Shown in pieces: positions 1-64,000 of a stretch of DNA of 64,000 bases. Source of the DNA: a virus. The notes under the pieces were generated by a model, which saw nothing but the letters and a program-made list of their open reading frames with translations, searched no databases and was not told where the DNA came from. The stretch is taken from positions 1 to 64,000 of IMG/VR virus record IMGVR_UViG_3300020170_000001; one strand, written 5' to 3'. Position numbers and translations under genes: made by a program. Position 1 is the stretch's first letter. Every line of letters begins with the position of its first letter.

Positions 1-124
1 TGTTGACGCGCACTGGCAGGGCCGCTGGCGGGCAGCCGTGGCCAAGGAAGGGGGTTCTAGCGGATGGGGGGTCTAGCAGGCGCTGAGGGCGTTCAGGGGG
101 GTCGCTCTTGGGGACGACAAGAAA

Positions 125-155
125 GCGCCGCTAGGACGAATCGTCCTAGCGGCGC
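125..155 (-). terminator. Rho-independent terminator hairpin
   Basis: A near-perfect palindrome with a 13-bp stem (GCGCCGCTAGGAC and its complement) and a 5-nt loop lies 36 bp downstream of the minus-strand gene ending at 191. Positions 1-124 to its left show no gene that I can support. Confidence 0.75.
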
Positions 156-190
156 AAGGGGGGGTCGGGAAGCAAGGAGGATAGAGGGCC

Positions 191-409
191 TCAGAGGTAG
201 CGGTTGATGACCACCTGCGAACTAGGGGGGATGTCCAGGTCGGCCAACGGGAACCAACCGGAGTCGGCAAGCGGATTGCCGACGTCGATCATCGCGCCCT
301 GAACGCCATTGCGGGCGCTGAGGAACGCGACGCAGCCGAGAGCTCCGTCAGGGGTAGCGATGTCCACAAGGGTCTCACGGGCAATGAGCGCCTCTCCGAG
401 ATTGATCAC
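191..409 (-). CDS. Hypothetical protein, 72 aa
   Basis: Unrecognised small protein with a GTG start at 407-409 and a GAGGAGC ribosome site just upstream. The sequence is mixed and soluble with no membrane segment or Cys motif. It is the last gene of the leftmost minus-strand run and is followed by the hairpin at 125-155. Function unknown. Confidence 0.6.
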   Translation of the reverse strand: MINLGEALIARETLVDIATPDGALGCVAFLSARNGVQGAMIDVGNPLADSGWFPLADLDIPPSSQVVINRYL

Positions 410-455
410 GCGATGCTCCTCAGGTATACGGGCGTAAGCGGCCGACGGTGGTGAT

Positions 456-674
456 TTATCGCTTACCCATCCCGTATACGCGGCAGTAACGGTAGGAATC
501 CTCCATGAACGCGGCGCTGTGTGCAGCCGCGATTGCGTAGCGGTCGGTGATAACGATCTGCAATGAGTCCGATTCGCCCGCCGGAAAGAATTCGGCGTTG
601 GCGTCCATCTCTCGGGCAGCCTCGACGTTCATTGCCTTTTTGTGATCAGTTGCTGCGCGACGAGAGGTCGACAT
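456..674 (-). CDS. Hypothetical protein, 72 aa
   Basis: Unrecognised protein with a basic N-terminus (MSTSRRAATDHKK) followed by an acidic and hydrophobic part. The ATG is preceded by the local conserved leader TCGACCCCGGA-N6-AGGGAGC, which also precedes about nine other starts in the first 6.6 kb. The leader decides this start. Confidence 0.65.
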   Translation of the reverse strand: MSTSRRAATDHKKAMNVEAAREMDANAEFFPAGESDSLQIVITDRYAIAAAHSAAFMEDSYRYCRVYGMGKR

Positions 675-720
675 GTCAGGCTCCCTTGGCGTCCGGGGTC
701 GATGTGGTGACGGGAAGAAT

Positions 721-755
721 CGGCCGGTTCCCCCGGATCATGAAGGAACCGGCCG
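721..755 (-). terminator. Terminator hairpin overlapping a gene end
   Basis: An 11-bp perfect stem (CGGCCGGTTCC and its complement) with a 13-nt loop overlaps the stop of the 44-aa gene at 738-872. It would end transcripts from the right. Confidence 0.6.
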
Positions 756-872
756 GAGAGCAATCTCAGCGTTCAGAGCCTTGCCGTAGTCGCTGCCAGG
801 CCGCACGTTCGTATAGGCCTGGCGAAGCTCCGCAAGCGACCACGTGGCGAGCCACTCGGCAAGGTGCGTCAC
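738..872 (-). CDS. Small protein, 44 aa
   Basis: This short reading frame starts at GTG 870-872, overlapping the stop of the next upstream gene (GTGA). A GGGGAGGCGCT ribosome site lies directly before it. The product (MTHLAEWLATWSLAELRQAY...) looks helical and amphipathic. The overlap, ribosome site and codon use support it. Function unknown. Confidence 0.55.
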   Translation of the reverse strand: MTHLAEWLATWSLAELRQAYTNVRPGSDYGKALNAEIALRPVPS

Positions 873-1108
873 AGCGCCTCCCCGATCGGCACGGACGTCG
901 GGAGAACCGGCTGGCACTCGCCAGGGCTGAGGTAGACGTGCCAGACGCCGTCGATCTTCAGGAGGGCCGATTTCGGGTAGTGCTTCTCATTGACTGCCGC
1001 GCAGTGGTTGCACAACGACGTGCGAGGGGTGCAGTGGCAGCGCTCCTCACACGCGGGGCAGTTGAACATGAACCCGACCTCGTGCGGGTACGCGAGGTGA
1101 ACTGTCAT
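869..1108 (-). CDS. Small Cys/His-rich protein, 79 aa
   Basis: The start is ATG 1106-1108, placed by the conserved leader TTGACGGACTCCGGAAGGCAGGG upstream (quoted in parts: TTGACGGACTCCGG, then AAGGCAGGG). A TTG 30 nt earlier would begin inside the leader. The product has CPACEERCHC and CNHC, an arrangement suggesting a structural zinc site, and an internal VWHVYLSP segment. No family recognised. Confidence 0.65.
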   Translation of the reverse strand: MTVHLAYPHEVGFMFNCPACEERCHCTPRTSLCNHCAAVNEKHYPKSALLKIDGVWHVYLSPGECQPVLPTSVPIGEAL

Positions 1109-1143
1109 GGGGTGACCCTGCCTTCCGGAGTCCGTCAACGCAA

Positions 1144-1509
1144 CTACCTCATGGATAGCTCGCCGTATGGTGTGCCTGCAACTGTCCCCGCGTGCAATGT
1201 GTCACACACTATCGGGCCTGCGTGTGGCCGCTTGGTGTGCCGTCGGCTTAGACCGTGAGCGCGTTTTCCCACTGTCCAATGAGTACTAGCGCCGCGAGAT
1301 CGGACTTTGGGTCGAATAGCTCCGCCAGAGATGTCCGGTTCGACGCCGACGCCAACGATTTCGGGGTGGAGGGCGGTCAGGAAGGCACGTTTAACGGCCC
1401 TGGTGCGGCCGTAAGCGCGCGATACCCCGGTTTCCGTACTCGGGTATACCCCCAGGGCTGAACGGCGCACAGCAGGCACGTCGATCTGAAATCCGGTATC
1501 CGACGTCAT
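1144..1509 (-). pseudogene. Unknown gene, possibly frameshifted
   Basis: From ATG 1507-1509 the first ~60 codons have strongly coding-like third positions (MTSDTGFQIDVPAV... to ...HPEIVGVGVEPD). After about 1330 the frame turns into an Arg/His-rich low-quality sequence. The +1 frame over the same DNA instead reads SLAELFDPKSDLAALVLIG and stops at a natural end near 1255. A frameshift or sequencing error is the simplest reading. The extent is therefore uncertain. Confidence 0.4.
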
Positions 1510-1587
1510 GGGGTGTTCCAAGCCGCGACGTCCATCCTGTCCGGTTTCCCGCCGACCCGGCAGTCACATGGGGTCGAGCACACGAAA

Positions 1588-1618
1588 GCGACCCCCGGAC
1601 CAATGGTCCGGGGGTCGC
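1588..1618 (-). terminator. Strong terminator hairpin
   Basis: A perfect 14-bp GC-rich stem (GCGACCCCCGGACC and its complement) with a 3-nt loop lies 18 bp downstream of the gene ending at 1637. Confidence 0.8.
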
Positions 1619-1636
1619 GTGGGGCGTTCGGGAGGA

Positions 1637-2128
1637 TCAACGGTCAAGCTTGACCGTCATCACCACAGGTTCGTCGAGGTCGGCAATGACATCGCCCGCG
1701 CGCAGACTGACATGCCAGTCGCTCATGGTGTTCCGGAAGTGCAGGGCGGAAAAGGCATCCGAAAACTCAACGTCGCATTCTCCGTCGGCAGTGTCCCCGT
1801 GGACCGTGTACCCACTCAGGCGACCGAGCATCATGATCGATTCCATTGTTGCGGGAATGCGCTGCTCGTAAGCGTCGGCACTCATGGGGTTTCCTTCCAG
1901 GGGAGAGACAACATCGACAATTACGTCCCACTCAGACGCAGGAACAACACGACCGTTTCCGTCGGACTGAGTGTGCTCCGTGACCACGATGGGCAGGCCA
2001 CGCGACCAGACCTCTTGCTTGTCTAGGAAATCGCGCACGTTTTCAAGGCCACCGTAGACGAGGCTCGATTCTCGCGAGTGTGCTCCGCCCGGAACCATTC
2101 GGGTCCAGTCGACTCGATACTGTGCCAT
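1637..2128 (-). CDS. Hypothetical protein, 163 aa, possible fusion
   Basis: Unrecognised protein starting at ATG 2126-2128 with a GGAGATG ribosome site, adjacent to the upstream gene's stop. An in-frame ATG at 1883-1885 has its own copy of the local start leader (CTGGAAGGAAACCCCATG), so an 82-residue C-terminal product (MSADAYEQRIPATM...) may also be made. The two halves may once have been separate genes. Function unknown. Confidence 0.6.
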   Translation of the reverse strand: MAQYRVDWTRMVPGGAHSRESSLVYGGLENVRDFLDKQEVWSRGLPIVVTEHTQSDGNGRVVPASEWDVIVDVVSPLEGNPMSADAYEQRIPATMESIMMLGRLSGYTVHGDTADGECDVEFSDAFSALHFRNTMSDWHVSLRAGDVIADLDEPVVMTVKLDR

Positions 2129-2129
2129 G

Positions 2130-2627
2130 TCACATCTCCGTCACGCGGCTGGCACGGTCGGCCTCCTGGCTCGCGAACCATCGGGCTTCCCGCCTTTGCT
2201 CGGCGGTAAGCGTGGTGAGGTAGGTGCGCCACTCAGCCGCACGCCGCAGCGACCCTAGAAACGCTTTCCGGTCGCCCACGGATCGGGCGACTCGCGCGGC
2301 CCGGAGGGCCCTTCGTGCCGCATCGTTGGCGTATTCGGACGTCGATCGGAACATCGTGAACCAGTAGCGCTCGCCATCCAACCGCGAGCCACATCCCTCG
2401 CACTGCGTCATGCTGAACCCCAGATAATCGCAGTCACAGCCTTCCCCGCGGTCGGCCTCCGTGCAGTTCTCGCGGTGTTCGCCGCCCATGGCGGGGGTGT
2501 AGCCGAACGTCAGCAGTGCCCACGGCTCCGGCTCTCCGGGTTCACGTTCCGGCACATCGCCGTTCGCGTGCGCGAGCATGCAATCCGTGCAGACGCTAAT
2601 CAGGCCGATGTCCTCTGTGCTGCGCAT
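2130..2627 (-). CDS. Cys-rich hypothetical protein, 165 aa
   Basis: The N-terminal half has CTDCMLAH, CDCDY and CEGCG motifs that could bind zinc. The C-terminal half is helical and rich in Arg and Ala. The ATG is preceded by TTGACTCCGGA-N6-GAGGGAGC, the local conserved leader. A 31-bp element shared with the 8.3-kb region lies 45 bp upstream and may be its promoter. Function unknown. Confidence 0.65.
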   Translation of the reverse strand: MRSTEDIGLISVCTDCMLAHANGDVPEREPGEPEPWALLTFGYTPAMGGEHRENCTEADRGEGCDCDYLGFSMTQCEGCGSRLDGERYWFTMFRSTSEYANDAARRALRAARVARSVGDRKAFLGSLRRAAEWRTYLTTLTAEQRREARWFASQEADRASRVTEM

Positions 2628-2671
2628 GAGCGTGCTCCCTCGTGGTCCGGAGTCAAAATGGGTCTGGCACC

Positions 2672-2702
2672 AATGTACGTCGGGCCATCACGGGCGGCAT
2701 CG
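2672..2702 (-). repeat. 31-bp element, copy 1, upstream of a minus-strand gene
   Basis: The minus strand here is identical over 31 bp to the plus strand at 8273-8303. Both copies point toward a gene start: 45 bp before the 2627 start here and 76 bp before the 8380 start there. The shared core ends in GACGTACATT, so it may be a promoter or operator. Confidence 0.6.
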
Positions 2703-2717
2703 GCCGAACAGTCAGAT

Positions 2718-2745
2718 GGCCTGGTATCCGCTCGGATACCAGGCC
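2718..2745 (-). terminator. Terminator hairpin
   Basis: A perfect 12-bp stem (GGCCTGGTATCC and its complement) with the loop GCTC lies 14 bp downstream of the gene ending at 2760. Confidence 0.75.
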
Positions 2746-2759
2746 GTAGGCGACAGGGG

Positions 2760-3092
2760 TTACTTGGCTACGGGGGTGATCGTATCGAGGACACGACCTG
2801 TCCAATCGCGGATCTCGCCGAATTGCTGGAATGACGTCCATGCGTCTTGGATCGGCGGACGGCTTCCGATCGCGTTGAGCTCGAAAAGGGCGCACACGGT
2901 CCCGTAGGCGTAGCCGAACGCGGACGCACGGCCGGAGTCCTTGACGTCTCCTCCGGCATCCTGCCAACCCCACACGTAGGAAATCGCCTGCCCGTGCAGC
3001 AACTCGACCTTCTCAAGTTTTGCGGGGGACTCGATCAGGGCACGCGCGGCGTTGAAACGCTCGGCACACTGTGAAAAAAAGTCGATGGCCAT
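2760..3092 (-). CDS. Hypothetical protein, 110 aa
   Basis: Soluble, mostly helical protein (MAIDFFSQCAERFNAARAL...). The ATG follows the leader TTTGACCCTG-N9-AAGGGAGC. Its leader and first five codons (MAIDx) are duplicated 285 bp upstream, beyond the AT-rich gene at 3095-3355. Function unknown. Confidence 0.65.
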   Translation of the reverse strand: MAIDFFSQCAERFNAARALIESPAKLEKVELLHGQAISYVWGWQDAGGDVKDSGRASAFGYAYGTVCALFELNAIGSRPPIQDAWTSFQQFGEIRDWTGRVLDTITPVAK

Positions 3093-3094
3093 AG

Positions 3095-3355
3095 CTAGGC
3101 TCCCTTGTGTTGCAGGGTCAAATTGTCGGTATTGACATTAAAGGTAGCAGCTTGCTTAGGGCTGGTCTTCCGATACTTTCGAGTTCTAGACGTATTTACA
3201 TTAGTGAATAGAAGAAATTCGATCCGAACCTCTTCAGTATTCGTTATGGTTCCGTCACCGTTGAATATCGTAACCTTGTAAGTGTTTTTGTAGGCAGCCC
3301 GTTGAGTACCATCTGCCATAATGACGGTTCCGTCGATACTTTCGATAAGTTTCAT
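3095..3355 (-). CDS. AT-rich inserted gene, 86 aa
   Basis: Unrecognised protein rich in Lys, Asn and Thr (MKLIESIDGTVIMADG...), in visibly AT-richer DNA than its neighbours. No ribosome site of its own is seen. Its ATG overlaps the stop of a 7-codon relic (MAIDLL then TGA) that follows a second copy of the downstream gene's leader. This implies insertion into or next to a duplicated gene start, and translation coupled to the relic. Confidence 0.6.
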   Translation of the reverse strand: MKLIESIDGTVIMADGTQRAAYKNTYKVTIFNGDGTITNTEEVRIEFLLFTNVNTSRTRKYRKTSPKQAATFNVNTDNLTLQHKGA

Positions 3356-3362
3356 AATAGCA

Positions 3363-3405
3363 AGTCGATGGCCATTGCTGGGGCTCCCTTGTGTCTCAGG
3401 GTCAA
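3363..3405 (-). repeat. Duplicated leader and gene start, second copy at 3078-3124
   Basis: On the minus strand both copies read TTGACCCTG, then CACAAGGGAGCC, then ATGGCCATCGACTT. They flank the AT-rich gene at 3095-3355 as direct repeats. The right copy encodes only MAIDLL before a stop. Confidence 0.75.
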
Positions 3406-3414
3406 TCGGGAAGG

Positions 3415-3768
3415 TCAGGCGGGGATGTATTCCAGTGCCAACTCAGCGCCCAAGACTCGCATGTACGGGTCGGATTCCTCGCACGCGACGTTGCCAGTGC
3501 TGCCGATGAGTTCCGCATCCGTACTGTTGGAGAGCGTGAACAGGCAAACTACGAAGAGCGGCCCTTCGTATGGGAAGCTTCCCTCGTAGGCCTCCGTTTC
3601 CGGCTCAATCGAAACGAAGTAGGGCCCGGACGTGAGGCGCTCTTCGGCCGCAGCGAGCTGCCGCGCGCCGTTGATGCGGCCTTGCTCCTCCGTCTCGGTT
3701 GTCGGGTCATACGACGAGGGCGCGTTCTCGTAAAAGAACCGTTCGGCTTCCGTCAGTGTGCTGGTCAT
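3415..3768 (-). CDS. Hypothetical protein, 117 aa
   Basis: The start at ATG 3766-3768 is chosen because GGGATTCGAG precedes it. An ATG 12 nt earlier lacks a ribosome site. The product (MTSTLTEAERFFYENAPSS...) is acidic with a helical N-terminus and a beta-rich middle (GPYFVSIEPE, PLFVVCLFTL). Function unknown. Confidence 0.55.
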   Translation of the reverse strand: MTSTLTEAERFFYENAPSSYDPTTETEEQGRINGARQLAAAEERLTSGPYFVSIEPETEAYEGSFPYEGPLFVVCLFTLSNSTDAELIGSTGNVACEESDPYMRVLGAELALEYIPA

Positions 3769-3871
3769 CTCGAATCCCATCGGCGCACGGATCAGGGGGT
3801 GTCACCCAAGCATGCCCCGCGGTGAAACCGTCGACATCGCCTGATCGAACGATGTCGGGTCACCTGATCGT

Positions 3872-3946
3872 TTAGTTGCCGCGGGTGCGACCGATGACAC
3901 CCGCGGCGATGAACAGGCAGAAGAGAGTCCACGCAGCAACCGCCAT
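3872..3946 (-). CDS. Single-pass membrane micropeptide, 24 aa
   Basis: The ATG overlaps the stop of the upstream gene (TGATG at 3948-3944). The product is essentially one hydrophobic segment (AAWTLFCLFIAAGVIG) followed by RTRGN, which would leave the basic end in the cytoplasm. A hairpin (CGACATCG and its complement, 3832-3857) follows. The length makes this tentative. Confidence 0.45.
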   Translation of the reverse strand: MAVAAWTLFCLFIAAGVIGRTRGN

Positions 3947-4416
3947 CACTGCCACTCCGCGAGGCGTTTTTCGAGTTCGGCCACAGTCGCCTCTTGTGAC
4001 CGGAGGAGTGTTGCTGTCGCGTCGCGTTCCGCGCGTGCGCTATCCATCTCATTGTTGAGCCTGGCGCGCTCCGCAAGACGCAGAACTTCTGGATTCGCGT
4101 CGATGTGGTCCTGTACGGCCGCCGCGATCGCGGCCACCATGGCAGCGGAGTAGAAATCCGGCGCATCCGTCCCTTGCGGGCGCTTTGACAGGCGCGGGCG
4201 CGTGCTGTCGTCGACGGCCACACGCCCAGTGGCATCGACGACAAAAAACACCATTCCGATGTACTCCTGCTCGCGGTAGACCAACGCTGGTGTTTCATCG
4301 TTGATGTGCGCCGGGCCGGATTCGTCACCGACGGTGACCGCAACGCGAGCCGTCATGCGTACCTTGCCGAATTTTGTGGTCAACACGATGTCTCTCGGGA
4401 AGCTCATCCAAGCCAT
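3946..4416 (-). CDS. Hypothetical protein with C-terminal coiled coil, 156 aa
   Basis: An N-terminal beta-rich part (about residues 1-70) is followed by a long helical segment that probably forms a coiled coil (LRLAERARLNNEMDSARAE... to ...ATVAELEKRL). The ATG has GAGGAAAGG about 9 nt upstream. It ends in a 1-nt overlap with the 24-aa membrane peptide. Function unknown. Confidence 0.6.
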   Translation of the reverse strand: MAWMSFPRDIVLTTKFGKVRMTARVAVTVGDESGPAHINDETPALVYREQEYIGMVFFVVDATGRVAVDDSTRPRLSKRPQGTDAPDFYSAAMVAAIAAAVQDHIDANPEVLRLAERARLNNEMDSARAERDATATLLRSQEATVAELEKRLAEWQ

Positions 4417-4467
4417 GTCAGTTGGCCTTTCCTCGCGGCGGGTGGCGTTTCGGATGCCGTGAGGTGA

Positions 4468-4860
4468 CTAGGCCTCGTCGTCATCCTCGAAACTGTCCTC
4501 GTCATCGAAGAATTCCGACGCATTGCTGTTCTCAGGCAAGTAGTACTTCCCGAGCAGCCACGCAATGTGACTGTCGCCGTTTGTGATGATCAGTTCACGG
4601 ATGAGGAGCCGGACCAATTCGGGCGAATCTTTGGTTGCCTCGACGATCCATTCGTCGATTTGGTTGAGGATCTGTTCGCCGATCTGCTCTGCGAACGTGG
4701 ATTCGCGGTCCTCGTCGGACATCGCGAGGTACTCAGACAGCGTGACGTCGGACTCCTTCACGACCTGCCGGACGACGGACTCCACCCAACTGTGCGGAAT
4801 TTGATCGTTGTCGAGCACGAGCGTGTAGTGACGAACGAAGTAAGCCGCGATCTCTGACAT
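4468..4860 (-). CDS. Hypothetical acidic protein, 130 aa
   Basis: Helical protein with a very acidic C-terminal tail (FFDDEDSFEDDDEA), a feature of some DNA mimics or partner-binding tails. The ATG follows the local leader TTGACCCCG-N5-GGAAGGG. Function unknown. Confidence 0.65.
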   Translation of the reverse strand: MSEIAAYFVRHYTLVLDNDQIPHSWVESVVRQVVKESDVTLSEYLAMSDEDRESTFAEQIGEQILNQIDEWIVEATKDSPELVRLLIRELIITNGDSHIAWLLGKYYLPENSNASEFFDDEDSFEDDDEA

Positions 4861-4957
4861 GGCAGGTACCCTTCCGAAACGGGGTCAAGGGGTGTGGATC
4901 AATAGTGCGACAGTTTGTGTGCGGGGACATCAGCCGTTCGTCCGACGATGGGGTCGG

Positions 4958-5248
4958 CTACTCCGCCAGGATGCGCGGCGTTCCCGGCTTGCGGACGGTG
5001 CGGATCGACTCCACCTCGTACTCGGGAAGGTGGCGAGCCTGAACCGGACCGGCGGGCAGATTGTTGCTACCGGGCCACGTGTTGATGCCGTCCGAGACCG
5101 AACCATCCCGAGCAATGTAGATGGTGCGGAGCTTCCGTAGCGCGTCGGCCCGGTCGTATCCGCGGGAGTACGTAAGCACCGTCGCAGGCTTAGCGTCGGC
5201 AGCGCGGGTGTTGTAAGCCGAGAGAACGATGCGATACGTGTAGTACAT
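4958..5248 (-). CDS. Hypothetical protein, 96 aa
   Basis: ATG 5246-5248 is selected by the leader GACCCCGGAAGGCAGGG 5 nt upstream. The longer frame starting at 5314 would read through that leader. The product begins MYYTYRIVLSAYNTR and resembles small alpha/beta phage proteins. Function unknown. Confidence 0.6.
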   Translation of the reverse strand: MYYTYRIVLSAYNTRAADAKPATVLTYSRGYDRADALRKLRTIYIARDGSVSDGINTWPGSNNLPAGPVQARHLPEYEVESIRTVRKPGTPRILAE

Positions 5249-5325
5249 GGTCCCTGCCTTCCGGGGTCGCTGCGGTGTTGACCCAACTATGCTCGCGTCG
5301 AATCGCCGTAGCATCGGCTGTTCGG

Positions 5326-5511
5326 TCAGTCGACGATCAACTGTTCGACTGACACGCCGTTGTCCGCGAGGAAGGTCACCAGGTCGGCTAGGTTCGTGAA
5401 TCGGGCGACGAACACGAGATCACGCTCCACCGTGAACGTTGTGCCCGCCGGATCGGCGGTTATCCGCAGATGCCGATCCGGCGAGTACATGACCGTCGGA
5501 TGAATTGCCAT
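5326..5511 (-). CDS. Hypothetical protein, 61 aa
   Basis: Small protein (MAIHPTVMYSPDRHL...) whose ATG overlaps the upstream gene's stop (TAATG at 5513-5509), so it is translationally coupled. Beta strands followed by one helix (LADLVTFLADNG) are likely. Function unknown. Confidence 0.6.
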   Translation of the reverse strand: MAIHPTVMYSPDRHLRITADPAGTTFTVERDLVFVARFTNLADLVTFLADNGVSVEQLIVD

Positions 5512-5792
5512 TAGCCCACGTCGGCCAACGGATCACAGTCGCAATCCGCGCCCACGATGGCCACGCCAATTCGTTCAGACGCCTCTGCCGAGAGCTTCGC
5601 CTGCGCCGCTTCCGTGTAGGGCCCAATCGTGACGGTTTCGATGATCTCGCGGGAAACACAATCCCGTATCTGCAATTCGGCGTAGAGACCGCCATCGCGC
5701 CAAACGACAACCCAGGCAGAATGATCGCCACCGTGGATGCTCTTTGCCGTCGGCGCGACCCCTGTGTAACGCCATGTCAAGAGATTGACCAT
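5511..5792 (-). CDS. Hypothetical protein, 93 aa
   Basis: ATG 5790-5792 follows GATCGGGAGGCAGGG, a variant of the local leader that also contains the stop of the upstream gene. The product starts MVNLLTWRYTGVAPT and ends with an acidic GADCDCDPLADVG tail. Function unknown. Confidence 0.6.
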   Translation of the reverse strand: MVNLLTWRYTGVAPTAKSIHGGDHSAWVVVWRDGGLYAELQIRDCVSREIIETVTIGPYTEAAQAKLSAEASERIGVAIVGADCDCDPLADVG

Positions 5793-5808
5793 GCGCCCTG
5801 CCTCCCGA

Positions 5809-6099
5809 TCAGTAAACGGTGAACGCATGCGGCTTGCCCGCGGGTCGTTCATTCGACAGGCGGCGCTGCCCCATGACCACAAAGTTCGCGCTGTTGACGA
5901 ATTGCTGCACGTGCCGGGAGCACGACTGCCGACGAACCGGCTCGGCGTCCGCGATCGCTACACCGTCGGTTGCCGGACGCAGGTCGAACGAGGCGGACGC
6001 GGCCTTGACGCATTGGCGATTGTTTCCGTCGCAGCGGCGGTGCCGGAAATCGAGACGCGCGTAGCGCTCCGAAACCGTGCCGATCCAGTTTGTGGGCAT
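5809..6099 (-). CDS. Hypothetical basic protein, 96 aa
   Basis: ATG 6097-6099 is set by the leader TTGACTCCGGAAG-N5-GGAGAGC. The product (MPTNWIGTVSERYARLDFR...) is basic with scattered Cys and His (RRCDG, RQCVK, SCSRH), compatible with a small metal or nucleic-acid binding fold. Function unknown. Confidence 0.6.
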   Translation of the reverse strand: MPTNWIGTVSERYARLDFRHRRCDGNNRQCVKAASASFDLRPATDGVAIADAEPVRRQSCSRHVQQFVNSANFVVMGQRRLSNERPAGKPHAFTVY

Positions 6100-6276
6100 G
6101 TGAGCTCTCCATTCTTCCGGAGTCAAGGCCGTGCGTGCAGTGAATCGGTGAAGCCTTCGTCGTTGTTCGATTTGCTCGGCACGGAAACCGTCCGGGTCGC
6201 TGTTCAGGATTGACGCGCGGTCAGCGTGAAACCGTTGTCTCGATCTCCGCGGATTCGAAACCGTTGCCGGCTGCCC

Positions 6277-6561
6277 TCACCTTCCGGTCCAGCCCATTCG
6301 GTTGAAGATCCGGCCGGCCGCAGCGAGGTCCCTTTCGATGCTGTCGAGGTTCGCGCGCAGGTCGTTGCTCTGCTCCATCTCGTCTTTCAGATGGGACACG
6401 ATCGACTCCATGACGGTCATCAACTCGGCGAAGGTCTCCGGTCGCCGACCCATGCCGCCGTGCGGGAGCGCGATGGCCGGCGCGCTGCCGATGATCGCGT
6501 TGACGATCCTTTTCTGGGCGTCGGTGAGCGGCGCGGATACGGTGGTGGCGGTCTCGTCCAT
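6277..6561 (-). CDS. Hypothetical helical protein, 94 aa
   Basis: Largely helical protein (MDETATTVSAPLTDAQK...) with a probable coiled coil (MESIVSHLKDEMEQSNDLR). The ATG follows CTCTGGAAGGACG, the degenerate end of the local leader series. Function unknown. Confidence 0.65.
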   Translation of the reverse strand: MDETATTVSAPLTDAQKRIVNAIIGSAPAIALPHGGMGRRPETFAELMTVMESIVSHLKDEMEQSNDLRANLDSIERDLAAAGRIFNRMGWTGR

Positions 6562-6646
6562 GTGGACTCGTCCTTCCAGAGTCTCCTACGTGCTGACGTT
6601 CACCAGTCTGCCCCGCACTGAAACCGTGTCGCATCGGCTGAACGGC

Positions 6647-7009
6647 CTATGCGGGATGGGTCGAATCGGTAGAGCAGAGCGCGCAGTGGAAGCCGAGACC
6701 GATGGCCTCGCGATGCGCCTGGTGACCGAGCAAGGCTTCTTCCTCGCTGTCGTAACCCTGGATCTCATCCCACGGTGAGTTGTCGAGACGAATCGCGGTG
6801 CCGAACAACCGTGAGCGATCGATGCCAGGGCAGACGAAACCGAGGTAGACGGTCGCGAGGGTCGCGGGATGATCATTCAGCGTGACGGTGTCCCGGCAGA
6901 GGGTTCGGTCCCGCTCGTAGAGCGCGCCCCACTCCTCGACGCTGATCGGATTTCCCAGCGGATCATAGTAAAAGTGATCGGGGTCGAATCCGTTGGCGAT
7001 GCTGGTCAC
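6647..7009 (-). CDS. Hypothetical protein, 120 aa
   Basis: The GTG at 7007-7009 overlaps the stop of the upstream membrane gene (GTGA). Longer upstream sequence in this frame is Arg-rich shadow of that gene. The product (TSIANGFDPDHFYYDPLG...) ends in FHCALCSTDSTH, a possible Cys/His pair. Function unknown. Confidence 0.6.
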   Translation of the reverse strand: MTSIANGFDPDHFYYDPLGNPISVEEWGALYERDRTLCRDTVTLNDHPATLATVYLGFVCPGIDRSRLFGTAIRLDNSPWDEIQGYDSEEEALLGHQAHREAIGLGFHCALCSTDSTHPA

Positions 7010-7254
7010 TGGTCGACCGTGTTGCGAATCCGTGCGGCGCTCCGCTGCTTTCGCGCGATCAAGGTGATGCCGACGACGGTTGGCAGGATCGTCACGGCGA
7101 ACGCCGCGTTGTCCGCCCATTCGGAGTGGATGTGAGCTGCACGCAACAAGGTCAACGAGTACGCGCAAGAGGCTGAGCTCCCGCCGGCGAGCCAGCCCAG
7201 CCAGAACACGGGATTCTTGATCCAACTCCGCGAGCTAGTACTTCGTGTCGACAT
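7006..7254 (-). CDS. Small membrane protein, 82 aa, two TM segments
   Basis: Two hydrophobic segments are visible: PVFWLGWLAGGSSASCAYSL (about residues 15-34) and AAFAVTILPTVVGITLIA (about 51-68). The C-terminal tail is basic (RKQRSAARIR). A TTCACG-N17-TACTGT promoter-like pair lies just upstream of the ATG, leaving a very short leader. Function unknown. Confidence 0.55.
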   Translation of the reverse strand: MSTRSTSSRSWIKNPVFWLGWLAGGSSASCAYSLTLLRAAHIHSEWADNAAFAVTILPTVVGITLIARKQRSAARIRNTVDQ

Positions 7255-7336
7255 ACCAGCGACAGTAGCCGGGTACTAGCATTCCGTGAACACAAAGCCG
7301 CACAGCCCGTGCGGGTGACTCGGTGTCTGATCCGCT

Positions 7337-7390
7337 ACCGTGAGATCTTCCGTGATGGTGTACGGAGGAAGGTTCAGATCCTCACACGGT
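7337..7390. ncRNA. Structured element of unknown function
   Basis: In the 217-bp gap between two minus-strand genes the sequence can fold as ACCGTGAG paired with CTCACACGGT (2-nt bulge), enclosing TCTTCCGT paired with ACGGAGGA. It could be transcribed from either strand. It is not recognised as a known riboswitch. Confidence 0.3.
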
Positions 7391-7413
7391 CGACACTGCC
7401 TAGCCATCACCGA

Positions 7414-7456
7414 ACGAGCCGACCGGGCCCCCGTCGTCTGCGCCCGGTCGGCTCGT
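7414..7456 (-). terminator. Strong terminator hairpin
   Basis: A perfect 15-bp stem (ACGAGCCGACCGGGC and its complement) with a 13-nt loop lies 15 bp downstream of the gene ending at 7472. Confidence 0.8.
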
Positions 7457-7471
7457 TTCGTCGCCCGTGGA

Positions 7472-7750
7472 TCAGGGGGTGGGCGAGAATCCCTGGGCGT
7501 CGAGCGCGGTCAGCGCGTCGGTCAGGGCCTGCAAGGTGCTGACCGCTGGGAGCGGAGCGATGACGCCGTTGCTGTCAGGGTGGTTGCGGACGTAGAGCTG
7601 CAGGTCGCACGATCCGTCGTAGCTGACTGTTCGGGAGATCGTGTAGTCGGTGAATCCGGCGTTGACCAGCGCGGTCTCCACGTCGGTGTAGGTTGCCGCG
7701 GTGTCCATGTGCATCGAGAGCGCGACTTCGGTGCCGAGGGTGATAGCCAT
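7472..7750 (-). CDS. Hypothetical protein, 92 aa
   Basis: Small alpha/beta protein (MAITLGTEVALSMHMDT...). Its first codons and upstream region (7707-7771) recur as a truncated copy at 8176-8242, linking it to the duplicated cassette. A GGAGG lies 22 nt upstream, too far for normal use. Function unknown. Confidence 0.6.
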   Translation of the reverse strand: MAITLGTEVALSMHMDTAATYTDVETALVNAGFTDYTISRTVSYDGSCDLQLYVRNHPDSNGVIAPLPAVSTLQALTDALTALDAQGFSPTP

Positions 7751-7793
7751 GTACGGGCTTATCGGTCGTAACCTCCGCGTTGATGACCTAGTT
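7707..7793. repeat. Cassette 5' flank, copy 1, second copy about 8176-8266
   Basis: The plus strand reads GTGCATCGAGAGCGCGACTT and continues to ATCGGTCGTAAC, then GACCTAG. Nearly the same sequence recurs at 8176-8266. Each copy precedes a plus-strand gene followed by a nearly identical terminator block, defining a tandem cassette. Confidence 0.7.
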
Positions 7794-7881
7794 GTCGGGA
7801 TTTTTGGGGCTGAAAGGTCGACTTTACGACGACGTGCGGAGCGCTACTTTGGGCCTCGACCCCGCGAGCAAGGAGCCATCT

Positions 7882-8088
7882 GTGACGTCATCCATCCACG
7901 CCCTGACCCGCCGCATCGAAGCCTTGGAGGCCCGTCTGGCCGATGTGGAGGGCGGGTATGGCCGGACCCTGTATCAGCTCCACCGTCACGCGGTGCGTAC
8001 CAACCTGGCCATTGACAAGATGCTCGACCGCGTCGGCCTGACCGCCCCGACGGAGGCCGAGGTGGACGCGGTAATCGACGAGAGTTGA
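7882..8088 (+). CDS. Coiled-coil small protein, 68 aa
   Basis: The GTG at 7882 is preceded by AAGGAG with 6-nt spacing. A TTTACG...TACTTT promoter-like pair lies upstream. The longer frame from 7792 would span that promoter. The product (ALTRRIEALEARLADVEGG...) begins with a heptad-type coiled coil. It is the payload of the first cassette. Function unknown. Confidence 0.6.
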   Translation: MTSSIHALTRRIEALEARLADVEGGYGRTLYQLHRHAVRTNLAIDKMLDRVGLTAPTEAEVDAVIDES

Positions 8089-8107
8089 CCCACGTCCGCT
8101 GACACCG

Positions 8108-8139
8108 AGACGCCCCGGGTAGCAGCCCGGGGCGTCTCT
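8108..8139 (+). terminator. Cassette terminator, copy 1
   Basis: A 13-bp perfect stem (GAGACGCCCCGGG and its complement) with a 6-nt loop follows the 8088 stop. The same hairpin with a diverged loop recurs at 8660-8685. Confidence 0.8.
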
Positions 8140-8167
8140 GTTGGCGATCGTCTCGCCGGCCTCGACT

Positions 8168-8240
8168 CTAGTGGGAGTGCATCGAGAGCGCGACTTCGGT
8201 GCCGAGGGTGATAGCAGCCGTGTACGGGCTTATCGGTCGT
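8168..8240 (-). pseudogene. Fusion remnant of two neighbouring genes
   Basis: Read on the minus strand, the fragment ITLGTEVALSMHSH then stop combines the start of the 7472-7750 gene with the last four codons (HSH, stop) of the DUF932 gene. Its ATG is lost. It is a recombination scar of the cassette duplication. Confidence 0.6.
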
Positions 8241-8272
8241 AACCCCTGCTGGTGGCGACCTAGCCGTTTGGG

Positions 8273-8303
8273 CGATGCCGCCCGTGATGGCCCGACGTAC
8301 ATT
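8273..8303 (+). repeat. 31-bp element, copy 2
   Basis: Identical to the minus strand at 2672-2702. It sits 76 bp upstream of the plus-strand gene at 8380 in the same relative orientation, so it is likely a promoter or regulator site. Confidence 0.6.
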
Positions 8304-8379
8304 CGTCGGGCATGCACACATGGGTCGACGGGCCATCCAATGAGACACCCTACGCGGAGGCCCAACGGAGGGCGGTTGA

Positions 8380-8652
8380 ATGGACAGGTTCGGCAAGATA
8401 GTGGTCGAGGGCAAAGCCCTCGGTTTGATGCTCAAAATGCTGAACGCCGTCAGAGGCGAACTGGTGACTGTTCTCCGAGACGCGGACGGTGGGCCCGGTG
8501 AGGAGTTCGGCGAGAACGACTTGGTCTTGATTCACGCCGATGACCAAGGGGTCACGGGCTACGGCGTCGACGTGGACGGCGAGATCATCGAGCCGGAGAC
8601 GATCATTCAGCGGCGCTGGGATGACGGGTTCACGACAGTCCACGTCCACTGA
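8380..8652 (+). CDS. Hypothetical protein, 90 aa
   Basis: ATG 8380 has GGAGGG 7 nt upstream. The product (MDRFGKIVVEGKALGLMLK...) is an alpha/beta protein with an acidic GVDVDGEIIEPETII strand region. It is the payload of the second cassette and is unrelated in sequence to the 7882-8088 product. Function unknown. Confidence 0.65.
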   Translation: MDRFGKIVVEGKALGLMLKMLNAVRGELVTVLRDADGGPGEEFGENDLVLIHADDQGVTGYGVDVDGEIIEPETIIQRRWDDGFTTVHVH

Positions 8653-8659
8653 ACGCGAA

Positions 8660-8685
8660 ACGCCCCGGGCTGCTACCCGGGGCGT
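8660..8685 (+). terminator. Cassette terminator, copy 2
   Basis: A 10-bp stem (ACGCCCCGGG and its complement) with loop CTGCTA follows the stop at 8652. The sequence after it (GATCGTCTCG, then GGCCTCGACTCTAGTG) matches that after the 8108-8139 hairpin, with about 50 bp inserted. Confidence 0.8.
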
Positions 8686-8770
8686 CTCTGCTGGTGATCG
8701 TCTCGCTCGGCCGCTACCGTGTCGATCATGACCGGGGCACTTCTCGGATCCGGCACGGCCGGCCTCGACT

Positions 8771-9883
8771 CTAGTGCGAGTGCAGGAGCCGGTGACACGC
8801 TCCGCAACGTTGATCCGCGGTGTAGGGCATGTCGCCGCCGACCCGCAGGAGCGCGTCCACGGCGGCGGGATCCATCCCTTCTTCGTTGGCGACCTGGGTG
8901 ATGGCATTCATGATCACGTACATGGTGATCTCACCCTCGTAGGTTTCCAGAACGCTGATGATCTTGGACCGCTGTTGGATCGGGATGCGGTGGTGCTCGA
9001 AGATGTCGCGCAGGGTGTCGCTGAGGTTGCCGTCGATGCCGATCGTGGTGAGCCGCTGGACGGCGTCGAACGCCCCGTCGAGCCCGCTGAGAGCCTCGTC
9101 AACGGCCTGGCGGGCCCAGTCGTACACCTCTGCCTCGGAGGTGTCCCGACGGCGCGTCCAAACGCCGGTGGTGGCTTGGGCGTCGATTTGCCCGTTGGTG
9201 CAGACCCAGCGGAACAGGTAACCCTCGATCTTGGTTTGGGTCGTTCCGGTCAGGCTGTTGTCGACCTGCACGCCGCGCGACCACACATCGCCTGCCGTGC
9301 CGGTGTCGGCGAGCACCTGGTGGGCGTTCGGGATGACCAGCCGCATGCGGGTGCGGCGCAGGTTGTGGCTGAATTTGTGGTCGACCAGCACCTCGACGGA
9401 GCCGTATTTCGCTTCGATGCTGCTGAGCGCCTGGTCCAGGAGGGCGAGGTTGGAGAACGGCGCACTGCCCTGTTTGGTGAATGCGGCGGCCAGGCCGCCG
9501 TTGACCATGAACTGGAAGTCTTTGCCCTTGCGGGCGCTGAACATACCTTCGCGATACCAGTAGTTCATGTGTGGCACGAGCAGATCGGCAGGGCAGTCCC
9601 TGGTGTATTCACGCCGGAATCCGAATCCTTGGCATGTTTCTTCGAGGGCGTCCCGGGTCAGTTGATACCTGTCTTTACGATTCAGGGTGACCCAGACGCC
9701 GACCGGCTCGTTTCCCACTTTCGCGGACAGGCCGTGGTTGAAGTCTGCCTGCGCTTCGAAACGGACTGAGTCGCCGACGGTGAACATGGCGCGGTTCAGT
9801 GGCTCGGTGAGGGAAAGTCGCTGCTGAGCCTGCTCGACGGTGAGCAGTTTGCTGCGCATCTGCTCGACGGTGATGGCGCTCAT
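8771..9883 (-). CDS. DUF932-family protein, 370 aa
   Basis: I recognise the DUF932 pattern of phage and plasmid proteins: an N-terminal AITVEQMRSKLLTVEQA region, GVQVDNSLTGTTQTKIEG, LFRWVCTNGQ and a helical C-terminal half. The biochemical role of the family is not established to my knowledge. The C-terminus has CGACHRLLHSH, a possible metal site. The ATG at 9881-9883 overlaps the upstream stop (ATGA), with GGGGAAG before it. The frame is open further upstream but is shadow there. Confidence 0.75.
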   Translation of the reverse strand: MSAITVEQMRSKLLTVEQAQQRLSLTEPLNRAMFTVGDSVRFEAQADFNHGLSAKVGNEPVGVWVTLNRKDRYQLTRDALEETCQGFGFRREYTRDCPADLLVPHMNYWYREGMFSARKGKDFQFMVNGGLAAAFTKQGSAPFSNLALLDQALSSIEAKYGSVEVLVDHKFSHNLRRTRMRLVIPNAHQVLADTGTAGDVWSRGVQVDNSLTGTTQTKIEGYLFRWVCTNGQIDAQATTGVWTRRRDTSEAEVYDWARQAVDEALSGLDGAFDAVQRLTTIGIDGNLSDTLRDIFEHHRIPIQQRSKIISVLETYEGEITMYVIMNAITQVANEEGMDPAAVDALLRVGGDMPYTADQRCGACHRLLHSH

Positions 9884-10173
9884 GGCTTCTTCCCCAAGAA
9901 CTCGGTGGCGGGTACCTCGGCCCAGGCAATGGATTCCTGGCGATACTTTTTGGCGAGCTGGGCGAGCCGGATCTTCAATCCCGGTTCGAGGCCGTCGACG
10001 AGTTCGAGACAGATACAGGCGTTCTGATAGATCGAGTTCGGGTTCGAGTACCACTCGCCGTGAAACATCCCGCCAGCGTCGTGGAGAAGCCGCTGCAGAT
10101 CGATCTGGAACAGCGCCCAGTCTTTCTGGCTGAGCTTGTCGTCGGTATTGCCGATCGAGACGTAGACGATCAT
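9880..10173 (-). CDS. Hypothetical protein, 97 aa
   Basis: ATG 10171-10173 overlaps the upstream stop (ATGA). The product begins MIVYVSIGNTDDKLSQKDW and has a helical centre. Its tight coupling to the DUF932 gene suggests a shared process. Function unknown. Confidence 0.6.
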   Translation of the reverse strand: MIVYVSIGNTDDKLSQKDWALFQIDLQRLLHDAGGMFHGEWYSNPNSIYQNACICLELVDGLEPGLKIRLAQLAKKYRQESIAWAEVPATEFLGKKP

Positions 10174-10472
10174 TGAGCACCCGGCGCATTGATCTCGGAT
10201 TTTGAATCGCCCGTCCCGAACCAGGGATGAATCCAATCAATTGCTCTCGGCGTAGCTGCCCCGCGCACGTGAAGGAAGCGCGGCGCTGGAGTGTCGTGGT
10301 GTTCGACCTCCAAGCGCAGCACCTCCCACGCAGTGTTCCCGCCGTTGGCCTTCAGCTTCTCGGCCCTCGCGAGCGCGCCCTCTTGGGTGCTCCACAATGA
10401 ATCGATTTCGGGATAGTCAACGTGGTCGAAGGCAACGGCCCACACGTAGTCACCGGTAGATGTTGTCGTCAC
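10170..10472 (-). CDS. Hypothetical protein, 100 aa
   Basis: GTG start at 10470-10472 with TAGGGATCCC upstream. The product has a YVWAVAFDHVDYPE strand, a helix (EGALARAEKLKAN) and a WEVLRLEVEHH strand. It is the first gene of a three-gene coupled unit with the DUF932 protein. Function unknown. Confidence 0.6.
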   Translation of the reverse strand: MTTTSTGDYVWAVAFDHVDYPEIDSLWSTQEGALARAEKLKANGGNTAWEVLRLEVEHHDTPAPRFLHVRGAATPRAIDWIHPWFGTGDSKSEINAPGAQ

Positions 10473-10551
10473 GGGATCCCTACCGCCGGGAAGGCGGTGA
10501 TATTCATGGGCTCACCCGTGCGGGTTGGGTCCGCTCGGTGTTGTTCCAGCG

Positions 10552-11646
10552 TCATGCGAGCGTCTCGGCAGGCTCCAGCGTGGACGCCTCGTTGAGCTGG
10601 TGTTCGGCCAGCGCGATCATCTCATTGCGCCAGCCAGGGTTCTCGTCTGCGTAGGCGAGCACGTTGGGCTCGCCGTGCAGTTGGAGCTTTCCCTCGCCGG
10701 AGGGCACGAGGGTCGGGACCTTGCGGTCGGTGAAGGTGACCCAGGATCCGGATACCGTGACCAGCTTGCGGGACACCAGGACCTGCAGCGCCGACCAGGC
10801 GTTATCGAAGCCCATCCCGAAGCGGCTTCGCACCTCGACGACGCGGCCAGGCACGCCGACCTTGTTCTTCACGCACTTGACGTAGACCTTGTTCGCGACG
10901 AGCTGATTGGACTCCTCGCCGGTCAGGAAGTCTTCGAGCTTGTTCTTCACACCGCCGCCGACGTCGAACTCCAGGCGCAGGCTGGCGTAATACTTGAGTC
11001 CTCGCCCGCCGGGCGTGGTGACCCGAGGCGGCAGCCCGGGCCGGCCGGTCATGTCGACGGCTTCCATCTTGTGGTTGATGAACACCGCGGCGCAGTCCTG
11101 CTCGTGCAGGATGCCGGTCATGATCTGCAGCAGCCCGGACATGAGTTTGGCGCGGTGCATCGCCATGGTGGCCTGATCGAAGCTGCCCTCTTTGAGTCGC
11201 CGCGGTGCCATGGCCGCGACGGAGTCGAAGATGACCAGGCGGACTTTCCCGGTGTCGATCAGCTCCAGAGTCGCTTCCGCGCCTTGTTCGAGCCAGGTCG
11301 GTTGCAGGGTCACAAAGGACGGGTGCGCGAAGTCGATGCCCAGTTCCTCGGCGTAGTCGCCGTCCAGGGCGTGCTCGAAGTCGAGGTAGACGATGCGCTC
11401 GTCGGAGCCGCGGGCGATGATGTCGGACTGGAGCATCACGGCGGTCTGCAATGCGGTCGTTGTCTTGCCGGATGCTTCCAGGCCATACAGTTCGGTGACC
11501 CGCCCCCGCGGTAGGCCGCCGACGCCGGTTTGCCAGTCGATGCTGAGGTTGCCGGTCGGCAGGCCGACCACCCGATCCGGGGTGCCGATCTTCAGGCCGG
11601 TTTTCTTCACGAAGTCGGCAAGAATGTCATCAACGGTCTTGGTCAT
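10552..11646 (-). CDS. recA: RecA-type recombinase, 364 aa
   Basis: ATP-dependent strand exchange protein for phage recombination and repair. The Walker A motif GLEASGKTT is at about residues 54-62, Walker B LVIFDS at about 137, and an INHK segment matches the RecA core. Length agrees with RecA. The start is ATG 11644-11646 with AAGGA 6 nt upstream. A TTG one codon earlier is less likely. It overlaps the RuvC-like gene by 17 nt, so recombinase and resolvase are co-translated. Confidence 0.9.
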   Translation of the reverse strand: MTKTVDDILADFVKKTGLKIGTPDRVVGLPTGNLSIDWQTGVGGLPRGRVTELYGLEASGKTTTALQTAVMLQSDIIARGSDERIVYLDFEHALDGDYAEELGIDFAHPSFVTLQPTWLEQGAEATLELIDTGKVRLVIFDSVAAMAPRRLKEGSFDQATMAMHRAKLMSGLLQIMTGILHEQDCAAVFINHKMEAVDMTGRPGLPPRVTTPGGRGLKYYASLRLEFDVGGGVKNKLEDFLTGEESNQLVANKVYVKCVKNKVGVPGRVVEVRSRFGMGFDNAWSALQVLVSRKLVTVSGSWVTFTDRKVPTLVPSGEGKLQLHGEPNVLAYADENPGWRNEMIALAEHQLNEASTLEPAETLA

Positions 11647-12214
11647 CAAAGTCCTTCTTGCGAATCACTGCGGTGTCGTAACGCGACGTTCCCGGCACGT
11701 CATAGGTGCCGTACTGCTTCTTCATGTCGATGGCCCAGCGGGCAATGAGATACGCCGAGCAGTAGTCGCTGGCGACTTTGGTGGCTCGGCTCTTTCCGCC
11801 GTTGTCTTTCGCCCGGATAGATAGGTCCGGCGGTGTGTAGCCGTAGCGCTCCGAGACGGGGAAGACCGCTTGGGGGCCTGTCCCGCGTTCCATTCCTGTG
11901 TAGTGGGCACGCCAGGTTGCGGGAGCGACGAAGAGAACATTCCGCCGGGCGAATGCCATGTGCATCGCGTGCACAACTCGGCCCTGCAACCGGCAGACGG
12001 TCTTGACCAGGGTGGAATAGGGGAGACCGTGCGGCAGATCCTCGACAGCCATGAGGTCCGGCCCGTGCGGCTGAGTAAATGTGTCCGTCAGGCGAGCGAG
12101 GAATTCTTCCTCACTTTTATCCCATGAGTCGAACTGGGCGCGGACCATGAAGTCCTCGTCCATCAGGCAGGCGGCTGAATACTTGGCAGCCAGGTCGACG
12201 GCGAGGACTGTCAC
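11630..12214 (-). CDS. RuvC-type Holliday junction resolvase, 194 aa
   Basis: RNase H-fold endonuclease expected to cut branched DNA made by recombination. The first acidic residue is in VLAVDLAAKYS (about residue 7), the second in LMAVEDLPHG, and the last pair in the C-terminal VASDYCSAYLIARWA helix. The GTG at 12212-12214 places the first strand at the N-terminus, as in RuvC. The ribosome site is weak. The assignment rests on motif pattern and the RecA neighbour. Confidence 0.75.
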   Translation of the reverse strand: MTVLAVDLAAKYSAACLMDEDFMVRAQFDSWDKSEEEFLARLTDTFTQPHGPDLMAVEDLPHGLPYSTLVKTVCRLQGRVVHAMHMAFARRNVLFVAPATWRAHYTGMERGTGPQAVFPVSERYGYTPPDLSIRAKDNGGKSRATKVASDYCSAYLIARWAIDMKKQYGTYDVPGTSRYDTAVIRKKDFDDQDR

Positions 12215-12317
12215 GCTTTCTTTACCGTCCGGCGGACCGCCCGATTCGGTCTGGGGCCGGCGACGCGAGGGTGTCGCTGGCGGCACCGTCCACGGACGAG
12301 TGATGTCGACGCTGGGT

Positions 12318-12349
12318 TTACTCCTGGTCGCCTGTCCGTAATAGTGTCG
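12318..12349 (+). promoter_or_regulatory. Putative promoter of the plus-strand pair
   Basis: TTTACT followed after about 17 bp by TAATAGT lies upstream of the 12379 start, in the divergent gap with the RuvC-like gene. This is a sequence impression only. Confidence 0.35.
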
Positions 12350-12378
12350 TAGAGTTCGAGCGTCGAGGAGGCACCCCT

Positions 12379-13413
12379 ATGCCCGGCAAAACCGCCGAGG
12401 TCACAATCCGCCAGCTAGCACCCGAGCAGGCCGAGGAGGGGCAAGAGCGCCTGCTCTACCGGCCGGTGCCGCAGTTGGACGGTCCGCCGCAGTTCAAGGT
12501 GAGCTACCCGTGGATCTCGCCCGCTGAGGCCAACGAGATGTTGCGTGAAGCGCTGAATGCCGACGGGTTCCGGCAGCGGAAGATGATCACCGCCGAGGTT
12601 CGACGGTGGAGACAGTTGATAAATACGAAGCGGTTCGTCCACTTCCTGCCCAATGGTGTCTTGTGCTCCGACGAGGATGGCATCCTGCTCAACGGCCAAC
12701 ATCGGCTGACGGCGGTCGCCGGCCAGGACCAAAGCTGCGGGTTCGTGGTGTTCAAGAACGTGCCGCGGTGGATGTTCGCCTTCATGGACACCAACAAGGT
12801 TCGGACGTTGAAGGATGTGTTCTTCATCGGGGCCCGCGCGTCGGGCCCGCACACGCCCTCAGCGATGCGCCTCGGTATGCGCTACGAGGAGTTCCTCTTC
12901 GGACTGCGTTCGTCGCTCGGCTGGCGACACTGGATGACCACCCGAGACGAACACCAGGACGTCGATGGTTTCCTCGCCCGGCGGGGGGAGTTTCAGGATT
13001 GGTACGGCGTCGGGGAGAAGGTCCATAGCGCGGTCAAGTTGTTGGTGCCGAGCGCGATGGCGTTTCGCTTCTATCAGACGCTGGCGTGGCCGGACGGCGA
13101 TCCGGAGATTCAGGAATTCACCGAATCGTTGGCGTCCGGCACGATGCTGCCGCCCAAGAGCCCGGTGGCTGTGCTGCGTGAGTGGGCGCGGGAGTGCTAT
13201 TACAACAAGGACAAGATCTTTGCCAAGCGCGAAGCGCACTTGATGTTGTTGATGCGCTGTTTCGCCCAGGTTCAGGCCGGCACCCGCCTTGACAGACTTA
13301 CCTGGGCGTACGGGCAGCCGATGGCGATGCCTTACCACCCTCAGGGTCATGAAGTCGCCGTCAAGAACGTGCGCCAAGCGCTGGAGGACTTGGACACGGA
13401 GTATGCCGAATGA
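12379..13413 (+). CDS. ParB-like domain protein, 344 aa
   Basis: The segment LLNGQHRLTAVAGQDQ at about residues 103-118 is the GQHR motif of ParB/Srx-like nucleotide-binding domains found in phage proteins. A ISPAEANEMLREAL helix precedes it and a long unknown C-terminal domain follows. GAGGAGG is 7 nt before the ATG. Roles in DNA binding or nicking are possible, but the catalytic activity is not deducible. It is coupled to a 58-aa gene. Confidence 0.65.
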   Translation: MPGKTAEVTIRQLAPEQAEEGQERLLYRPVPQLDGPPQFKVSYPWISPAEANEMLREALNADGFRQRKMITAEVRRWRQLINTKRFVHFLPNGVLCSDEDGILLNGQHRLTAVAGQDQSCGFVVFKNVPRWMFAFMDTNKVRTLKDVFFIGARASGPHTPSAMRLGMRYEEFLFGLRSSLGWRHWMTTRDEHQDVDGFLARRGEFQDWYGVGEKVHSAVKLLVPSAMAFRFYQTLAWPDGDPEIQEFTESLASGTMLPPKSPVAVLREWARECYYNKDKIFAKREAHLMLLMRCFAQVQAGTRLDRLTWAYGQPMAMPYHPQGHEVAVKNVRQALEDLDTEYAE

Positions 13414-13586
13414 GCCTGCATCCGTCCACGACCATCACCGTGAAGGTGTTCCCGATCGGCGAACCCGGCACCATCGGGATCACCGTCGACACCAGCGGGC
13501 CAGATAGTCTTCTGCCGCACGAAGCGGCGAAGGTGTTACGCCAAGCGGCTGATGTGATCGAGAGGAACAACGACGTGATCCGCTGA
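13410..13586 (+). CDS. Small protein, 58 aa
   Basis: The ATG overlaps the stop of the ParB-like gene (ATGA). The product (MSLHPSTTITVKVFPIGEPG...) has beta strands and one helix (HEAAKVLRQAADVIERN). The coupling suggests a partner of the upstream protein. Function unknown. Confidence 0.65.
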   Translation: MSLHPSTTITVKVFPIGEPGTIGITVDTSGPDSLLPHEAAKVLRQAADVIERNNDVIR

Positions 13587-13607
13587 ATGGTGGTGTCGAG
13601 CGAGGGG

Positions 13608-14333
13608 CTAGCTCAGCTTCGTCGTCTTGTCCCACATCGCCGGCCACGTCTTCGGCCCGATCAAGCCGTCAACACCGAGGTTGTTGGCCTTCTGGAAGGC
13701 TTTCACGACTCCCAGGGTGATCGGGCCGAATACCCCGTCAGCGGACAGGTGCGCGCCTCGGGACTTGGCTTGGCTCTGCCAGACCCGCACATTCGCGTCG
13801 ACCGTGTTGCTCTGCTTGAGCGGGTAGCCGGGGTACTTCGGCGCGACGGTCCCGGGGGTGACATTGCCGCCGCCGCCGGAGGGCTGCCACAGCAACGGGC
13901 GCTGGTTGGCCTTCGAGCGCCACCAGGAGATGTGGCTCCAGTGGTCGTGGCCGGTGCCGGTGTAGCGCTGCAGGGTGCCGTTGCCGTTCCAGCGGGCCCA
14001 GTAGTAGACGGGCTTGTTGGCCCACGGCTTGGTGATCATCTCGCAGATCATCGGCAGCTCGCCGCGCATCAGCCGGGCCAGCAGGGTGGCGTGTAGGGCC
14101 ATCAGCTTGGGGTTGTAGCCGTGGTGGAAGTCCCCCGCGCAGGCCCAGTCCATCCGGTACGGCGCGGCAGCTTCGTGCCGGCGGGAGTAGTCCGTCGCGG
14201 GGATCGCGGTGGCCGGGCAGTGGAAGCCGTAAGTGTGCAGCGCGTTGCCGCAGCACCCGGAGTTGCCGCCGCCGAGTTTGATCCAGTCGCTCATCTCAGC
14301 GTCGATCGCCGAGGCACACACGCAGCTCGCCAT
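13608..14333 (-). CDS. Putative endolysin with peptidoglycan-binding domain, 241 aa
   Basis: The C-terminal ~70 residues (VRVWQSQ... then LSADGVFGPITLGVVKAFQ... then VDGLIGPKTWPAMW) match the PG_binding_1 fold that anchors cell-wall hydrolases. The N-terminal domain has conserved-looking HCPATAIPATDYSRRHE, DWACAGDFHHGY and HDHWSHIS segments that could hold a metal-dependent peptidase site, but I cannot name its class. AAGGAGG lies just before the ATG at 14331-14333. A Gly-rich linker (SGGGG) joins the domains. The holin candidate is distant (46378-46740). Confidence 0.65.
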   Translation of the reverse strand: MASCVCASAIDAEMSDWIKLGGGNSGCCGNALHTYGFHCPATAIPATDYSRRHEAAAPYRMDWACAGDFHHGYNPKLMALHATLLARLMRGELPMICEMITKPWANKPVYYWARWNGNGTLQRYTGTGHDHWSHISWWRSKANQRPLLWQPSGGGGNVTPGTVAPKYPGYPLKQSNTVDANVRVWQSQAKSRGAHLSADGVFGPITLGVVKAFQKANNLGVDGLIGPKTWPAMWDKTTKLS

Positions 14334-14367
14334 GTCCTCCTTATCGGCGGAACTTGCACGCGGGCCG

Positions 14368-14388
14368 TGTGAACAATTACTGTTCACA
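14368..14388. promoter_or_regulatory. Palindromic operator between divergent genes
   Basis: TGTGAACA-N5-TGTTCACA is a perfect 8-bp inverted repeat ending 2 nt before the ATG of the HTH gene at 14391 and 34 bp from the endolysin-like start. A repressor bound here would block the HTH gene. Autoregulation is the simplest inference. Confidence 0.6.
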
Positions 14389-14390
14389 GC

Positions 14391-14810
14391 ATGACGACTG
14401 ACGCCGAGCTGTTCTCGCTGCTTTCACAGGTGATGACAAAATACGAAGAAGTCCGTGGCCTGGAAAGCAAGCTGACGCAGGTTCGGGCCGAGCGCGATGA
14501 ACTGGTCACCGCAGCCATCGCGACCGAGCGGATCGACGCGAGGGGCATTGCGTTGTTCTGCCGCGCTAGGGGCAAGGAGCGGCGCGGCGGCGGCAGGGCT
14601 CACGCTGTCCGGGAGCCCACGCCGAACTGGTCTCCTCTGCTGAGCAGCGCAGACATCGCCAGACTCGCCGGTGTCACCCGAGCGACCGTCACCAACTGGA
14701 AAAAACGGCATGCTGACTTCCCGCCCCCGGCAGATGCTGCGAGGCCGCCACGGTATGCGCGGGAGAAGGTCTTCGAGTACCTCGACCGGCACGGCATTGA
14801 TCACGCCTAA
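14391..14810 (+). CDS. Small HTH regulator, 139 aa
   Basis: The N-terminal half is a coiled coil (about residues 5-45). The C-terminal half has an HTH (SADIARLAGVTRATVTNWKK, about residues 85-104) followed by FPPPADAARPPRY, a MerR/excisionase-like winged helix. Such proteins act as regulators or recombination directionality factors. No integrase is visible. The ATG sits directly behind the palindrome at 14368-14388, with no clear ribosome site. Confidence 0.65.
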   Translation: MTTDAELFSLLSQVMTKYEEVRGLESKLTQVRAERDELVTAAIATERIDARGIALFCRARGKERRGGGRAHAVREPTPNWSPLLSSADIARLAGVTRATVTNWKKRHADFPPPADAARPPRYAREKVFEYLDRHGIDHA

Positions 14811-15012
14811 GCAAGTCCGGGGCTGCGCGCGGTGTGCCTCCGACGGGATGCCAGGGGACCCGCAAGACGATCACGTCGTGCGCTGGCTCAGAGAGCGCCG
14901 CGACGCAGCGCTAGACCCGCAGGGCTGCCCAGAGAGCGCCGGTCGTACCGGCGCGTGGTGGCTTCTTGACGAACTGCTCGGCGACTACCGCGAGCGCTTT
15001 CTTGGCAAATAG
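14797..15012 (+). CDS. Small protein with Cys motif, 71 aa
   Basis: The frame reads GCARCASDGMPGDPQDDH, then a helix, then GCPES and GAWWLLDELLGDYRER. A TTG at 14797 overlapping the upstream gene keeps the CxxC motif. ATG 14848 would remove it. The start is therefore uncertain. A strong terminator follows. Function unknown. Confidence 0.5.
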   Translation: MITPKQVRGCARCASDGMPGDPQDDHVVRWLRERRDAALDPQGCPESAGRTGAWWLLDELLGDYRERFLGK

Positions 15013-15015
15013 TGG

Positions 15016-15045
15016 GAGCCGGGCGGATACCCTTCCGCCCGGCTC
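15016..15045 (+). terminator. Strong terminator hairpin
   Basis: A perfect 12-bp stem (GAGCCGGGCGGA and its complement) with a 6-nt loop directly follows the stop at 15012. It could also end transcripts of the tRNA locus coming from the right. Confidence 0.75.
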
Positions 15046-15114
15046 TGGCAAAGGAGAGTCGCATCCTTTAGGTTACATCCACTAAACAATCACCAGCACA
15101 TTTGAAAGTCGCGG

Positions 15115-15205
15115 ATCAGCTTCATGTCCCCATGCTCTGCCGTTGAGCTACCGCCTCATGTTGGAGAGGCGGTCCGGATTTGAACCGAAACCCTGCGAGA
15201 TTTGC
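15115..15205 (-). tRNA. Circularly permuted tRNA, identity unresolved (unit 2)
   Basis: On the minus strand a T arm (TTCGG-TTCAAAT-CCGGA, 15189-15173) and acceptor 3' strand CCGCCTC (15172-15166) come first. An 8-nt linker that begins TCCA (an encoded CCA end) follows. Then come the acceptor 5' strand GAGGCGG (15157-15151), TA, a D arm (GCTC-AACGGCA-GAGC) and ATGGGGACATGAA. Acceptor strands pair over 7 bp only in this permuted order. The flanks AGTCGCGG (15213-15206) and CCGCGACT (15114-15107) pair over 8 bp. The anticodon stem is weak (TGGGG with TCTCG or TCGCA), there is no U33, and Cys (GCA) is only one candidate. Confidence 0.6.
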
Positions 15206-15263
15206 CCGCGACTGGTCGATCTGGTGACCGGATGTTGCTATTGAGTTTTGGCGATAGCTTGAG

Positions 15264-15350
15264 TTTCAAATCGGTGCGCGTCTGCCATTTGCGCCACCCG
15301 GGCGTGACGAGCCCGGGGCAGGATTCGAACCTGCAACATCACCGGTCATC
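15264..15350 (-). tRNA. Circularly permuted tRNA-Gln(UUG) (unit 1)
   Basis: Order on the minus strand: anticodon stem 3' strand CGGTG (15344-15340), variable loop ATGTT, T arm GCAGG-TTCGAAT-CCTGC (15334-15318), acceptor 3' strand CCCGGGC (15317-15311), 7-nt linker, acceptor 5' strand GCCCGGG (15303-15297), TG, Gln-like D arm (AAATGGCA loop), anticodon stem 5' strand CACCG (15276-15272), then ATTTGA. All stems pair perfectly when the ends are rejoined. The loop becomes ATTTGAC for any junction in the shared TGA, giving anticodon UUG. Flanks TGAG/CTCA and GGCGA/TCGCC (15375-15250) can pair outside. No CCA is encoded. Confidence 0.75.
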
Positions 15351-15373
15351 AACCTGAGGCTGAGCCTCACTCG

Positions 15374-15402
15374 CCCCTCCGCGCCGATACGATGTGGAGG
15401 GG
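15374..15402 (-). terminator. Hairpin between a coding gene and the tRNA locus
   Basis: CCCCTCC and GGAGGGG pair across a 15-nt loop, 95 bp downstream of the 15497 stop and directly upstream of the permuted tRNA-Gln. It could be a terminator or a processing structure. Its 3' strand overlaps the outer tRNA flank pairing. Confidence 0.4.
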
Positions 15403-15496
15403 AGTCATATTGGGCGTCCCTACCCGCCTGGACGTCCTGCGTACGGAGCGATTCCCGCCGGAGCTAGCCCGCACGTCCCGTCTTCATGAATCAACG

Positions 15497-16273
15497 TCAG
15501 GCTGCGAACAGGTAGTCGAAGACCCGCCGCCCCGGATTCGGGCGCAGAGCGTCTTCCATGTTGGCCTGTTCGCGAGCGAACTTCACCGCCTCGGTCAGTG
15601 CGGTGATCCGGGTCAGCATCTTGTTGACCCGCGATGCCGGCAACGCGCCGGAGAATTTCACCGTCGACCAGGTGCCCACCGGGATGTCCTCGGTAAAGGA
15701 CTCCACCTGTGCCGGGTGCCGATCGGTCGCGACGGCCAGGACGTGGTTGCGCTTGGCCTTCGCGGTTTTGACCGTGGCCACCGGTTCGGTGCAGTAGACG
15801 TCCTTGGTCGGATCGAACGTCCACGTCTCCGTCGAGTCCAGGATGGGCAGCTTGCTGACCACCGTCTCCAAGTTGACTAGCTGCTTTTCCAGGAACATCA
15901 GATACGAGACCGGGACGTCGGCGAGCAAGGTGACCGGCTGATCGCCGTCGATCAGCACGACGTCCGCGCGGGCGTGCTGATTGGTCCAGTCCAGCGCCGC
16001 GGTGATGTCGAACAGCTTGGTGAGGTTGCCGGCGACATCGCGCAGCACCTGCTCCACCTTGACCTGTACGTTGGCCGATTCGGACGGGTAGCGGAATCCC
16101 TCGTCGTCTTTCGGGGTGTAGGTCCGAGAGTGCCCGGCGAGCAGCGCGTTCTTTTGCAGGAGGTGATAGCTCTTGGTCAGATGGCTCTCGGAGTCGCCCT
16201 TGATGCCCGTACGCACGGCGATGATCTGGTTGAGAAGCGTGACGCGCTCGGCGGCAACGGCGACTTTCGGCAT
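15497..16273 (-). CDS. Conserved actinobacterial protein (DUF7873-like), 258 aa
   Basis: The pattern LLNQIIAVRTGIKG...HARADVVLIDG, PVSYLMFLEKQL, ILDSTETW, EDIPVGTWSTVKFSGALPA and VKFAREQAN resembles a family conserved in actinobacterial chromosomes and phages that I recall as DUF7873. Its function is unknown. ATG 16271-16273 is preferred because AGGAGG precedes it. A TTG 42 nt upstream lacks one. Confidence 0.7.
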   Translation of the reverse strand: MPKVAVAAERVTLLNQIIAVRTGIKGDSESHLTKSYHLLQKNALLAGHSRTYTPKDDEGFRYPSESANVQVKVEQVLRDVAGNLTKLFDITAALDWTNQHARADVVLIDGDQPVTLLADVPVSYLMFLEKQLVNLETVVSKLPILDSTETWTFDPTKDVYCTEPVATVKTAKAKRNHVLAVATDRHPAQVESFTEDIPVGTWSTVKFSGALPASRVNKMLTRITALTEAVKFAREQANMEDALRPNPGRRVFDYLFAA

Positions 16274-16534
16274 TTCTGCGGGGCCTCCTGTGTTCGGCGT
16301 TTCCAAGAGACTCAACCGGCAGGGGCGTTGGGTGGTGACGGCCTGTCACCCGTTCGGGTCATTTAGCGCTTGAAGGCCGGGCGGTTAGGGTGCTCGACAT
16401 CGCGAGAGGAACAGATCCGGCCTGATCTGCTCGCGAAGGGGATCGGGTAGTAGTGGATGCCGGGCGTGGTGATAGACCTCCGAGGTCGCCAGGCCAGACG
16501 TGCGCGAGGCCCGGCCCCGGCTAGCAAACGACGA
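16274..16534. other. Intergenic region, no gene seen
   Basis: Together with the terminator at 16535-16564 this forms a ~300-bp gap. Frames on both strands are short and Arg-rich. It contains GACCCGAACGGGTGAC, a short imperfect palindrome, and probably the promoter of the 16273 start. I see no convincing gene. Confidence 0.4.
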
Positions 16535-16564
16535 AGCCCCCGGCCCTTCCCGTAACCGGGGGCT
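16535..16564 (-). terminator. Terminator hairpin
   Basis: A 9-bp stem (AGCCCCCGG and its complement) with a 12-nt loop lies 13 bp downstream of the gene ending at 16578. Confidence 0.7.
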
Positions 16565-16577
16565 CCGCAACGCGCTG

Positions 16578-17561
16578 CTAGAGCTTGAGCTTTGTCAGCA
16601 GCGCGCTGAAGTCATCGGGGTCTTCTCCGCCCCCGGACTCTCCCTTGCTTTCATCGGCAACCGCGGTCAGAACGCCCACCTGGGCCGGCGCGTCGTGGTC
16701 GATCCGGGCGTAGGCCGCGGTCGGCTGGCCGCCGTTCGCTGCCGGTGCCGCGCTGAGCAGGTTGTCCAACTCGCCTTTGAGGGTTCGCAGGTCGGCTTCC
16801 GCTGTCGCGTTGGTCGCCGGCTGGTCCCCGTGGGCGATCCGCCAGCGCTCGGCGATCGACTCGATGTCCTTCTTGAGCCAGCGTGATTCCGCCCGGCGTC
16901 CGCAGGCGGTCTCCAGCTGGTCGGTTTCGAGCTTGTTGTTCGTGTGGGTCGCCAGCACGGTGTTGCGGATGTCCTCCTCGGACTCCCACAGGTTCCGGGC
17001 CCCGGCGCTGATGTCGAATTTCTGGAACGCCTCGGGCACCTGGCAGGGGCCGAGGATCAGGTCCCGGCCAGCGAGGCCGCCGTGTTCCTGGGCGATCAGG
17101 TACAGCTTGTTGTAGTAGCCCTCGGTGAAGGTCCACACCTGGCTGGCGCAGCCGAACGGGCTGACCGGCGTGCCGTCCGCCTTGGTGTTGTACTTGATCA
17201 CGTTCATGGCGAAGCGGCGCTCCGGCGGCAGCGCCTCTTCGGAGTCCTTGGACCGGGCGCAGACCGGGCAGTTCTTCGCGTCGAAGCCGTCGTCCGCGAT
17301 GATCCCGTGATCGCCGAGGCATTGTGGGCGGCTGATGAAGTCCATGTCCCAGTCGGCGTACTCGGTGCCGTCCTTGCGCTTCTTGACGACTTTGTTTGCC
17401 TGTCCGTTGACGATCTTCGGGGCGCGCAGGGTGTGAACCCAGGTGAAGGTGGGCTTCTCCAGGCAGACGATGCGGGCGCGCTCTCCTACCTTGAGCTTGA
17501 GTCGATCGAATTCCAAACTGGTGGTCCGTTTGAATTCCGGCGTCCAGTCGATCTGTGGCAT
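16578..17561 (-). CDS. Probable single-stranded DNA-binding protein, 327 aa
   Basis: The layout suggests a gp32-like replication protein: a basic N-terminal region, an oxidoreductase-like zinc site candidate (CLGDHG...NCPVCARSKD, about residues 81-105), a mixed core (FGCASQVWTFTEGYYNKLY), and an acidic Gly-rich C-terminus (GESGGGEDPDDFSALLTKL) like those that recruit partners in SSBs. It lies between recombination genes and DNA polymerase. I infer the function from layout and context, not from a diagnostic motif. Confidence 0.55.
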   Translation of the reverse strand: MPQIDWTPEFKRTTSLEFDRLKLKVGERARIVCLEKPTFTWVHTLRAPKIVNGQANKVVKKRKDGTEYADWDMDFISRPQCLGDHGIIADDGFDAKNCPVCARSKDSEEALPPERRFAMNVIKYNTKADGTPVSPFGCASQVWTFTEGYYNKLYLIAQEHGGLAGRDLILGPCQVPEAFQKFDISAGARNLWESEEDIRNTVLATHTNNKLETDQLETACGRRAESRWLKKDIESIAERWRIAHGDQPATNATAEADLRTLKGELDNLLSAAPAANGGQPTAAYARIDHDAPAQVGVLTAVADESKGESGGGEDPDDFSALLTKLKL

Positions 17562-17611
17562 TACGCTCTACTTCCGATCAGCGAAATGAGTCGGTTCTCG
17601 ACTCGATTTCT

Positions 17612-17926
17612 CTACTGATCAGGGCGGTGCCGGTTTCGCCGTTTCCGTCCGTCGATCTGGTTGGCGATAGCCCGAAGTTCCTGCGCCATGTCCGCGGGAA
17701 GTCGGACCGCGTCGAAGTCTTTCGGCACCGCGACCAGGGTGTAGCCATAGCCGTTCAGAATGGTCTCGGCCTTGATGAGCGGCGGCTGTCGGTCACCGCG
17801 TTCATAGCTGCCCAGCACGATGGCTGGAGCGCCAACGACCTCCTCTGCGTCGCGCAGCGACAGCCCGGCGGCGATGCGCAGGTCGCGCATCTGCCGGCAG
17901 ATGATGTGGTTCGGTTGCCGAGGCAC
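17612..17926 (-). CDS. XRE-family HTH regulator, 104 aa
   Basis: A Cro/CI-type HTH occupies about residues 10-50 (MRDLRIAAGLSLRDAEEVVG, then VLGSYERGDRQPPLIKAE). A basic tail (RKRRNRHRPDQ) ends the protein. The GTG at 17924-17926 follows AGGGAGCCAAC. A likely transcription regulator. Its operator is not identified. Confidence 0.75.
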   Translation of the reverse strand: MPRQPNHIICRQMRDLRIAAGLSLRDAEEVVGAPAIVLGSYERGDRQPPLIKAETILNGYGYTLVAVPKDFDAVRLPADMAQELRAIANQIDGRKRRNRHRPDQ

Positions 17927-17935
17927 GTTGGCTCC

Positions 17936-18616
17936 CTATTCGATGCTGGCGGTGAATTGCTCCCGCCAGTCGGTGGTTTGTGGTTCCTGTTCATCGTCGG
18001 CGGCCCGGTCGCGCTGGATGGCCCGGAGTGCTTCCTTCGCGTGCATCTCGGCGTGTTGATCTTGGATGGGGCTGTTGTTGCGCAGTAATTTCAGATCACG
18101 TAGGCCGTGGGCGTATTCGAGGTGCGCGATCAGCTGGTAGGTGTCCAGCCGGTGATGGTGTTGGTGGGCGTAGGGGCCGCCGCGCTCGTCCGCGGCGAAC
18201 GCTTCCTGGACCTGCGGGTCTCCGACGCCCTTGCCGACCCGCTCGGCGATCTCCCGCAGCCGGCTCAACTGAGCGCTGAGCTGCACGGTGGAGCGTTCGC
18301 GGGCCTGCGCGGGGGTGATCCCTAGGATGTCCAGGTCGTCTTTGCTCAGGACCATCTGGTCGATGTTGTAGCCGGTGGGCGTGCCGGCGACGACGCGGCC
18401 GGTCACCTCGTGGCCCCTCGCTTCGCGCTTCTTGGCGATCCAGTAGCACTTGTGGTGGTAGCCGCGGACCATCTGGCCGGCCGCGGCGGTCAGCGGACCG
18501 TCGCTCATCATGTAGCCGAACAGCTTGCTAGTGCCGTCGGTCTGCCGATATTCGACGATCATCTTCTGGGCCTCCACCCCGGCGGCGATGTTGCGCTGGC
18601 AACTGGTGCACCGCAT
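17936..18616 (-). CDS. Hypothetical protein with N-terminal Cys motif, 226 aa
   Basis: Begins MRCTSCQRNIAAGVEAQK and later has YHHKCYW, so an N-terminal zinc site (C-x2-C...H-x2-C) is likely in residues 1-60. The rest is helical (QARERSTVQLSAQLSRLRE) and His-rich near HQHHHRLD. AGGGCTGACG precedes the ATG. Function unknown. Confidence 0.6.
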   Translation of the reverse strand: MRCTSCQRNIAAGVEAQKMIVEYRQTDGTSKLFGYMMSDGPLTAAAGQMVRGYHHKCYWIAKKREARGHEVTGRVVAGTPTGYNIDQMVLSKDDLDILGITPAQARERSTVQLSAQLSRLREIAERVGKGVGDPQVQEAFAADERGGPYAHQHHHRLDTYQLIAHLEYAHGLRDLKLLRNNSPIQDQHAEMHAKEALRAIQRDRAADDEQEPQTTDWREQFTASIE

Positions 18617-18618
18617 CG

Positions 18619-18849
18619 TCAGCCCTTGCGCTCCGCGTGGAATGCCCGGATGCGAATCTTCTGCCGGTCATCCACCGGCTTACGCCACACGCCGCCTTTT
18701 TCAACAAGACCACGGCCCTCGGCGTCGCATGTGTCGCCGCGGCGGTGAAGGTCGAATGCCGTAATTCCGGAGAATGTCCGGTGGCACGCCCCGCAATGCG
18801 CCCGATTGCTCCCGGACCGAAGCTGAGGACAGTCCGCACTGCACGTCAT
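18619..18849 (-). CDS. FDXHR-family putative zinc-binding protein, 76 aa
   Basis: The segment HCGACHRTFSGITAFDLHR, then GDTC, matches the small phage and actinobacterial family named for its FDxHR motif. It probably binds one zinc ion and may contact nucleic acid. ATG 18847-18849 overlaps the upstream stop (ATGA). Sequence upstream of this ATG is shadow. Confidence 0.75.
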   Translation of the reverse strand: MTCSADCPQLRSGSNRAHCGACHRTFSGITAFDLHRRGDTCDAEGRGLVEKGGVWRKPVDDRQKIRIRAFHAERKG

Positions 18850-19073
18850 GGCAGGATCTCGCGACGGGCAACGACGGGCAACTCCGTCTGATCGAAGTCG
18901 GATGTCCACGGATCACGCCCGTCGAACCGGTCGCTGGCGACGAAGATCTGCAGGGCCTCGGGATCGTCGGTGACCGACAACCGGATGATCGTCACGTCGT
19001 CCGGGATCCTCAAAGCAGCGGCCAATTGTTTCCTACTGAAAACGGCCTTGGCGTTCGCGTTCACGCACCTCAC
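18846..19073 (-). CDS. Hypothetical protein, 75 aa
   Basis: GTG start at 19071-19073 overlapping the upstream stop (GTGA). A second GTG three codons later is possible. The product (VNANAKAVFSRKQLAAALR...) is alpha/beta. It is part of a coupled run of small genes next to the polymerase. Function unknown. Confidence 0.55.
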   Translation of the reverse strand: MRCVNANAKAVFSRKQLAAALRIPDDVTIIRLSVTDDPEALQIFVASDRFDGRDPWTSDFDQTELPVVARREILP

Positions 19074-19579
19074 CTATCCAGTGTGCTTTCCCATTGCCGC
19101 GTCCGGATAATTGCCATAACGTCCTGCCGGACGTCGCCCAGGCCGCGGAGTCGCAGCTTGATGGATTCCACTGCCTCATCGCAGAGCCTGGTGTGCAACT
19201 CAGCGCCGCGTTCAAGGCGTCGCAGGTCAAGGACTTCGAGGTTCGCAACCGCAGCACGCTCTCTTGCACTTGAGTACTCATCTCGGACTGCGTGTTGGCG
19301 CTGGCGAACAGCGACCTCGTCCCAAGCGTCGTCGACTTGAATACGCAATACCGTGTGCTTGCGTGCAGCCAGGCCACGTAGTTGAAGCCCGGTCGCGAGA
19401 AGCTCCTCCACTCGGTCCATGCGTGCTCGGACATCCAACAGGCAGTCGAGCAACTCCTTCGAAGAGGCATCAACCCCAGGAAGTTGTGCAGCCATTCGAA
19501 GCCGGACGCACTCATCGACGGATTTGTCCAGGATCTGTCGAAGGTCGACGTCGTCATCGGCGGGTTTCGCTTCGCTCAT
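19070..19579 (-). CDS. Hypothetical helical protein, 169 aa
   Basis: Almost entirely helical with long charged stretches (DASSKELLDCLLDVRARMDR, EVAVRQRQHAVRDEYSSARE), probably coiled coil. The ATG overlaps the upstream stop (ATGA). Function unknown. Confidence 0.6.
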   Translation of the reverse strand: MSEAKPADDDVDLRQILDKSVDECVRLRMAAQLPGVDASSKELLDCLLDVRARMDRVEELLATGLQLRGLAARKHTVLRIQVDDAWDEVAVRQRQHAVRDEYSSARERAAVANLEVLDLRRLERGAELHTRLCDEAVESIKLRLRGLGDVRQDVMAIIRTRQWESTLDR

Positions 19580-19896
19580 ACTGCTGCCAGCTGGTTCTTG
19601 ACCGCGGTGATGATCTCGTTGCTGCTGCCGATCAGGACGGCGGTCCGGGCGGTCGCCTTGTCCAGGGGGTAGCCGTAGAACTTCATCTTGTTCAGCAGCA
19701 TCACCTCCGCCTCGTTCTGCAGCAGTTGGTAGCAGACCTTGGTCGGGAGCCGATACTGCAGGTCATCGGGCAGGTCGTTCTCGCGCATCAGCCGCTGAAG
19801 GTCTTCCTCCTCCAGTTCGATGTCGATCTTCTGCCAGGTGTTCGGCTGTGTCTCGCCGGACCATCCCATGCGCACCCGCACGCTGTGTACCCCCAT
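19576..19896 (-). CDS. Hypothetical protein, 106 aa
   Basis: Soluble protein (VRVRMGWSGETQPNTWQKID...) with an acidic helix (LEEEDLQRLMREND). It is the first gene after the polymerase, 38 bp downstream. The ATG at 19894-19896 lacks a strong ribosome site, and an ATG 27 nt later is an alternative. Function unknown. Confidence 0.55.
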   Translation of the reverse strand: MGVHSVRVRMGWSGETQPNTWQKIDIELEEEDLQRLMRENDLPDDLQYRLPTKVCYQLLQNEAEVMLLNKMKFYGYPLDKATARTAVLIGSSNEIITAVKNQLAAV

Positions 19897-19934
19897 GTCG
19901 CTGTCGGCTTTACTACGGGTTGATCGTTGGCCGG

Positions 19935-22319
19935 TTACAGGAGGATCTCGCCGAGGGCGTCGGCGGTATACCGGACCCGCACGCCTGGAAAGATCTGGTT
20001 GGCCTGGCCGATGTGCTCCGGCCGCAACCCGGTGACCTCGCTCAGTGTGATCTCGCCCTTGGGGGTGCCGACGGTGACCCGGTTGCCTCCAGGAAGCGAC
20101 CTGGCCAGCCGCAGGAACGCCGACCAGGTGGCGGCCGTGGGCATCTCCGGCAACTCGACGAGGACCTGTCGGGCTTCGACACGGGCGGCCTCGTGCAGGA
20201 CCTCGGGCTTGACCGCCGGCAGAACCTCGACCAGGTCGCCGTCCTCGTCCTCCTCCAAGGCCGGGGCCAGCTCGAAGGCCTTCTCGCCCTTAACGTTCAA
20301 CGTGCCGTCGTCCTGCACCTCGATCTCGGTCGGACTGCCCCAGCGGCGGGCGATATGCCAGTCGGCCTTCATCTGCGGCCAGCCCGGAATGGGGAAGATG
20401 ACGGCTGGTTGCAGAATGGCAACCGCGTCCTGCGGCTCCACGCTCGCGCGGACGTAGAACTCCAGCGCATCGTGGATGTTCATGACCAGTTGGATCTTGT
20501 CTTTCAGGCCTGCTTCCTTGATGGCCGCGACCGCCCGGACCATGGCAATCTTCATGGCGTCGCCGGTGGCTGCTCCCTGGATCGGGTAGTTGACGCAGGC
20601 CCGGTCGCCCTTCTGGTAGATCCAGCGTTTGTCGCTCCGGTACTCCCAAATCGGCAGGCGGCGGCCGAATTTGCTGGTCACGTAGCCGTAGGTCTTGCCG
20701 TGCTCGATCTGTTTCTTCGACCAGGCGGCGATGTTGGGGAGGCCGGCGAAGTACTTGTCCATCAATGCCTGGGCCTCTTCGATGGGAATGCCGAGCCGGT
20801 CGGCGAGCGACTTCACGCCCATGCCGTAGCCCAGCGCAAAGTTGAGCGTTTTTCCAATGTCTCGTTGGTCCTTGTTGACCGCTTCGATCGGTATGCCGAG
20901 CATCAACGCTGCAGTTCGCTTGTGGACGTCCTCGCCGTTGGCGAACGCCTCCAGCAACGCCGTCTCCTGCGCCTCTCCAGCGATGGCGCGCAGCTCGGCT
21001 TGAGACAGGTCGAAGCCGAGGATGTAGTGGTCAGGCGGCGCGATGATGCAATCGCGGAAGTTGAACCTGAAACAGGTCCCAGACGGCGGGGTTTCTCCCG
21101 CCTCGTGGGCGGCCCTACCCGCGGCAAGGTCGTAGTGATATTTCTTCGGACTTTGCTGATAAGCAGGATCCCCGACTGCGAATCGTCCGGTGATGACGAA
21201 GGCGGACAGGTGGTTGGGGTGGGCCCGGCCGTCGTCGGCGTAGTTGTAAAGGTCCTCGTAGCGGTCCAGGTAGGTGCCGAGCAGCCGGGTGATCTGTTTC
21301 CACTCGCGGATCTTCTGGACGACCGGATAGGTCTTCGCGAGCCGCTCCAGGGCGATCTTTCCGGTGGACATCTTGCGCTGTTCGGGAGGCAGATCGCGGG
21401 TCTTGTCGGTGTAGACGGTGGTTCGGTAGCCGAGCTTTTCGAACAGCACGCGGGAGATGGCCGGCGGGCTGGCGAGGCTGATCGCGACGGGCTCGCCGAC
21501 GAGATCAGAGAGCTCCGCCATGATCTGGGCGTTGAACTTGTCGCGGAAGGCCCGCAGTTCGTCGGCGGTGCGCCGCATGCGGGCCCAGTCGTAAAGGACG
21601 CCGACGTCTTCCATAGACGGAATGACGTCCTGGACGATGCCGAGCTCCACCTTGTAGAGCAGCTGATCTTTCACAGTCGGGTAGTACCGACGATGGATCG
21701 CAAGGCACCAGACGGAGTCTTCGCAGGCGTATTCGATGACCCTGGGCTCTAGCGGCAGCACGTTGAACCGCAGGAACTTTCGCTTGTTCTTCGCTAGATC
21801 GGGGAACAGGTCGAACAGCTCGGTCATGGTGTGCCCGAACAGTTCCTTGGTCAGGTACTTCAGGCCGAAGCGTTGATACTCGGCGGCCAGGTAGGCCTCG
21901 ACCTGGGTGTCCGAACGGATCGGGAAGTATCCGTTGCCGGCGCGTACTGCTTCGCCGTAGTCGGGATCGTCCCAGAGGTGAATGCGAAACCACTTCGCGA
22001 GGTGGCGGAGTTCGAAGGCGGCGTTGTGGGCGACGCCCATTCCCGTGGCGAGAAGGACCCAGAAGATGCGGGCCGCCTGGTTGTTGTCGAGATTCTCCGC
22101 GTCGTCGTGCCCCAGCGGAACGTATCGAGCCCAGTCGGTGGAGTCGGTGAAGCTGATCCCCGCAATGAAAGCGGTTTCGGGGTGTACCGCGCCCTTTTCC
22201 CGGTCCGGTCCGTGATAGCCGGTCTCGATGTCGTAGCCGAAGACGTTCCCGTGGATGCGTTGAGTGAGCTCGGCCAACTCGTCGAGGTCGGTGACCAGCC
22301 CGTAATTCCTGATGCTCAC
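19935..22319 (-). CDS. polA: Family A DNA polymerase with 3'-5' exonuclease, 794 aa
   Basis: The replicative polymerase of the phage. Exonuclease motifs are DIET (D30, E32), HNAAFE (about 98-103) and YACEDS (about 195-205). Polymerase motif A is GFDLSQAELRAIAG, the O-helix RDIGKTLNFALGYGMG, and motif C NIHDALEF. In motif C the usual HDE is HDA, so only the Asp is retained. No 5' nuclease domain is present. About 130 C-terminal residues after motif C are unfamiliar and acidic in part. GTG start at 22317-22319. Confidence 0.95.
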   Translation of the reverse strand: MSIRNYGLVTDLDELAELTQRIHGNVFGYDIETGYHGPDREKGAVHPETAFIAGISFTDSTDWARYVPLGHDDAENLDNNQAARIFWVLLATGMGVAHNAAFELRHLAKWFRIHLWDDPDYGEAVRAGNGYFPIRSDTQVEAYLAAEYQRFGLKYLTKELFGHTMTELFDLFPDLAKNKRKFLRFNVLPLEPRVIEYACEDSVWCLAIHRRYYPTVKDQLLYKVELGIVQDVIPSMEDVGVLYDWARMRRTADELRAFRDKFNAQIMAELSDLVGEPVAISLASPPAISRVLFEKLGYRTTVYTDKTRDLPPEQRKMSTGKIALERLAKTYPVVQKIREWKQITRLLGTYLDRYEDLYNYADDGRAHPNHLSAFVITGRFAVGDPAYQQSPKKYHYDLAAGRAAHEAGETPPSGTCFRFNFRDCIIAPPDHYILGFDLSQAELRAIAGEAQETALLEAFANGEDVHKRTAALMLGIPIEAVNKDQRDIGKTLNFALGYGMGVKSLADRLGIPIEEAQALMDKYFAGLPNIAAWSKKQIEHGKTYGYVTSKFGRRLPIWEYRSDKRWIYQKGDRACVNYPIQGAATGDAMKIAMVRAVAAIKEAGLKDKIQLVMNIHDALEFYVRASVEPQDAVAILQPAVIFPIPGWPQMKADWHIARRWGSPTEIEVQDDGTLNVKGEKAFELAPALEEDEDGDLVEVLPAVKPEVLHEAARVEARQVLVELPEMPTAATWSAFLRLARSLPGGNRVTVGTPKGEITLSEVTGLRPEHIGQANQIFPGVRVRYTADALGEILL

Positions 22320-22374
22320 AGGGTCTCTACCGAGCAGACCGGGACTGGATCAGCCAATCACCCGATCGCGCCTA

Positions 22375-22447
22375 CTTCACACAATCACTTGCCATGTGTG
22401 AAGCTGCTTCACTGATCACTTGCCATGTCGTGAAGTGTCGTGTGAAG
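22375..22447. promoter_or_regulatory. Tandem operator or iteron-like units
   Basis: Two tandem units read CTTCAC...ATCACTTGCCATGT...GTGAAG (22375-22403 and 22407-22435). A further TGTGAAGCTGCTT follows at 22441-22453, repeating 22397-22409. Each unit is an inverted repeat around a shared 14-bp core. The array lies between the DNA polymerase start and a divergent plus-strand gene. Confidence 0.65.
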
Positions 22448-22492
22448 CTGCTTGGCGACACTCCCCTTGCCGACACCCCTGGCGGTCGAGCC

Positions 22493-22750
22493 GTGAGCAC
22501 CGAGGCGTACGTTCCTGAGCTGCCGCCCTGCGACCTGCACCATCTCCAGCGCAACACGACCGTGCCCGCCAAGTTCGACGGTAAGACCCGGCAGGGCCCG
22601 TGGGCCTACATGTGCGAGGCGTGCTTCGCCGTCCACGGCGTCGGCCTGGGCCTCGGGCGCGGGCAGCGCCTCATCGTCGGCACCCGACCCGCCCCAGACG
22701 CCACCCCGGACACCGGCACGGCTGCCGACGACAACCGTTACCTGGACTGA
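22493..22750 (+). CDS. Small zinc-ribbon-like protein, 85 aa
   Basis: CDLHHL near residue 15 and YMCEACFAVHG near residue 40 suggest a four-ligand zinc site, a pattern common in small actinobacterial and phage proteins. GTG 22493 is chosen because upstream sequence in this frame is the repeat array. It is transcribed away from the polymerase. Function unknown. Confidence 0.55.
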   Translation: MSTEAYVPELPPCDLHHLQRNTTVPAKFDGKTRQGPWAYMCEACFAVHGVGLGLGRGQRLIVGTRPAPDATPDTGTAADDNRYLD

Positions 22751-22852
22751 CCAATCCCAACCGCACATGGCGGCTGCCGTACTTAGAGGGCGGGATGGGA
22801 CGCTTTGAGGATTGGTCCCCGAGGCCCCCGAAGCGACGGTGGCCTGGTCAGT

Positions 22853-23350
22853 TCAGCGAGGGTCTCGGGGACCGCCTGATTCATCGGTCGGCGCGTCGAC
22901 GAAGGTGACCAAGTGCGGGGCCCGCTCGTAGAGTCGGGAGATCTGCCGGACCAGCCGCCGCCCGCGCCAGTTCAAGTCGTCGTAGGTGCACCACCAGGTG
23001 CCTGGTCGGGTGTGCGAGGTCCGGTAGAAGCGGTCGCTCGTGCCGAGCAGCATGGCGGCCAGCAGGGGCCGGGCCGCAAGGTTGTCGTCATACACCGTCG
23101 AGAACTGCGGGCTCACGACCGTCCGGGGATGGCAGTAGGCGGCGAGAACGTGATCGGCGTTCTCGGCGTGAATGAACCAGTCGGGGTGGCTGTCCTCGCG
23201 CTTGAGCAGCGACACACCCTGGTCGCGTACGGCGCGGCCGTAATCCACCAGCCAATAGGCGTACACGTAAGTCTGCCGGCCGTCAGCAATCTCGGCGTGC
23301 TGCTCAGATCGGCTCAGCCGGTGCCAGTCGATGTATCCCGTGTGGGTCAT
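22853..23350 (-). CDS. Hypothetical protein, 165 aa
   Basis: Soluble protein rich in Trp, Tyr and His (MTHTGYIDWHRLSRSEQHAE..., YVYAYWLVDYGRAVRDQG). The C-terminal part is basic. A 10-bp inverted repeat (22814-22823 and 22864-22873) overlaps its end. Function unknown. Confidence 0.6.
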   Translation of the reverse strand: MTHTGYIDWHRLSRSEQHAEIADGRQTYVYAYWLVDYGRAVRDQGVSLLKREDSHPDWFIHAENADHVLAAYCHPRTVVSPQFSTVYDDNLAARPLLAAMLLGTSDRFYRTSHTRPGTWWCTYDDLNWRGRRLVRQISRLYERAPHLVTFVDAPTDESGGPRDPR

Positions 23351-23428
23351 GCTGCCCCCGTCGAGCGGTGCGCGTCCCCCGGGTTGCGGCCCTGCGCTCT
23401 GGGACCAAGCGTATTCGAGGTCGGGGGC

Positions 23429-23707
23429 TTACTGGGCGGCGGCTTCGAGTACCTTGCGGCAGGCGAGCCGGTAGTAGGGCCCAACGGCCGGGTGCCGGTA
23501 GAGCGGCGTTCCACAGATGCATTCCTTCGGCGGGCTCATCCGGGTGATCTCCACCCGGGCCGCGCTCGCGACCAACCAGTCCGAGCCAGCTGCTGCGGCG
23601 AATATGGTTTCGGCCGCCGCCAGGTTCGCCAACTCGCTCGTGGTGGCCCGTGATGCGACAGGAGTCTGTTGTTCGGTGACGGGCCCGGCAGGTTCGATGA
23701 TGTCCAT
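23429..23707 (-). CDS. Hypothetical protein, 92 aa
   Basis: ATG 23705-23707 is preferred. The earlier M codons fall in an AT-richer promoter-like stretch (TGATAC). The product has a long helix (ELANLAAAETIFAAAAGSDW) and ECICGTPLYRHP, a possible Cys pair. Function unknown. Confidence 0.5.
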   Translation of the reverse strand: MDIIEPAGPVTEQQTPVASRATTSELANLAAAETIFAAAAGSDWLVASAARVEITRMSPPKECICGTPLYRHPAVGPYYRLACRKVLEAAAQ

Positions 23708-23972
23708 GCGAAGTATCATGCATGGCTGGCTTGACCAGTGCAAACGCACTATCCACAGTGGAGCCTTCTCGGCGCTGGGGTGCTACGTGCGCGAGCAGCC
23801 GGCGAACGGCGCAGTGCAGCCGGCTCGGGTGTTTCTTACGTGCGCGAGTGCACGTACCGGTGCGGGCTGCCCGTCGACGGACCGGTCTCCGCCCGGCCAG
23901 GTAACGATTGCATAACGGCTAGTGGCGGGTGGGCCGACAGGCGGCCACGGCGTGCGCCCGGCGGAGCGGTGC

Positions 23973-24009
23973 GCGTGGGGCCGCATGCCCCCGGTTTGCG
24001 GCCCCACGC
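23973..24009 (-). terminator. Strong hairpin directly after a tRNA
   Basis: A perfect 13-bp stem (GCGTGGGGCCGCA and its complement) with an 11-nt loop begins 3 nt downstream of the tRNA-like gene at 24012-24097. The rest of 23750-23972 shows no convincing gene. Confidence 0.75.
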
Positions 24010-24011
24010 TG

Positions 24012-24097
24012 TGGGGATGGCCGGACTCGAACCGGCAATCTCTGCGATTTTCCAGCGCTAGTCAGTCGCAACACTCTGTCCTTTGAGCTACACCCCC
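24012..24097 (-). tRNA. tRNA with enlarged anticodon loop, Phe(GAA)-like
   Basis: Acceptor GGGGGTG (24097-24091) pairs with CATCCCC (24019-24013), D arm GCTC-AAAGGACA-GAGT, variable loop AGATT and T arm GCCGG-TTCGAGT-CCGGC are all normal. The anticodon stem TTGCG/CGCAG encloses 20 nt instead of 7. Removing 11 nt (ACTAGCGCTGG or GACTAGCGCTG) leaves CTGAAAA inside an extra A-T pair, the usual tRNA-Phe loop with A73 agreeing. The extra pair makes a 6-bp stem, so the identity is tentative. Confidence 0.65.
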
Positions 24098-24098
24098 G

Positions 24099-24141
24099 AT
24101 GCGCGCAGGACGGGAGCAGTCGGAAGCCGTCCTGCGCGCAT
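24099..24141 (-). terminator. Strong terminator hairpin before a tRNA
   Basis: A perfect 15-bp stem (ATGCGCGCAGGACGG and its complement) with a 13-nt loop lies 36 bp after the 24178 stop and only 1 nt before the tRNA-like gene, which is thus bracketed by hairpins. Confidence 0.8.
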
Positions 24142-24177
24142 CGTCTTTACCCGCCGGCTTGCTTGCGGATACAGCCG

Positions 24178-24477
24178 TCACCCGTTCGGGTCGAGATGCT
24201 CGTGGTTCGGGCAGAGGTGCAAGTTCCAGGCGATATCCAGCCAGCTCCGGTCGAGCTTCCCATTCACCCACCAGTCGTAGCTCTCGTGCCCGATGGTGCT
24301 GTGGGCGATCACGGCGTCGATGAGGTCGCTGGTTGTCAGATCCGAGAGGACGGCGCAGGCTGCACAGCATTCCGTACAACAGCCAAAGTTAAATTTGCCT
24401 TCGAGCAGGTCCTGCTTATGCGGCAGGTTGTTGATGGCGGCGATGACCAGCGCAGCTTGTTGTTCAGGCGTCAGCAT
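24178..24477 (-). CDS. Cys-rich hypothetical protein, 99 aa
   Basis: The Cys cluster FGCCTECCAACAVL at about residues 32-45 and HLCPNHEH near the end could bind metal. ATG 24475-24477 has AGGAAG 6 nt upstream. A GTG one codon before is possible. It is the last gene of a coupled operon running from 27110. Function unknown. Confidence 0.6.
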   Translation of the reverse strand: MLTPEQQAALVIAAINNLPHKQDLLEGKFNFGCCTECCAACAVLSDLTTSDLIDAVIAHSTIGHESYDWWVNGKLDRSWLDIAWNLHLCPNHEHLDPNG

Positions 24478-24658
24478 CACGACTTCCTTGTACGAGAACC
24501 AGCAGGTAGAGCAGCTGAACGATCCGCCACACCCCGAGCGCGGTGATGCCGGCGAGTCCGACCAAGATGCCCTGCTCGGCCCGGACGTAGCCGGCCACGC
24601 TCGCCAGCGCGAGGATGTATAGGAACTCCCACCAGCGCAGCGCCGCGGTGACCTTCAC
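24464..24658 (-). CDS. Small membrane protein, 64 aa
   Basis: Two hydrophobic segments (FLYILALASVAGYV and ILVGLAGITALGVW...LLYLLVLV) fill most of the protein. The GTG at 24656-24658 follows GAGGAGGCTCC and overlaps the upstream stop (GTGA). Function unknown. Confidence 0.6.
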   Translation of the reverse strand: MKVTAALRWWEFLYILALASVAGYVRAEQGILVGLAGITALGVWRIVQLLYLLVLVQGSRDADA

Positions 24659-24861
24659 GGAGCCTCCTCGGGCTCGGGCTCGGGCGAGCTCATCAGCATC
24701 CACTGGGACCTGAGCAGCCCGTCGAGCCGCTGCAGGAGGCTATGGCCGGCGAGACACTCGTCGCCGTCCAGGTCCAGGATGTAATGGCGGGGATTGCGAC
24801 CCTCCAGGCCGGCGAGGAACATGCAGGCCAGCTTTTCTTTCGTCTCCCGCGCGATATTCAT
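24655..24861 (-). CDS. Hypothetical protein, 68 aa
   Basis: ATG 24859-24861 overlaps the upstream stop (ATGA). The product (MNIARETKEKLACMFLAGL...) ends with an acidic SSPEPEPEEAP tail. Function unknown. Confidence 0.55.
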   Translation of the reverse strand: MNIARETKEKLACMFLAGLEGRNPRHYILDLDGDECLAGHSLLQRLDGLLRSQWMLMSSPEPEPEEAP

Positions 24862-25112
24862 GCCGCGGTCTCGGTCGGCACCGGCCACAACGCCCGCACC
24901 CGGTCGATCTCGTCCTGGATCTCTTCGATGATCTTCTTCGCCATGGTGTGCAGCTTGACGGTGATGATCGCCGCGATCAGCGCCGGGTCGAGCTTCGCGA
25001 GTTGGTGGCCGCGCACGACGATGATGTACTCATCCGGAGCCCAGCCTCGCCGTTCGGCGTACCGGCGGGCGATCCGGTGCGGACCTGCGATGACACGGTA
25101 TTGACGGTTCAT
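24858..25112 (-). CDS. Hypothetical protein, 84 aa
   Basis: Basic N-terminal half (MNRQYRVIAGPHRIARRYAE) and a helical C-terminal half (KKIIEEIQDEIDRVRALW). ATGA overlap with the upstream gene. Function unknown. Confidence 0.6.
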   Translation of the reverse strand: MNRQYRVIAGPHRIARRYAERRGWAPDEYIIVVRGHQLAKLDPALIAAIITVKLHTMAKKIIEEIQDEIDRVRALWPVPTETAA

Positions 25113-25372
25113 CGTTCCTCCTTGAACGTACCCCGGGGCCAGACGACCGGCTCACCGACCGGCTCATGATTGCGAAACTGCTGTCGATACATCAGGCCAT
25201 CCTCGCCGCGGGCTATGCGCGAGAAGTTGCCGTGCACGACGATATCGTCGATCCGGCGGTCTATTTCGGCGGAGAAGTGCTTGCAGCCGCACGGACAGGC
25301 CCAGGCGTCCAGGACGCTCGCGCTGGGCGTGGAGTGCACCGGGCAGCGAGGTACCTCCTCCTGGCCGGTCAT
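25109..25372 (-). CDS. Hypothetical protein with Cys cluster, 87 aa
   Basis: RCPVHS and ACPCGCKHFS motifs in the first 40 residues suggest a zinc ribbon. ATG 25370-25372 is set by GGAGC upstream and the overlap with the 25369-25530 stop. Function unknown. Confidence 0.55.
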   Translation of the reverse strand: MTGQEEVPRCPVHSTPSASVLDAWACPCGCKHFSAEIDRRIDDIVVHGNFSRIARGEDGLMYRQQFRNHEPVGEPVVWPRGTFKEER

Positions 25373-25530
25373 GCCAGGGCTCCGGCACCGGGACACCAGA
25401 ACTTCAAGATCTGATTCCCGCGAGCCAGCCGATATCCAGCGCGGGCGGATACCGGAATCTGCATCTGCCAGGGGTGCGGGTCGTGCTGGTGGCCGTCCCT
25501 ACAGGATCGGCGTTTCTCCTTCTGCGCCAT
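25369..25530 (-). CDS. Small basic protein, 53 aa
   Basis: ATG 25528-25530 follows GGAGGAAAACAGCG. The product (MAQKEKRRSCRDGHQHDPHP...) has a single pair of Cys and several His. It overlaps the upstream gene by 32 nt and the downstream one by ATGA. Function unknown. Confidence 0.5.
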   Translation of the reverse strand: MAQKEKRRSCRDGHQHDPHPWQMQIPVSARAGYRLARGNQILKFWCPGAGALA

Positions 25531-25777
25531 CGCTGTTTTCCTCCGCCTTGACATCGTGATACTCGTGGCAGTGGTACCGATTCAATGCACCCGGGTTGCG
25601 GTCTTCCCAGGCCTGCGGTGTCCGACCGGTCAGCGTGACCAAGAGCAGCGGACACTCCCGCTCGTGGACGCATTCCTCGCACCAGATCGCCGACCACGAC
25701 TCGAATTCGTATCCGTCGGCGAACGGGATTCTCTTTTCGGCCCTAGCAAGCTCGTCAACGAAACTCAGTAGAGCCAT
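25499..25777 (-). CDS. Hypothetical protein with Cys/His cluster, 92 aa
   Basis: CEECVHEREC (about residues 33-42) and YHCHEYH (about 68-74) suggest a zinc-binding fold. GGAGGCGACC precedes the ATG. The C-terminus is acidic. Function unknown. Confidence 0.6.
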   Translation of the reverse strand: MALLSFVDELARAEKRIPFADGYEFESWSAIWCEECVHERECPLLLVTLTGRTPQAWEDRNPGALNRYHCHEYHDVKAEENSDGAEGETPIL

Positions 25778-26235
25778 GGTCGCCTCCGCGCGTCCAGCCG
25801 GGCGATTGTCCAGCGTGGTCGGAAGGCCCGCTCGGCGATGGCTGACCAGGACCAGCCCACCTTCTGGTGCTCTTGCAGGAACGCGAGCAGGGCGACGCCG
25901 CGCCGGTCGATCCGGGTCAGCGCAATATTGCGGGATCGGGCGATCTTCACGCCCGGGTGCAGGACCTCGCCGATCTCGTACTCGGTGTCCAGGTCCTTGA
26001 GCACGTCAACCGGGTAGCCCAGTTCGACCAGCACGGTGGCGGCCAGCCCGGTTGCCGCGCCGTCGCGGAAGTACCGCGGGAACCGGCAGCCTTTGCTCCC
26101 GCACAGCTTGCTCCATGCGCAGACCGGCTCGGGGTCCTCGATCAGGTCGGGCCGGTGAAAGGTGACCAGGTTCAGTGCGCCGTGCACCATGTCCACGGTG
26201 ATCTGTTGTCGGCGCAGCAGGGTGTCATCGGACAC
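25765..26235 (-). CDS. Hypothetical protein, 156 aa
   Basis: Features include VCAWSKLCGSKGCRFPRYF (possible metal site) and a helical C-terminal region ending in basic residues (ARLDARRRPWLY). GTG 26233-26235 has GGAGACCTCC upstream. It overlaps both neighbours. Function unknown. Confidence 0.6.
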   Translation of the reverse strand: MSDDTLLRRQQITVDMVHGALNLVTFHRPDLIEDPEPVCAWSKLCGSKGCRFPRYFRDGAATGLAATVLVELGYPVDVLKDLDTEYEIGEVLHPGVKIARSRNIALTRIDRRGVALLAFLQEHQKVGWSWSAIAERAFRPRWTIARLDARRRPWLY

Positions 26236-26488
26236 GGAGGTCTCCTCGCAGCGCGGCCTTGCGCAGCCACGCCAGTTGCAGCACGAGTTGGCGGGCCCCC
26301 TCGAAACTGGAGCAGCGCATCAGCGGCTCGTAGCGGCCGTCGTTGGTCCAGCGCCAGATCCGCCACGGGAACTGCTCGTTTTGCTCCTTCCGAATCCGCC
26401 ACACCGGCCAAATGAGGAAGCAGTCACAGGTGTCCCACTCGCCGGTCGTCCAGACCTGGCACATCGCGGGATGAATAAGTGCGTTCAA
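26225..26488 (-). CDS. Trp-rich hypothetical protein, up to 87 aa
   Basis: WTTGEWDTCDCFLIWPVWRI then FPWRIWRW is strikingly Trp-rich. A TTG at 26486-26488 overlaps the upstream stop and has TAAAGAG before it. ATG 26464 is the alternative start. Function unknown. Confidence 0.5.
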   Translation of the reverse strand: MNALIHPAMCQVWTTGEWDTCDCFLIWPVWRIRKEQNEQFPWRIWRWTNDGRYEPLMRCSSFEGARQLVLQLAWLRKAALRGDLRVR

Positions 26489-26910
26489 CTCTTTACCGTT
26501 CTCGAAAATAACTGGGCACGAACATCTTCGGTTCGCGCCAGATCAGTAAGCCCTGCCGCGACCAGGCACACCGTCAGGTCCCGCTTCAGCGAGATCTCCG
26601 TGACGTCTCCGGTGATCCACGTGGAGGTCTTCCTGTCCCCGCCGGTCCACGCCTCGATGTGGGTGCTGCCGTTGGAGCAGAAGTCGACGTGGAACCCGCA
26701 GTTGCGGCCTCCGACGAACCAGACCGCGCCGCGCCGGATCCGGTCCCCGCCCTGGTCCTCGAAGTGTTCCCGCGGCAGCAGGGTGGGGCCGACTTCCAGT
26801 CGCGGTTCGCCCAGCCCCAGCATGGGAATCTTCATGGAGATGACGTCGAACATCGGGCTGAGGCTGGCGACCCAGCGCAGGGCCTTCGCCCGGCGGGCTC
26901 GGGAGATCAA
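26485..26910 (-). CDS. Hypothetical protein, 141 aa
   Basis: TTG 26908-26910 overlaps the upstream stop and follows GAGGAAGAACG. The product has beta-rich segments (GAVWFVGGRNCGFHVDF, THIEAWTGGDRKTSTWITG). The longer frame to 27054 is shadow. Function unknown. Confidence 0.5.
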   Translation of the reverse strand: MISRARRAKALRWVASLSPMFDVISMKIPMLGLGEPRLEVGPTLLPREHFEDQGGDRIRRGAVWFVGGRNCGFHVDFCSNGSTHIEAWTGGDRKTSTWITGDVTEISLKRDLTVCLVAAGLTDLARTEDVRAQLFSRTVKS

Positions 26911-27110
26911 CGTTCTTCCTCGACCCGCATGACGACCCGGAAGATCCGCGGCGTCACGTTCCGGCCCTCGAAGCGATACCGGCTCCCACCAAGATTGACG
27001 ATCTTGTACTGGGTGTCGTGCTTCGCATCGTATTCCGTGTAGCCGGGCAACCACTCCTGCAACGTGTCGTCGACGATCTCGGACACTTCCCCGACGGTTA
27101 ATTCCTTCAC
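26907..27110 (-). CDS. Hypothetical protein, 67 aa
   Basis: First gene of the coupled operon that ends at 24178. GTG start at 27108-27110 without a strong ribosome site. The product (MKELTVGEVSEIVDDTLQEW...) has a helix then beta strands. Function unknown. Confidence 0.5.
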   Translation of the reverse strand: MKELTVGEVSEIVDDTLQEWLPGYTEYDAKHDTQYKIVNLGGSRYRFEGRNVTPRIFRVVMRVEEER

Positions 27111-27454
27111 ATCGGGACTAACGGGTCTCGCCTGTTATCCGTCACGGCCTGCCCACGGACGTCCCCCTGCCAAAGGCCCGGTCTGGTCGCCGGAGCCGCC
27201 ATCAAAGCAGCGCTCGGCATCCTGGCACAGAGTGACCGAGATAGACGATCCTCTTCGCGGAGTGACGCAAAGTCATGCCCAAAACCTCAAAAATTCCTGG
27301 TCCCGCCGAGCCCCCGGAGGCCCAATTTTCGTTCCCTTAGTTATCACTGTGGAAAGAGGCGAATGAACAGTTGTTCTTACAAACGAGTGGATCATGAAAA
27401 GGTTACGGCAAGGAGCGCAACTACTTTCCGTTACCCTCCTGGCCGGTAATGCCC
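27111..27454. other. AT-richer intergenic region, likely promoter
   Basis: The 344 bp are AT-richer between about 27270 and 27440, with TAAGAACAAC and GTGATAACTAAGG on the minus strand, the direction of the next operon. A 40-codon minus-strand frame at 27273-27395 has no ribosome site. I read the region as promoter DNA. Confidence 0.4.
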
Positions 27455-27772
27455 TCAGTACTGATCGCGGAGCGTGCCTGCGTCCTCCGCCTCGAACTGC
27501 GAACGGGTCAGGGTCCGGATCCGATGGTGGTCGCGGACGCGCCCCAGATCCCAACTGCCGACCTCGGCATAGGCCGTGGCGCAGCCGCCTTTGGCGGAGG
27601 CCAGCATCCGGGCGATCTGTTCTTCGGCGGCGGCTCTCCTGGACTTCGGAAAGGACGCCAACGCGAGATGGTTTCTGAGAGTCTCAGCTTCGTAGGCGAG
27701 AGCGGATCGCAAAAGGAAGATCTCGTCGAGAGCGCGCCCGTAGTGGCGCAGCATCCAGTCAGGATCGGTCAT
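27455..27772 (-). CDS. Hypothetical protein, 105 aa
   Basis: ATG 27770-27772 has GAGG 9 nt upstream. Helical protein (MTDPDWMLRHYGRALDEIFL..., SRRAAAEEQIARMLASAKGG). The ORF upstream of this ATG is shadow of the zinc-ribbon gene at 27783-27953. Function unknown. Confidence 0.55.
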   Translation of the reverse strand: MTDPDWMLRHYGRALDEIFLLRSALAYEAETLRNHLALASFPKSRRAAAEEQIARMLASAKGGCATAYAEVGSWDLGRVRDHHRIRTLTRSQFEAEDAGTLRDQY

Positions 27773-27782
27773 GCGCCGTACC

Positions 27783-27953
27783 TCAGCGCCGCGGTGTCGA
27801 CCCACCAGCCAGTACAAGGGCACTGGCCGGGCATTGCGCCAACGGCATGACCCGGTCGGGGTGCTGGGGAACAACCAGCGTGTTCTCCGCGGTCTCGGAG
27901 CACACGATGATCAGTTCCCCGCACGTGGGGCAGATGATCGGCATGGCGTCCAT
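27783..27953 (-). CDS. Small zinc-ribbon protein, 56 aa
   Basis: The product begins MDAMPIICPTCGELIIVCSE and later has MPLAQCPAS, an arrangement typical of a short zinc ribbon. It has better coding character than the overlapping 70-codon frame. The ribosome site is weak. Function unknown. Confidence 0.55.
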   Translation of the reverse strand: MDAMPIICPTCGELIIVCSETAENTLVVPQHPDRVMPLAQCPASALVLAGGSTPRR

Positions 27954-28048
27954 GATTCAAAGATGGCAGAACGTGAAGCATGTGTGCAACTTTCGTTTAC
28001 GGGTGAACCGCCACCCGGCTTCCGATTTGGATCTGTTTTACTGACTCG

Positions 28049-28321
28049 ATGACGATGCCGAGCACCTGTTTCGCCGGCCGAGTGGTCTTCGCCGGGCCCC
28101 ATCTCGATCCGGAGCTCAACTGGGACCGACCGTGCCCGATCCCACCCGAGTGCATGGTGCCGACCCAGCCGCCGATGTACTTCTGCTGCCAGCACTACGA
28201 CGCCGTCATGAATCACCTGTATGCCACCTTCGATCGGATGGGCTTCGTCGATCACAGAATCCTTGCCGGGCCACCGGACGAATTCGACAGGATGATCGAA
28301 CGGCTACGGCAGGATCAGTGA
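28049..28321 (+). CDS. Hypothetical protein, 90 aa
   Basis: Plus-strand gene divergent from 27953. The ATG follows TTTTACTGACTCG with no ribosome site, so it may be nearly leaderless. A second ATG is two codons in. The product has YFCCQHYDAVMNHLY, with possible metal ligands. It converges on and overlaps the next minus-strand gene by 18 bp. Function unknown. Confidence 0.55.
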   Translation: MTMPSTCFAGRVVFAGPHLDPELNWDRPCPIPPECMVPTQPPMYFCCQHYDAVMNHLYATFDRMGFVDHRILAGPPDEFDRMIERLRQDQ

Positions 28322-28534
28322 ACGCCGCAGAGCGCTGACGCGGACCTCGATGCGCCGCGTGCGCCATGTGCTCGTCGCGGTCGGCCGTTGCTCGCCGTCG
28401 AGCACGACCCAGCCTTCCTGGATCTCGCCGACGGTCAGGAGCATGAATTCGATCCGGCCGCCACCACTACGGTGGTCGCCCTTCGCGATGTTCAGGACCA
28501 TCCCCGCGCCGAGCATGACTCCCCCGAGTTCCAT
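28304..28534 (-). CDS. Hypothetical beta-rich protein, 76 aa
   Basis: ATG 28532-28534 has CGGAGAG upstream. The product (MELGGVMLGAGMVLNIAKGD..., IEFMLLTVGEIQEGWVVLDG) looks like a small beta barrel ending in a basic tail. Function unknown. Confidence 0.55.
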   Translation of the reverse strand: MELGGVMLGAGMVLNIAKGDHRSGGGRIEFMLLTVGEIQEGWVVLDGEQRPTATSTWRTRRIEVRVSALRRSLILP

Positions 28535-28559
28535 GATGGCTCTCCGTTCGTCTACCGCG

Positions 28560-28964
28560 TTACTGGTCCGAACGTCCGACCCCGGGCGGAGACACGGTCG
28601 GCTCAGCGGGTTCCGCTGTCCGTGTATCGGCGGCAGGCGCATCAGCGGGGTCAAGGAAGCGGCCGACATTGACCAGCAGGGTCCGCAGCCGGATTCGCCC
28701 GTCCTCCAGCTCCTGGACGCCCTCGATGAGCACGTATTCGGTTGCCGCGCCGTCATCCTTGTCACCCGGAAGGATGACGTAGCCACCTACCCAGGTGACA
28801 CGCACCTCGATCGGCGCAGGGGTCAGCCACGAGTCGTCGTAGAGATACTCCCCCGACTGCAGCTCCAGTCGGTCGCCCTTGGCCAGGACCGTGTCGCCAA
28901 TCAGCACCTGCTCATCGCCCATGTCTCGCAAGGGCATCGTCATGGTGCGATCCTCTGTCGACAT
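28560..28964 (-). CDS. Hypothetical protein, 134 aa
   Basis: A beta-rich N-terminal domain (VLIGDTVLAKGDRLELQSGE..., IEVRVTWVGGYVIL) is followed by a disordered Pro/Ala tail. CCGGAGGCCATT precedes the ATG. Function unknown. Confidence 0.6.
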   Translation of the reverse strand: MSTEDRTMTMPLRDMGDEQVLIGDTVLAKGDRLELQSGEYLYDDSWLTPAPIEVRVTWVGGYVILPGDKDDGAATEYVLIEGVQELEDGRIRLRTLLVNVGRFLDPADAPAADTRTAEPAEPTVSPPGVGRSDQ

Positions 28965-29115
28965 AATGGCCTCCGGTGTGGATCAGCGGGTTGAGGAGCG
29001 CGGTGGCCTAGGGCCCTGGGGGAGCGATCGACCACCACGCTCCGGTGTAGCCTTGCTCTACGCTGCGTAAATCGGTACTCCTTGATCGTCCGGTTCCGTC
29101 CGGAAGTGAGCGGTG

Positions 29116-30324
29116 ATGGTCGACAGGTTCGGTGAGGCCTTGCGACAGTTGCGCAAGGACAGAGGGTGGTCTCTCGCCCAGCTGGCTCAGCATGTTCGCT
29201 GGTCGAAGTCGGTTCTCGCAGACATCGAGACCGGTCTACAACAGCCCAGCGTCGAGCAAGCCCTGGCGTGCGACCGCGTCTTCGAGACCTTTCCGATCTT
29301 GACGACCCTCTGCGGACTCGAACGGAAGGACGACGACGTGCGGCGCAGGGCATTGATGAGCGGGTTCGCAGCGGCCATGGGGGTCGGCGCGCTTACCTCC
29401 CTCGCCGCGTTCGCCGAGGTGATCCGCCTAGACGTTCAGGAGGCCGCCGGTATCGAACAGGACTGGGACGCCGAAATCCGATCCTTCCAACGCCGGCTGG
29501 TCACGGCACCGAGCGCGACCTTCGGCGATGAACTCCTGGCCTCGACGTTGACCGCCCGGCAACGGATGACCGAACGCCGCGACCCGGACGCGACCCGGGC
29601 CAGCGCGCACTTCGGCCTACTCTACGGCATCTGGATGGGCTACCTCGGCAACATCAACACCGGTCAAAACCAGTACCGGACCGCGGCGCTGCTGGCCGAG
29701 CGCAGCGGAGATCGCAACACGCAGGTGTACGTGCTGGCTCGCATCGCCTCCGGCGGTCCGTACCAGGGGTTGAGCCGCGCCGAGACCGAGAACAACATCG
29801 CGCAAGCCCTGGCCCTCGCCGGAGACCGCCCATCGACCGGAGCGCTGGAGGCGCATGCCGCCACCGTGCACCTCGCGGCGCTAACCGGTGACCTAGCCTC
29901 CGGCCGCAGCGCGATGCAGCGCATGCAGCAGTTGCTTGACCGGCTCGACGAGCCGCCGGACGAGCCGGCCCCGGCGCAGCGCACGGCGTCGTTCGCCGTC
30001 TACCTAGAGGGTCGGCTGGGCACGCTGAACGACGCTCAGCGGGCCATTGATCGGGCGCGCCCGCTGCTGGCTCCGCTCCCGCAGTGGCAAGAAGAGGCCC
30101 AGCTGTACTGGGCGTTGGCGTTGATCCGTCACGGCCTGGCCGAGGAAGGCCTTCAAACGGCGCTGGCGGCCGTGCGCAGCGTGCCGTACCCGATTCGCAC
30201 GCTGCGGCTTGGGGTCGACGACGTTCTGCGCACGCTGCCGCCGGGTTACCGTAGTGAGCTGAGCGAAGAGCTGCGGCAGCACGGCACCACCGGACCGAAG
30301 CCTTGGGAGTTGATCAGAGCATGA
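29116..30324 (+). CDS. XRE regulator with TPR-like sensor domain, 402 aa
   Basis: A Cro/CI-type HTH fills about residues 5-60 (FGEALRQLRKDRGWSLAQLA, then LADIETGLQQPSVEQALA). The remaining ~330 residues are helical repeats (LLYGIWMGYLGNINTGQNQY, AALLAERSGDRNTQVYVLAR). This architecture is common for chromosomal regulators of streptomycetes and relatives. It could act as repressor or modulate host genes. ATG 29116 follows a GTG that is also usable. It is coupled to the next gene. Confidence 0.75.
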   Translation: MVDRFGEALRQLRKDRGWSLAQLAQHVRWSKSVLADIETGLQQPSVEQALACDRVFETFPILTTLCGLERKDDDVRRRALMSGFAAAMGVGALTSLAAFAEVIRLDVQEAAGIEQDWDAEIRSFQRRLVTAPSATFGDELLASTLTARQRMTERRDPDATRASAHFGLLYGIWMGYLGNINTGQNQYRTAALLAERSGDRNTQVYVLARIASGGPYQGLSRAETENNIAQALALAGDRPSTGALEAHAATVHLAALTGDLASGRSAMQRMQQLLDRLDEPPDEPAPAQRTASFAVYLEGRLGTLNDAQRAIDRARPLLAPLPQWQEEAQLYWALALIRHGLAEEGLQTALAAVRSVPYPIRTLRLGVDDVLRTLPPGYRSELSEELRQHGTTGPKPWELIRA

Positions 30325-30779
30325 CCAAGCCGCGCCGGCACGAGCCGTCGGATCTGCCCCCCGAAGTCGAGCAGCGGCTGAACCTGCTGGCCGCCTCGGT
30401 CGCCGCGGAGCTCACCACCGAGGGAATGGAGCAGTTCCGCAAGGAGGCGCTGGAGCATCTGCAGCGCGTCGACGAGGCGGCGACCAGCGGCGGCCAGCCT
30501 CGCCGGCCTGGTCACCGGGGAAGCCTCGATCGGCTCCAGCGCAGCGAGGCCGTCCCGCGGGTGTGGCGGGTAAAAGCCACGCTGGCCGATGGCGGGGAGT
30601 ACGACGAGTACGTCCTCGCCCGCTCCTCCGTCGACGCCGCGATGGTGCTCGGCGATCACATCCGAGAAGCCCGCGGCGTCGAGCCGGACGGCCAGGCGGG
30701 CATCACCGACATCGACGCCTTCAGAGCGGGCGGTGAGTGCGCGTCGCTGGCCATAAACCGCGATCAGCGTCCGCTCTAG
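30321..30779 (+). CDS. Hypothetical protein, 152 aa
   Basis: The ATG overlaps the stop of the regulator (ATGA), so both are co-translated. A helical N-terminal half (EVEQRLNLLAASVAAELTTE) and an alpha/beta C-terminal half are seen. It may be a partner or co-cargo of the regulator. Confidence 0.6.
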   Translation: MTKPRRHEPSDLPPEVEQRLNLLAASVAAELTTEGMEQFRKEALEHLQRVDEAATSGGQPRRPGHRGSLDRLQRSEAVPRVWRVKATLADGGEYDEYVLARSSVDAAMVLGDHIREARGVEPDGQAGITDIDAFRAGGECASLAINRDQRPL

Positions 30780-30874
30780 CGGTGTTGGGCGCAGTCTCCC
30801 CACACGTAGCCGGGGATCTCACCGACGAACCCAAGCGGGAGGCCACGATCGGCCAGAGACTCGTCCCGGTCCAT
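30776..30874 (-). CDS. Tiny protein, 32 aa
   Basis: The short frame MDRDESLADRGLPLGFVGEI ... YVWGDCAQHR has coding-like codon use. Its stop overlaps the plus-strand stop at 30779. The ribosome site is poor. Tentative. Confidence 0.35.
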   Translation of the reverse strand: MDRDESLADRGLPLGFVGEIPGYVWGDCAQHR

Positions 30875-30906
30875 AGGGAAGCATCGAAGATTCCTCACAG
30901 TTGAAC

Positions 30907-30952
30907 GACGGGGACCCGTTTCATTGGGAACAACCCCACCGGGGTCCCCGTC
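30907..30952 (-). terminator. Terminator hairpin
   Basis: An 11-bp perfect stem (GACGGGGACCC and its complement) with a 24-nt loop lies 56 bp downstream of the gene ending at 31008. Confidence 0.55.
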
Positions 30953-31007
30953 CGCTTAGGTGCCCGTCTTTCCGAGCTGTCAGCTTGGCCTTTAGAGGAC
31001 TCCCCGC

Positions 31008-31142
31008 TTATGTTGTCGGGTTGGCGTGGTGCAGCCCGTTGACGGTGCTCTCGGGACGGCCAGTGGCCAGGTGAACGAAGATCCCGCTGGCACGCCCAAC
31101 CGGCTCGCCGCATTTCCGGCAAATCATCCCAGGTTTGGTCAT
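31008..31142 (-). CDS. Small zinc-binding protein, 44 aa
   Basis: MTKPGMICRKCGEPVGRASG, then FVHLATG and LHHAN, gives C-x2-C followed by His ligands, a short treble-clef or ribbon pattern. No strong ribosome site is seen. Function unknown. Confidence 0.5.
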   Translation of the reverse strand: MTKPGMICRKCGEPVGRASGIFVHLATGRPESTVNGLHHANPTT

Positions 31143-31215
31143 TGCTGGAACATACCAGTCAGAACCTCTGCCGGCCCCTAGGTCGTTCAGCCAGACCTGG
31201 CCGGCCCCCTAGACA

Positions 31216-31266
31216 GGCGACGACGTGCCGGCCCTTCGGGGATGAGGCTGCCGGCACGTCGTCGCC
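31216..31266 (-). terminator. Very strong terminator hairpin
   Basis: A perfect 17-bp stem (GGCGACGACGTGCCGGC and its complement) with a 17-nt loop follows the gene ending at 31289. It probably ends the operon that starts at the sigma-like gene at 35213. Confidence 0.85.
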
Positions 31267-31288
31267 CTCGCATGGCGGGCGAAAAGAC

Positions 31289-31600
31289 TCAGTCGTCGAA
31301 GTAGCTGAAGAAGGACTCGCCCGAGCCGTGCGGCTTGGCTTCCTGAACGTCTTTGCGCGGATGGTTGGCCAGCCACCGGGCGAACCAGTCCTTCCACTCC
31401 TGCATGGAATAGACGTCAACGTGGCCGAGCCGGCGAACCGGATAGGGGCACTCGACAGAGGTCCGATGGGCCAGCCACCAGTCCACCCGGAAGTGCGTGA
31501 CGTTCAGGATCCGGGATATATCCCGGCGACTGCCCAGGTCGGCATAGATCTCGGCGAGCGACCACGGGGTGATCTTGTTCCCGCCGAAGTAGTCGGTCAT
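31289..31600 (-). CDS. Hypothetical protein, possible DNA-binding, 103 aa
   Basis: The segment WSLAEIYADLGSRRDISRIL resembles an HTH and is followed by a VDWWLAHR strand and a Trp-rich helix (MQEWKDWFARWLANH). The ATG overlaps the upstream stop (ATGA). It may be a small regulator. Not certain. Confidence 0.5.
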   Translation of the reverse strand: MTDYFGGNKITPWSLAEIYADLGSRRDISRILNVTHFRVDWWLAHRTSVECPYPVRRLGHVDVYSMQEWKDWFARWLANHPRKDVQEAKPHGSGESFFSYFDD

Positions 31601-31962
31601 AGCAGGGTCACGCCGTAGTTGCGGATGTCGTGATCGCTCTTGGAATTGCGAGGCACGATCACGTACTCGTCGAATCCACTGGCACGAGCGAACTGCTGGG
31701 CGTTCTCGACGTACTTGAACTCGCCCTTCAAGTTGTCCTTGAAAACCTTCACGTGGCACCAGAACTCGGACACCAGGTCGGTGTTGAGTTGAAATTGCAG
31801 ATCTTCGTGGCGGACCCGACCGTCTAGGTTCTCTTTTGCCCAGGCGCGTGCGGCTTCAAGGCAGGGGGCCGCGGCGTCGGTGCCGGACATGGTGACGGTG
31901 TGGACGATCACCCATTCGCGTCGGTAGAGCCGCCAACTGTCGTCGGTCTCCCTGTAGTTCAT
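31597..31962 (-). CDS. Hypothetical protein, 121 aa
   Basis: Mixed alpha/beta protein (WRLYRREWVIVHTVTMSGTD, FWCHVKVFKDNLKGEFKY). ATGA overlap with the upstream gene. Function unknown. Confidence 0.6.
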   Translation of the reverse strand: MNYRETDDSWRLYRREWVIVHTVTMSGTDAAAPCLEAARAWAKENLDGRVRHEDLQFQLNTDLVSEFWCHVKVFKDNLKGEFKYVENAQQFARASGFDEYVIVPRNSKSDHDIRNYGVTLL

Positions 31963-32231
31963 GCCCGCTCCGGCACAACGACGAGTTTTCCTTCGATCGC
32001 CACGATCTTCTCTTTCAGCCGTTCCTTCAGCTTCTTGGTGAAGTCATCGTCGCCCGCGTCTTTCACCTGGTGCCAGCAGTAGATGTTCAGCAGAAAGATC
32101 AGGGACTGCCACCAGGGCAACTTGCCATCAATCAGGAAGCGCAACACTGGCTGGGCCAGGACGTAACCGAGGGCGGGCCACTTGGTCCACTTCCATACGC
32201 TATTCAACCTGCGCGGCCTCCCTCTCACCAT
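31959..32231 (-). CDS. Probable small membrane protein, 90 aa
   Basis: The hydrophobic region ALGYVLAQPVLRFLI ... WWQSLIFLLNIYCWH (about residues 20-55) suggests one or two membrane segments, followed by a charged coiled coil (DDFTKKLKERLKEKI). It overlaps the delta-like gene's stop. Function unknown. Confidence 0.55.
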   Translation of the reverse strand: MVRGRPRRLNSVWKWTKWPALGYVLAQPVLRFLIDGKLPWWQSLIFLLNIYCWHQVKDAGDDDFTKKLKERLKEKIVAIEGKLVVVPERA

Positions 32232-33076
32232 AAAGCCACCAGCGCCTCAAGCACCCCGACACGGGCACCGGTACGCAGGGCGTCATCTAGTACGGCCAGA
32301 ACGCGGCGGCGATGCGTGCAGCTCTTCGTGTCGTAGTGCCGGGCGTGCGGCATGTATTGCCGTAGCAGGTACGGATTGATCCCGGTGGCGTCACGCCAGC
32401 TCTGCCCGGCGACTTGGATGCGGTGCAGCCGCTCCAGCAGATCGAGCCGGGAATCGAGTAGGGCGACGGTTTTGATCTGGTCGGATTCGCCCAGCTCAGC
32501 CATGTTCAGCAGGGCTTTGCGCTTGTCCAGGGCGATGAGATTGTCGGCGAAGCCCTGCGTCGGTGTCTCGACGACCAGAGCGTTGATGGTCGCCGGCCCG
32601 GCCTTTCCGTCGAACAGCGCGATCTTGGTGCAGACCGCGGCGGCGGCGGTGAGGTTTCCACCCGTTCGGGTGAGCAGGTGCCGGGCGGTGGGCTCGTCGA
32701 GCGGAGCGCGGCGGGCGACCCAGCTCAGGGCGTCGGCGTCGGTGAGCGCGCTGCACTTCACCAGGGACCCGCGGGGGGCCTTGAGCTGGGCTACGTGGGC
32801 CTTGAGGTGTTTGCGCCCGCCGACGGATGTGCTGGGTAGGTCTGCTTCGCTGCTGACGAACACAAGGTAGACGCCGGGCAGGCTGCGGGTGCGCCCGAGC
32901 CAGGTCTCCAGCTGGCCCCAGCGGGTCAGCTTGTCGGCGTCGCGGATCAGGATCATCCGGTTCGCGCCGGGGTTGAGTGGATACTGGTTGGCTTCGGCCC
33001 AGACGTCACGCTCGAACGTCGGGTTGAAAGACAGGCTGACATAGTCCAGATCGGAGACGTTCAGCTTGTTCTTCAC
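32225..33076 (-). CDS. Clamp-loader delta-like protein, at least 283 aa
   Basis: The pattern MILIRDADKLTRWGQLETWL, PGVYLVFVSSEADLP, KCSALTDADALSWVARRA and LLTRTGGNLTAAAAVCTKIA resembles the HolA (delta) subunit of bacterial clamp loaders, which opens the sliding clamp. It has no Walker A, as expected for delta. The same frame continues upstream with RRVTWVCGDQPILIEEVVD, the usual delta N-terminus, up to a stop at 33191, but no ATG, GTG or TTG occurs there. The annotated GTG would truncate that strand. An ATC at 33182-33184 is a possible start. Confidence 0.65.
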   Translation of the reverse strand: MKNKLNVSDLDYVSLSFNPTFERDVWAEANQYPLNPGANRMILIRDADKLTRWGQLETWLGRTRSLPGVYLVFVSSEADLPSTSVGGRKHLKAHVAQLKAPRGSLVKCSALTDADALSWVARRAPLDEPTARHLLTRTGGNLTAAAAVCTKIALFDGKAGPATINALVVETPTQGFADNLIALDKRKALLNMAELGESDQIKTVALLDSRLDLLERLHRIQVAGQSWRDATGINPYLLRQYMPHARHYDTKSCTHRRRVLAVLDDALRTGARVGVLEALVALW

Positions 33077-33190
33077 AGTATCGACGACTTCCTCGATCAG
33101 GATCGGTTGGTCACCGCAGACCCACGTGACCCGGCGAAGGTCTCCGGCGTCGATGGCGGTGCGCCATTGCTGGTAGCTTCCGATCTCAGA

Positions 33191-33355
33191 TCACCATTCG
33201 AGGTGTGTTTCGGTCTTACCTTGCCGGCGTTCCCGGCGACGCATACGGCGTTTGATGGCGGAGGCGACCCCCGCGCGCTTCAGGTAGCAGTAGCGCCGAC
33301 GCCAGTAACGCGAGACGACATCGTATTCTTCGGGTCGCACCGCCGCGCGTTTCAT
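33191..33355 (-). CDS. Small basic protein, 54 aa
   Basis: Strongly basic (YWRRRYCYLKRAG, IKRRMRRRERRQGK), so probably nucleic-acid or ribosome binding. GGAGGAGAC precedes the ATG at 33353-33355, which overlaps the upstream stop. Its stop is in frame with the delta-like gene downstream. Confidence 0.6.
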   Translation of the reverse strand: MKRAAVRPEEYDVVSRYWRRRYCYLKRAGVASAIKRRMRRRERRQGKTETHLEW

Positions 33356-33528
33356 GTCTCCTCCAGTCCGTATTCGTCGTAGAGACCTGAGATCTCCACG
33401 CATTCCTTGCTGCTCGTGCATTCGCCGCCGCACTCGTCGCACACTTCGTCGGCGTAGATCGCCTGAACCTCGCGGGAGCAGCCGTCCAGGTCGAACAGCG
33501 CCATCTGACCTTCCAATTCTTGGCTCAT
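33352..33528 (-). CDS. Acidic Cys-containing protein, 58 aa
   Basis: MSQELEGQMALFDLDGCSRE, then VCDECGGECTSSKECVE, gives a tight C-x2-C-x3-C-x5-C cluster, likely a zinc site. It is acidic overall. ATGA overlaps on both sides. Function unknown. Confidence 0.55.
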   Translation of the reverse strand: MSQELEGQMALFDLDGCSREVQAIYADEVCDECGGECTSSKECVEISGLYDEYGLEET

Positions 33529-33680
33529 GTCAGCGAGTGCTCTGCGAGGCGAGCGGAGTCGACGATCATCGTCCAGACCTGCCCGCAGGAAACACATTCC
33601 AACTGCTGTGGCTGGCTGTGGGTTCTGGCGTCCACGCGGGACGCGCAGCAGGGACAGACCAGCACGACGTTGCGTAACAA
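33525..33680 (-). CDS. Small zinc-ribbon protein, 51 aa
   Basis: VLVCPCCASRVDA and LECVSCGQVW form two CxxC knuckles separated by about 20 residues, a classical zinc ribbon. TTG 33678-33680 follows AAGGAGCCCTGG. The stop overlaps the next ATG. It may act as a nucleic-acid binding accessory of the clamp-loader operon. Confidence 0.6.
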   Translation of the reverse strand: MLRNVVLVCPCCASRVDARTHSQPQQLECVSCGQVWTMIVDSARLAEHSLT

Positions 33681-33690
33681 CCAGGGCTCC

Positions 33691-34485
33691 TTATCGTGAG
33701 AGGAACGGCTCCAGCGCCGCTCGTACGCCTAATCGGGGCCGTGCGCCGGGGAGCCGCGTGACGGCGGAGACCATGCGCCAGAGCCTGATCCGCTCGTGGT
33801 GCAGGCCGAAACTGTCGGCCTCGGCGAAGGTGTTCCAGCGGTGCGTCAGGCACTCGGTGAAGAACGTGGTTAGCAGGTCGGTGCAGGCGCTGTCCCAGGC
33901 GGCGCAGGCGGCGAGGAACAGGTCGCGATCGCGGGTCGCCAACGCCTTGGCGAGGTTGACAACCTGGGTCTTCTGGACCTCGCGGCCCTCTGCCTGGTAG
34001 CCGCGGGCGACCTGCCCGCGGGCGAAGGCGGCGGCGCGGTGTGCCTTCGCGACGGTGAAGCCCTGGGTGCGGTACACCGATTCCAGTTCGCCGGCGGACA
34101 GCAGCCCCAGCTCGAACACGGTGCAGCGGCTCGCCACGGTGGGCAGGGTCTTGGCATCAGCGGTGAACAGGAATTTCACCCGCGGTGGCGGCTCTTCCAG
34201 GGTCTTGAGCAGAGCGTTGAGGGCGGGTCGGCTGGAGTCGTCGAGCCGGGCGAGGATGAGCTTGAAGTCGCCGTGCGGCGCGCGAGCTGCGTAGGCGGTG
34301 ACCAGCCGAACCGTCTCGATGCTCAGCCCGTGCGGCACTTCCCAGCGGTCGATGGTGCGCACCTGGTGGTGCTCGGCGAGGTGGGTGGCCAGGGTCCACT
34401 TGCCGACGCTGGCCGGCCCGCACAGCAGGGTAGCGGCAGGCAGCTCGCGTTCGAGGTAGTGCCGAGCGGCGAGGTGGCCGATCAC
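33691..34485 (-). CDS. Clamp-loader AAA+ protein (delta-prime/gamma-like), 264 aa
   Basis: Walker A LLCGPASVGKWTLAT lies at about residues 20-34, the sensor region FKLILARLDDSSRPALNALL precedes LKTLEEPPPRVKFLF, and SRC (VASRCTVFEL) is the conserved clamp-loader motif. This supports an ATPase or delta-prime role in loading a sliding clamp. The GTG overlaps the sigma-like gene's stop and has GGAAGAGCA upstream. It forms a pair with the delta-like gene downstream. No clamp gene is recognised in the window. Confidence 0.75.
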   Translation of the reverse strand: MIGHLAARHYLERELPAATLLCGPASVGKWTLATHLAEHHQVRTIDRWEVPHGLSIETVRLVTAYAARAPHGDFKLILARLDDSSRPALNALLKTLEEPPPRVKFLFTADAKTLPTVASRCTVFELGLLSAGELESVYRTQGFTVAKAHRAAAFARGQVARGYQAEGREVQKTQVVNLAKALATRDRDLFLAACAAWDSACTDLLTTFFTECLTHRWNTFAEADSFGLHHERIRLWRMVSAVTRLPGARPRLGVRAALEPFLSR

Positions 34486-35213
34486 TGCTCTTCCTTGGCG
34501 TGGGTCCGGCGTGGACGCTTGGCCGGCACCGGCAGCCCGTAGATCTCGGCGAGGTTCTCCTTGAGCCACCACATCCAGGAATGCATGGCGGTCGAGCTGA
34601 CGCCGAACAGCTCGCGCAGGGCGCTGATGTCGTATTGGCCGGTGGCCAGGATCTGTTCGCGGGCGGCGTCGAACAGGGCGACCAGGTCGCACCGGTCGTG
34701 CGGACTGCGCCGGGGGACACGGGCCAGGATCTGCCGGACGCCGACCGCTTCCGCCTCTTCGTTCATGGTGTCGAGGACGTGGTCGGCGTGGTCCTCGTGC
34801 GGATCGCCGTAGACCTCGACCCAGGGAGCGTCAGCGCTGGAATGATAGCCTCCCGCGTCCCGAACGTTCATGGAGAAGTCAACGTCGCAGATCTGCAGTT
34901 CCCGGCGGGCGAGCTTCTTCAGCTTGTCGCGATGCCCGCGGGTATACATGTCGACGGCGCGCGACAAGTAGGACTTGAAACGCGCGGGGCGCATCTCCCC
35001 CATGTACTCGAAGTTGAGTTCGGGGTCGAACTTCTCCAGGGAGCCACGTTCCATGAAGCGCAGGAAGATCTCGCTGGCAACGTCTTCGCGGTTGTTGTCG
35101 TCGATGCCGAAACGGGCGCAGAGGTTGACGACGTACGGGTAGTACTGGGTGAAGAGATCAGCGTAATTCTTCGGCGCAGACACGTAGTCCACGTCGACGG
35201 CGATTGCGGTCAC
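34482..35213 (-). CDS. Sigma-70/ECF-like factor, 243 aa
   Basis: A region 2-like segment (YADLFTQYYPYVVNLCARFG, DNNREDVASEIFLRFMERG, RFKSYLSRAVDMYTRGHRD) is followed by a linker and a region 4-like HTH (DISALRELFGVSSTAMHSWM). It probably redirects host RNA polymerase to phage promoters. GTG 35211-35213 has AAGGAGCGCT upstream. Region 4 is weak, so an HTH role without full sigma activity is possible. Confidence 0.65.
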   Translation of the reverse strand: MTAIAVDVDYVSAPKNYADLFTQYYPYVVNLCARFGIDDNNREDVASEIFLRFMERGSLEKFDPELNFEYMGEMRPARFKSYLSRAVDMYTRGHRDKLKKLARRELQICDVDFSMNVRDAGGYHSSADAPWVEVYGDPHEDHADHVLDTMNEEAEAVGVRQILARVPRRSPHDRCDLVALFDAAREQILATGQYDISALRELFGVSSTAMHSWMWWLKENLAEIYGLPVPAKRPRRTHAKEEQ

Positions 35214-35405
35214 AGCGCTCCTTGAATCCCCTCGTTCAGGAATGCGGGTTCCCTGATATTCAGTTGTCGGCGTGTGGTGCGGGACCGGGGCGACCGTCAT
35301 TGGGCGCGGCAGGATCGACCCGGTCCCGAGCGTGTGGGCCGGAGCTAGGCGCTCGACGGCTGGAAGGTGCAAGACACGGCAAGCCCCCGCTTCGTGTGTC
35401 GGCTG

Positions 35406-35687
35406 CTATTCGAGAATGTCCGGCGGCCGTGCCCAGCGTGCAGCGCTGGCGGCTTGATGCCGGTTGATATCTGCGAAGCGCGCAGCAAGCCGCGTTCCGC
35501 GTTGCTCAGCGCGGGCGACCACGCTGTTGTCCTCGTTCCGAAATCGCTCGTACTCCGCTGCCGGAGCAAGGCAACGCTCAGGCTGGCGCTGAAAAAGGTC
35601 TATATATTGCGGACAGTCGACGAGGTGCAGACTGATCTTGCGCTGCGAATCAGTCCGACCGCACCCGGCACAACGTCCTGCTGCCAT
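35406..35687 (-). CDS. Small zinc-binding protein, 93 aa
   Basis: MAAGRCAGCGRTDSQRKISL, then HLVDCPQYIDLF and RCLAPAAEYERF, gives C-x2-C with downstream His and Cys ligands, a layout I associate with small actinophage and actinobacterial proteins. GAGGAGGGTTCCG precedes the ATG. Function unknown. Confidence 0.6.
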   Translation of the reverse strand: MAAGRCAGCGRTDSQRKISLHLVDCPQYIDLFQRQPERCLAPAAEYERFRNEDNSVVARAEQRGTRLAARFADINRHQAASAARWARPPDILE

Positions 35688-35974
35688 CGGAACCCTCCTC
35701 GCGGAGTAAGCGAAATCCTACGACCGTCCAACGACCTCCGCCACCCGCGGTAACGCAATATCGCTGTAGGTAGATACCGCAGCGGAATGGTTATCGATGA
35801 ATGGCAGGAGCTTGTTTCCCGGCGGAGTGAAGCCGGTGAGAGGACTATCCTAAACCGGACATCCCAGGACATGCCCGGTCACGCGGAAGAAAGAATCTTT
35901 TTTTTCTCCCGTCACCGGCTGCCGCCTTCCTCGTTACGCCCGCGAGAGACGCCACAGTAGATTGAGGGTTGACG
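35688..35974. other. Divergent promoter region
   Basis: 287 bp between the minus-strand gene at 35687 and the plus-strand gene at 35975 hold no convincing gene. An unusual AAGAAAGAATC-T8 run lies at about 35885-35905. Promoters for both directions are expected here. Confidence 0.4.
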
Positions 35975-36244
35975 ATGGACAGGGACGAGCAGGATTGCGG
36001 ACACACCGAAGAGGACCACACCGAGATGCGAGAGCTGGTGAATCTGGTCCGAGTCGTGCAGACGATCGAGAACCCCCGGGTCGCGCTGATCGTCACCGAC
36101 AGCGGAGAGGTTCACTTCGCCACTTCGCTGCCGCCGGGCGAGGCCGCCAGGGCGCTGGCGCTCATGGCTGATCGAGTGCGCCGCTACGGAGGCAACTACG
36201 TTCACGATCACTTCGATCGCGCTCAGGCGTCGCCGTGGAATTGA
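35975..36244 (+). CDS. Hypothetical protein, 89 aa
   Basis: ATG 35975 has GAGGG 6-7 nt upstream. The product has an acidic His-rich N-terminus (DCGHTEEDHTEMRELVNLV) and a beta hairpin (VALIVTDSGEVHFATSLPPG). It overlaps the next gene by 10 nt. Function unknown. Confidence 0.6.
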   Translation: MDRDEQDCGHTEEDHTEMRELVNLVRVVQTIENPRVALIVTDSGEVHFATSLPPGEAARALALMADRVRRYGGNYVHDHFDRAQASPWN

Positions 36245-36642
36245 CCCGGGACCTCCTGCTGTCTATCTGCGGTGGGCTGCTCGGGTCGTTGACCGTCAGT
36301 CTGCTCATCTCGGTCTTCACCCGTCCGCGCGAGCGCGCCAAGCGATCACCGAAGGGCAGTCGACCAAAGGGTCGACCTCCGAAAGGAACCCGGCCCGAGG
36401 TTCGGATGAAACACGACGGGATCATCTACGACGTCACCGAGGGCCTGGAGCGCCGCGGGGACGACGAAGAGGGCTTCGCGGTCTGGGTGGTCCACGGGCC
36501 CGCACACGTGACCGTCACCGTGCCACCGTCCATGGCGATCGCCCTGCCGGCACCGGATCAGACGTCCGTCGCCGTCCACATCGTCGGTGGCAAATTCGCT
36601 ACCGCGGAACAGATCGACGCGGACTATCCGCCGGCCCCCTGA
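36235..36642 (+). CDS. Membrane-anchored protein, 135 aa
   Basis: An N-terminal hydrophobic segment (LLLSICGGLLGSLTVSLLIS, about residues 7-26) is followed by a very basic Lys/Arg/Pro stretch (RERAKRSPKGSRPKGRPPKG) and a beta-rich cytoplasmic domain. The positive stretch predicts N-out, C-in. GTG start coupled to the upstream gene. Function unknown. Confidence 0.6.
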   Translation: MELTRDLLLSICGGLLGSLTVSLLISVFTRPRERAKRSPKGSRPKGRPPKGTRPEVRMKHDGIIYDVTEGLERRGDDEEGFAVWVVHGPAHVTVTVPPSMAIALPAPDQTSVAVHIVGGKFATAEQIDADYPPAP

Positions 36643-36648
36643 TCGACC

Positions 36649-36683
36649 AGAGCCCGACCCTTTAGCTTCAGGGGTCGGGCTCT
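36649..36683. terminator. Bidirectional terminator
   Basis: A 12-bp perfect stem (AGAGCCCGACCC and its complement) with an 11-nt loop lies between convergent genes ending at 36642 and 36693. Confidence 0.8.
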
Positions 36684-36692
36684 GTGCTTGGG

Positions 36693-37607
36693 TCAGGCCA
36701 GTGCTGCGCCGGCCTCCTTGCGGAGCTCGCGGTCGACGAACGTCGCGGTGCCCGGGTTGAGGCTGACCGTGCCGTCGGCGAGCTCGGCCAGCGCCCACGT
36801 GTGCTTCGGCTTCCAGCCCGGCTCGGCGGCGTGGTCGTCGGGCTCCAGGCCGATCACGGTGGTCTGCCAGCCGTCTCCCTGGATGCGGTCCAGGTAGTGG
36901 TAGTGCAGGTGCCCGTGTAGCCAGTACGCGGGCTGGTGAGCCCGTAGGGCCCGTTCCAGGCGCAGTTGGTTGGGCACGCAGCCCGGCAATTCCTTGCGGT
37001 TCCAGGTCGGCTTCGCGCTGTAGGGCTTGTCGTGGCTCAGCACGATCTGCTTGCGGCTGCTGTCGGCGGCCAGCAGATCGTCCATCTCGGCGTCGGTCAT
37101 CTCCTCCTCGGGGAACCAGAGGGTGCCGGCCGTGGGCTCGACGGTCTCGTGTTTCCCGCCCGCGGCGGCCCGGTCGTTGGCCTTGCGCAGCAGGTGCAGG
37201 TAGCGCTCTTGCTCGTGCTGGATTCGCCAGGCCTTGTCGACGGAATAGGCACCGCCGAAGGAGCGGAACGAGACGCCGCCCCAGCTCCAGGTGTGACCCT
37301 GGGGAATGTAGAAGACGAAGTCGCGGCAGACGAGGAAGCCGCGACGGTCGCGGATGTCGCCGTAGGCCTTCAGGGTATGCGAATGCTTGTCGTGGTTGCC
37401 GTGCAGCCAGTACAGCGGGATGCCGGAGGCGACGCAGAGTTCGTTCACCTCGTCCATGTAGGCGACACCGTCAATGGTGTGTTCCCAGGCTCCGAAATCG
37501 CCGAGGACAACGAGGGCGTCGACTTGCAGGGTCATCGCCACGGGGAAGATGTAGCCGCGCAACCAGTCGGCGAAGCCGTGGGTGTCGCCAACGAACATGA
37601 CTCTCAC
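36693..37607 (-). CDS. Calcineurin-like metallophosphoesterase, 304 aa
   Basis: The full metal-site series is present: GDTHG (about residue 7), GDFG (about 37), GNHD (about 70), SHDKP (about 193) and HGHLH (about 233). Such enzymes hydrolyse phosphomonoesters or diesters of proteins, nucleotides or nucleic acid ends. The substrate cannot be read from the sequence. GTG start with AGGTAATCC upstream. An RNA or DNA end-processing role is possible but unproven. Confidence 0.85.
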   Translation of the reverse strand: MRVMFVGDTHGFADWLRGYIFPVAMTLQVDALVVLGDFGAWEHTIDGVAYMDEVNELCVASGIPLYWLHGNHDKHSHTLKAYGDIRDRRGFLVCRDFVFYIPQGHTWSWGGVSFRSFGGAYSVDKAWRIQHEQERYLHLLRKANDRAAAGGKHETVEPTAGTLWFPEEEMTDAEMDDLLAADSSRKQIVLSHDKPYSAKPTWNRKELPGCVPNQLRLERALRAHQPAYWLHGHLHYHYLDRIQGDGWQTTVIGLEPDDHAAEPGWKPKHTWALAELADGTVSLNPGTATFVDRELRKEAGAALA

Positions 37608-37660
37608 GGATTACCTACCTCGAAATGGTGTCCGTGGATGCGGCTTGTCGCTGAAAAGGC

Positions 37661-37696
37661 TGAACCCCGGCCCCCTTCGCGGGAGGCCGGGGTTCA
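37661..37696 (-). terminator. Strong terminator hairpin
   Basis: A perfect 12-bp stem (TGAACCCCGGCC and its complement) with a 12-nt loop lies 19 bp downstream of the Lsr2-like gene. It isolates it from the metallophosphoesterase gene. Confidence 0.8.
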
Positions 37697-37714
37697 GCAG
37701 GAAGGGAGATTGGG

Positions 37715-38248
37715 TTAGGCGTTGGCCCTGAACTTGACGGGACTGGCTTTCCTGGTCCGTTTCTGCGGCGGCGCTGCGCTTTCATCGGAAGCCGCCGGCT
37801 CAGCGGGCTCGGTCGGAGGAGTTTCGAACTCCCCGAGCAAGTCGGCCTGCACTTGCGCAACGGAGGTGGTGTCGCTGTGGAAGGCGTCGACGACGTACTG
37901 CGGAATGCGGCCCTTCTCGTGGAGCATGTGGCCCTTGTCCGCAGCCCAGCCCCGAATCCTCTGGTTGAGCTCCTTGTTGGCCTGGAAGGTGGGGTGGTTG
38001 ACGCCGCTGCGAGGCCCCGACGGAGAAGATCCTCCGCGGCGGTGGCTGCTGAGTTGAGCGGGCTCGCCCACTCTGCCGAGGCGTGTCCCGGCGTCCTGGT
38101 AGGTCGCTAGGAACTTGCGCAACACACTTGCGTTCTTGGAGGTGAGATCGATTTCGTAGGCGATGCCGTCGAGCGCGAACCTGAGGGTCTCGTCGGCGTC
38201 TGTGCCGTCGAGGTCGTCGGTGATTTTGGTGATGATCTGCTTGGCCAC
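37715..38248 (-). CDS. lsr2: Lsr2-like nucleoid-associated protein, 177 aa
   Basis: The N-terminal dimerisation domain MAKQIITKITDDLDGTDADE, then LDGIAYEIDLTSKNASVLRK, is typical of Lsr2. The C-terminal DNA-binding domain reads IRGWAADKGHMLHEKGRIPQ, then VVDAFH. Host Lsr2 silences AT-rich foreign DNA. A phage copy may counteract or redirect host silencing. It is longer than usual (about 110 aa), with a ~40-residue disordered linker and a Pro/Lys-rich C-terminal tail. GTG start at 38246-38248. Confidence 0.9.
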   Translation of the reverse strand: MAKQIITKITDDLDGTDADETLRFALDGIAYEIDLTSKNASVLRKFLATYQDAGTRLGRVGEPAQLSSHRRGGSSPSGPRSGVNHPTFQANKELNQRIRGWAADKGHMLHEKGRIPQYVVDAFHSDTTSVAQVQADLLGEFETPPTEPAEPAASDESAAPPQKRTRKASPVKFRANA

Positions 38249-38264
38249 CGGTCGAGGGGTCCTT

Positions 38265-38615
38265 TCAGCGAGTGTTCCGTGCTTCCAATTCGTCCATGAG
38301 TCCGCCCAGCAAGGCGAACAGCATCCTCGTGCTGGGAACAGTGGTGTCTACGATCGTCCGGGCGGGCGAGTTGCCGGTCCTGACCGGTCCGACCGCGGTG
38401 ATCGCGACATGGTAGCCGTAGGTGAGCCGCGCCGAGGCGTCGAACATCTTCATGGCAAGATCGCCTCGGTCCTCGTTGTCGGCGAGGGCTACCGACGACG
38501 AGAGATCGAAGGGCGGCGGGAAGGTGAGTTCTCCTTCGGCTAAATCAGCAACGATCGCAAAAAGCTGGCTGAGCCCACTTCGCCCGTCGGATATCGAGCC
38601 CGAATCACTCCGCAT
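38265..38615 (-). CDS. Hypothetical protein, 116 aa
   Basis: ATG 38613-38615 has GGAGGCAGTC upstream. A GTG at 38688-38690 that overlaps the upstream stop (TAGTG) would add 25 residues and cannot be excluded. The product has SQLFAIVADLAEGELTF, YGYHVAITAVGPVR and a C-terminal helix. Function unknown. Confidence 0.55.
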   Translation of the reverse strand: MRSDSGSISDGRSGLSQLFAIVADLAEGELTFPPPFDLSSSVALADNEDRGDLAMKMFDASARLTYGYHVAITAVGPVRTGNSPARTIVDTTVPSTRMLFALLGGLMDELEARNTR

Positions 38616-38689
38616 GACTGCCTCCGTCACCGTCTGCTGCCGAACTGACGGGGGATGAACATCTGCCCACGGTAAAACGTCCGTCGACA

Positions 38690-39088
38690 CTACGTCAACC
38701 TTGCTTGCTGCCAGGCGAACATATTTACGATCTCTTTCTCGTCCCAGCCCGCCGCAGTGCAGAGGTCATCGAGCAGCTCGTCAGCCTCCGCGGCCCAGTC
38801 CACTCGCCTCTTCTGTTGTGACCGCATCCAGCACAGACACGCAAGATCGAGCCAATGTGCGGCGCACAGAGCGAAGATGTTTCCCGCGGCTTTTTCGGGC
38901 ACGTGCCCAGACCACAACAGACTAGCGGCGACAGCGCTGTCACAAATCCGAACGAGTGACAGCGACCGCCACGGCGGCAACGTCAAGTCCAGCAGCGGCC
39001 CGCGGCACTCCCCCACATCCCGGTTTCGCGTCGCGAGGGCCCGAACGAACTCCCACTCGCTGCCGGCATTGGTCGGTTCGCACACCAT
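38690..39088 (-). CDS. Hypothetical protein, 132 aa
   Basis: Helical protein rich in Trp and Cys (ICDSAVAASLLWSGHVPEKA, HWLDLACLCWMRSQQKRRVD). CAGGAG precedes the ATG with 9-nt spacing. Function unknown. Confidence 0.6.
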   Translation of the reverse strand: MVCEPTNAGSEWEFVRALATRNRDVGECRGPLLDLTLPPWRSLSLVRICDSAVAASLLWSGHVPEKAAGNIFALCAAHWLDLACLCWMRSQQKRRVDWAAEADELLDDLCTAAGWDEKEIVNMFAWQQARLT

Positions 39089-39208
39089 GCGATGAACTCC
39101 TGAAACATGCAGGCGGCCCAGCTCCGCAACGAGAACTGGGCCACCCGAAGGTAGACGGACAACCGGGAAACGGTTGATCCCGACCTCTCTACCTGCACAA
39201 CCTGCCGT

Positions 39209-39625
39209 CTATTCAGCTGGCGAAGGATCCCCCGGGTTGTCCGCCAAATAGGCCCCAACCAGCGCCTTGTTCGGCGGACCGGACGGAAAGATCCGCGTGT
39301 CGGTCCACCCCTGGTCAGTTCCCCACTGCTTGACCCGGCGGTTCCACTGCTGGAGCAGCTGGGCGTAGGAGAGATCTTTGACCGCTGCGGCGTCCCGAAC
39401 GCGATCGGCGAAAACCGCGTCGACCTCCTGCTCCAGGATCAGCAGAAGCGGTCGCTTGTCGTCCACGCCGGTGCTGATCTTGTAGACGTGCCGAAACGCC
39501 CGCTGCTGGTAGATCATGTAGTAGATCGTGCCCTTGTGCACGCCGTAGCGCGCGGAGATCGCGGCGACCGGGAGGTACCCAGGAAGTTCCGGGATCTCGT
39601 CCTGGGTGAGCTTCTTCTTGCCCAT
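39209..39625 (-). CDS. HTH domain protein, 138 aa
   Basis: After a basic start (MGKKKLTQDEIPELPGYLP) comes VAAISARYGVHKGTIYYMIY, a helix-turn-helix of the excisionase/MerR-like type, at about residues 20-39. The C-terminal part is charged and helical. GGAGGCGCAC precedes the ATG. Likely a DNA-binding regulator. Confidence 0.6.
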   Translation of the reverse strand: MGKKKLTQDEIPELPGYLPVAAISARYGVHKGTIYYMIYQQRAFRHVYKISTGVDDKRPLLLILEQEVDAVFADRVRDAAAVKDLSYAQLLQQWNRRVKQWGTDQGWTDTRIFPSGPPNKALVGAYLADNPGDPSPAE

Positions 39626-39636
39626 GTGCGCCTCCT

Positions 39637-40257
39637 TCAGTCGTCGTTCATGGTCCCCCAGAGTACATCGTATTTCTGGCTCGTGGACAACGGCCCGACA
39701 TGTAGAGCGCGGTGCATGAACTCCTTGCAGCTGGCCAGCCACAGGCCCACGTCGTCGCCGGATTTGACGAGCTCAAGCAGGGCGAAGCAGCGATTGAGGG
39801 CGCGGGCGATGTCGGGCTCGAACTGGCGCTGTGACCAGTCGGCGCTGGTTCGCCGGCAGTACGTCTTGAGCGCATCCGCCATGAGCGCCTTGTCCGGTTG
39901 CGGTTGATATTCCTTGGCGCTTTCCCAGTCCGCCGCGAGATCTCGCGGCTTGACCCCGACGCGGTCGAGCAGCCGCAGCGCGGCTGCCTGGCGGGTGGTG
40001 TCCATCGCCTTTGCCGCCAGGCTCACCGGCGTGTAGTAGGCCGAACAGCTGAAGCAGTACGCGGAGTTGGTCTCCGGGTAGATCCGCATGGCGGGGCTGA
40101 CCCCGCCGTCGGAGTGATACGTCTCGCCGAACGGGCATTCCACCTTCTGGCTGCGGCGGGAGCCGAGCTCGTCCGGCAGGTCCATCCGCAGCATCTGGCA
40201 CACCGTGACGATCGAGACCTGCTCGTTCGCCACGGCGACGACATTCGGCCGAGGCAC
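39637..40257 (-). CDS. Primase-type zinc-binding protein, 206 aa
   Basis: The segment VECPFGETYHSDGG, then AMRIYPETNSAYCFSCSAYY, is the CHC2 zinc ribbon of DnaG-type primases. LAAKAMDTTRQAAALRLLDR follows as usual. The TOPRIM catalytic core is absent, so this may be a primase zinc module that works with another subunit, or a truncated primase. GTG start. Two genes upstream lies the DnaB-like helicase. Confidence 0.7.
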   Translation of the reverse strand: MPRPNVVAVANEQVSIVTVCQMLRMDLPDELGSRRSQKVECPFGETYHSDGGVSPAMRIYPETNSAYCFSCSAYYTPVSLAAKAMDTTRQAAALRLLDRVGVKPRDLAADWESAKEYQPQPDKALMADALKTYCRRTSADWSQRQFEPDIARALNRCFALLELVKSGDDVGLWLASCKEFMHRALHVGPLSTSQKYDVLWGTMNDD

Positions 40258-40263
40258 CGGAAA

Positions 40264-40464
40264 CTACTTGGCGGCCGGCGTATCAAACTGCGCCACGAGC
40301 AGCGGGGCGATGTGGCTCTCCGGGTAACGACGGTGCCCGCCCGGCGTTTTGATGCTGAGGATCTTGCCGGCCAACGCCCAGCGGGTCACCGTCTTCGGAT
40401 CGACCGCAAACCGCTCGGCAACCTCGCGAGGCGTCAGCAACTTATCCTTCTTCTGCTGTGTCAT
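40264..40464 (-). CDS. bldC: BldC-like MerR-family regulator, 66 aa
   Basis: LLTPREVAERFAVDPKTVTR, then WALAGKILSI and TPGGHRRYPESH, closely follows BldC, a single-domain MerR-type regulator of actinomycete development. The length matches BldC (about 68 aa). GAGGGC precedes the ATG. It lies between helicase and primase genes. A phage copy could act on host developmental or phage promoters. Confidence 0.85.
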   Translation of the reverse strand: MTQQKKDKLLTPREVAERFAVDPKTVTRWALAGKILSIKTPGGHRRYPESHIAPLLVAQFDTPAAK

Positions 40465-40502
40465 GCCCTCTATACCGATTCGAGGACCCGATTAGTAATC
40501 GG

Positions 40503-41957
40503 TCACAGCAGCCCTGCGAAGCCTTCGTACATGCTGTCGATGGGATTACCCTGCTGAAACTCCCCGGTGAACTTGGAAGTCGCATAGTCGACACATAACT
40601 CGATCGAGTTAGCTTTTTCACCGTCCCGGTGCTTCATCAGCTGGGCCTTCACCTTTGTGCGGCGTGACTCGTTGTCCAGCGGAGCCAGCAATCCGATGAT
40701 GCTGTCGGCGGAGTTGGACGTCTCCGCCGTTTCGGACAACGCGCTGAGGGTGTAGTGACTCAGCTTCTCCGCTTCCGCCCGGGCGCTCCGGCTGACCTGC
40801 CACGGGCTGACGAACGGCACGCCGAGTCCGTCGTTGGTCGTCGTGCTGATCTGCTTGGCGGCTTTCAGCGTCTCCGACAATTCCTCACGCATCGTCGTCC
40901 GCTTGCGCTCCGGGCGCAGCAATGCGAGGTAGTCCATGATGACCAGGTCGATGTGCATCTGCCGGCCAATCCGAATGATCTTCGAATCCACGTAGCCCAT
41001 TGACGCGCCGCGGGGGACCTGGGCGACATAGGATCGCCCGTAGCTGGGATTCTCGTCGAAGTCCTCGACGACGTTCACGAACCGTCGCCGGTCCTCAGCC
41101 GACAAGGTGCCGTCTTTGATGTCGCGAGAATTGAGCCCGTCGCCGCTGCCGAACATCGGCAGGCAGGAGTGCCGGGCGATCAGCCGGCGTCGCACCTGAT
41201 TGCGGACCGTCTCGGTCGTCAGAAACAACACGTTCTTGCCCTGCTCGATGGCGGCGGACCAGGCCAGCTGCACGCACAGGCTGGTCTTGCCGTCGGAGGT
41301 GAACGCGACGATGAGCACCAGCTCGCCGCGGTGCAGACCGCCCAGCTTGTCGTCCAGGGCAGGAACACCGAAGCGGATGCCGAGTCCGTGCCCGGCCTGC
41401 CGGGCGGCTTCCTGAGCGGCGTACTCGGCCAGGATCTCGTGGCCCTCGCCGCGGACATCGCCTTCCGGCGCGTCCTGCATGGACAGGTTCCGGTCGATGT
41501 CGGCGAACCGGGACAGGGCATGCGCGCGGGCGTCGGCGTGCCCGCGCAGGGTCTCGCCCTTCTCGTCGGTGACCCCCCGGGTGAGGATCTCCATCGCGCC
41601 GGACAGCGCCTCGTTGGTGGCCCGGTCGGCGGCGAGCTCGCGGACCTGCTGCAGCGACCACAGGAAGGCGGCGTCATCGGCGCTCAGGTCGTGGATCTCG
41701 TCGTAGATTTCCTGGTAGGCGGCGATCGTGCCGGCGTCGACCCGTGTCCCGGCGAGCAGGTCGGCCAGCGCGGCGCGGCTGAGCACTGCGCCCTGGGTGA
41801 CTTCGCTGAAGCGTTCCAGCAGGGCGAACAGGTTGGCCAGGATCCGGTCCGGGATCTGCTCGGGGCTCAGGTCACGCAGGGCCCGTTCGAGCAGGTCGGG
41901 CCGGCTGGGAATGATCGCAGCCAGGACGGTTTTCGCGTGGGTCGTTGCACTGGTCAC
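40503..41957 (-). CDS. dnaB: DnaB-type replicative helicase, 484 aa
   Basis: A N-terminal helical domain (residues 1-180) is followed by a RecA-fold motor with Walker A VAFTSDGKTSL (about 217-227), an FLTTE glutamate region, Walker B LVIMDYLALL and a VSPWQVSR sensor segment. It is expected to unwind DNA ahead of the family A polymerase with the nearby primase-like protein. GTG start with AGGGAGG close upstream. Confidence 0.85.
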   Translation of the reverse strand: MTSATTHAKTVLAAIIPSRPDLLERALRDLSPEQIPDRILANLFALLERFSEVTQGAVLSRAALADLLAGTRVDAGTIAAYQEIYDEIHDLSADDAAFLWSLQQVRELAADRATNEALSGAMEILTRGVTDEKGETLRGHADARAHALSRFADIDRNLSMQDAPEGDVRGEGHEILAEYAAQEAARQAGHGLGIRFGVPALDDKLGGLHRGELVLIVAFTSDGKTSLCVQLAWSAAIEQGKNVLFLTTETVRNQVRRRLIARHSCLPMFGSGDGLNSRDIKDGTLSAEDRRRFVNVVEDFDENPSYGRSYVAQVPRGASMGYVDSKIIRIGRQMHIDLVIMDYLALLRPERKRTTMREELSETLKAAKQISTTTNDGLGVPFVSPWQVSRSARAEAEKLSHYTLSALSETAETSNSADSIIGLLAPLDNESRRTKVKAQLMKHRDGEKANSIELCVDYATSKFTGEFQQGNPIDSMYEGFAGLL

Positions 41958-41996
41958 GGCCTCCCTACGAGTGGCATGCCGTGACGATGCAGCGCG

Positions 41997-42323
41997 TTAC
42001 GCCGGATCGAGGGTGAATGCGAAGACGCGCTGCTCGCCGGGGTAGTCACGGAATTCGCCGAGCGCGTTGCGCATCCGAACCCCCCAGGTCAGGGCCGCCT
42101 GCTCATCCTCATACTCGACGGTGTAGACGTCGGAGATCTGGACGACGACGCCGAAGTTCGCGACCGTGTCGTCCGTCTCGACATCCAGCACGCTGGTGTC
42201 CTTCCACGACCGCTTGTCCCGTGAGCCGCCAAGGTTGACGCTGTCGCGGGTGAACGGCGCTGGCAGCGTCCTGCGCGTCTGCGAGTGGGGGTATGGCGAA
42301 CCCGTGACACCGTGCAATTCCAT
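41997..42323 (-). CDS. Hypothetical protein, 108 aa
   Basis: ATG 42321-42323 has GGGGGAGTATCGGA upstream. Beta-rich product (VVVQISDVYTVEYEDEQAAL, QRVFAFTLDPA). Upstream residues in the longer frame are Arg-rich shadow. Function unknown. Confidence 0.6.
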   Translation of the reverse strand: MELHGVTGSPYPHSQTRRTLPAPFTRDSVNLGGSRDKRSWKDTSVLDVETDDTVANFGVVVQISDVYTVEYEDEQAALTWGVRMRNALGEFRDYPGEQRVFAFTLDPA

Positions 42324-42408
42324 TCCGATACTCCCCCGTGGACGACGACGCATGTGTGGCTATTCGGCTGAGTCAACGATATTGGCCGGTTCGTGGTTAC
42401 TGACCCGA

Positions 42409-42762
42409 TCAGCTCCGAGCGACCCGGCCGGTGATCGGCGGCCGTTCCCAGCCATCGACCAGGCGGCCGACTGAGGACCTCGCGGTCTGTCCGCAGCCTC
42501 GACACTTGCCCTCGCGGAAGATGTAGCCGAACCGGCCGGCCGGCACCTGCTCGTGCGGGTAGGCCGGCGACAGCCAGTACTGCTCGCGCAGCTCCAGGGC
42601 GGTCGAGCGGTGGTGCCGCGCGGGACACAGGTGGCGGTAGATGCCCAAGAAGAACGGGGCATCATAGGTCGGCGGTTTCGTCTCGTTGAGCCCGAGCAGC
42701 AGTGTCGCCGCCTCGTCGCGGAAGACCCGGCCGACGCTCTTCTCCTGCGCCGTCAGCTCCAC
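42409..42762 (-). CDS. Hypothetical protein with Cys motif, 117 aa
   Basis: The GTG at 42760-42762 overlaps the end of the deaminase gene by 10 nt. YRHLCPARHHRST and GKCRGCGQTA suggest a four-ligand zinc site. The much longer open frame upstream is shadow of the dCTP deaminase gene. Function unknown. Confidence 0.55.
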   Translation of the reverse strand: MELTAQEKSVGRVFRDEAATLLLGLNETKPPTYDAPFFLGIYRHLCPARHHRSTALELREQYWLSPAYPHEQVPAGRFGYIFREGKCRGCGQTARSSVGRLVDGWERPPITGRVARS

Positions 42763-43262
42763 GGCAGGGCCGACGGGGTCACGCTGGACTGGTGCTGGTA
42801 GTGGCTGCCCAGCGCTGGCGTCCCGTAGGGTCGCGTGACCGGCTGGTCGACCCGCTCGAAGCTGATCTGTGCGATGGCGCAGCCGACCGAGAGGGCCTGG
42901 GTGACCGCGGAGAGGTTGGTCAGCTCCAGGGTGATCGTGCCTTCGAAGCCGGGGTCGACGAACCCGGCGGTCGAGTGGACCATGAGGAACTTGCGGCCCC
43001 AGGAGGATTTGCCCTCGACCCGGGCGACCAGATCGTCGGGGATCGCGATGCGTTCGGCCGTGGTCGCCAGGACGCATTCGCCCGGCAGCATCAGGTAGGC
43101 CGTCGGGTGCTGGACGGGAACGTTGGAGTACGGGGACAGGAATGCCGAGCCGAGGGTCAGGTCCACGCTGGCGGGCTGGAATTGCCAATCCTCCGGCTGC
43201 GGGTCGATGCGAATCCGTTTGCCGCGGATCTGGCTGCGGATCGAGGCGTCGGACAGGATCAC
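42753..43262 (-). CDS. dcd: dCTP deaminase, 169 aa
   Basis: The enzyme converts dCTP to dUTP for dTTP synthesis. The motifs SVDLTLG, RVEGKSSWGRKFLMVHSTAG, FVDPGFEGTITLEL and the C-terminal PYG region fit the Dcd/dUTPase fold, with the catalytic Glu in ITLEL. The length is slightly short of typical Dcd (about 190). Bifunctional dUTPase activity cannot be told from the sequence. GTGA overlap with the upstream gene. Confidence 0.9.
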   Translation of the reverse strand: MILSDASIRSQIRGKRIRIDPQPEDWQFQPASVDLTLGSAFLSPYSNVPVQHPTAYLMLPGECVLATTAERIAIPDDLVARVEGKSSWGRKFLMVHSTAGFVDPGFEGTITLELTNLSAVTQALSVGCAIAQISFERVDQPVTRPYGTPALGSHYQHQSSVTPSALPWS

Positions 43263-43459
43263 AGCTGACCCACTTCCGCGCCGACCGCGGAAACGACCTC
43301 GGACCAGAAGACCTTGACGGCGGTTGCCGCGGCGTGCCGCATGTTCTCCTCAACGCCGGGCGCGATCGCTGCGACGATTTTGTTGGCGATCTTCTCGGTG
43401 TCCTCGTCGCTCATCTGGAACTCGTCGCGCAGGATCTTCTCGATGCTGTCTTTAATCAT
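43259..43459 (-). CDS. Hypothetical helical protein, 66 aa
   Basis: Two or three helices (MIKDSIEKILRDEFQMSDED, ATAVKVFWSEVVSAVG). Its ATG overlaps the end of the sigma factor gene by 8 nt. Function unknown. Confidence 0.6.
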   Translation of the reverse strand: MIKDSIEKILRDEFQMSDEDTEKIANKIVAAIAPGVEENMRHAAATAVKVFWSEVVSAVGAEVGQL

Positions 43460-44147
43460 TGCTCTCTCGATGTTGGACGGCGAGGATCATTCCGGCGTGC
43501 ACGGCAAGCACGGCCCTGGCGTGCAACTGGCTGGCGCGGCTCTCGGAGATGCCCATCGCTTTGGCGACCTCCTGTAGTTGGAGGCCCTTGAAGTAATGCA
43601 GGCTCAGCACAACTTGCTGGTCCGGTTCGAGGTCTCGGATGGTGCCCACGACGGTGTCCAGGACTTCGGAGGTGAAGGCGTCGGATTCGACGCCCCGCCC
43701 GGAGACCGGGTCCAACTCCTCAGCTTCCAGCGACACCGGGCGTTGCGCCATGCCGCGGATCGTGTTGCGGACCTCTTGGACGCTCATCCCGGAACGCTCG
43801 GCAAGCTCCTTCTCGGACAGACCCTTCTCCTGGCCTGCTTCCTGCAACGCTTTCGCCCGGGTCCGCAGGCTGCGGGTGGCCCAGTCGCTGGAGCGGATGG
43901 CGTCGATCAGCGCGCCGTTGACACGCTGCACAACGAACGGCCGGAAGAACTGCAACGCCAGCGGGTCGAAGTTCTTCTCAGCGCAATAGGTCTCCCACCT
44001 GCGGGCGGCGCTGACCAGGCCGAGGTAGGCGATGCCGGTCAGCTCATCCAGTTCCAGCGCGTGTGGGGCTCTGCGCCAGGTCTGCCGGGCGAGTGACTGT
44101 GACAGGCCCATGTACTGGTGAATGAGGACGTCGGCATCGACTGCCAT
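43452..44147 (-). CDS. WhiG/FliA-like sigma factor, 231 aa
   Basis: Region 2 (ELDELTGIAYLGLVSAARRW, FRPFVVQRVNGALIDAIRSS, DWATRSLR), region 3 (GLSEKELAERSGMSVQEVRN) and region 4 (LEPDQQVVLSLHYFKGLQLQ, EVAKAMGISESRASQLHARA) are all visible, the layout of the FliA/WhiG/SigF group. It should direct RNA polymerase to phage promoters, probably middle or late genes. ATG 44145-44147 overlaps the HNH stop (TAATG). Confidence 0.85.
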   Translation of the reverse strand: MAVDADVLIHQYMGLSQSLARQTWRRAPHALELDELTGIAYLGLVSAARRWETYCAEKNFDPLALQFFRPFVVQRVNGALIDAIRSSDWATRSLRTRAKALQEAGQEKGLSEKELAERSGMSVQEVRNTIRGMAQRPVSLEAEELDPVSGRGVESDAFTSEVLDTVVGTIRDLEPDQQVVLSLHYFKGLQLQEVAKAMGISESRASQLHARAVLAVHAGMILAVQHRESND

Positions 44148-44458
44148 TACATCACTTTCCGGTTGATCCGCTTGTAGCCCAGCTCGGCGTATTTCCGCTC
44201 CTCGAAGGAGTACCGGCGCAGGATGGCGTAGGGTACCCGGCCCATCAGCATCCGGTAGTGCCCGAGGAGATCGTGGATGTTGTAGTGGCCGGTAGCGCAG
44301 GCGACGATGATGTTGTCCTCGATATCGGGGCCGCCATCGCCGAGCGGCCACACATGGTGGCGGTGGTTGACGTGGGTCTCCGGCATATGCCGGGCGTGCA
44401 GTTGGCACGGCTGCGTCGTCGCCCGAATGTGTGTGTGCGGGTCTGTTTCATTGGCCAT
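44147..44458 (-). CDS. HNH endonuclease-like protein, 103 aa
   Basis: HVNHRHHVWPLGDGG, then PDIEDNIIVACATGHYNIH, has the His pair, Asn and final His of an HNH or beta-beta-alpha metal nuclease, though the usual CxxC knuckles are missing. It could be a packaging-associated or homing nuclease. Its place in a coupled operon favours a functional phage gene. Confidence 0.7.
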   Translation of the reverse strand: MANETDPHTHIRATTQPCQLHARHMPETHVNHRHHVWPLGDGGPDIEDNIIVACATGHYNIHDLLGHYRMLMGRVPYAILRRYSFEERKYAELGYKRINRKVM

Positions 44459-44472
44459 GGGTCACCCTTGTC

Positions 44473-46134
44473 CTATCTCGATCGCCCGATCAGGTTCAGC
44501 AGCTGCAATGGCGAGAGCGCCTCATACAGCTGATTGGTTTCGTTCCACACGGCGTCGGCGATCGCCTGTTCGGTACACAAGGTTTCCAAATAGTGTTCCT
44601 CTTGGGTGCCGACCGTGAAGAGGTTGTGCACGTAGACCGCCCGGTGAGCGGAGCCGTCGCGGCGGATACGCCCGACCAGCTGCTGCATGCGGGCCGGGTT
44701 GAGCAGCTGGTCGACGTTGATCAGGTGGCGCGACACCTGAAGGTTCAGCGACGCTTCCATCGCGGCGGTGCCGATCAGTACCCGGCATTCGGGGTCGTCC
44801 CAGAACTGCTGCTGGGCGGCCCGGCGAGCGCTGGCCCGGTTCTCCCGGCCCCAGATCAGAGCGTGCCGGACACCGCGGCGGGTCAGTCGCTTACTGAGGG
44901 CGTCGACCGCGTTGGTGAATTGGCAGAACACCACGACCTTTTCGTCGGACAGGTCCCCGTCGACCAGCGTGTTCTCGGCCCAGTCGAGCTTGCTGCTCGT
45001 GCGGGGCAGGTCGGGTTCGCCGAGGGTGGCCAGGCCGGAGCAGATCATCGCGCCGTAGACGAACCGGGCGACGGCCGCGAGCCGCTTGACCTGGACGCTT
45101 TCTTCTTTGATGACTTTGAGGACGCCCGCGCGCAGCTGCTCGTACTTCTCGGCCTGCGCCGGGTAGAGGTCGAGGAAGATGTCGTTCGGCGGCATGATCT
45201 CGGGCAGATCGACGTCGTCGACGTGCGCGGCGGTCCTACGCAGGGTCATGGGGGCGAGCTTGCGAACGAAGTCGTCGATGTTCTTGTAGCCGAGCGTCTT
45301 CTTGGTGACGACCTCGCGGCCCAGGGAACGGTTGTAGACGTTGACGAGTTCGGTCCGTTCGTAGGTCCGCCGGAAATTGGTCTCGGATCCGAATACGGCG
45401 AATCCGCCGACCGGCTCCAGCATGGAGTGCAGCTCCCGGAGGCGCTTCTGCAGCGGGGTCGCGTTGAGTTCGATGACGCGGGGGCTGCGCCGGGCGAGGC
45501 GTTTGATCACGGCGGCGGATTGGTTCTTGCGGTTGCGCAGGGCGTCGACGTCGTCGATGACGACCGCGCCGAGAGTGAAATGTTCGAAGTGCTCGTGGTC
45601 GCGCATGAGCATCTGGTATCCGGTGACCAGGATGTCCCAGCCGGCGACATACTTGTCGATCCGTTTGCTCAGGGGGCCGGTGGCATCGACAACGACGAGC
45701 TTCGGCAGGAACCGCATCAGCTCTGCGCGCCATTGGTCGATGGCGGCCGGCCGGCAGATCACGATGACGCGCTTGCCGCCGTCGAGCTCGCCCGACTGTT
45801 TGATCATCGCGAGTAGTCCGGCGGCCTGGCCGGTCTTGCCCAGTCCGACTTGGTCGGCGATCAAGCCTTTGCCGCGCATGTAAAGCCAGGCAATCCCGAC
45901 GCGCTGGTGTTTACGGAATTTGATGCCGCAACGCCGGCACGGGCTGGGCGCTTGGCGAAGTCCCTCATCGAGGGTGGCATGGCTGGGGCACGGGCTGGAG
46001 TTGAACCATTCGAGCTCTGGCAGGGCGAAGTCGCCCAGGGTGCGGATCTTGTCGGCGGCAGCCAGGCGCGTCTGCTCGGGCAGGTCGCGGGCGTCGACGA
46101 AGTGATTCACGGCATCTCTACATGGATGCGCCAC
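44473..46134 (-). CDS. SNF2-type superfamily 2 helicase/ATPase, 553 aa
   Basis: An RCGIKFRKHQRVGIAWLYMR segment is followed by motif I ADQVGLGKTGQAAGLL, motif II VVIDDVDALRN (DDVD in place of DEAH), motif III NATPLQ, and C-terminal motifs VVFCQFTNAV, GTAAMEASLNLQ and QLVGRIRRDGS. SNF2-type motors translocate on double-stranded DNA and remodel protein-DNA complexes. An N-terminal CPSH...CRRC segment could bind zinc. GTG start overlapping the upstream gene by 17 nt. Confidence 0.85.
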   Translation of the reverse strand: MAHPCRDAVNHFVDARDLPEQTRLAAADKIRTLGDFALPELEWFNSSPCPSHATLDEGLRQAPSPCRRCGIKFRKHQRVGIAWLYMRGKGLIADQVGLGKTGQAAGLLAMIKQSGELDGGKRVIVICRPAAIDQWRAELMRFLPKLVVVDATGPLSKRIDKYVAGWDILVTGYQMLMRDHEHFEHFTLGAVVIDDVDALRNRKNQSAAVIKRLARRSPRVIELNATPLQKRLRELHSMLEPVGGFAVFGSETNFRRTYERTELVNVYNRSLGREVVTKKTLGYKNIDDFVRKLAPMTLRRTAAHVDDVDLPEIMPPNDIFLDLYPAQAEKYEQLRAGVLKVIKEESVQVKRLAAVARFVYGAMICSGLATLGEPDLPRTSSKLDWAENTLVDGDLSDEKVVVFCQFTNAVDALSKRLTRRGVRHALIWGRENRASARRAAQQQFWDDPECRVLIGTAAMEASLNLQVSRHLINVDQLLNPARMQQLVGRIRRDGSAHRAVYVHNLFTVGTQEEHYLETLCTEQAIADAVWNETNQLYEALSPLQLLNLIGRSR

Positions 46135-46378
46135 CTCGATCCGGCGCAGCCGCGCGGGCGTCCCGGCGGGCCTGCCAGACTTCCCTCTTGCGGGTGATGG
46201 TGACTGCGGCGCGGGCCATCTGCACGGCGTAGGAGACGTCGGTCTGGAATGCTTCCATGGCCTGCTCGATGTGGTGCCGGAAAGCGACCGTGTCGACCGG
46301 GTTGGCCGTGCGTCGGGGCCGTCGCCGAAACAGCGGGGTGAGCTCGTCGAGTCGCACGTCGCTGATTGTTTGGGTCAT
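46118..46378 (-). CDS. Hypothetical protein, 86 aa
   Basis: Helical basic protein (VDTVAFRHHIEQAMEAFQTD, ITRKREVWQARRDARAAAP). The ATG overlaps the upstream stop (TGATG). It lies between the holin candidate and the SNF2 gene. Function unknown. Confidence 0.55.
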   Translation of the reverse strand: MTQTISDVRLDELTPLFRRRPRRTANPVDTVAFRHHIEQAMEAFQTDVSYAVQMARAAVTITRKREVWQARRDARAAAPDRGGASM

Positions 46379-46740
46379 CAGCCGATGTCCTGCGGGACGT
46401 TGGGGGCCTTGTGTTTCGCGCTGGGAACCAGGACGGGGATTGCCGCCGAGTTGGTGTTGTCGACGGCCTTGAGGGTGTCCTTGGTGAGGCTAGCTCCCGA
46501 GCCTACAGACAGTCCGTAAAAGACCAGCGACCAGAATCCGAGGGTGTGCAGATTCATGTCGCCGATCGTGATGCCGTCCGCCCATGCGGTCTGGGCGACC
46601 AGGAGCACGACAACGACGCCGGCCAGCCAACTGAAGAGTTGAGTAAGAACGCCGTTACGGTCGCCGGCGCGTACGTAACGGAGAAAGTCAATTATTTTCA
46701 GGGTCAGGGCGGCCATGGCAACCACAGGCAGGAAGTCCAT
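46378..46740 (-). CDS. Putative holin, 120 aa, three TM segments
   Basis: Hydrophobic segments at about residues 3-23 (FLPVVAMAALTLKIIDFL), 35-54 (LFSWLAGVVVVLLVAQTAW) and 67-85 (LGFWSLVFYGLSVGSGAS) precede a hydrophilic C-terminal tail. Position directly after the tail fibre genes, size and topology fit a holin, but no endolysin is adjacent. Identity is inferred. Confidence 0.5.
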   Translation of the reverse strand: MDFLPVVAMAALTLKIIDFLRYVRAGDRNGVLTQLFSWLAGVVVVLLVAQTAWADGITIGDMNLHTLGFWSLVFYGLSVGSGASLTKDTLKAVDNTNSAAIPVLVPSAKHKAPNVPQDIG

Positions 46741-46760
46741 CGGTGCAGCCTTTCCAGGAG

Positions 46761-46777
46761 GTGAGGCGTCGCCTCAC
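46761..46777 (-). terminator. Possible short hairpin terminator
   Basis: GTGAGGC and GCCTCAC pair with a 3-nt loop between the tail fibre gene end (46811) and the putative holin start (46740). Weak. Confidence 0.35.
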
Positions 46778-46810
46778 GTCCTAGTACCGCATTCAGGTGT
46801 CTCCGATGCG

Positions 46811-48064
46811 TCAGAAGAAGAATGCGGTTGAAGCGTGATGACTTTCCACCGGCGTGTCTTTGTCGACAGTAGCGTAGTGAATGTTGACGTCGAGCCCGTT
46901 GAAGCTGATGAAGGATTGAACCTCGGTGTTGGTCGCGTCCGCCGGAGGCAACCCTTCGATAGTGGCGTAGAAGCTGATGTTGTCTTCGCCGGGAGCTTCG
47001 AAGTCCCAGACGAAACTGGGGACGGTGAGGGAGCCAGATGTGTAGCGCCCGCCCTGGCCGTTTGGGCCGTCAAAATCGATCGGGATGCCGGTTGTCTCGA
47101 AGATGAGCAGCCCGGTCGGGATGGGACTGCTGGGGTAGCGCGAGTCATACTCCACGCCGAGCAGCCGCACAGAGTTCGGATCGGCCGCCGGTGTTCCCGC
47201 CGCACTCGTCTCAGCGTAGATCCGAAACGTCACCGCATTCACCAACAGTGGACCGCCGGTCCCCGACGACACGATCGTCACGGAGCAGACGATGGCACCG
47301 GTCACATAGACGCGCCGGATTGTCATCTGGGACATGGGAGCGTACTGGCCTGTGTAGTCGACGCTTCGTTGGTTATAGGCAGCACTGAGGCGAGCCCGAA
47401 TGACCTGGAAGTCGATCATCCCGGCAGTGCTGAAGTTCGACGTTCGGGTCAAGAAGGGACTGTGGCTGATCGTGTAGGCGTCGAATACCTGAACGGCGCA
47501 CAGGATGTGGTAGGAGTTATGGGTGTAGAAGGCAACGACGTCAAGTGTGGTCACTGAACCGTCGGCATATTCCGTCACTTGATGCTGGACCGTCGCTCCT
47601 CGCGGCCAGAAGTAGTCGAGCAGCATTCGAGAGTGAGACGGCGGACCGGCCGCAGTAAGTCGCAGCAGAGGGACGATGCGCCAGTTCGGGTCGCCCCTGG
47701 CAACCAGGTGGAAAAGGCGGACATAGTCGGACGGCATCGGCGAGTACGACGAAACTACTGAGTTGGTCAGGTAGTTGGGATTGAAGGGTGTCGTGCTCCA
47801 GGTCCGGGCGGGGGCGCGCACATCAAGGGCATCGAGACTGGTATTGGTGAGGCCTCGCCGGTATACCAGTTCGTACCCCCAGGCGGGAACCATCCATCGA
47901 TGGTTTACGCCGTGGTAGATGTTCAGGGAGCGAATCACCGTGTCTTCACCTGCACCGACCGGGACCGGGGCCCATCGGCCGTCCGGGGTGTAAATCCAGA
48001 GTTGCTTTCCGGAGGTGCCGGTGCCGTAGATCTGTGCGCCGGAGGGCTTGGAGAGGTCAGTCAT
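46811..48064 (-). CDS. Tail fibre or minor tail protein, 417 aa
   Basis: Beta-rich protein without membrane or enzymatic motifs (QIYGTGTSGKQLWIYTPDGR..., FVWDFEAPGEDNISFYATIE), last gene of the tail module. Its ATG overlaps the stop of the preceding minor tail gene by 8 nt. The position suggests a receptor-binding or tip component. Confidence 0.6.
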   Translation of the reverse strand: MTDLSKPSGAQIYGTGTSGKQLWIYTPDGRWAPVPVGAGEDTVIRSLNIYHGVNHRWMVPAWGYELVYRRGLTNTSLDALDVRAPARTWSTTPFNPNYLTNSVVSSYSPMPSDYVRLFHLVARGDPNWRIVPLLRLTAAGPPSHSRMLLDYFWPRGATVQHQVTEYADGSVTTLDVVAFYTHNSYHILCAVQVFDAYTISHSPFLTRTSNFSTAGMIDFQVIRARLSAAYNQRSVDYTGQYAPMSQMTIRRVYVTGAIVCSVTIVSSGTGGPLLVNAVTFRIYAETSAAGTPAADPNSVRLLGVEYDSRYPSSPIPTGLLIFETTGIPIDFDGPNGQGGRYTSGSLTVPSFVWDFEAPGEDNISFYATIEGLPPADATNTEVQSFISFNGLDVNIHYATVDKDTPVESHHASTAFFF

Positions 48065-49655
48065 AAGTCTCCAGCCAGAAGTCTCCAGGGCTGACGGTGA
48101 CGTTGGACTGGGTTGCCGGGTCTACGGACTGGACGAATACCCGCGGGCCGCCGGTTCCGCCGCCTGAGCCGGTGGCCGGGTCTCCTGGCTCCCATTTCCC
48201 GGTCGTGGCGTTGTAGACCAGGGTGCTCCCGTCGGCGGGGGTGCCGGGTATCGCGATCTCTTTGAGATCGGCGAGGCTGTAGTTTCGCGGGTTGTTGATC
48301 AGCTGGGTGATCTGCTTTTCCAGCTCCAGCAGCTTCGCGTCGATCAGCGACTGCAGGGTCAGCTCGCAGTCGGGGACGGTCTGGTCGGAGGCGAGGCTAA
48401 CGGTGATCGCCATGACCCGGTATTTCGTTGGGGGTCCCGCCGCGGTCGGCGTGGAGCCGAACGTGTCGTCGTTGACGCCGACGTCGTCGCCGACGAAATA
48501 GTTTCGATACGGAACCCGGCCGGGCTCATCGTAGGCGACCTTGATGGTCCACTGATCTTTCTGGTCTTTGCTCTGCTGGATGTAGCGGTCGGCGATCTGG
48601 TCGCGCAATTTGGTGTCGGTGACGTTCTTATTGGTCTCGTTGCGCTGCTCGCGGATGTTCCAGGCGGCGACGCTGCGGGTGTCGAGCCGAATCGACTCAT
48701 CGCCATCAACGTCGACCGCAATGACCCTGTTGTAGATAGTCTCACGGTCGCGGACGCGCTCGTCGGAGATGATGTTGCCGGAGAAGAACCGGACGGTCTT
48801 GCTCCGGTCGGTGCCGATCCGGCGGCGAACGTCGAGTTTGAATCCGGGGTACATGAGCCATTCGAGGCGCTGCCCGAACCATTTGCTGTAGTCGCGCCCG
48901 GTGCAGTCGTTGAGGAATTCGAGCAGATTCTGCCCGGGCTCCTGCGGCTGGTATCCGGTGTTGGTGGCGACCTCCTCGATCGTCTTGACCACCTGGAAGT
49001 CCTGTTTCCCGCTGTCTTTGAGGGCGGTGAACATCAGGGTCACGAAGGGGACGACTCCGCGGCGCTGGGCGGCCTTAAAGACGGTGTACCACATCCGCAT
49101 CGTTGGCCAGTCGATCGGAAATCGCCACAGAAAGGCTGGCTGCGTGTCGTTCTGGGAGGTGGACCGCCAGATGTTGATGACGGTGTTGCTGCCGTCGGTG
49201 CTGGTCTGGTGCCCGATGATCGGCGGTTTGGTCGGCCAGCCAGGACGGTTGATGATCGCCCAGGTCAGGGCCTGGGCAATGCCGGGGCCGGCGATGGTGA
49301 TCCCGTGGGTGCCGTCGTCGCCGGTGACGGTCTGGGTGACGGTTTGTGCGAGCCAGGCGAAGCGGGGCACCCCATTGTCCCAGGCCTCGAACACGTATTC
49401 GTTGTTGAGCAGCACCCGTCGGGAGTTGCCATTGGACAGGATGTCGGTCCAGAAGGGGCTGTCGTAGTCCAGGGTGATGCTGCCCTGGCCGGGGCCGTTG
49501 AGTTCCTGGGTGAAGCTGAAGGCGGTGTATTCGCCGACGATGGCCACCAGCGACTTCATGTCCTTGTAGTCCAGGACCCGGATCTGCCAGCCGGTGGAGA
49601 TGTTGGGTTCCGGCGTGCCGATGCTCAGGAAACGGCTGTTAACGGTGCTGGGCAT
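48057..49655 (-). CDS. Minor tail protein, ReqiPepy6 gp37-like, 532 aa
   Basis: The N-terminal half (GWQIRVLDYKDMKSLVAIVG, FTQELNGPGQGSITLDYDSP, LLNNEYVFEAWDNGVPRFAW) and middle (NLLEFLNDCTGRDYSKWFGQ) resemble the siphovirus ReqiPepy6 gp37-like tail family, related to tail-associated baseplate proteins. The C-terminal ~60 residues are low complexity and Gly-rich. ATG 49653-49655 overlaps the next gene's stop (TGATG). Confidence 0.7.
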   Translation of the reverse strand: MPSTVNSRFLSIGTPEPNISTGWQIRVLDYKDMKSLVAIVGEYTAFSFTQELNGPGQGSITLDYDSPFWTDILSNGNSRRVLLNNEYVFEAWDNGVPRFAWLAQTVTQTVTGDDGTHGITIAGPGIAQALTWAIINRPGWPTKPPIIGHQTSTDGSNTVINIWRSTSQNDTQPAFLWRFPIDWPTMRMWYTVFKAAQRRGVVPFVTLMFTALKDSGKQDFQVVKTIEEVATNTGYQPQEPGQNLLEFLNDCTGRDYSKWFGQRLEWLMYPGFKLDVRRRIGTDRSKTVRFFSGNIISDERVRDRETIYNRVIAVDVDGDESIRLDTRSVAAWNIREQRNETNKNVTDTKLRDQIADRYIQQSKDQKDQWTIKVAYDEPGRVPYRNYFVGDDVGVNDDTFGSTPTAAGPPTKYRVMAITVSLASDQTVPDCELTLQSLIDAKLLELEKQITQLINNPRNYSLADLKEIAIPGTPADGSTLVYNATTGKWEPGDPATGSGGGTGGPRVFVQSVDPATQSNVTVSPGDFWLETYD

Positions 49656-50743
49656 CAGGCCTCCACGGTGAGCGCGTCGCCGGGGCCGTTGACGGCCGGG
49701 GCGGTGAAGGTGACCTCGTGGTGCTCGCAGGTGACGACGTCGCCGTCGATCGTGCGCGGGGTGAAGCCGCTGGCGGCGACCAGATGCCACGAGACGACGG
49801 GCAGCGGGGCGTCACCCAGGAGCAGGTGCCCGGTCGCGGGGAAGCCTTGGCCGAAGGCGGTGACCAGCTCGCCGGTGTTCGGGCCGGCCGGGTCGAAGTG
49901 CCAGAGGTGGATGGGCCGGGCCGCGAGGGGGTCCGCGGTCCAGGTGACCGGCAGCGTGACGGTGACGAGCTGGGCGCTGACGAAGAAGGAGCGCGCAGCA
50001 GTCCAGCCGAGCTGCTCGACGCCGTTGAACAGCAGCCGGGCCCGCCAGTAGGTGGTGTCGGGGACCGCGCTGGCGGGGGTGATGATGGCTCCGCCGTCGA
50101 CCGCCGGGGCAGTCGCTACGAGGGTGACGGGGTGGAGGAATCCTGCGTTGTCGTCGTATTGGATCTCGATGGTGTAGGTGAGCGTCTCGTCGTGAGCGGC
50201 AAGGACGACCATGAAACTTGGTGTCGCGGTGCCGACGGTCACGCCATCCTCCGGTGAGGACAGCGTAAGCAGGGCGGAGACCGCAACCGCGCTCGTGCTC
50301 AGGGACAGCGCTATCGCTGGGACGGCCTCGGCGGACGTGCCGGACAGCCCGGCGGCGACGGTAATGGCGGGGCAGGCGACGATGCCCGAATCGCCGAGCA
50401 GGCGGGTGACCGTGACGGTGAGGGTGACCGCGAGCGACGCCGGGTCGAGTAGAACCGACGGGTCGGTCAGGGTCGCGGTGATGCCCTGCGAGATGGTGAT
50501 CGCTGCCGGGTCGAGCGGCACCGCCAGGTCGGTCAGGGTTGCCGTGAGGGTGATCGCGGTGGCGACGACCGCCGGGTCGAGCTGTAGAGAAACGTCGGAC
50601 AGCGTCGCCGCGATGGTGATCGCGGTGGCGATCGCCGCCGGGTTGAGCGCTACTGGCCCGCCGGGGTCCGGCGGCTCAGGCGTGACAACGATGGTACGGG
50701 TGACGACAACCGGCGCGGCTGCGTCGTCGATCAGCGTGGCCAC
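49655..50743 (-). CDS. Tail protein with tandem repeats and Fn3-like domain, 362 aa
   Basis: About residues 30-125 contain four ~23-residue repeats of the type LDPAVVATAITLTATLTDL. The second half is beta-rich (PSFMVVLAAHDETLTYTIEI, YWRARLLFNGVEQLG), resembling Fn3/Ig-like virion domains. GAGGGGG precedes the GTG at 50741-50743. Probably a tail surface or adhesin component. Confidence 0.65.
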   Translation of the reverse strand: MATLIDDAAAPVVVTRTIVVTPEPPDPGGPVALNPAAIATAITIAATLSDVSLQLDPAVVATAITLTATLTDLAVPLDPAAITISQGITATLTDPSVLLDPASLAVTLTVTVTRLLGDSGIVACPAITVAAGLSGTSAEAVPAIALSLSTSAVAVSALLTLSSPEDGVTVGTATPSFMVVLAAHDETLTYTIEIQYDDNAGFLHPVTLVATAPAVDGGAIITPASAVPDTTYWRARLLFNGVEQLGWTAARSFFVSAQLVTVTLPVTWTADPLAARPIHLWHFDPAGPNTGELVTAFGQGFPATGHLLLGDAPLPVVSWHLVAASGFTPRTIDGDVVTCEHHEVTFTAPAVNGPGDALTVEA

Positions 50744-50756
50744 AACTCGCCCCCTC

Positions 50757-50855
50757 TTACGCGGATGTCGGCAGCGTCATTCGCGGGGCGACGATGATGG
50801 TGCGGACCACGACCACCGGCACGCCGCTGTCGTCGGGGACCGTCGCGGACGGCAT
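50757..50855 (-). CDS. Micro-ORF resembling the next gene's N-terminus, 32 aa
   Basis: ATG 50853-50855 overlaps the upstream stop (TGATG). The product VPVVVVRTIIVAP matches APVVVTRTIVVTP at the start of the 362-aa tail protein just downstream, so it looks like a duplicated and truncated N-terminus that remains in frame. Confidence 0.5.
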   Translation of the reverse strand: MPSATVPDDSGVPVVVVRTIIVAPRMTLPTSA

Positions 50856-51727
50856 CACTCCCACCTGATGGCGGCGCAGTGGGCGGCAATCTGGGTGGCC
50901 GACCAGTAGTTCATGGCGACACCTACCGGCAGCCAGGTATGACTGGAGCCGAGCACCGTCGCGGTGAACGGGGTCAGCGCCCCGAATTCGGCGTTGAAGT
51001 AGGTCAGGCTGCCCAGCGACGGCGCGACCCCGGGCACCATCATGTAGTGCCGGAAGACGTTGACATTCGCCCCGGCCGAGCTGGAGATTGCGGCTTTCGA
51101 CGGAACCAGCCCCGGCACGAAGTTCGCGTCGAGCGCGGGCGACGCTGATCCGAATAGGCTGCGGCTCTGTGTGGCGGACGCCTGCGGCGTGGTGTTGGAC
51201 TCGCACAGGAACCCGCTGGCCAGGGCGGTACCGGTCGCGTCGCGTGCCCGATCGATCACCAGCGCACAAACGGCGTTGTTCACGACGTCCGAGGCCTTGT
51301 ATGTGTGGCCGAGCACCATCGTGAAGGTGCCATCCGTATAACAGGCATATGAGTTGAGCGACGCTTGGAAGGTGCCCATGCTGTTGGAGTTGACGTCAAA
51401 GCGGGGCGTCGACAACGCTCCGGCCCCGTCGGTGGCTCCCGAGACCTGCGCAGTCACGATGGGGCGGCCACTGGAGTCGTTGGCAAGGGTCAGCTTCAAG
51501 AAGATCGGCGTGGTGCTCTGCAACGTGTCCGGGAACTTATAGACGCGGTAGCCGAACGAGACGCTAGCCCCGAAGCTGGAGGGGGTTGCGGTGAGGTCGA
51601 GCTGCCCGGTGTCGCTGGTGGCGACCAGGCCGGCGGCGATCACCAGATCGTTGACGGCGTTCAGCCACGCTTTCGCCGTGGTCCCGGAGGCGTTGCTCCA
51701 GGAGAAATTGCTGATGGCGGTGGTCAT
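50855..51727 (-). CDS. Virion-associated tail protein, 290 aa
   Basis: Ser/Thr/Ala-rich beta protein (MTTAISNFSWSNASGTTAKA..., VSFGYRVYKFPDTLQSTTPI), typical of tail fibre or decoration proteins. It lies between tail genes. No specific family recognised. Confidence 0.6.
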   Translation of the reverse strand: MTTAISNFSWSNASGTTAKAWLNAVNDLVIAAGLVATSDTGQLDLTATPSSFGASVSFGYRVYKFPDTLQSTTPIFLKLTLANDSSGRPIVTAQVSGATDGAGALSTPRFDVNSNSMGTFQASLNSYACYTDGTFTMVLGHTYKASDVVNNAVCALVIDRARDATGTALASGFLCESNTTPQASATQSRSLFGSASPALDANFVPGLVPSKAAISSSAGANVNVFRHYMMVPGVAPSLGSLTYFNAEFGALTPFTATVLGSSHTWLPVGVAMNYWSATQIAAHCAAIRWE

Positions 51728-51730
51728 CGG

Positions 51731-52138
51731 TCAGACCGCCGTCAGCGACAACGAGCCGGCCGCCAGGGTCGGCACGGCACCGGTGGTGATGGTGCGGGGC
51801 GTGCCCAGCAGCGAGTACGCCACCACCGAGCCGGACGCGCCGTCCTTGAGGACCACATGCGTCACGGTCCCCCAGTTGCCGGTTGCGGTCGGGAACACGA
51901 TGGACACGCCGTTGGTTTTGGCTCCCGAGGCTGCGGCCGGGAAGTTCGTCGCGTTGTTGGTGACCGCGACGACCGCGTAGCCGTTACCGGACGGTTCGGT
52001 GACGTTGCCGCCGGTGGCCGTTGGGGTGGTCGTGGATAGCCCGACGTAGTAGGTGGCGGGTGCGTTGGTCGCGCCGGCCGCGCCGGCCCCGAACCGGCTA
52101 TCCAGCACGTTGTTCAATTGCGCGGTCACGAGCGGCAT
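51731..52138 (-). CDS. Phage tail fibre-type protein, 135 aa
   Basis: The pattern YYVGLSTTTPTATGGNVTEP, GYAVVAVTNNATNFPAA, VFPTATGNWGTVTHVVLKDG is a familiar siphovirus tail fibre family. ATG 52136-52138 has GGAGG 9 nt upstream. Structural. Confidence 0.7.
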   Translation of the reverse strand: MPLVTAQLNNVLDSRFGAGAAGATNAPATYYVGLSTTTPTATGGNVTEPSGNGYAVVAVTNNATNFPAAASGAKTNGVSIVFPTATGNWGTVTHVVLKDGASGSVVAYSLLGTPRTITTGAVPTLAAGSLSLTAV

Positions 52139-52180
52139 TGCCGGCAACCTCCATTTCTTTGTGGTCGTTCGACTGATCAG

Positions 52181-52615
52181 TCAGACGCTGCTGATGTTGA
52201 CGATGCCTGAGGGAAATGACAGCTGGAATGGTTCGGCGGCGTACGTACGGTCCGCGCCGAAGTCGATGAGTCCGATCAAATTGCTGGTGGCGTTGCTGCC
52301 GCCGACCCGGTAGATAACCGCGTAGCGGCACGTGGCGGTTAGGCTCGCCCAACTGGTCGGGTCGGCACTGACGGACGTGACGTTGGTCGCGGCGTTGTAG
52401 CTGATGACCTTGTTTGCCAGGGCGTTTCCGCCTGCGGTGTAGCCGGTGCCGGACACCTCGTTGGCGACGACGTCCGCGAAGCTGACGTGGGTGTCGAAAT
52501 TGGGCGTATAGCCGCTGGTGAGAAGCGCCGCCTTGGTGGTGTCAGCAGTGATGTTGTGGACGCCGGCCAACAGGTCCTGCTGGAACTGCCCGTAGGGCGT
52601 CGCCGTGACGGTCAT
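52181..52615 (-). CDS. Virion structural protein, 144 aa
   Basis: Begins MTVTATPYGQFQQDLLAGVH with LTSGYTPNFDTHVSFADVVA and DFGADRTYAAEPFQLSFPSG, similar in style to small tail tip or decoration proteins of actinophages. The start lies 3 nt after the upstream stop. Confidence 0.6.
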   Translation of the reverse strand: MTVTATPYGQFQQDLLAGVHNITADTTKAALLTSGYTPNFDTHVSFADVVANEVSGTGYTAGGNALANKVISYNAATNVTSVSADPTSWASLTATCRYAVIYRVGGSNATSNLIGLIDFGADRTYAAEPFQLSFPSGIVNISSV

Positions 52616-52617
52616 GA

Positions 52618-53010
52618 TCAGTCTTTCGTGTCGAGCGGGATGTTGGGCGTGGTCGAGGTATCGGTCGGGCTGCTCCAGCCGGCCGGAACGGCGGCCAACG
52701 CCGCCGCATAGCCGCCGGGGCCGTCCGTGCTGGCCGTGACGCGGCGCAGCCAGAAGGTGGCACTGGTCGCGCCGGGTGGGATGTCGCCCAGGGCGACCGA
52801 GTCGGCGAAGGTGTCGCCGTCGACGGAGAGCCACAGCTGGACCGCGTCGGTGCCGGTGAGGCTCACGCTGACGTCTTTCGCCTGGTAGAGGTCGCTGAGA
52901 TTCAGCACGCGCAGTTGGGTGTCGTCGCTGGACTGCGGCGCGACCGTGCCGAGGTCGAGGGCAGTGACCATGCTGATGGTTTCCACCAGGTAGAAGGCAA
53001 GGGTCTCCAT
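52618..53010 (-). CDS. Virion structural protein, 130 aa
   Basis: Beta-rich (VSVSLTGTDAVQLWLSVDG, ATSATFWLRRVTASTDGPGG), probably an Ig-like or fibre domain. ATG 53008-53010 is preferred. Upstream sequence is Arg-rich shadow. Sits between tail genes. Confidence 0.6.
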   Translation of the reverse strand: METLAFYLVETISMVTALDLGTVAPQSSDDTQLRVLNLSDLYQAKDVSVSLTGTDAVQLWLSVDGDTFADSVALGDIPPGATSATFWLRRVTASTDGPGGYAAALAAVPAGWSSPTDTSTTPNIPLDTKD

Positions 53011-53020
53011 ACGCCGCCGC

Positions 53021-53959
53021 CTACACGTACGGGGGTCGGAAGGTGATGACGGCTTGCCCGTCACCCGCGGCGGCGGTGAGCTTGAGCTTGTTCATGCCGG
53101 GCAGCAGGGTCACCCACCAGCGGGCCCCATAGCTCGAAATCTGGCCGACCTTGTTGACATTGCCGGAAGACTTGACCTGCTCGGCGGTGAACCGGTTGAC
53201 CACCAGCTGGACGGTCTCCAGCAGCTGAATCACGCCGTCGTACTTCACCCAGCTGTCCGGCTCGGTGGACATGTTGGTGATCACCGGCGTATCGAGGTAG
53301 CCACTGATCTCGACCTGCATGTATCCGCTGGCGGCGATGTCGTGACCGTCGTTCCACACGTAGACGGTCTCGCCCGGGTTGAGAGTGACGCTGACGGTGC
53401 TGCCGTAGAAGTACGGATCCGCCAAAGTGAAGTCGAGCTGGAAGTCCGACCGCAACCGGCCAGTCATGCTGGGGGCCATGGTGCCGGTCATCTCGGCCCA
53501 GGCGAAGGCGGTGAGCAGATGGTCGCCGGGCGGCGGAGCGCCGGGGTCACCTTGGATGCAGATGTCGCCGGTCCGGGTGCTCGGGAAGTCGGGGGCGGTC
53601 AGCCGCCAGCGGCGGTACAGCTTGACCCGCTGGTCGTTGAGCAGGCTGTGCCGAAAGACCAGCCGGCGCAGCGCATCCCAGTTGTTGTTCCACTGCAGAC
53701 GCTGGTTGAACGGGGCTTCCCCGGTGCTCGGGTCGAAGCCGACCATGAACATGACCAGGGTGATCGGGCGGGCATCCGGTAGCTTGCGCCGGTGCACCTG
53801 GCCCGGTCGGTACGCGAAGGTCATGTCGGAGCCGCGCCGCGGGGGCAGGTCGTAGCGCGACCCTCCGACGGTCGTGACCGCCCATCCCCACTGGTGCAGC
53901 GAGACCTCCTGGCCGTCGACCCCGACGATGCTCCAGAACTCCTCGGTCGAGTTGCTCAC
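53021..53959 (-). CDS. Minor tail protein, distal tail-like, 312 aa
   Basis: Gene directly after the tape measure gene, the usual place of the distal tail protein. The N-terminal domain (GQEVSLHQWGWAVTTVGGSR, FAYRPGQVHRRKLPDARPIT) and galectin-like beta C-terminal half (TVSVTLNPGETVYVWNDGHD) fit Dit/minor tail proteins. GTG start with TAGGAGAGCC upstream. Confidence 0.7.
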   Translation of the reverse strand: MSNSTEEFWSIVGVDGQEVSLHQWGWAVTTVGGSRYDLPPRRGSDMTFAYRPGQVHRRKLPDARPITLVMFMVGFDPSTGEAPFNQRLQWNNNWDALRRLVFRHSLLNDQRVKLYRRWRLTAPDFPSTRTGDICIQGDPGAPPPGDHLLTAFAWAEMTGTMAPSMTGRLRSDFQLDFTLADPYFYGSTVSVTLNPGETVYVWNDGHDIAASGYMQVEISGYLDTPVITNMSTEPDSWVKYDGVIQLLETVQLVVNRFTAEQVKSSGNVNKVGQISSYGARWWVTLLPGMNKLKLTAAAGDGQAVITFRPPYV

Positions 53960-53972
53960 GGCTCTCCTACCT

Positions 53973-56900
53973 TCAGCGCCGGTGCCGGATGTTGGCGATC
54001 TGGACCTGGCGGCGCAGGGAGAATTCGGCGGCCTCCCGGACCGGGTTGTGGATCGTCACATCGCCCATGAGCGGAGCGTGGTTGACGGTGTGATTGACGA
54101 TCGTCGGAACTGCCCCGGTCAGCGCGCTGACGTTGGGCGGGACGATCGACATCACCGGCGGTGCCGTTGCCGCGGACAGGCCCCGGTAGAAAATGGCGGG
54201 GTCGATGCGGCCCTCGTTGTAATCGCTGAGGAACTGCTTGCCGTAGGGCTGGACCACCTTGGAGCGCCGAACGACGAATTCCTCAGGCGTGGCCATCACC
54301 CGGGCGGTGTCCTCGATGCCCTGGTAGATGCCGGTGACCAGGCCGCCGGACATCTTGCCCTGGTAACCCTCCTGGGTGTCCGCGCTTGCCCGGTCGAACA
54401 GACCCTTCGCCCAGTTCCACAGGTCTTTCGCCCCGGTGAACAGGTCCGAGATGTGGATATGGGCTTTCAGCCCTTGGAAGAACCCGGTGATGGGCTTGAC
54501 GATGTGGTTGTAGAGCATGCCGGGCAGCGACGCGATGGCGTTCGGCAGGGTCTTGGTGAAGAAGTTCGGCAGTGTCTGGGTGAAGAAGTTGGTGATCGGG
54601 TCGATCACGTGGGTCTTGAACCAATGTGGGGCAGCGGCGAACCACTTCGGAATGGTGTCGGTGAAGAACTTCGGCACAGATTCGAAGATGAACCTGTGCA
54701 GCGGGGACACGATGTGCTGCTGGAACCAGTGCCAGCCGGTTTCGAACCAGTGCGGGATGGTCTTGGTGAAGAAGCCGGGGATCCCCCGCACGAACGCGAC
54801 GAAGGGGTTCCAGAGAGTGCGGACGATCCAACTCCACGCAGCGGCGGCGTTATGCGGAATTGTCTGCGTGAAGAAGATGGAGATGGTCCGGGGCAGATCG
54901 ACGAGGAAGAACCGCGCCAGCCTGCCGATGGTGCGGAAGACAAAGTCGAAGGCGACCCCGGCGAAATGCGGCAAGGTCTTGGTGAAAAAGTTTCCGACAG
55001 CCTTCGGCAGATCGACAACGAAGAACCTGGCGACGCGACCGAGCAGCCGGAAGAAGAAGTCAAATGCCTTGCCGGGAAGGCTCGGCAGGGTCTTGGTGAA
55101 GAAGTCGCCGATTGAGCTGGCCATGTGCCGGGCGAAGCCGGGGACGGTCTTGGTGAAGAAGTCGCCGACGCCACCGGCAGCCGATTTCACGGAACTCAGG
55201 ATGGACTTGCCGATGTCGGTCTTCGCCACCGCAGCGGCAAGCAGTCCGACCGGCCCGGCAACCAACCCGGCCTTCGCAACCCCCGAATCGGGCTTGTCCC
55301 GGTCGCCCCCGGCGAGGAAGTTCTCGACCCCGTGAAAACCGGAACTGATCTTGCTGCCGACGAAATGGCGCAGGTTCTTGTCCCGCGCCAGGCTGTAGAC
55401 CCCGGCGATCGCACCGCCAACCACGCCGCCCACAGCGGTGCCGAGGCCGGGGATGACCGAGCCGATCGTCGCACCGATGCCTGCGCCGGTGGCGACGGCA
55501 CCGAGACCGCGGGAAAGGCTGGCCCGGTCGTCTGCGTTCTTGACAGTGCGGTTGATCAGGTAGTCGCCGCCGAGTTGGGCGGCGGTGCCCAGAACAGCGG
55601 AGACGATGCCGCCTCGGGCACCGCGCAGAAATGCGGAGCCACCCCGAGCGAGCAGGCTCTTACCGCCAGCCTCGGCGGCCGTCTCGGCGACCCCGGCGGC
55701 CGTGGTGGTCGCGGCACGCCGCCCTACGGCGACGGTGGCGGTCTTGACGGGTCGCTCGGGAAGCCCAACGGACCCCTCGTCACCGCTCGGCCACAGCTTG
55801 CTCAGGACCCGACGCAAGACACTGGGCTTGCCGGTCCCGGTTGCGGCGCTTTCCACGGCAGACTCCGCAGCGCCTTCGGCGACCGATGCCGCGACCCCCC
55901 GCCGCCAGGGGATCAGCCGCCGGAGCCGCCCAAAGCGGCTCCGAGAAGCCGTGCCGGCGACATCCTTCTCCGCAGCACTCGCGGCGTCCTTTTCCGCGCT
56001 GGCGAGCTTGTCCTTGGCCCGGTGCTTGCCGCCTTTGCCCTCGTCCTCACCGTCGGGCAGGTCGTTGCCGAGGCTTCCCGCCCCGCCGGTGTTAATGGCG
56101 ATCTGCCGCAGGTACGCCTCCATGCGCCGCAGGACGGTGACGACCGCGGTGTTGCTGTCCCCCCCGGTCAGGGCGTTGACGACGCCAGCAGCCTTGCCCG
56201 AGGCTCCGCCCGGCAGGGCGTTCTTGAGTTTGTCGACAACCCCCAGCCCTTTGAGGATTCTGAAGATGAGCGTGTCGATACGAGTCAGCGACGCGACGAG
56301 GGCTGCGCCGAAGACGAGACCAAAGGCGATGCTGAGCGCCTTGAACGCGGTGTGGAAGCCCTTGACATGTTCGGAGAGCCAGTCGATCGCGCCGACGACA
56401 TCGCTGATCCCTCCGGCGATGGTCTTGAAGACGGTGCCGATGGCTCCGAGGCCTTGGAACCCTCCGCTCTGGGCGAACGAGGCGACGGCGCGCACGATGC
56501 TGCCGATCCCGTCGGCGAGCTTGGAGATCGCGCCGGACTTCGACAAATTGTCGAAGATCGTTGCGAGGCCGGGGAGCCACTTGGTGGAGATGTTCTTGAG
56601 GAGGGCCTCGGCCTCCTTCATGTTGGAGGGGTCGCTGAACAGCCGTCCGAAGAACCGACCGGCCGCGCTCAGGAAACCGACGACCTCTTTCAACAATGGC
56701 TTGACGTTCGTCAGCCATTTCTGGAATCCGCTGTTTGGGTCGCGGGCCTGCTCGCCGAGTTTCCGGAACGTCTCGGAAATGTTGAGCAGGCCCTTGTTGA
56801 ACCAGGTGGTGAAGTCTTCCTGCCCGGCGCGTTTCGGGTCGGGGTTGAGCGCCTGGAAGAATCCGACGAGCCCGGCGGCGAAATTCTTGACGACCGGCCA

Positions 56901-59423
56901 GAGCTCGTGGATGCGCTGCTGGGTGGTGGACAGGAAGTCCGACAGCGACTTTCGGCCCTGCTCGCTGGTGGCGAACTTGTCGAAGGATGTGGCAAGCGCT
57001 TCGATACCGCCAACAACGAAGGTGGTGAACGGCCGGGCGATCTCGATCAGGGAGCGGAAGGCATTGCCGAACTTCAGCGCTGCGTCGCCGAGCGCGCTGA
57101 AGATCTTCCCGGACTCTGTGCCCTGCTCGGAGAAGAACTTCTTCCACTCGGGATTGGTGAGCAGGTCCAGGGCGTTCTGGAGAAGTTTGCCAAGGGCGAC
57201 GCTGGCGGGCTCCATGAAGGAGCGCAGCTCGTCCAGGACGTCGGCGAACTTGCCGGTCTCGGTGGAGACGGGACCGAAGATGTTCTCCGACAGTGCGGTG
57301 CGCATGTCCTTGTAGGGGCCCCTGAGCAGGCCGATGATCGCCTCGGCGACCTTGCGGGTCATGGGCGGCAGCTGGGCAAGCTCGGCCTGTAGCTGGGCCG
57401 CGGCGGAGCCGCCAGCGAGTTTCACCTGGGCGGCCTGGCTGACCGCGATGATCGACTTCTGCCACTGGACGTAGGACTGCGCGACGTTCAGCGTGGCGTC
57501 CTGGACCGCCCGTTCGGCCGCCACGACCTCGTCAGCGCCCTCGACGCCCTTCTTGAAGGCCAGCGAAGAATCCTGCAACAGCCGCTGGCCGGCGACCTTC
57601 TGATCACGCTGGTCGAACAGCGCCCCCTGCACCCGGTTACGGGCGATGGCCCGGTCCAGGACGCTGGCCGTGGGGTCGGCCAGGGCACGCCGGTAGTCCT
57701 GTTCGGAGCTGAGCACCCCGAGGGTGGCGCTCTCCTCGTCGTACTTGAGCTTCTGCAGCTGGAGCCGGTAGTCCTGGATGGTGCGGGCGGCTTGCCGGCG
57801 AGCCTGGTTCAGGTTCTGCTGGGAGCGGGGAACGTCCTGCACGGCGCGCTGGTAGGCCAGCTGGGCGGCCTTCTCGCTCAGCAGCGCTTCGGTGTAGCTC
57901 AGCGATGCCGAGCGGGCTGCCTGGGTGGTCTTGATGGCTTCGGCTTGGGCCGCGGAGAAGGCGCTGAAGACGTTGCTCAGCGGCTTCATGACGATGGCCA
58001 GCGCGCCGAAGCCGGCGACGGCTGCGCCGATGATGCCGGGCAGGGCGGCGAACGTGCCGATGAGGGCGACGAAGTTGCTGGCCAGGCCGAGTGCTGCGGC
58101 CCCGACGGCACCGAGAATGGCCGCAAGCGGCCCGAGCGCGACGATGACGGCAGCGATGAGGGTCTGCCAGGACAGGAAGTGTCGGCTGAGGTTCTGGACG
58201 CCGTTGCGCATGGCGTCGGCCATCGACAGGAAGTTGCTGACGATGTCGCCGCCGAGCCCGCCACTGCCGCTGCGCCGTGGCCGGTTGAGGTCCTCGAAGA
58301 AGGCCTTGAACCGGCCGGAAAGCGAGACCACGGCCTTTTCCGAGTCGGCGGCTTCCCGCCGGAATTTGCCGAAGAACGCAGACACGACCCGTTCCGCGCG
58401 GGAGGCGGTCTTGCCGACCTCATCGAGGCCGGCGCTGGGGCTGTCCCCGGGCCGGCGGGAGGTTCCACGGAAGAACGACACGGCGGAGGTGGTCGGGATC
58501 CGGGATGCTCCGATGAGCAGGTCGGTGCCGATGCGGCTGGCTGAGCCGATGACGCCGCGCCGATTGCGTCGGGCTTCGGCCGCTGCTGCTCTGGCGGCGC
58601 GCTCCTCTTGGCGTATTTGCGCCGCTGCCTGTTGCTCTTCGGCTTTAGCGCGACGGGCATCCTCGGAGATGGCCTGGATGTGGGCCTTCGAGATGATGTC
58701 TTCGGGACCGTTGACCTGCCTGAAATGAGCAGTCGTTCCCGCCTTTACTGCTCGCGCATCGGCGGCGGCCTGTGCCTTCGCGTCGCGCTCTGCAGCTTTG
58801 ACCGCGCGGGCCTCAGCGGCAGCGGCAATTTTTGCCTGCTGGTCGGCGACGTCCTTATCAAGCCGCAATTGCTTTGCCGCCCGGACACCTTTATCCGCGG
58901 CGGCTTTCGCTTCCTGAGCAGCGGCTCGTTCGCTGGCCCTCGCCTGCTGGTCGGCACGCTTCTGCGTGGCCCGTGCTTCCTGTTCCGCGGCACGGGAGCG
59001 GCGCTCTTGAACCTCGGCCGCACGCTGCTCGATGACGCTGGTCTGAGCGGCTGTCTTGGCGGCCTCGCTTTGGAGCTTGGCAGCGGTTGCCTCGGCGACC
59101 GTGCGCGCGTTGACGGCCTTGGTCTCGTCCTTAACCGCGGCGGTACGGCTCTTCTGCTCCTCCGCTGCGGCTCGGCCGCCGGCCTGTCCGGCCCGTTGCG
59201 CGGCCTCGTGCGTCTTGCGGTTCTCGTCGAGCGCCTTGTTCTGCTCGCGGAGGGCGTTGCTGACCTTCTCGGCGTCTTTTGAACGTTCCTTGTTGGACTG
59301 CTTCTCGGCGTCCTGGAGGGCCCGTAGCTTCGCCCGGGCGGCGGCCATCTCCTCGGCAAGACCGGCCTGGTCGACGACGATGCGGAGAATGACGTGGCGT
59401 ACGACATCGTTGAGATCCGGCAT
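53973..59423 (-). CDS. Tape measure protein, 1,816 aa
   Basis: The length is the signature; such proteins set tail length, here predicting a tail of roughly 270 nm. An Ala/Arg/Glu-rich coiled coil fills about residues 10-280, hydrophobic helices lie in the middle (LASNFVALIGTFAALPGIIG), and the C-terminal third repeats FFTKTLP-type motifs eight times, alternating with GRLARFFLVDLP. It follows the frameshifted chaperone gene in the standard siphovirus order. Confidence 0.95.
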   Translation of the reverse strand: MPDLNDVVRHVILRIVVDQAGLAEEMAAARAKLRALQDAEKQSNKERSKDAEKVSNALREQNKALDENRKTHEAAQRAGQAGGRAAAEEQKSRTAAVKDETKAVNARTVAEATAAKLQSEAAKTAAQTSVIEQRAAEVQERRSRAAEQEARATQKRADQQARASERAAAQEAKAAADKGVRAAKQLRLDKDVADQQAKIAAAAEARAVKAAERDAKAQAAADARAVKAGTTAHFRQVNGPEDIISKAHIQAISEDARRAKAEEQQAAAQIRQEERAARAAAAEARRNRRGVIGSASRIGTDLLIGASRIPTTSAVSFFRGTSRRPGDSPSAGLDEVGKTASRAERVVSAFFGKFRREAADSEKAVVSLSGRFKAFFEDLNRPRRSGSGGLGGDIVSNFLSMADAMRNGVQNLSRHFLSWQTLIAAVIVALGPLAAILGAVGAAALGLASNFVALIGTFAALPGIIGAAVAGFGALAIVMKPLSNVFSAFSAAQAEAIKTTQAARSASLSYTEALLSEKAAQLAYQRAVQDVPRSQQNLNQARRQAARTIQDYRLQLQKLKYDEESATLGVLSSEQDYRRALADPTASVLDRAIARNRVQGALFDQRDQKVAGQRLLQDSSLAFKKGVEGADEVVAAERAVQDATLNVAQSYVQWQKSIIAVSQAAQVKLAGGSAAAQLQAELAQLPPMTRKVAEAIIGLLRGPYKDMRTALSENIFGPVSTETGKFADVLDELRSFMEPASVALGKLLQNALDLLTNPEWKKFFSEQGTESGKIFSALGDAALKFGNAFRSLIEIARPFTTFVVGGIEALATSFDKFATSEQGRKSLSDFLSTTQQRIHELWPVVKNFAAGLVGFFQALNPDPKRAGQEDFTTWFNKGLLNISETFRKLGEQARDPNSGFQKWLTNVKPLLKEVVGFLSAAGRFFGRLFSDPSNMKEAEALLKNISTKWLPGLATIFDNLSKSGAISKLADGIGSIVRAVASFAQSGGFQGLGAIGTVFKTIAGGISDVVGAIDWLSEHVKGFHTAFKALSIAFGLVFGAALVASLTRIDTLIFRILKGLGVVDKLKNALPGGASGKAAGVVNALTGGDSNTAVVTVLRRMEAYLRQIAINTGGAGSLGNDLPDGEDEGKGGKHRAKDKLASAEKDAASAAEKDVAGTASRSRFGRLRRLIPWRRGVAASVAEGAAESAVESAATGTGKPSVLRRVLSKLWPSGDEGSVGLPERPVKTATVAVGRRAATTTAAGVAETAAEAGGKSLLARGGSAFLRGARGGIVSAVLGTAAQLGGDYLINRTVKNADDRASLSRGLGAVATGAGIGATIGSVIPGLGTAVGGVVGGAIAGVYSLARDKNLRHFVGSKISSGFHGVENFLAGGDRDKPDSGVAKAGLVAGPVGLLAAAVAKTDIGKSILSSVKSAAGGVGDFFTKTVPGFARHMASSIGDFFTKTLPSLPGKAFDFFFRLLGRVARFFVVDLPKAVGNFFTKTLPHFAGVAFDFVFRTIGRLARFFLVDLPRTISIFFTQTIPHNAAAAWSWIVRTLWNPFVAFVRGIPGFFTKTIPHWFETGWHWFQQHIVSPLHRFIFESVPKFFTDTIPKWFAAAPHWFKTHVIDPITNFFTQTLPNFFTKTLPNAIASLPGMLYNHIVKPITGFFQGLKAHIHISDLFTGAKDLWNWAKGLFDRASADTQEGYQGKMSGGLVTGIYQGIEDTARVMATPEEFVVRRSKVVQPYGKQFLSDYNEGRIDPAIFYRGLSAATAPPVMSIVPPNVSALTGAVPTIVNHTVNHAPLMGDVTIHNPVREAAEFSLRRQVQIANIRHRR

Positions 59424-59450
59424 GTGGTACGCCCCGCCTTCCGTCCTTGC

Positions 59451-60367
59451 TTAGCGGCCCGCCCACCGGGCTGGGCTGCCGAAGGTCGACATGAACTGCT
59501 CGTAGCTGCCGACCCGTGGTTCGGTGCTGCTTGCCTTTGTCGCGGCGGTCTCGTCCTCGTCGCTGGCTGGCTCGCCGATGGATTTGGCCCATTCCAGGAG
59601 CGGATTCACGTCACCGGCCTTTTCCATGGGAACGGTGGCTGCGATGACGGTGGCCAGGGTTCGGGTTTGCCAGATCAGCCAATGCTGACGCTCCCAGCGT
59701 GCATAGTGCTGTCGTCTTCCGATAGCAGCGACGCATTGGCGGATACGACCGAGGTAGAGGTCCCCGATTTCCGGGTCCGTCCACCCGTATTCCGACGCGA
59801 TGAGGTCGAATGCCCGGGAGACCCCGCCGAGGATGTCGAGTTCGACCCCGTCGGGTTCGGGGATGTCGACGAGTCGATCTGCCCGGTCTTCTCGGCCAGC
59901 TTGAAGAGGCTGGCCAGACGTTTTCCCAGGGCTTGAATGTCCGCGCTTTCGCGTTTCACGACGGCTTCAATGATCGTGATGAGATCGTCGAGGTCGGGGT
60001 TTTCCAGTTCAGCGTCCAGGCCCTCCCACAGGATGGCGTTGCGCTCGGCGTCCTGCTTGTTCAGTGCCCGACGCTCGATCAACCCGACGGGGTAACACAG
60101 CGACCGGATGAACTCGATCGTCTCGTCCTCGGCATCAGGGATGGCCAGAAGGGTGACCGACAGCAGCCGTCCCATGAATTCGTCGGTGTCCAGGCCGTCG
60201 AGATCGAGGAGTCCCGAGTCGCGCATTCCCGGAAGCGCGCCGTGGGTAACGATCCGAAGCAGTTTGAAGAACTGCCGGGCACGCAACGACTCAAGCTGGA
60301 CCCTCAGCCCGGACCGAAGCGTCACGGTCTCAGGAGTCGGATCCAGCTTGTCGAGTTCATCCGCCAT
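59451..60367 (-). CDS. Tail assembly chaperone, -1 frameshift product
   Basis: The gene starts at ATG 60365-60367 (MADELDKLDPTPETVTLRSG). Without frameshifting it stops at 59675 (230 aa, low-complexity Ser/Thr end). At GGGAAAA (59927-59921) in CTG-GGA-AAA context, a -1 slip continues as TSGQPLQAGREDRADRLVDI ... ASEYGWTDPEIGDLYLGRIR and stops at 59451-59453. This is the G/GT arrangement conserved before tape measure genes. Both products should chaperone tail assembly on the tape measure. Confidence 0.85.
59921..59927 (-). other. Slippery heptamer for -1 frameshifting
   Basis: Minus-strand GGGAAAA fits X-XXY-YYZ in the zero frame (CTG GGA AAA). It lies in the overlap where the -1 frame is open, inside the tail assembly chaperone gene. 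Confidence 0.8.
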
Positions 60368-60411
60368 TATGGCCTCCAGGGCTCCTAGCGATATTTATGA
60401 GAAAGGGCAGA

Positions 60412-60972
60412 TCAGACCGCGGGGCGGTTGATCAGACGACCAATGGCCCGGCGGCCCAGCGCAGTGCCGGTCTCGTCCTTGTCGCTCATCACGGCGCGGC
60501 CGGTGTAGTTGAGCAGCAGACCGGACTTGTAGGCCGGTCCGTCGAACGAGAACGGGCCGAACTGGACCTTGTAGAGGACGAAGTCGAGTGTGCGGATCGC
60601 GCCGTCTTTGTCCTTCGAGGGAACCCGAACGAGCATCGGCCGGACCGGCTGGTTCAGCGACGTTTCCTCCCACAGCGGCAGGGAGTAGTAGTCGTTGACG
60701 CCCGATCCGGAACTGGTGATCGACGAGCCGGCGAGCAGCGCGATCGTGTCGAACGGGATATAGCCCGACTGAATGGTCACGGTCGCGTAGTTGAACCAGA
60801 ACCAGGACGACAGAACGGCGTCGTCGCCGGTGTTGTCGTAGTTACCCGTGTCCACCGCGATCGTGCCGGTGCGCACGCCGTAGATGTCTCCGGCGGCCTC
60901 TTCCGCGCCGGTGGTGCCGTTGAGGATCGCGGCGTGGGTAAGAGAAAAGCCTTCAACAGTCGTGCTAGTCAC
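60412..60972 (-). CDS. Major tail protein, 186 aa
   Basis: The tail tube subunit is inferred from position (before the chaperone and tape measure genes), size and beta-rich sequence (GVRTGTIAVDTGNYDNTGDD, YATVTIQSGYIPFDTIALLA, FVLYKVQFGPFSFDGPAYKS). GTG 60970-60972 with AAAGGG about 10 nt upstream. Confidence 0.75.
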   Translation of the reverse strand: MTSTTVEGFSLTHAAILNGTTGAEEAAGDIYGVRTGTIAVDTGNYDNTGDDAVLSSWFWFNYATVTIQSGYIPFDTIALLAGSSITSSGSGVNDYYSLPLWEETSLNQPVRPMLVRVPSKDKDGAIRTLDFVLYKVQFGPFSFDGPAYKSGLLLNYTGRAVMSDKDETGTALGRRAIGRLINRPAV

Positions 60973-61026
60973 GCTGACACACCCTTTTCACGGCGCGGAC
61001 GGGTCAACGTGTCTAATCGGACGGAC

Positions 61027-61275
61027 TTACGCGAAGGCGGTGCCACACTCCCACTCGTCTTCAACGATCGTCTGGACCAAATCGCCGACGAAGTTGAAAC
61101 GGTGATACACGCGAACGCGCTGCTGGCGGCCCCTGCTCATGCGCTTCGCACAATCACTACAGGTGAACTCGATGCTGTTCGACGTCGGAATGTACTTTCC
61201 GAATTCTTCGCCGAGCTTGAGCTTGGTGAACAATTTTTGCGGTCCGACCGGGCATCGAACTTCGACGGTGTTCAC
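61027..61275 (-). CDS. Small protein with Cys pair, 82 aa
   Basis: RCPVGPQKLFTKLKLGEEFG, then IEFTCSDCAKRMSRGRQQR, shows Cys ligands separated by a beta region, a Com-like or zinc-ribbon layout. The GTG overlaps the glycosyltransferase stop (GTGA). An odd gene inside the structural module. Function unknown. Confidence 0.55.
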   Translation of the reverse strand: MNTVEVRCPVGPQKLFTKLKLGEEFGKYIPTSNSIEFTCSDCAKRMSRGRQQRVRVYHRFNFVGDLVQTIVEDEWECGTAFA

Positions 61276-62396
61276 AACAGCATCAACTGCCGGGATTCCT
61301 GGACGCGGGCCTGAGCCACGCGGAACTTGTGCAGCACCCGTTCCCCGCTCTCGTTGAGCTCACCGACTCGTTCCATGAACCGCTCGATGGCCTTGGGCCA
61401 GGAACACATCTCGGGGATGAGCCGTGCCGCCGTGTCGGCTTTGCGGGCCGCCTCGTCGCGGCGCTGGTAGGCGTGCAGCATCAGTTGTTTGAGATGGTCC
61501 TTGCTGGCCTTGGCCCAGAAGCAGTTCGACAATGCCGGGCTCATCGGCACGAGCGTGTAATCCAGGGGGTAGCCGAGCGCGGGGCTGAGCCATTGGGCGT
61601 GCCCGCCCCAGTTGGTCGCGATGACCGTGCCGCCGGTGGACAGCATCTCTAGGGCGGGCAGGTTCTTGCCTTCTCCTTTGCTCGGTGCGATCAGCACGTG
61701 ATGGCCGTAGTAGAACTCCCGTAGAACGTCCTCGGACCACACCTCGTAGAAGATCCGTAGGCCGGGGGTGACGCCTTGCAGCTTGCTGTGCAGGCCGGGC
61801 GTGACGGTCTTGAGGTTCAGTTCGACGTCGAGCTCAGGGTGTTCCTCACGCAGCTCGCGGAAGGCGTCGATCGCGAGGAGCGGATCCTTGCGGGGGCCGA
61901 GCGCGCCAACCATGCAGAATTTGAAGGTCTTGGCGTTCCAGTCCCGCGATCGGGCAGGCCACTTCCGCGGCCAGTATCCGCCTTGGACGGTGGCGGCGTT
62001 GGTACGCACGTAGGGTGCGATCGCTCCGGTGGTCACCGCGTCGTAGCCGACGACCAGATCGAAGTCTGTGAGGCGCTTCCGCAGGCTGGATCGGCCGGGG
62101 CAGTTGTCGAGGCTCGACATTTCCCACATGCTCCAGGCGGCGGTGACGGTGCTGCTGCGGCGGGCTCCGTCGGAGATCCCGAGGTGCGGCGGGTCCCAGT
62201 GGTGGATGAGCAGGTCGAACGGCGGTTCGAGGCGTTTGGTGAACAGCTCGGCGATCTCGGCGGGCAGCGGCGTTTCGACGGCCTCGGGGTCGAGGTAGAC
62301 ATCGGCCCCGGCCTGCCGGAACGCGAGCGCGATGCCGATACCGTCCTGTCCGTAACCCGAATGCGGGCTCAGCGGCGTCTTAATCAGGACCTTCAA
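61272..62396 (-). CDS. Glycosyltransferase, GT4-like, 374 aa
   Basis: A GT-B fold is indicated by the N-terminal GYGQDGIGIALAFRQAGADV segment, the donor-side GALGPRKDPLLAIDAFREL, and PSKGEGKNLPALEMLSTGGT, the E-x7-E type nucleotide-sugar motif region. It may glycosylate virion proteins, DNA or host wall polymers. TTG 62394-62396 has GAGGG upstream. It sits among head-tail joining and tail genes, which is unusual. Confidence 0.8.
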   Translation of the reverse strand: MKVLIKTPLSPHSGYGQDGIGIALAFRQAGADVYLDPEAVETPLPAEIAELFTKRLEPPFDLLIHHWDPPHLGISDGARRSSTVTAAWSMWEMSSLDNCPGRSSLRKRLTDFDLVVGYDAVTTGAIAPYVRTNAATVQGGYWPRKWPARSRDWNAKTFKFCMVGALGPRKDPLLAIDAFRELREEHPELDVELNLKTVTPGLHSKLQGVTPGLRIFYEVWSEDVLREFYYGHHVLIAPSKGEGKNLPALEMLSTGGTVIATNWGGHAQWLSPALGYPLDYTLVPMSPALSNCFWAKASKDHLKQLMLHAYQRRDEAARKADTAARLIPEMCSWPKAIERFMERVGELNESGERVLHKFRVAQARVQESRQLMLL

Positions 62397-62401
62397 CGAG
62401 A

Positions 62402-62899
62402 TCAGCCCTCAGTGATGGCGTAGATGACCTGGCAGCGGACGAGCCCGTCGCCATCCGGGACGACGTAGATGATCGGCTCAGTCAGCCGGACGCTGGTGAT
62501 CACCCTGAGCTGACCGAACATGACCTCGGGCCCGGTCGTGCGGTGCAGGAAGGTGTCGAAGACCTTGTAGACGGCGAAGGCGCGACGCAGAACTTCGCCG
62601 GGGGCGGTGACATTGTTGTTGCCGTCACGGATCGGGTCCGCCCAGATGTTGAGGGTGAGTCGGGGGAACCGCAGCGTGTTGTGCAGGTTCGGGCCGGCCC
62701 AGCCGCCGTCGTTGGTGAGCACGGCGCAGGTAGCGCTCGAACCTTCCATCTTGGCCCAGGTGCGGTATTGGAAGACGCCGGGAGTGTTCGTGCCGCCGAT
62801 GACGAAGGAGGAGACGGCCGCTAGTACCTCGGGCTGGGCGAGGAGGTAGGTGGCCGCGCCGGAGACGATGTCGTCGGCGGTGACAGGGGGCAGGGTCAC
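62402..62899 (-). CDS. Putative tail terminator, 165 aa
   Basis: Position before the major tail protein (apart from the inserted genes), size and an alpha/beta pattern (YLLAQPEVLAAVSSFVIGGT, VLRRAFAVYKVFDTFLHRTT) fit the tail terminator/completion proteins. GTGA overlap with the upstream gene. Confidence 0.6.
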   Translation of the reverse strand: MTLPPVTADDIVSGAATYLLAQPEVLAAVSSFVIGGTNTPGVFQYRTWAKMEGSSATCAVLTNDGGWAGPNLHNTLRFPRLTLNIWADPIRDGNNNVTAPGEVLRRAFAVYKVFDTFLHRTTGPEVMFGQLRVITSVRLTEPIIYVVPDGDGLVRCQVIYAITEG

Positions 62900-63321
62900 A
62901 GCGCACCGGCTTCGGGGTGCGGGGTGCGCCGGCCGCGGCTGATGAAGGAGGTGGCCGGGCCGAGCAGGTCTTCGTCGATGTGGTCGAGGTGGCGAAGGTA
63001 GTCGTGCGAGGGCGGACCGCCGTGTTTCGGGCTGGTGCCGAACAGCTCGGACGCCGCATAGCGGACCGGGTTGTTCACTCCCGCGGAGTCGCCGCCGACC
63101 TTGATCTCACCCTCCCAGCGACCAGGCGTGGAATCGAGCACTTCGACTCGGCTTGACGAGAGCAGGGATCCGGTCTCGATGTGAATGTCGGAGACGACTC
63201 GCTGGAATCCTTGCAGCAGGATGCGGGCGAAGTTGGTGAAGTCGTACCCGGTGAACCCTTCTTCGAGTCGACGCAATTCCATATCGGCGCATCGGATGTC
63301 CCACTCGTATTTCTCCGTCAT
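62896..63321 (-). CDS. HK97 gp10-like head-tail protein, 141 aa
   Basis: The segment DFTNFARILLQGFQRVVSDI, then HIETGSLLSSSRVEV and PVRYAASELFGT, resembles HK97 gp10-type proteins of the neck. ATG 63319-63321 overlaps the upstream stop (ATGA). Confidence 0.65.
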   Translation of the reverse strand: MTEKYEWDIRCADMELRRLEEGFTGYDFTNFARILLQGFQRVVSDIHIETGSLLSSSRVEVLDSTPGRWEGEIKVGGDSAGVNNPVRYAASELFGTSPKHGGPPSHDYLRHLDHIDEDLLGPATSFISRGRRTPHPEAGAL

Positions 63322-63740
63322 GGTAGATCCACGGGGTCGAGCAGATTCGGCTGGAAGTTCTGCGCTACTTCGATGATCTGTACTTCCATGTGGTGAGCGA
63401 GAGAGAACCCGGCGGCGGGGTCCGGCATGGCCCGGATCTCGAAGGTGCCTTGGATCGGGCCGGAGATACACCGGAACCGGTCTCCGGAGACGATCTCGTC
63501 AGTGGGGTCGAAGAACATCACGCCAACCCGGTCGGGAGCCCGGCCGGCAACCACGGGCATCGGCTGGTCTTTGCCGGGTCGCTGATATTGCAAGTCAATG
63601 CGGCACAGCATCTCGCCCGGCACGCCAAGATACGGGTCGACAATGGTGTTGAGCTTCTGCCAGGTCTGCTGCGGAATGCCGTTGGTCATGTCGAGCTGGA
63701 GCCGCAGGACGTCAACGCGGGTGTGGTAGAGCCATCGCAC
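63318..63740 (-). CDS. Head-tail stopper/connector-like protein, 140 aa
   Basis: GTG 63738-63740 follows AAAGGAGCACC. The product (VRWLYHTRVDVLRLQLDMTN, GVMFFDPTDEIVSGDRFRCI, HHMEVQIIEVAQNF) is a small beta barrel like the stopper proteins that follow the adaptor gene. Assignment by order and fold impression. Confidence 0.55.
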   Translation of the reverse strand: MRWLYHTRVDVLRLQLDMTNGIPQQTWQKLNTIVDPYLGVPGEMLCRIDLQYQRPGKDQPMPVVAGRAPDRVGVMFFDPTDEIVSGDRFRCISGPIQGTFEIRAMPDPAAGFSLAHHMEVQIIEVAQNFQPNLLDPVDLP

Positions 63741-63754
63741 GGCCGGTGCTCCTT

Positions 63755-64000
63755 TCAGGAGATTCGCACGTACGGAATTCCGCCGTTGACGTCGTCGACC
63801 TCGGCTGCGTTGCGAACGACCCAGTGACCGTCCGGCGCGCGGCGTAGCCCGTCGGGAAGGACTTGGACGGAGCCGCTGCCCACGATGGATGCGGCCGGCA
63901 TGGCGAGTTGCTCGACGGCGATGTCCCACCAGAACAGCCCGGTGCCGAGGTCGCCGGCCAGCTTGAGCCCGGCGATGGAGGTCCTGGCGGCGTTGAGCCC
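63755..64000 (-). CDS. Virion gene cut by the window edge, last 81 codons
   Basis: The frame is open to the right edge and ends at TGA 63755-63757 with GLKLAGDLGTGLFWWDIAVE and QVLPDGLRRAPDGHWVVRN. From its position it should be a head or head-tail gene. The start lies beyond 64000. Confidence 0.6.
   Translation of the reverse strand, partial: GLNAARTSIAGLKLAGDLGTGLFWWDIAVEQLAMPAASIVGSGSVQVLPDGLRRAPDGHWVVRNAAEVDDVNGGIPYVRIS

Follow-up and report, generated by a model that had tools for sequence, protein, structure and literature searches.

Alphaproteobacteria and cyanobacteria have a two-piece (permuted) tmRNA whose gene connects the acceptor strands through a short linker, and the CCA is carried by the 3′ piece. 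In YrlA RNAs (RF02553; the Salmonella YrlA crystal structure is PDB 6CU1), the D, T and acceptor arms follow each other in circularly permuted order (PMC8394870, PMC11472068). The 3′ half also precedes the 5′ half in the permuted tRNA genes of Cyanidioschyzon merolae, other algae and Archaea (PMC3978253, PMC3218864).

In the window studied here (the whole stretch of DNA that was analysed, 64 kb of a 124.7-kb viral record), the elements of a tRNA occur in permuted order on the minus strand at 15250-15375: CGGTG, ATGTT, a T arm (GCAGG-TTCGAAT-CCTGC), CCCGGGC, a linker, GCCCGGG, TG, a D arm and CACCG. The letters are as given in the original prediction, with the 3′ half placed before the 5′ half and a 7-nt linker (TCGTCAC) between the two, and the stems are complementary as claimed there (acceptor 7/7, T 5/5 and 'anticodon' 5/5 pairs). 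Overlooked at that stage were a second unit (15227-15090), an upstream gene of the DUF7873 family and an array of hexamer repeats. The features of the locus are listed below.

15497..16315, minus strand: DUF7873 (PF25283) gene upstream of both units, 272-aa ORF (Pfam E 1.4e-95)
15250..15375, minus strand: unit A (unit 1), permuted tRNA-like RNA, the one found in the original prediction
15346..15370, minus strand: unit A, 5′ hexamer repeats GTGAGG CTCAGC CTCAGG TTGATG(A), with TSA every 6 nt in homologues
15318..15334, minus strand: unit A, T arm GCAGG-TTCGAAT-CCTGC, 99.5% of cells paired in alignment A4
15311..15317, minus strand: unit A, acceptor 3′ strand CCCGGGC, partner 15297-15303, 7/7 pairs changed on both sides in homologues
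15304..15310, minus strand: unit A, 7-nt linker TCGTCAC, without CCA in the window copy
15297..15303, minus strand: unit A, acceptor 5′ strand GCCCGGG, partner 15311..15317
15278..15294, minus strand: unit A, D arm GCGCAAATGGCAGACGC, D-stem columns 100% paired in alignment A4
15272..15276, minus strand: unit A, 'anticodon stem' strand CACCG, partner CGGTG 15340-15344, length and register differing among homologues
15090..15227, minus strand: unit B (unit 2), second permuted tRNA-like RNA directly downstream of unit A (structure counts from alignment A5)
15221..15227, minus strand: unit B, basal stem 5′ strand TCACCAG, partner CTGGTGA 15090-15096
15206..15212, minus strand: unit B, second helix 5′ strand GTCGCGG, partner CCGCGAC 15108-15114
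15173-15189, minus strand: unit B, T arm
15166-15172 and 15151-15157, minus strand: unit B, acceptor strands CCGCCTC and GAGGCGG
15158-15165, minus strand: unit B, linker TCCAACAT with T73-CCA
15134..15148, minus strand: unit B, D arm GCTCAACGGCAGAGC

A scan for T arm, acceptor strand, linker, acceptor strand and D arm in this order returned two sites in the 64-kb window, both at this locus, and 40 dinucleotide-shuffled versions of the 64-kb sequence gave no site. Unit B scores 114 bits with covariance model R1, although it is itself one of the 26 sequences from which R1 was built. The permuted tRNA layout at the locus is real, and the RNA is conserved. Both units are missed by ARAGORN and by Rfam at gathering score, which report ordinary tRNAs alone. 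The ordinary tRNAs found were tRNA-Val(GAC) (window 24011-24097, minus strand), which has an unusual length of 87 nt, and tRNA-Met(CAU) (110138-110210 of the record), with no others. No direct similarity to the DNA of the locus was found in phage records, and a search of IMG/VR with the single window DUF7873 protein gave no close relatives, so relatives in IMG/VR were reached with an alignment as the query instead.

The linkage between the units and DUF7873 was analyzed in 160 DUF7873 loci, 80 from viral contigs and 80 from bacterial genomes, the latter being those listed out of 464 relatives found among candidate proteins. At least one permuted unit lies within 890 nt 3′ of the stop codon in 150 of the 160 DUF7873 loci listed, usually near +100 and +250, and control scans were almost empty (0/160 on the reverse strand, 1/155 upstream and 2/153 further downstream). 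As the scan requires acceptor pairing, the search was repeated with the T arm and D-arm motif and with acceptor pairing dropped as a condition. In this acceptor-free search, 114 of 144 candidates had 7/7 acceptor pairs, against 11.9 with shuffled partners. Permuted units are present beside DUF7873 in related phages; a search of related phages had been proposed in the original prediction. In the closest relative of the window (L086), two tandem units directly follow the DUF7873 gene, as they do in the window, and an unannotated gap after DUF7873 holds a pair of units in Arthrobacter phage Mimi, Gordonia phage Phendrix, Rhodococcus phage NiceHouse and Pseudanabaena phage Pam2 (in Pam2, the second unit of the pair was recognised by visual inspection, and the unit-2 covariance model matches it as well). 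A Vibrio phage and a Rhizobium phage have one unit each with DUF7873, and the unit-2 model finds units near DUF7873 in Gordonia phage Keelan and a Microcoleus phage. In Keelan (L151, 3762-4044), two permuted units coincide in part with gene 126 (3768-4013), which is annotated as encoding a hypothetical protein but is unlikely to be a real gene. Rfam at gathering score reported no unit in 18 DUF7873 loci. In several DUF7873 phages the locus sits inside tRNA arrays. The flanking genes differ between two bacterial DUF7873 loci, and the set therefore appears self-contained. No units were detectable at the DUF7873 genes of Herpetosiphon (L267, L269); in one of these loci (L269), the gene after DUF7873 resembles an ADP-ribosylglycohydrolase.

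DUF7873 is present in 34 of 60 sampled Streptomycetales genomes, and the covariance model of unit 2 was run on 26 genomes of this order (12 with DUF7873 and 14 without). All 12 DUF7873-positive genomes match the model, with 64-127 bits, and the matches sit at the DUF7873 gene in the genomes whose coordinates were compared; none of the 14 DUF7873-negative genomes exceeds 55 bits. Among the matches of ∼50 bits in the negative genomes, those inspected were adjacent ordinary tRNA genes (L317, L319) or Y RNAs next to Ro60 (L318, L320). At the latter two loci, two Y-RNA-like units precede a likely Ro60 gene, and they are missed by Rfam because their YrlA scores are just 31-42 bits (the gathering score is 69).

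Structure counts were made from alignment A4 for unit 1 (38 sequences) and alignment A5 for unit 2 (32 sequences). In both units, 99.6% of the acceptor-stem cells are paired, with both-sided changes at all seven pairs, and the T stem is paired in >99% of cells. The covariation score is 0.338 for unit 1 (0.117 with shuffled partners) and 0.582 for unit 2 (0.207 with shuffled partners), nearly a threefold difference in each case, and at most 0.149 when slid. Compensatory changes thus preserve the helices of the acceptor, T and D arms in relatives. Beyond the tRNA-like part, the basal stem of unit 2 (TCACCAG/CTGGTGA in the window) is paired in 86% of cells, with both-sided changes at 7/7 pairs. 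It is separated by a conserved internal loop (ATCGACC / CTTAAACG) from the second helix (GTCGCGG/CCGCGAC), in which six of the seven pairs are paired in 85% of cells, with both-sided changes, and the outer pair in 63%.

The flanks of unit 1 are of a different nature. Compensatory changes had been proposed as a check on both the acceptor and the flank stems, and they are found at 7/7 pairs of the acceptor stem of homologues, the flank stem of unit 1 being weak. The sequences GGCGA/TCGCC and TGAG/CTCA, which had been read as helices that bring the ends together, are both present in the window; however, only 43% of GGCGA/TCGCC cells are paired in A4, and 13 of 38 sequences have a mismatch at one pair of the TGAG/CTCA helix. 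TGAG/CTCA is better regarded as part of the hexamer array GTGAGG-CTCAGC-CTCAGG-TTGATG. In the 5′ flank of unit 1, TSA triplets recur at an exact 6-nt spacing (133 pairs, against 3.4 in shuffles), as well as at 12 nt (88 against 2.8) and 18 nt (59 against 2.4), and the 3′ flank gives a similar TSA hexamer signal. In relatives, what is conserved in the array is its sequence more than a helix. A hairpin reading of TGAGGCTCAGCCTCA was dropped, since homologues keep the hexamer repeats where the hairpin is impossible. A natural deletion was observed in Streptomyces sp. 130 (L296, 3330-3420), in which unit 1 lacks the entire tRNA-like module and the hexamer flanks are kept.

Among phage units, 50 of 104 encode N73-CCA in the linker, as do 14 of 52 bacterial copies of unit 1, with a CCA background of ∼2-3% per position elsewhere in linkers. 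This excess favours some tRNA-like processing. In Streptomyces unit 2, an encoded CCA is rare (3/65).

DUF7873 also occurs in phages of actinobacteria, cyanobacteria, Rhizobium and Vibrio. The protein of the window probably starts near 16243, as judged by alignment. Its AlphaFold2 model has a mean pLDDT of 94.3, and the fold gave no structural match at E ≤ 0.001 in PDB or BFVD and no match pointing to RNA binding. The window protein contains no TROVE domain (Pfam gives DUF7873 alone) and has no match to the Ro60 ring fold (Foldseek, E ≤ 0.001).

On this sequence evidence, the locus can be described as a DUF7873 gene and two structured tRNA-like RNAs, conserved in bacteria and phages. The original prediction went further and read unit A as a circularly permuted gene for tRNA-Gln(UUG). 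On this reading, the transcript would be circularised by a cut in the anticodon loop and ligation, and a later cut in the linker would release a working tRNA. In its favour, full tRNA likeness and covariation are seen in the acceptor, T and D arms, roughly half of the units have the 'anticodon' helix in tRNA register, half of the phage linkers encode N73-CCA, and joining can produce U33 and a UUG loop in unit A of the window. Among homologues, however, U33 is found in 16% of 103 copies of unit 1 and in 26% of unit 2, the 'anticodon' helix has 6-9 bp in ∼60% of unit 1 copies, which leaves no 7-nt loop, and its register shifts even in close relatives such as L086. Because the helix is often longer than 5 bp or out of register, the joined halves would give no normal anticodon loop. 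Relatives keep the flank motifs and hexamers and not an anticodon, which speaks against a functional tRNA-Gln(UUG) made by cutting and joining. Since U33 is rare and the helix variable in length and register, the most plausible view is that the UUG loop of unit A arose by chance. The record of the window contains no RtcB and no member of the PF09414 RNA ligase family, and RtcB was not found in 18 of 19 DUF7873 phage records tested; a ligase supplied by the host is possible. A permuted intron-exon arrangement of a group I intron was considered for the break near the anticodon, and no intron was reported by Rfam. Overall, a permuted tRNA gene is quite improbable here. Some tRNA-like use of the 'anticodon' end is nevertheless possible, given the 5-bp-like helix that about half of them form in tRNA register. 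The locus could also be a functionless remnant of a tRNA array in which a 3′ half came to precede a 5′ half through tandem duplication and deletion, an origin that would suit its position inside tRNA clusters in several DUF7873 phages; with covariation at every acceptor pair, conserved flanks and a constant position behind DUF7873 in phages as well as bacteria, this origin is hardly credible.

Another explanation is that the units are ordinary YrlA Y RNAs which use a host or phage Ro60, with DUF7873 as an accessory. In a relaxed Rfam search, both window units match YrlA RF02553 over the whole model, with 28.1 and 25.9 bits, which is within the range of units beside true phage Ro60 genes (23-42 bits); Ro60-adjacent units of phages and Streptomyces are also below the gathering score. 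Low-score matches to Twister-sister, Plastid-ycf2 and tRNA in the same search were attributed to chance or tRNA resemblance, and the tmRNA models of Rfam reported no units at gathering score. Ro60 is also present in 26 of 36 DUF7873 bacterial genomes. It was not found in the remaining 10 of these 36, which are drafts and make the absences provisional, in 30 of 36 other DUF7873 virus records, including six complete phage genomes, or, as TROVE/Ro60, in the record of the window. Moreover, the Ro60-adjacent units of phages and Streptomyces have other flanks (TACTTC and a 5′ hairpin), the linkers of those in phages lack CCA, and the unit-2 covariance model separates the DUF7873-linked from the Ro60-linked class. 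We therefore consider ordinary YrlA RNAs an unlikely explanation.

Further permuted units were gathered by a pattern scan of viral contigs, and some of these share a record with a Ro60/TROVE gene, others being in records without Ro60. Five Ro60-bearing viral contigs (L050, L095, L112, L113 and L068) contain several units with a hairpin resembling an anticodon arm just 5′ of the T arm; it has 5 bp or 4/5 pairs and a 7-nt loop with U33 (AUGCUAA, CUGCUAA, UUUGGGA, CUGAAAA, CUGGGAG). If real, these units would be closer to complete permuted tRNAs than those of the window. One of these contigs also has a ROOL RNA (298 bits; L068, 8971-9618) between tRNA arrays and permuted units.

We favour the interpretation, with a probability of roughly 0.7, that the DUF7873 gene and two non-coding permuted tRNA mimics, YrlA-like but forming a separate class apart from Ro60, make up a DUF7873 ribonucleoprotein. 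Their co-location suggests that DUF7873 binds both RNAs. Unit 1 would be contacted through the 6-nt repeats, an array that may accommodate several DUF7873 copies in a row, and unit 2 through the internal loop ATCGACC / CTTAAACG. Each RNA would have a closed acceptor end and an open 'anticodon' end on an extended stem, and the tRNA-like heads may recruit or decoy factors that handle tRNAs, such as RNase P, the CCA enzyme, modification enzymes, a nuclease or a synthetase. The linker could be opened at N73-CCA, in which case the acceptor end would consist of two pieces, like that of permuted tmRNA. The probable role of the set in phages is to tune or protect the metabolism of tRNAs in the course of infection, and the loci inside tRNA arrays fit this role. 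A tentative extension of this interpretation, possible but rather doubtful at present, is that a DUF7873 oligomer is the founder of a new class of RNA-protein particles. It would bind the repeat array and the internal loop of the two RNAs, the permuted tRNA heads with a processed CCA end might be charged or read by tRNA enzymes, and phages would have taken up the particle alongside tRNA arrays.

The RNA module itself is of a known kind, a YrlA-like permuted tRNA mimic. As far as the literature searched shows, the novel features are the protein partner, the flanks with the hexamer repeats, the combination of two RNA types and the CCA; no mention of DUF7873 was found in that literature, and an overlap of the RNAs with the original YrlA survey is possible. 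The locus matters in that a widespread pair of structured RNAs escapes ARAGORN, Rfam and genome annotation, and in that a protein family without a PDB match is tied to tRNA-mimicking RNAs in genetically tractable hosts. Through this link, the purpose of permuted tRNA mimics, a question since YrlA, becomes approachable without Ro60, and the hexamer array offers a concrete binding hypothesis.

When the units are compared with the systems described above, the two-piece tmRNA shares with them the permuted order, the short linker that joins the acceptor strands and the CCA end. The circularly permuted tRNA genes of Cyanidioschyzon merolae, other algae and Archaea likewise consist of a 3′ half, a short linker and a 5′ half with complementary acceptor strands. 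In contrast to these genes, homologues of the DUF7873 units have no conserved anticodon loop or U33, and conservation lies outside the would-be tRNA. The closest resemblance in build is to YrlA, in which the acceptor end is also closed by a short loop and the other end placed on a long stem (PMC8394870, PMC11472068). YrlA RNAs often come as two or more units, and the DUF7873 units are also paired. The partner of YrlA is Ro60/Rsr, bound through the basal stem and in some bacteria encoded within rtcBA operons, whereas the units described here neighbour DUF7873, and most of the phages concerned lack Ro60. They further differ from YrlA in RF02553 scores that, for the window units, are far under the gathering cut-off, in their flank motifs, in the hexamer repeats of unit 1 and in the N73-CCA encoded by half of the phage linkers.
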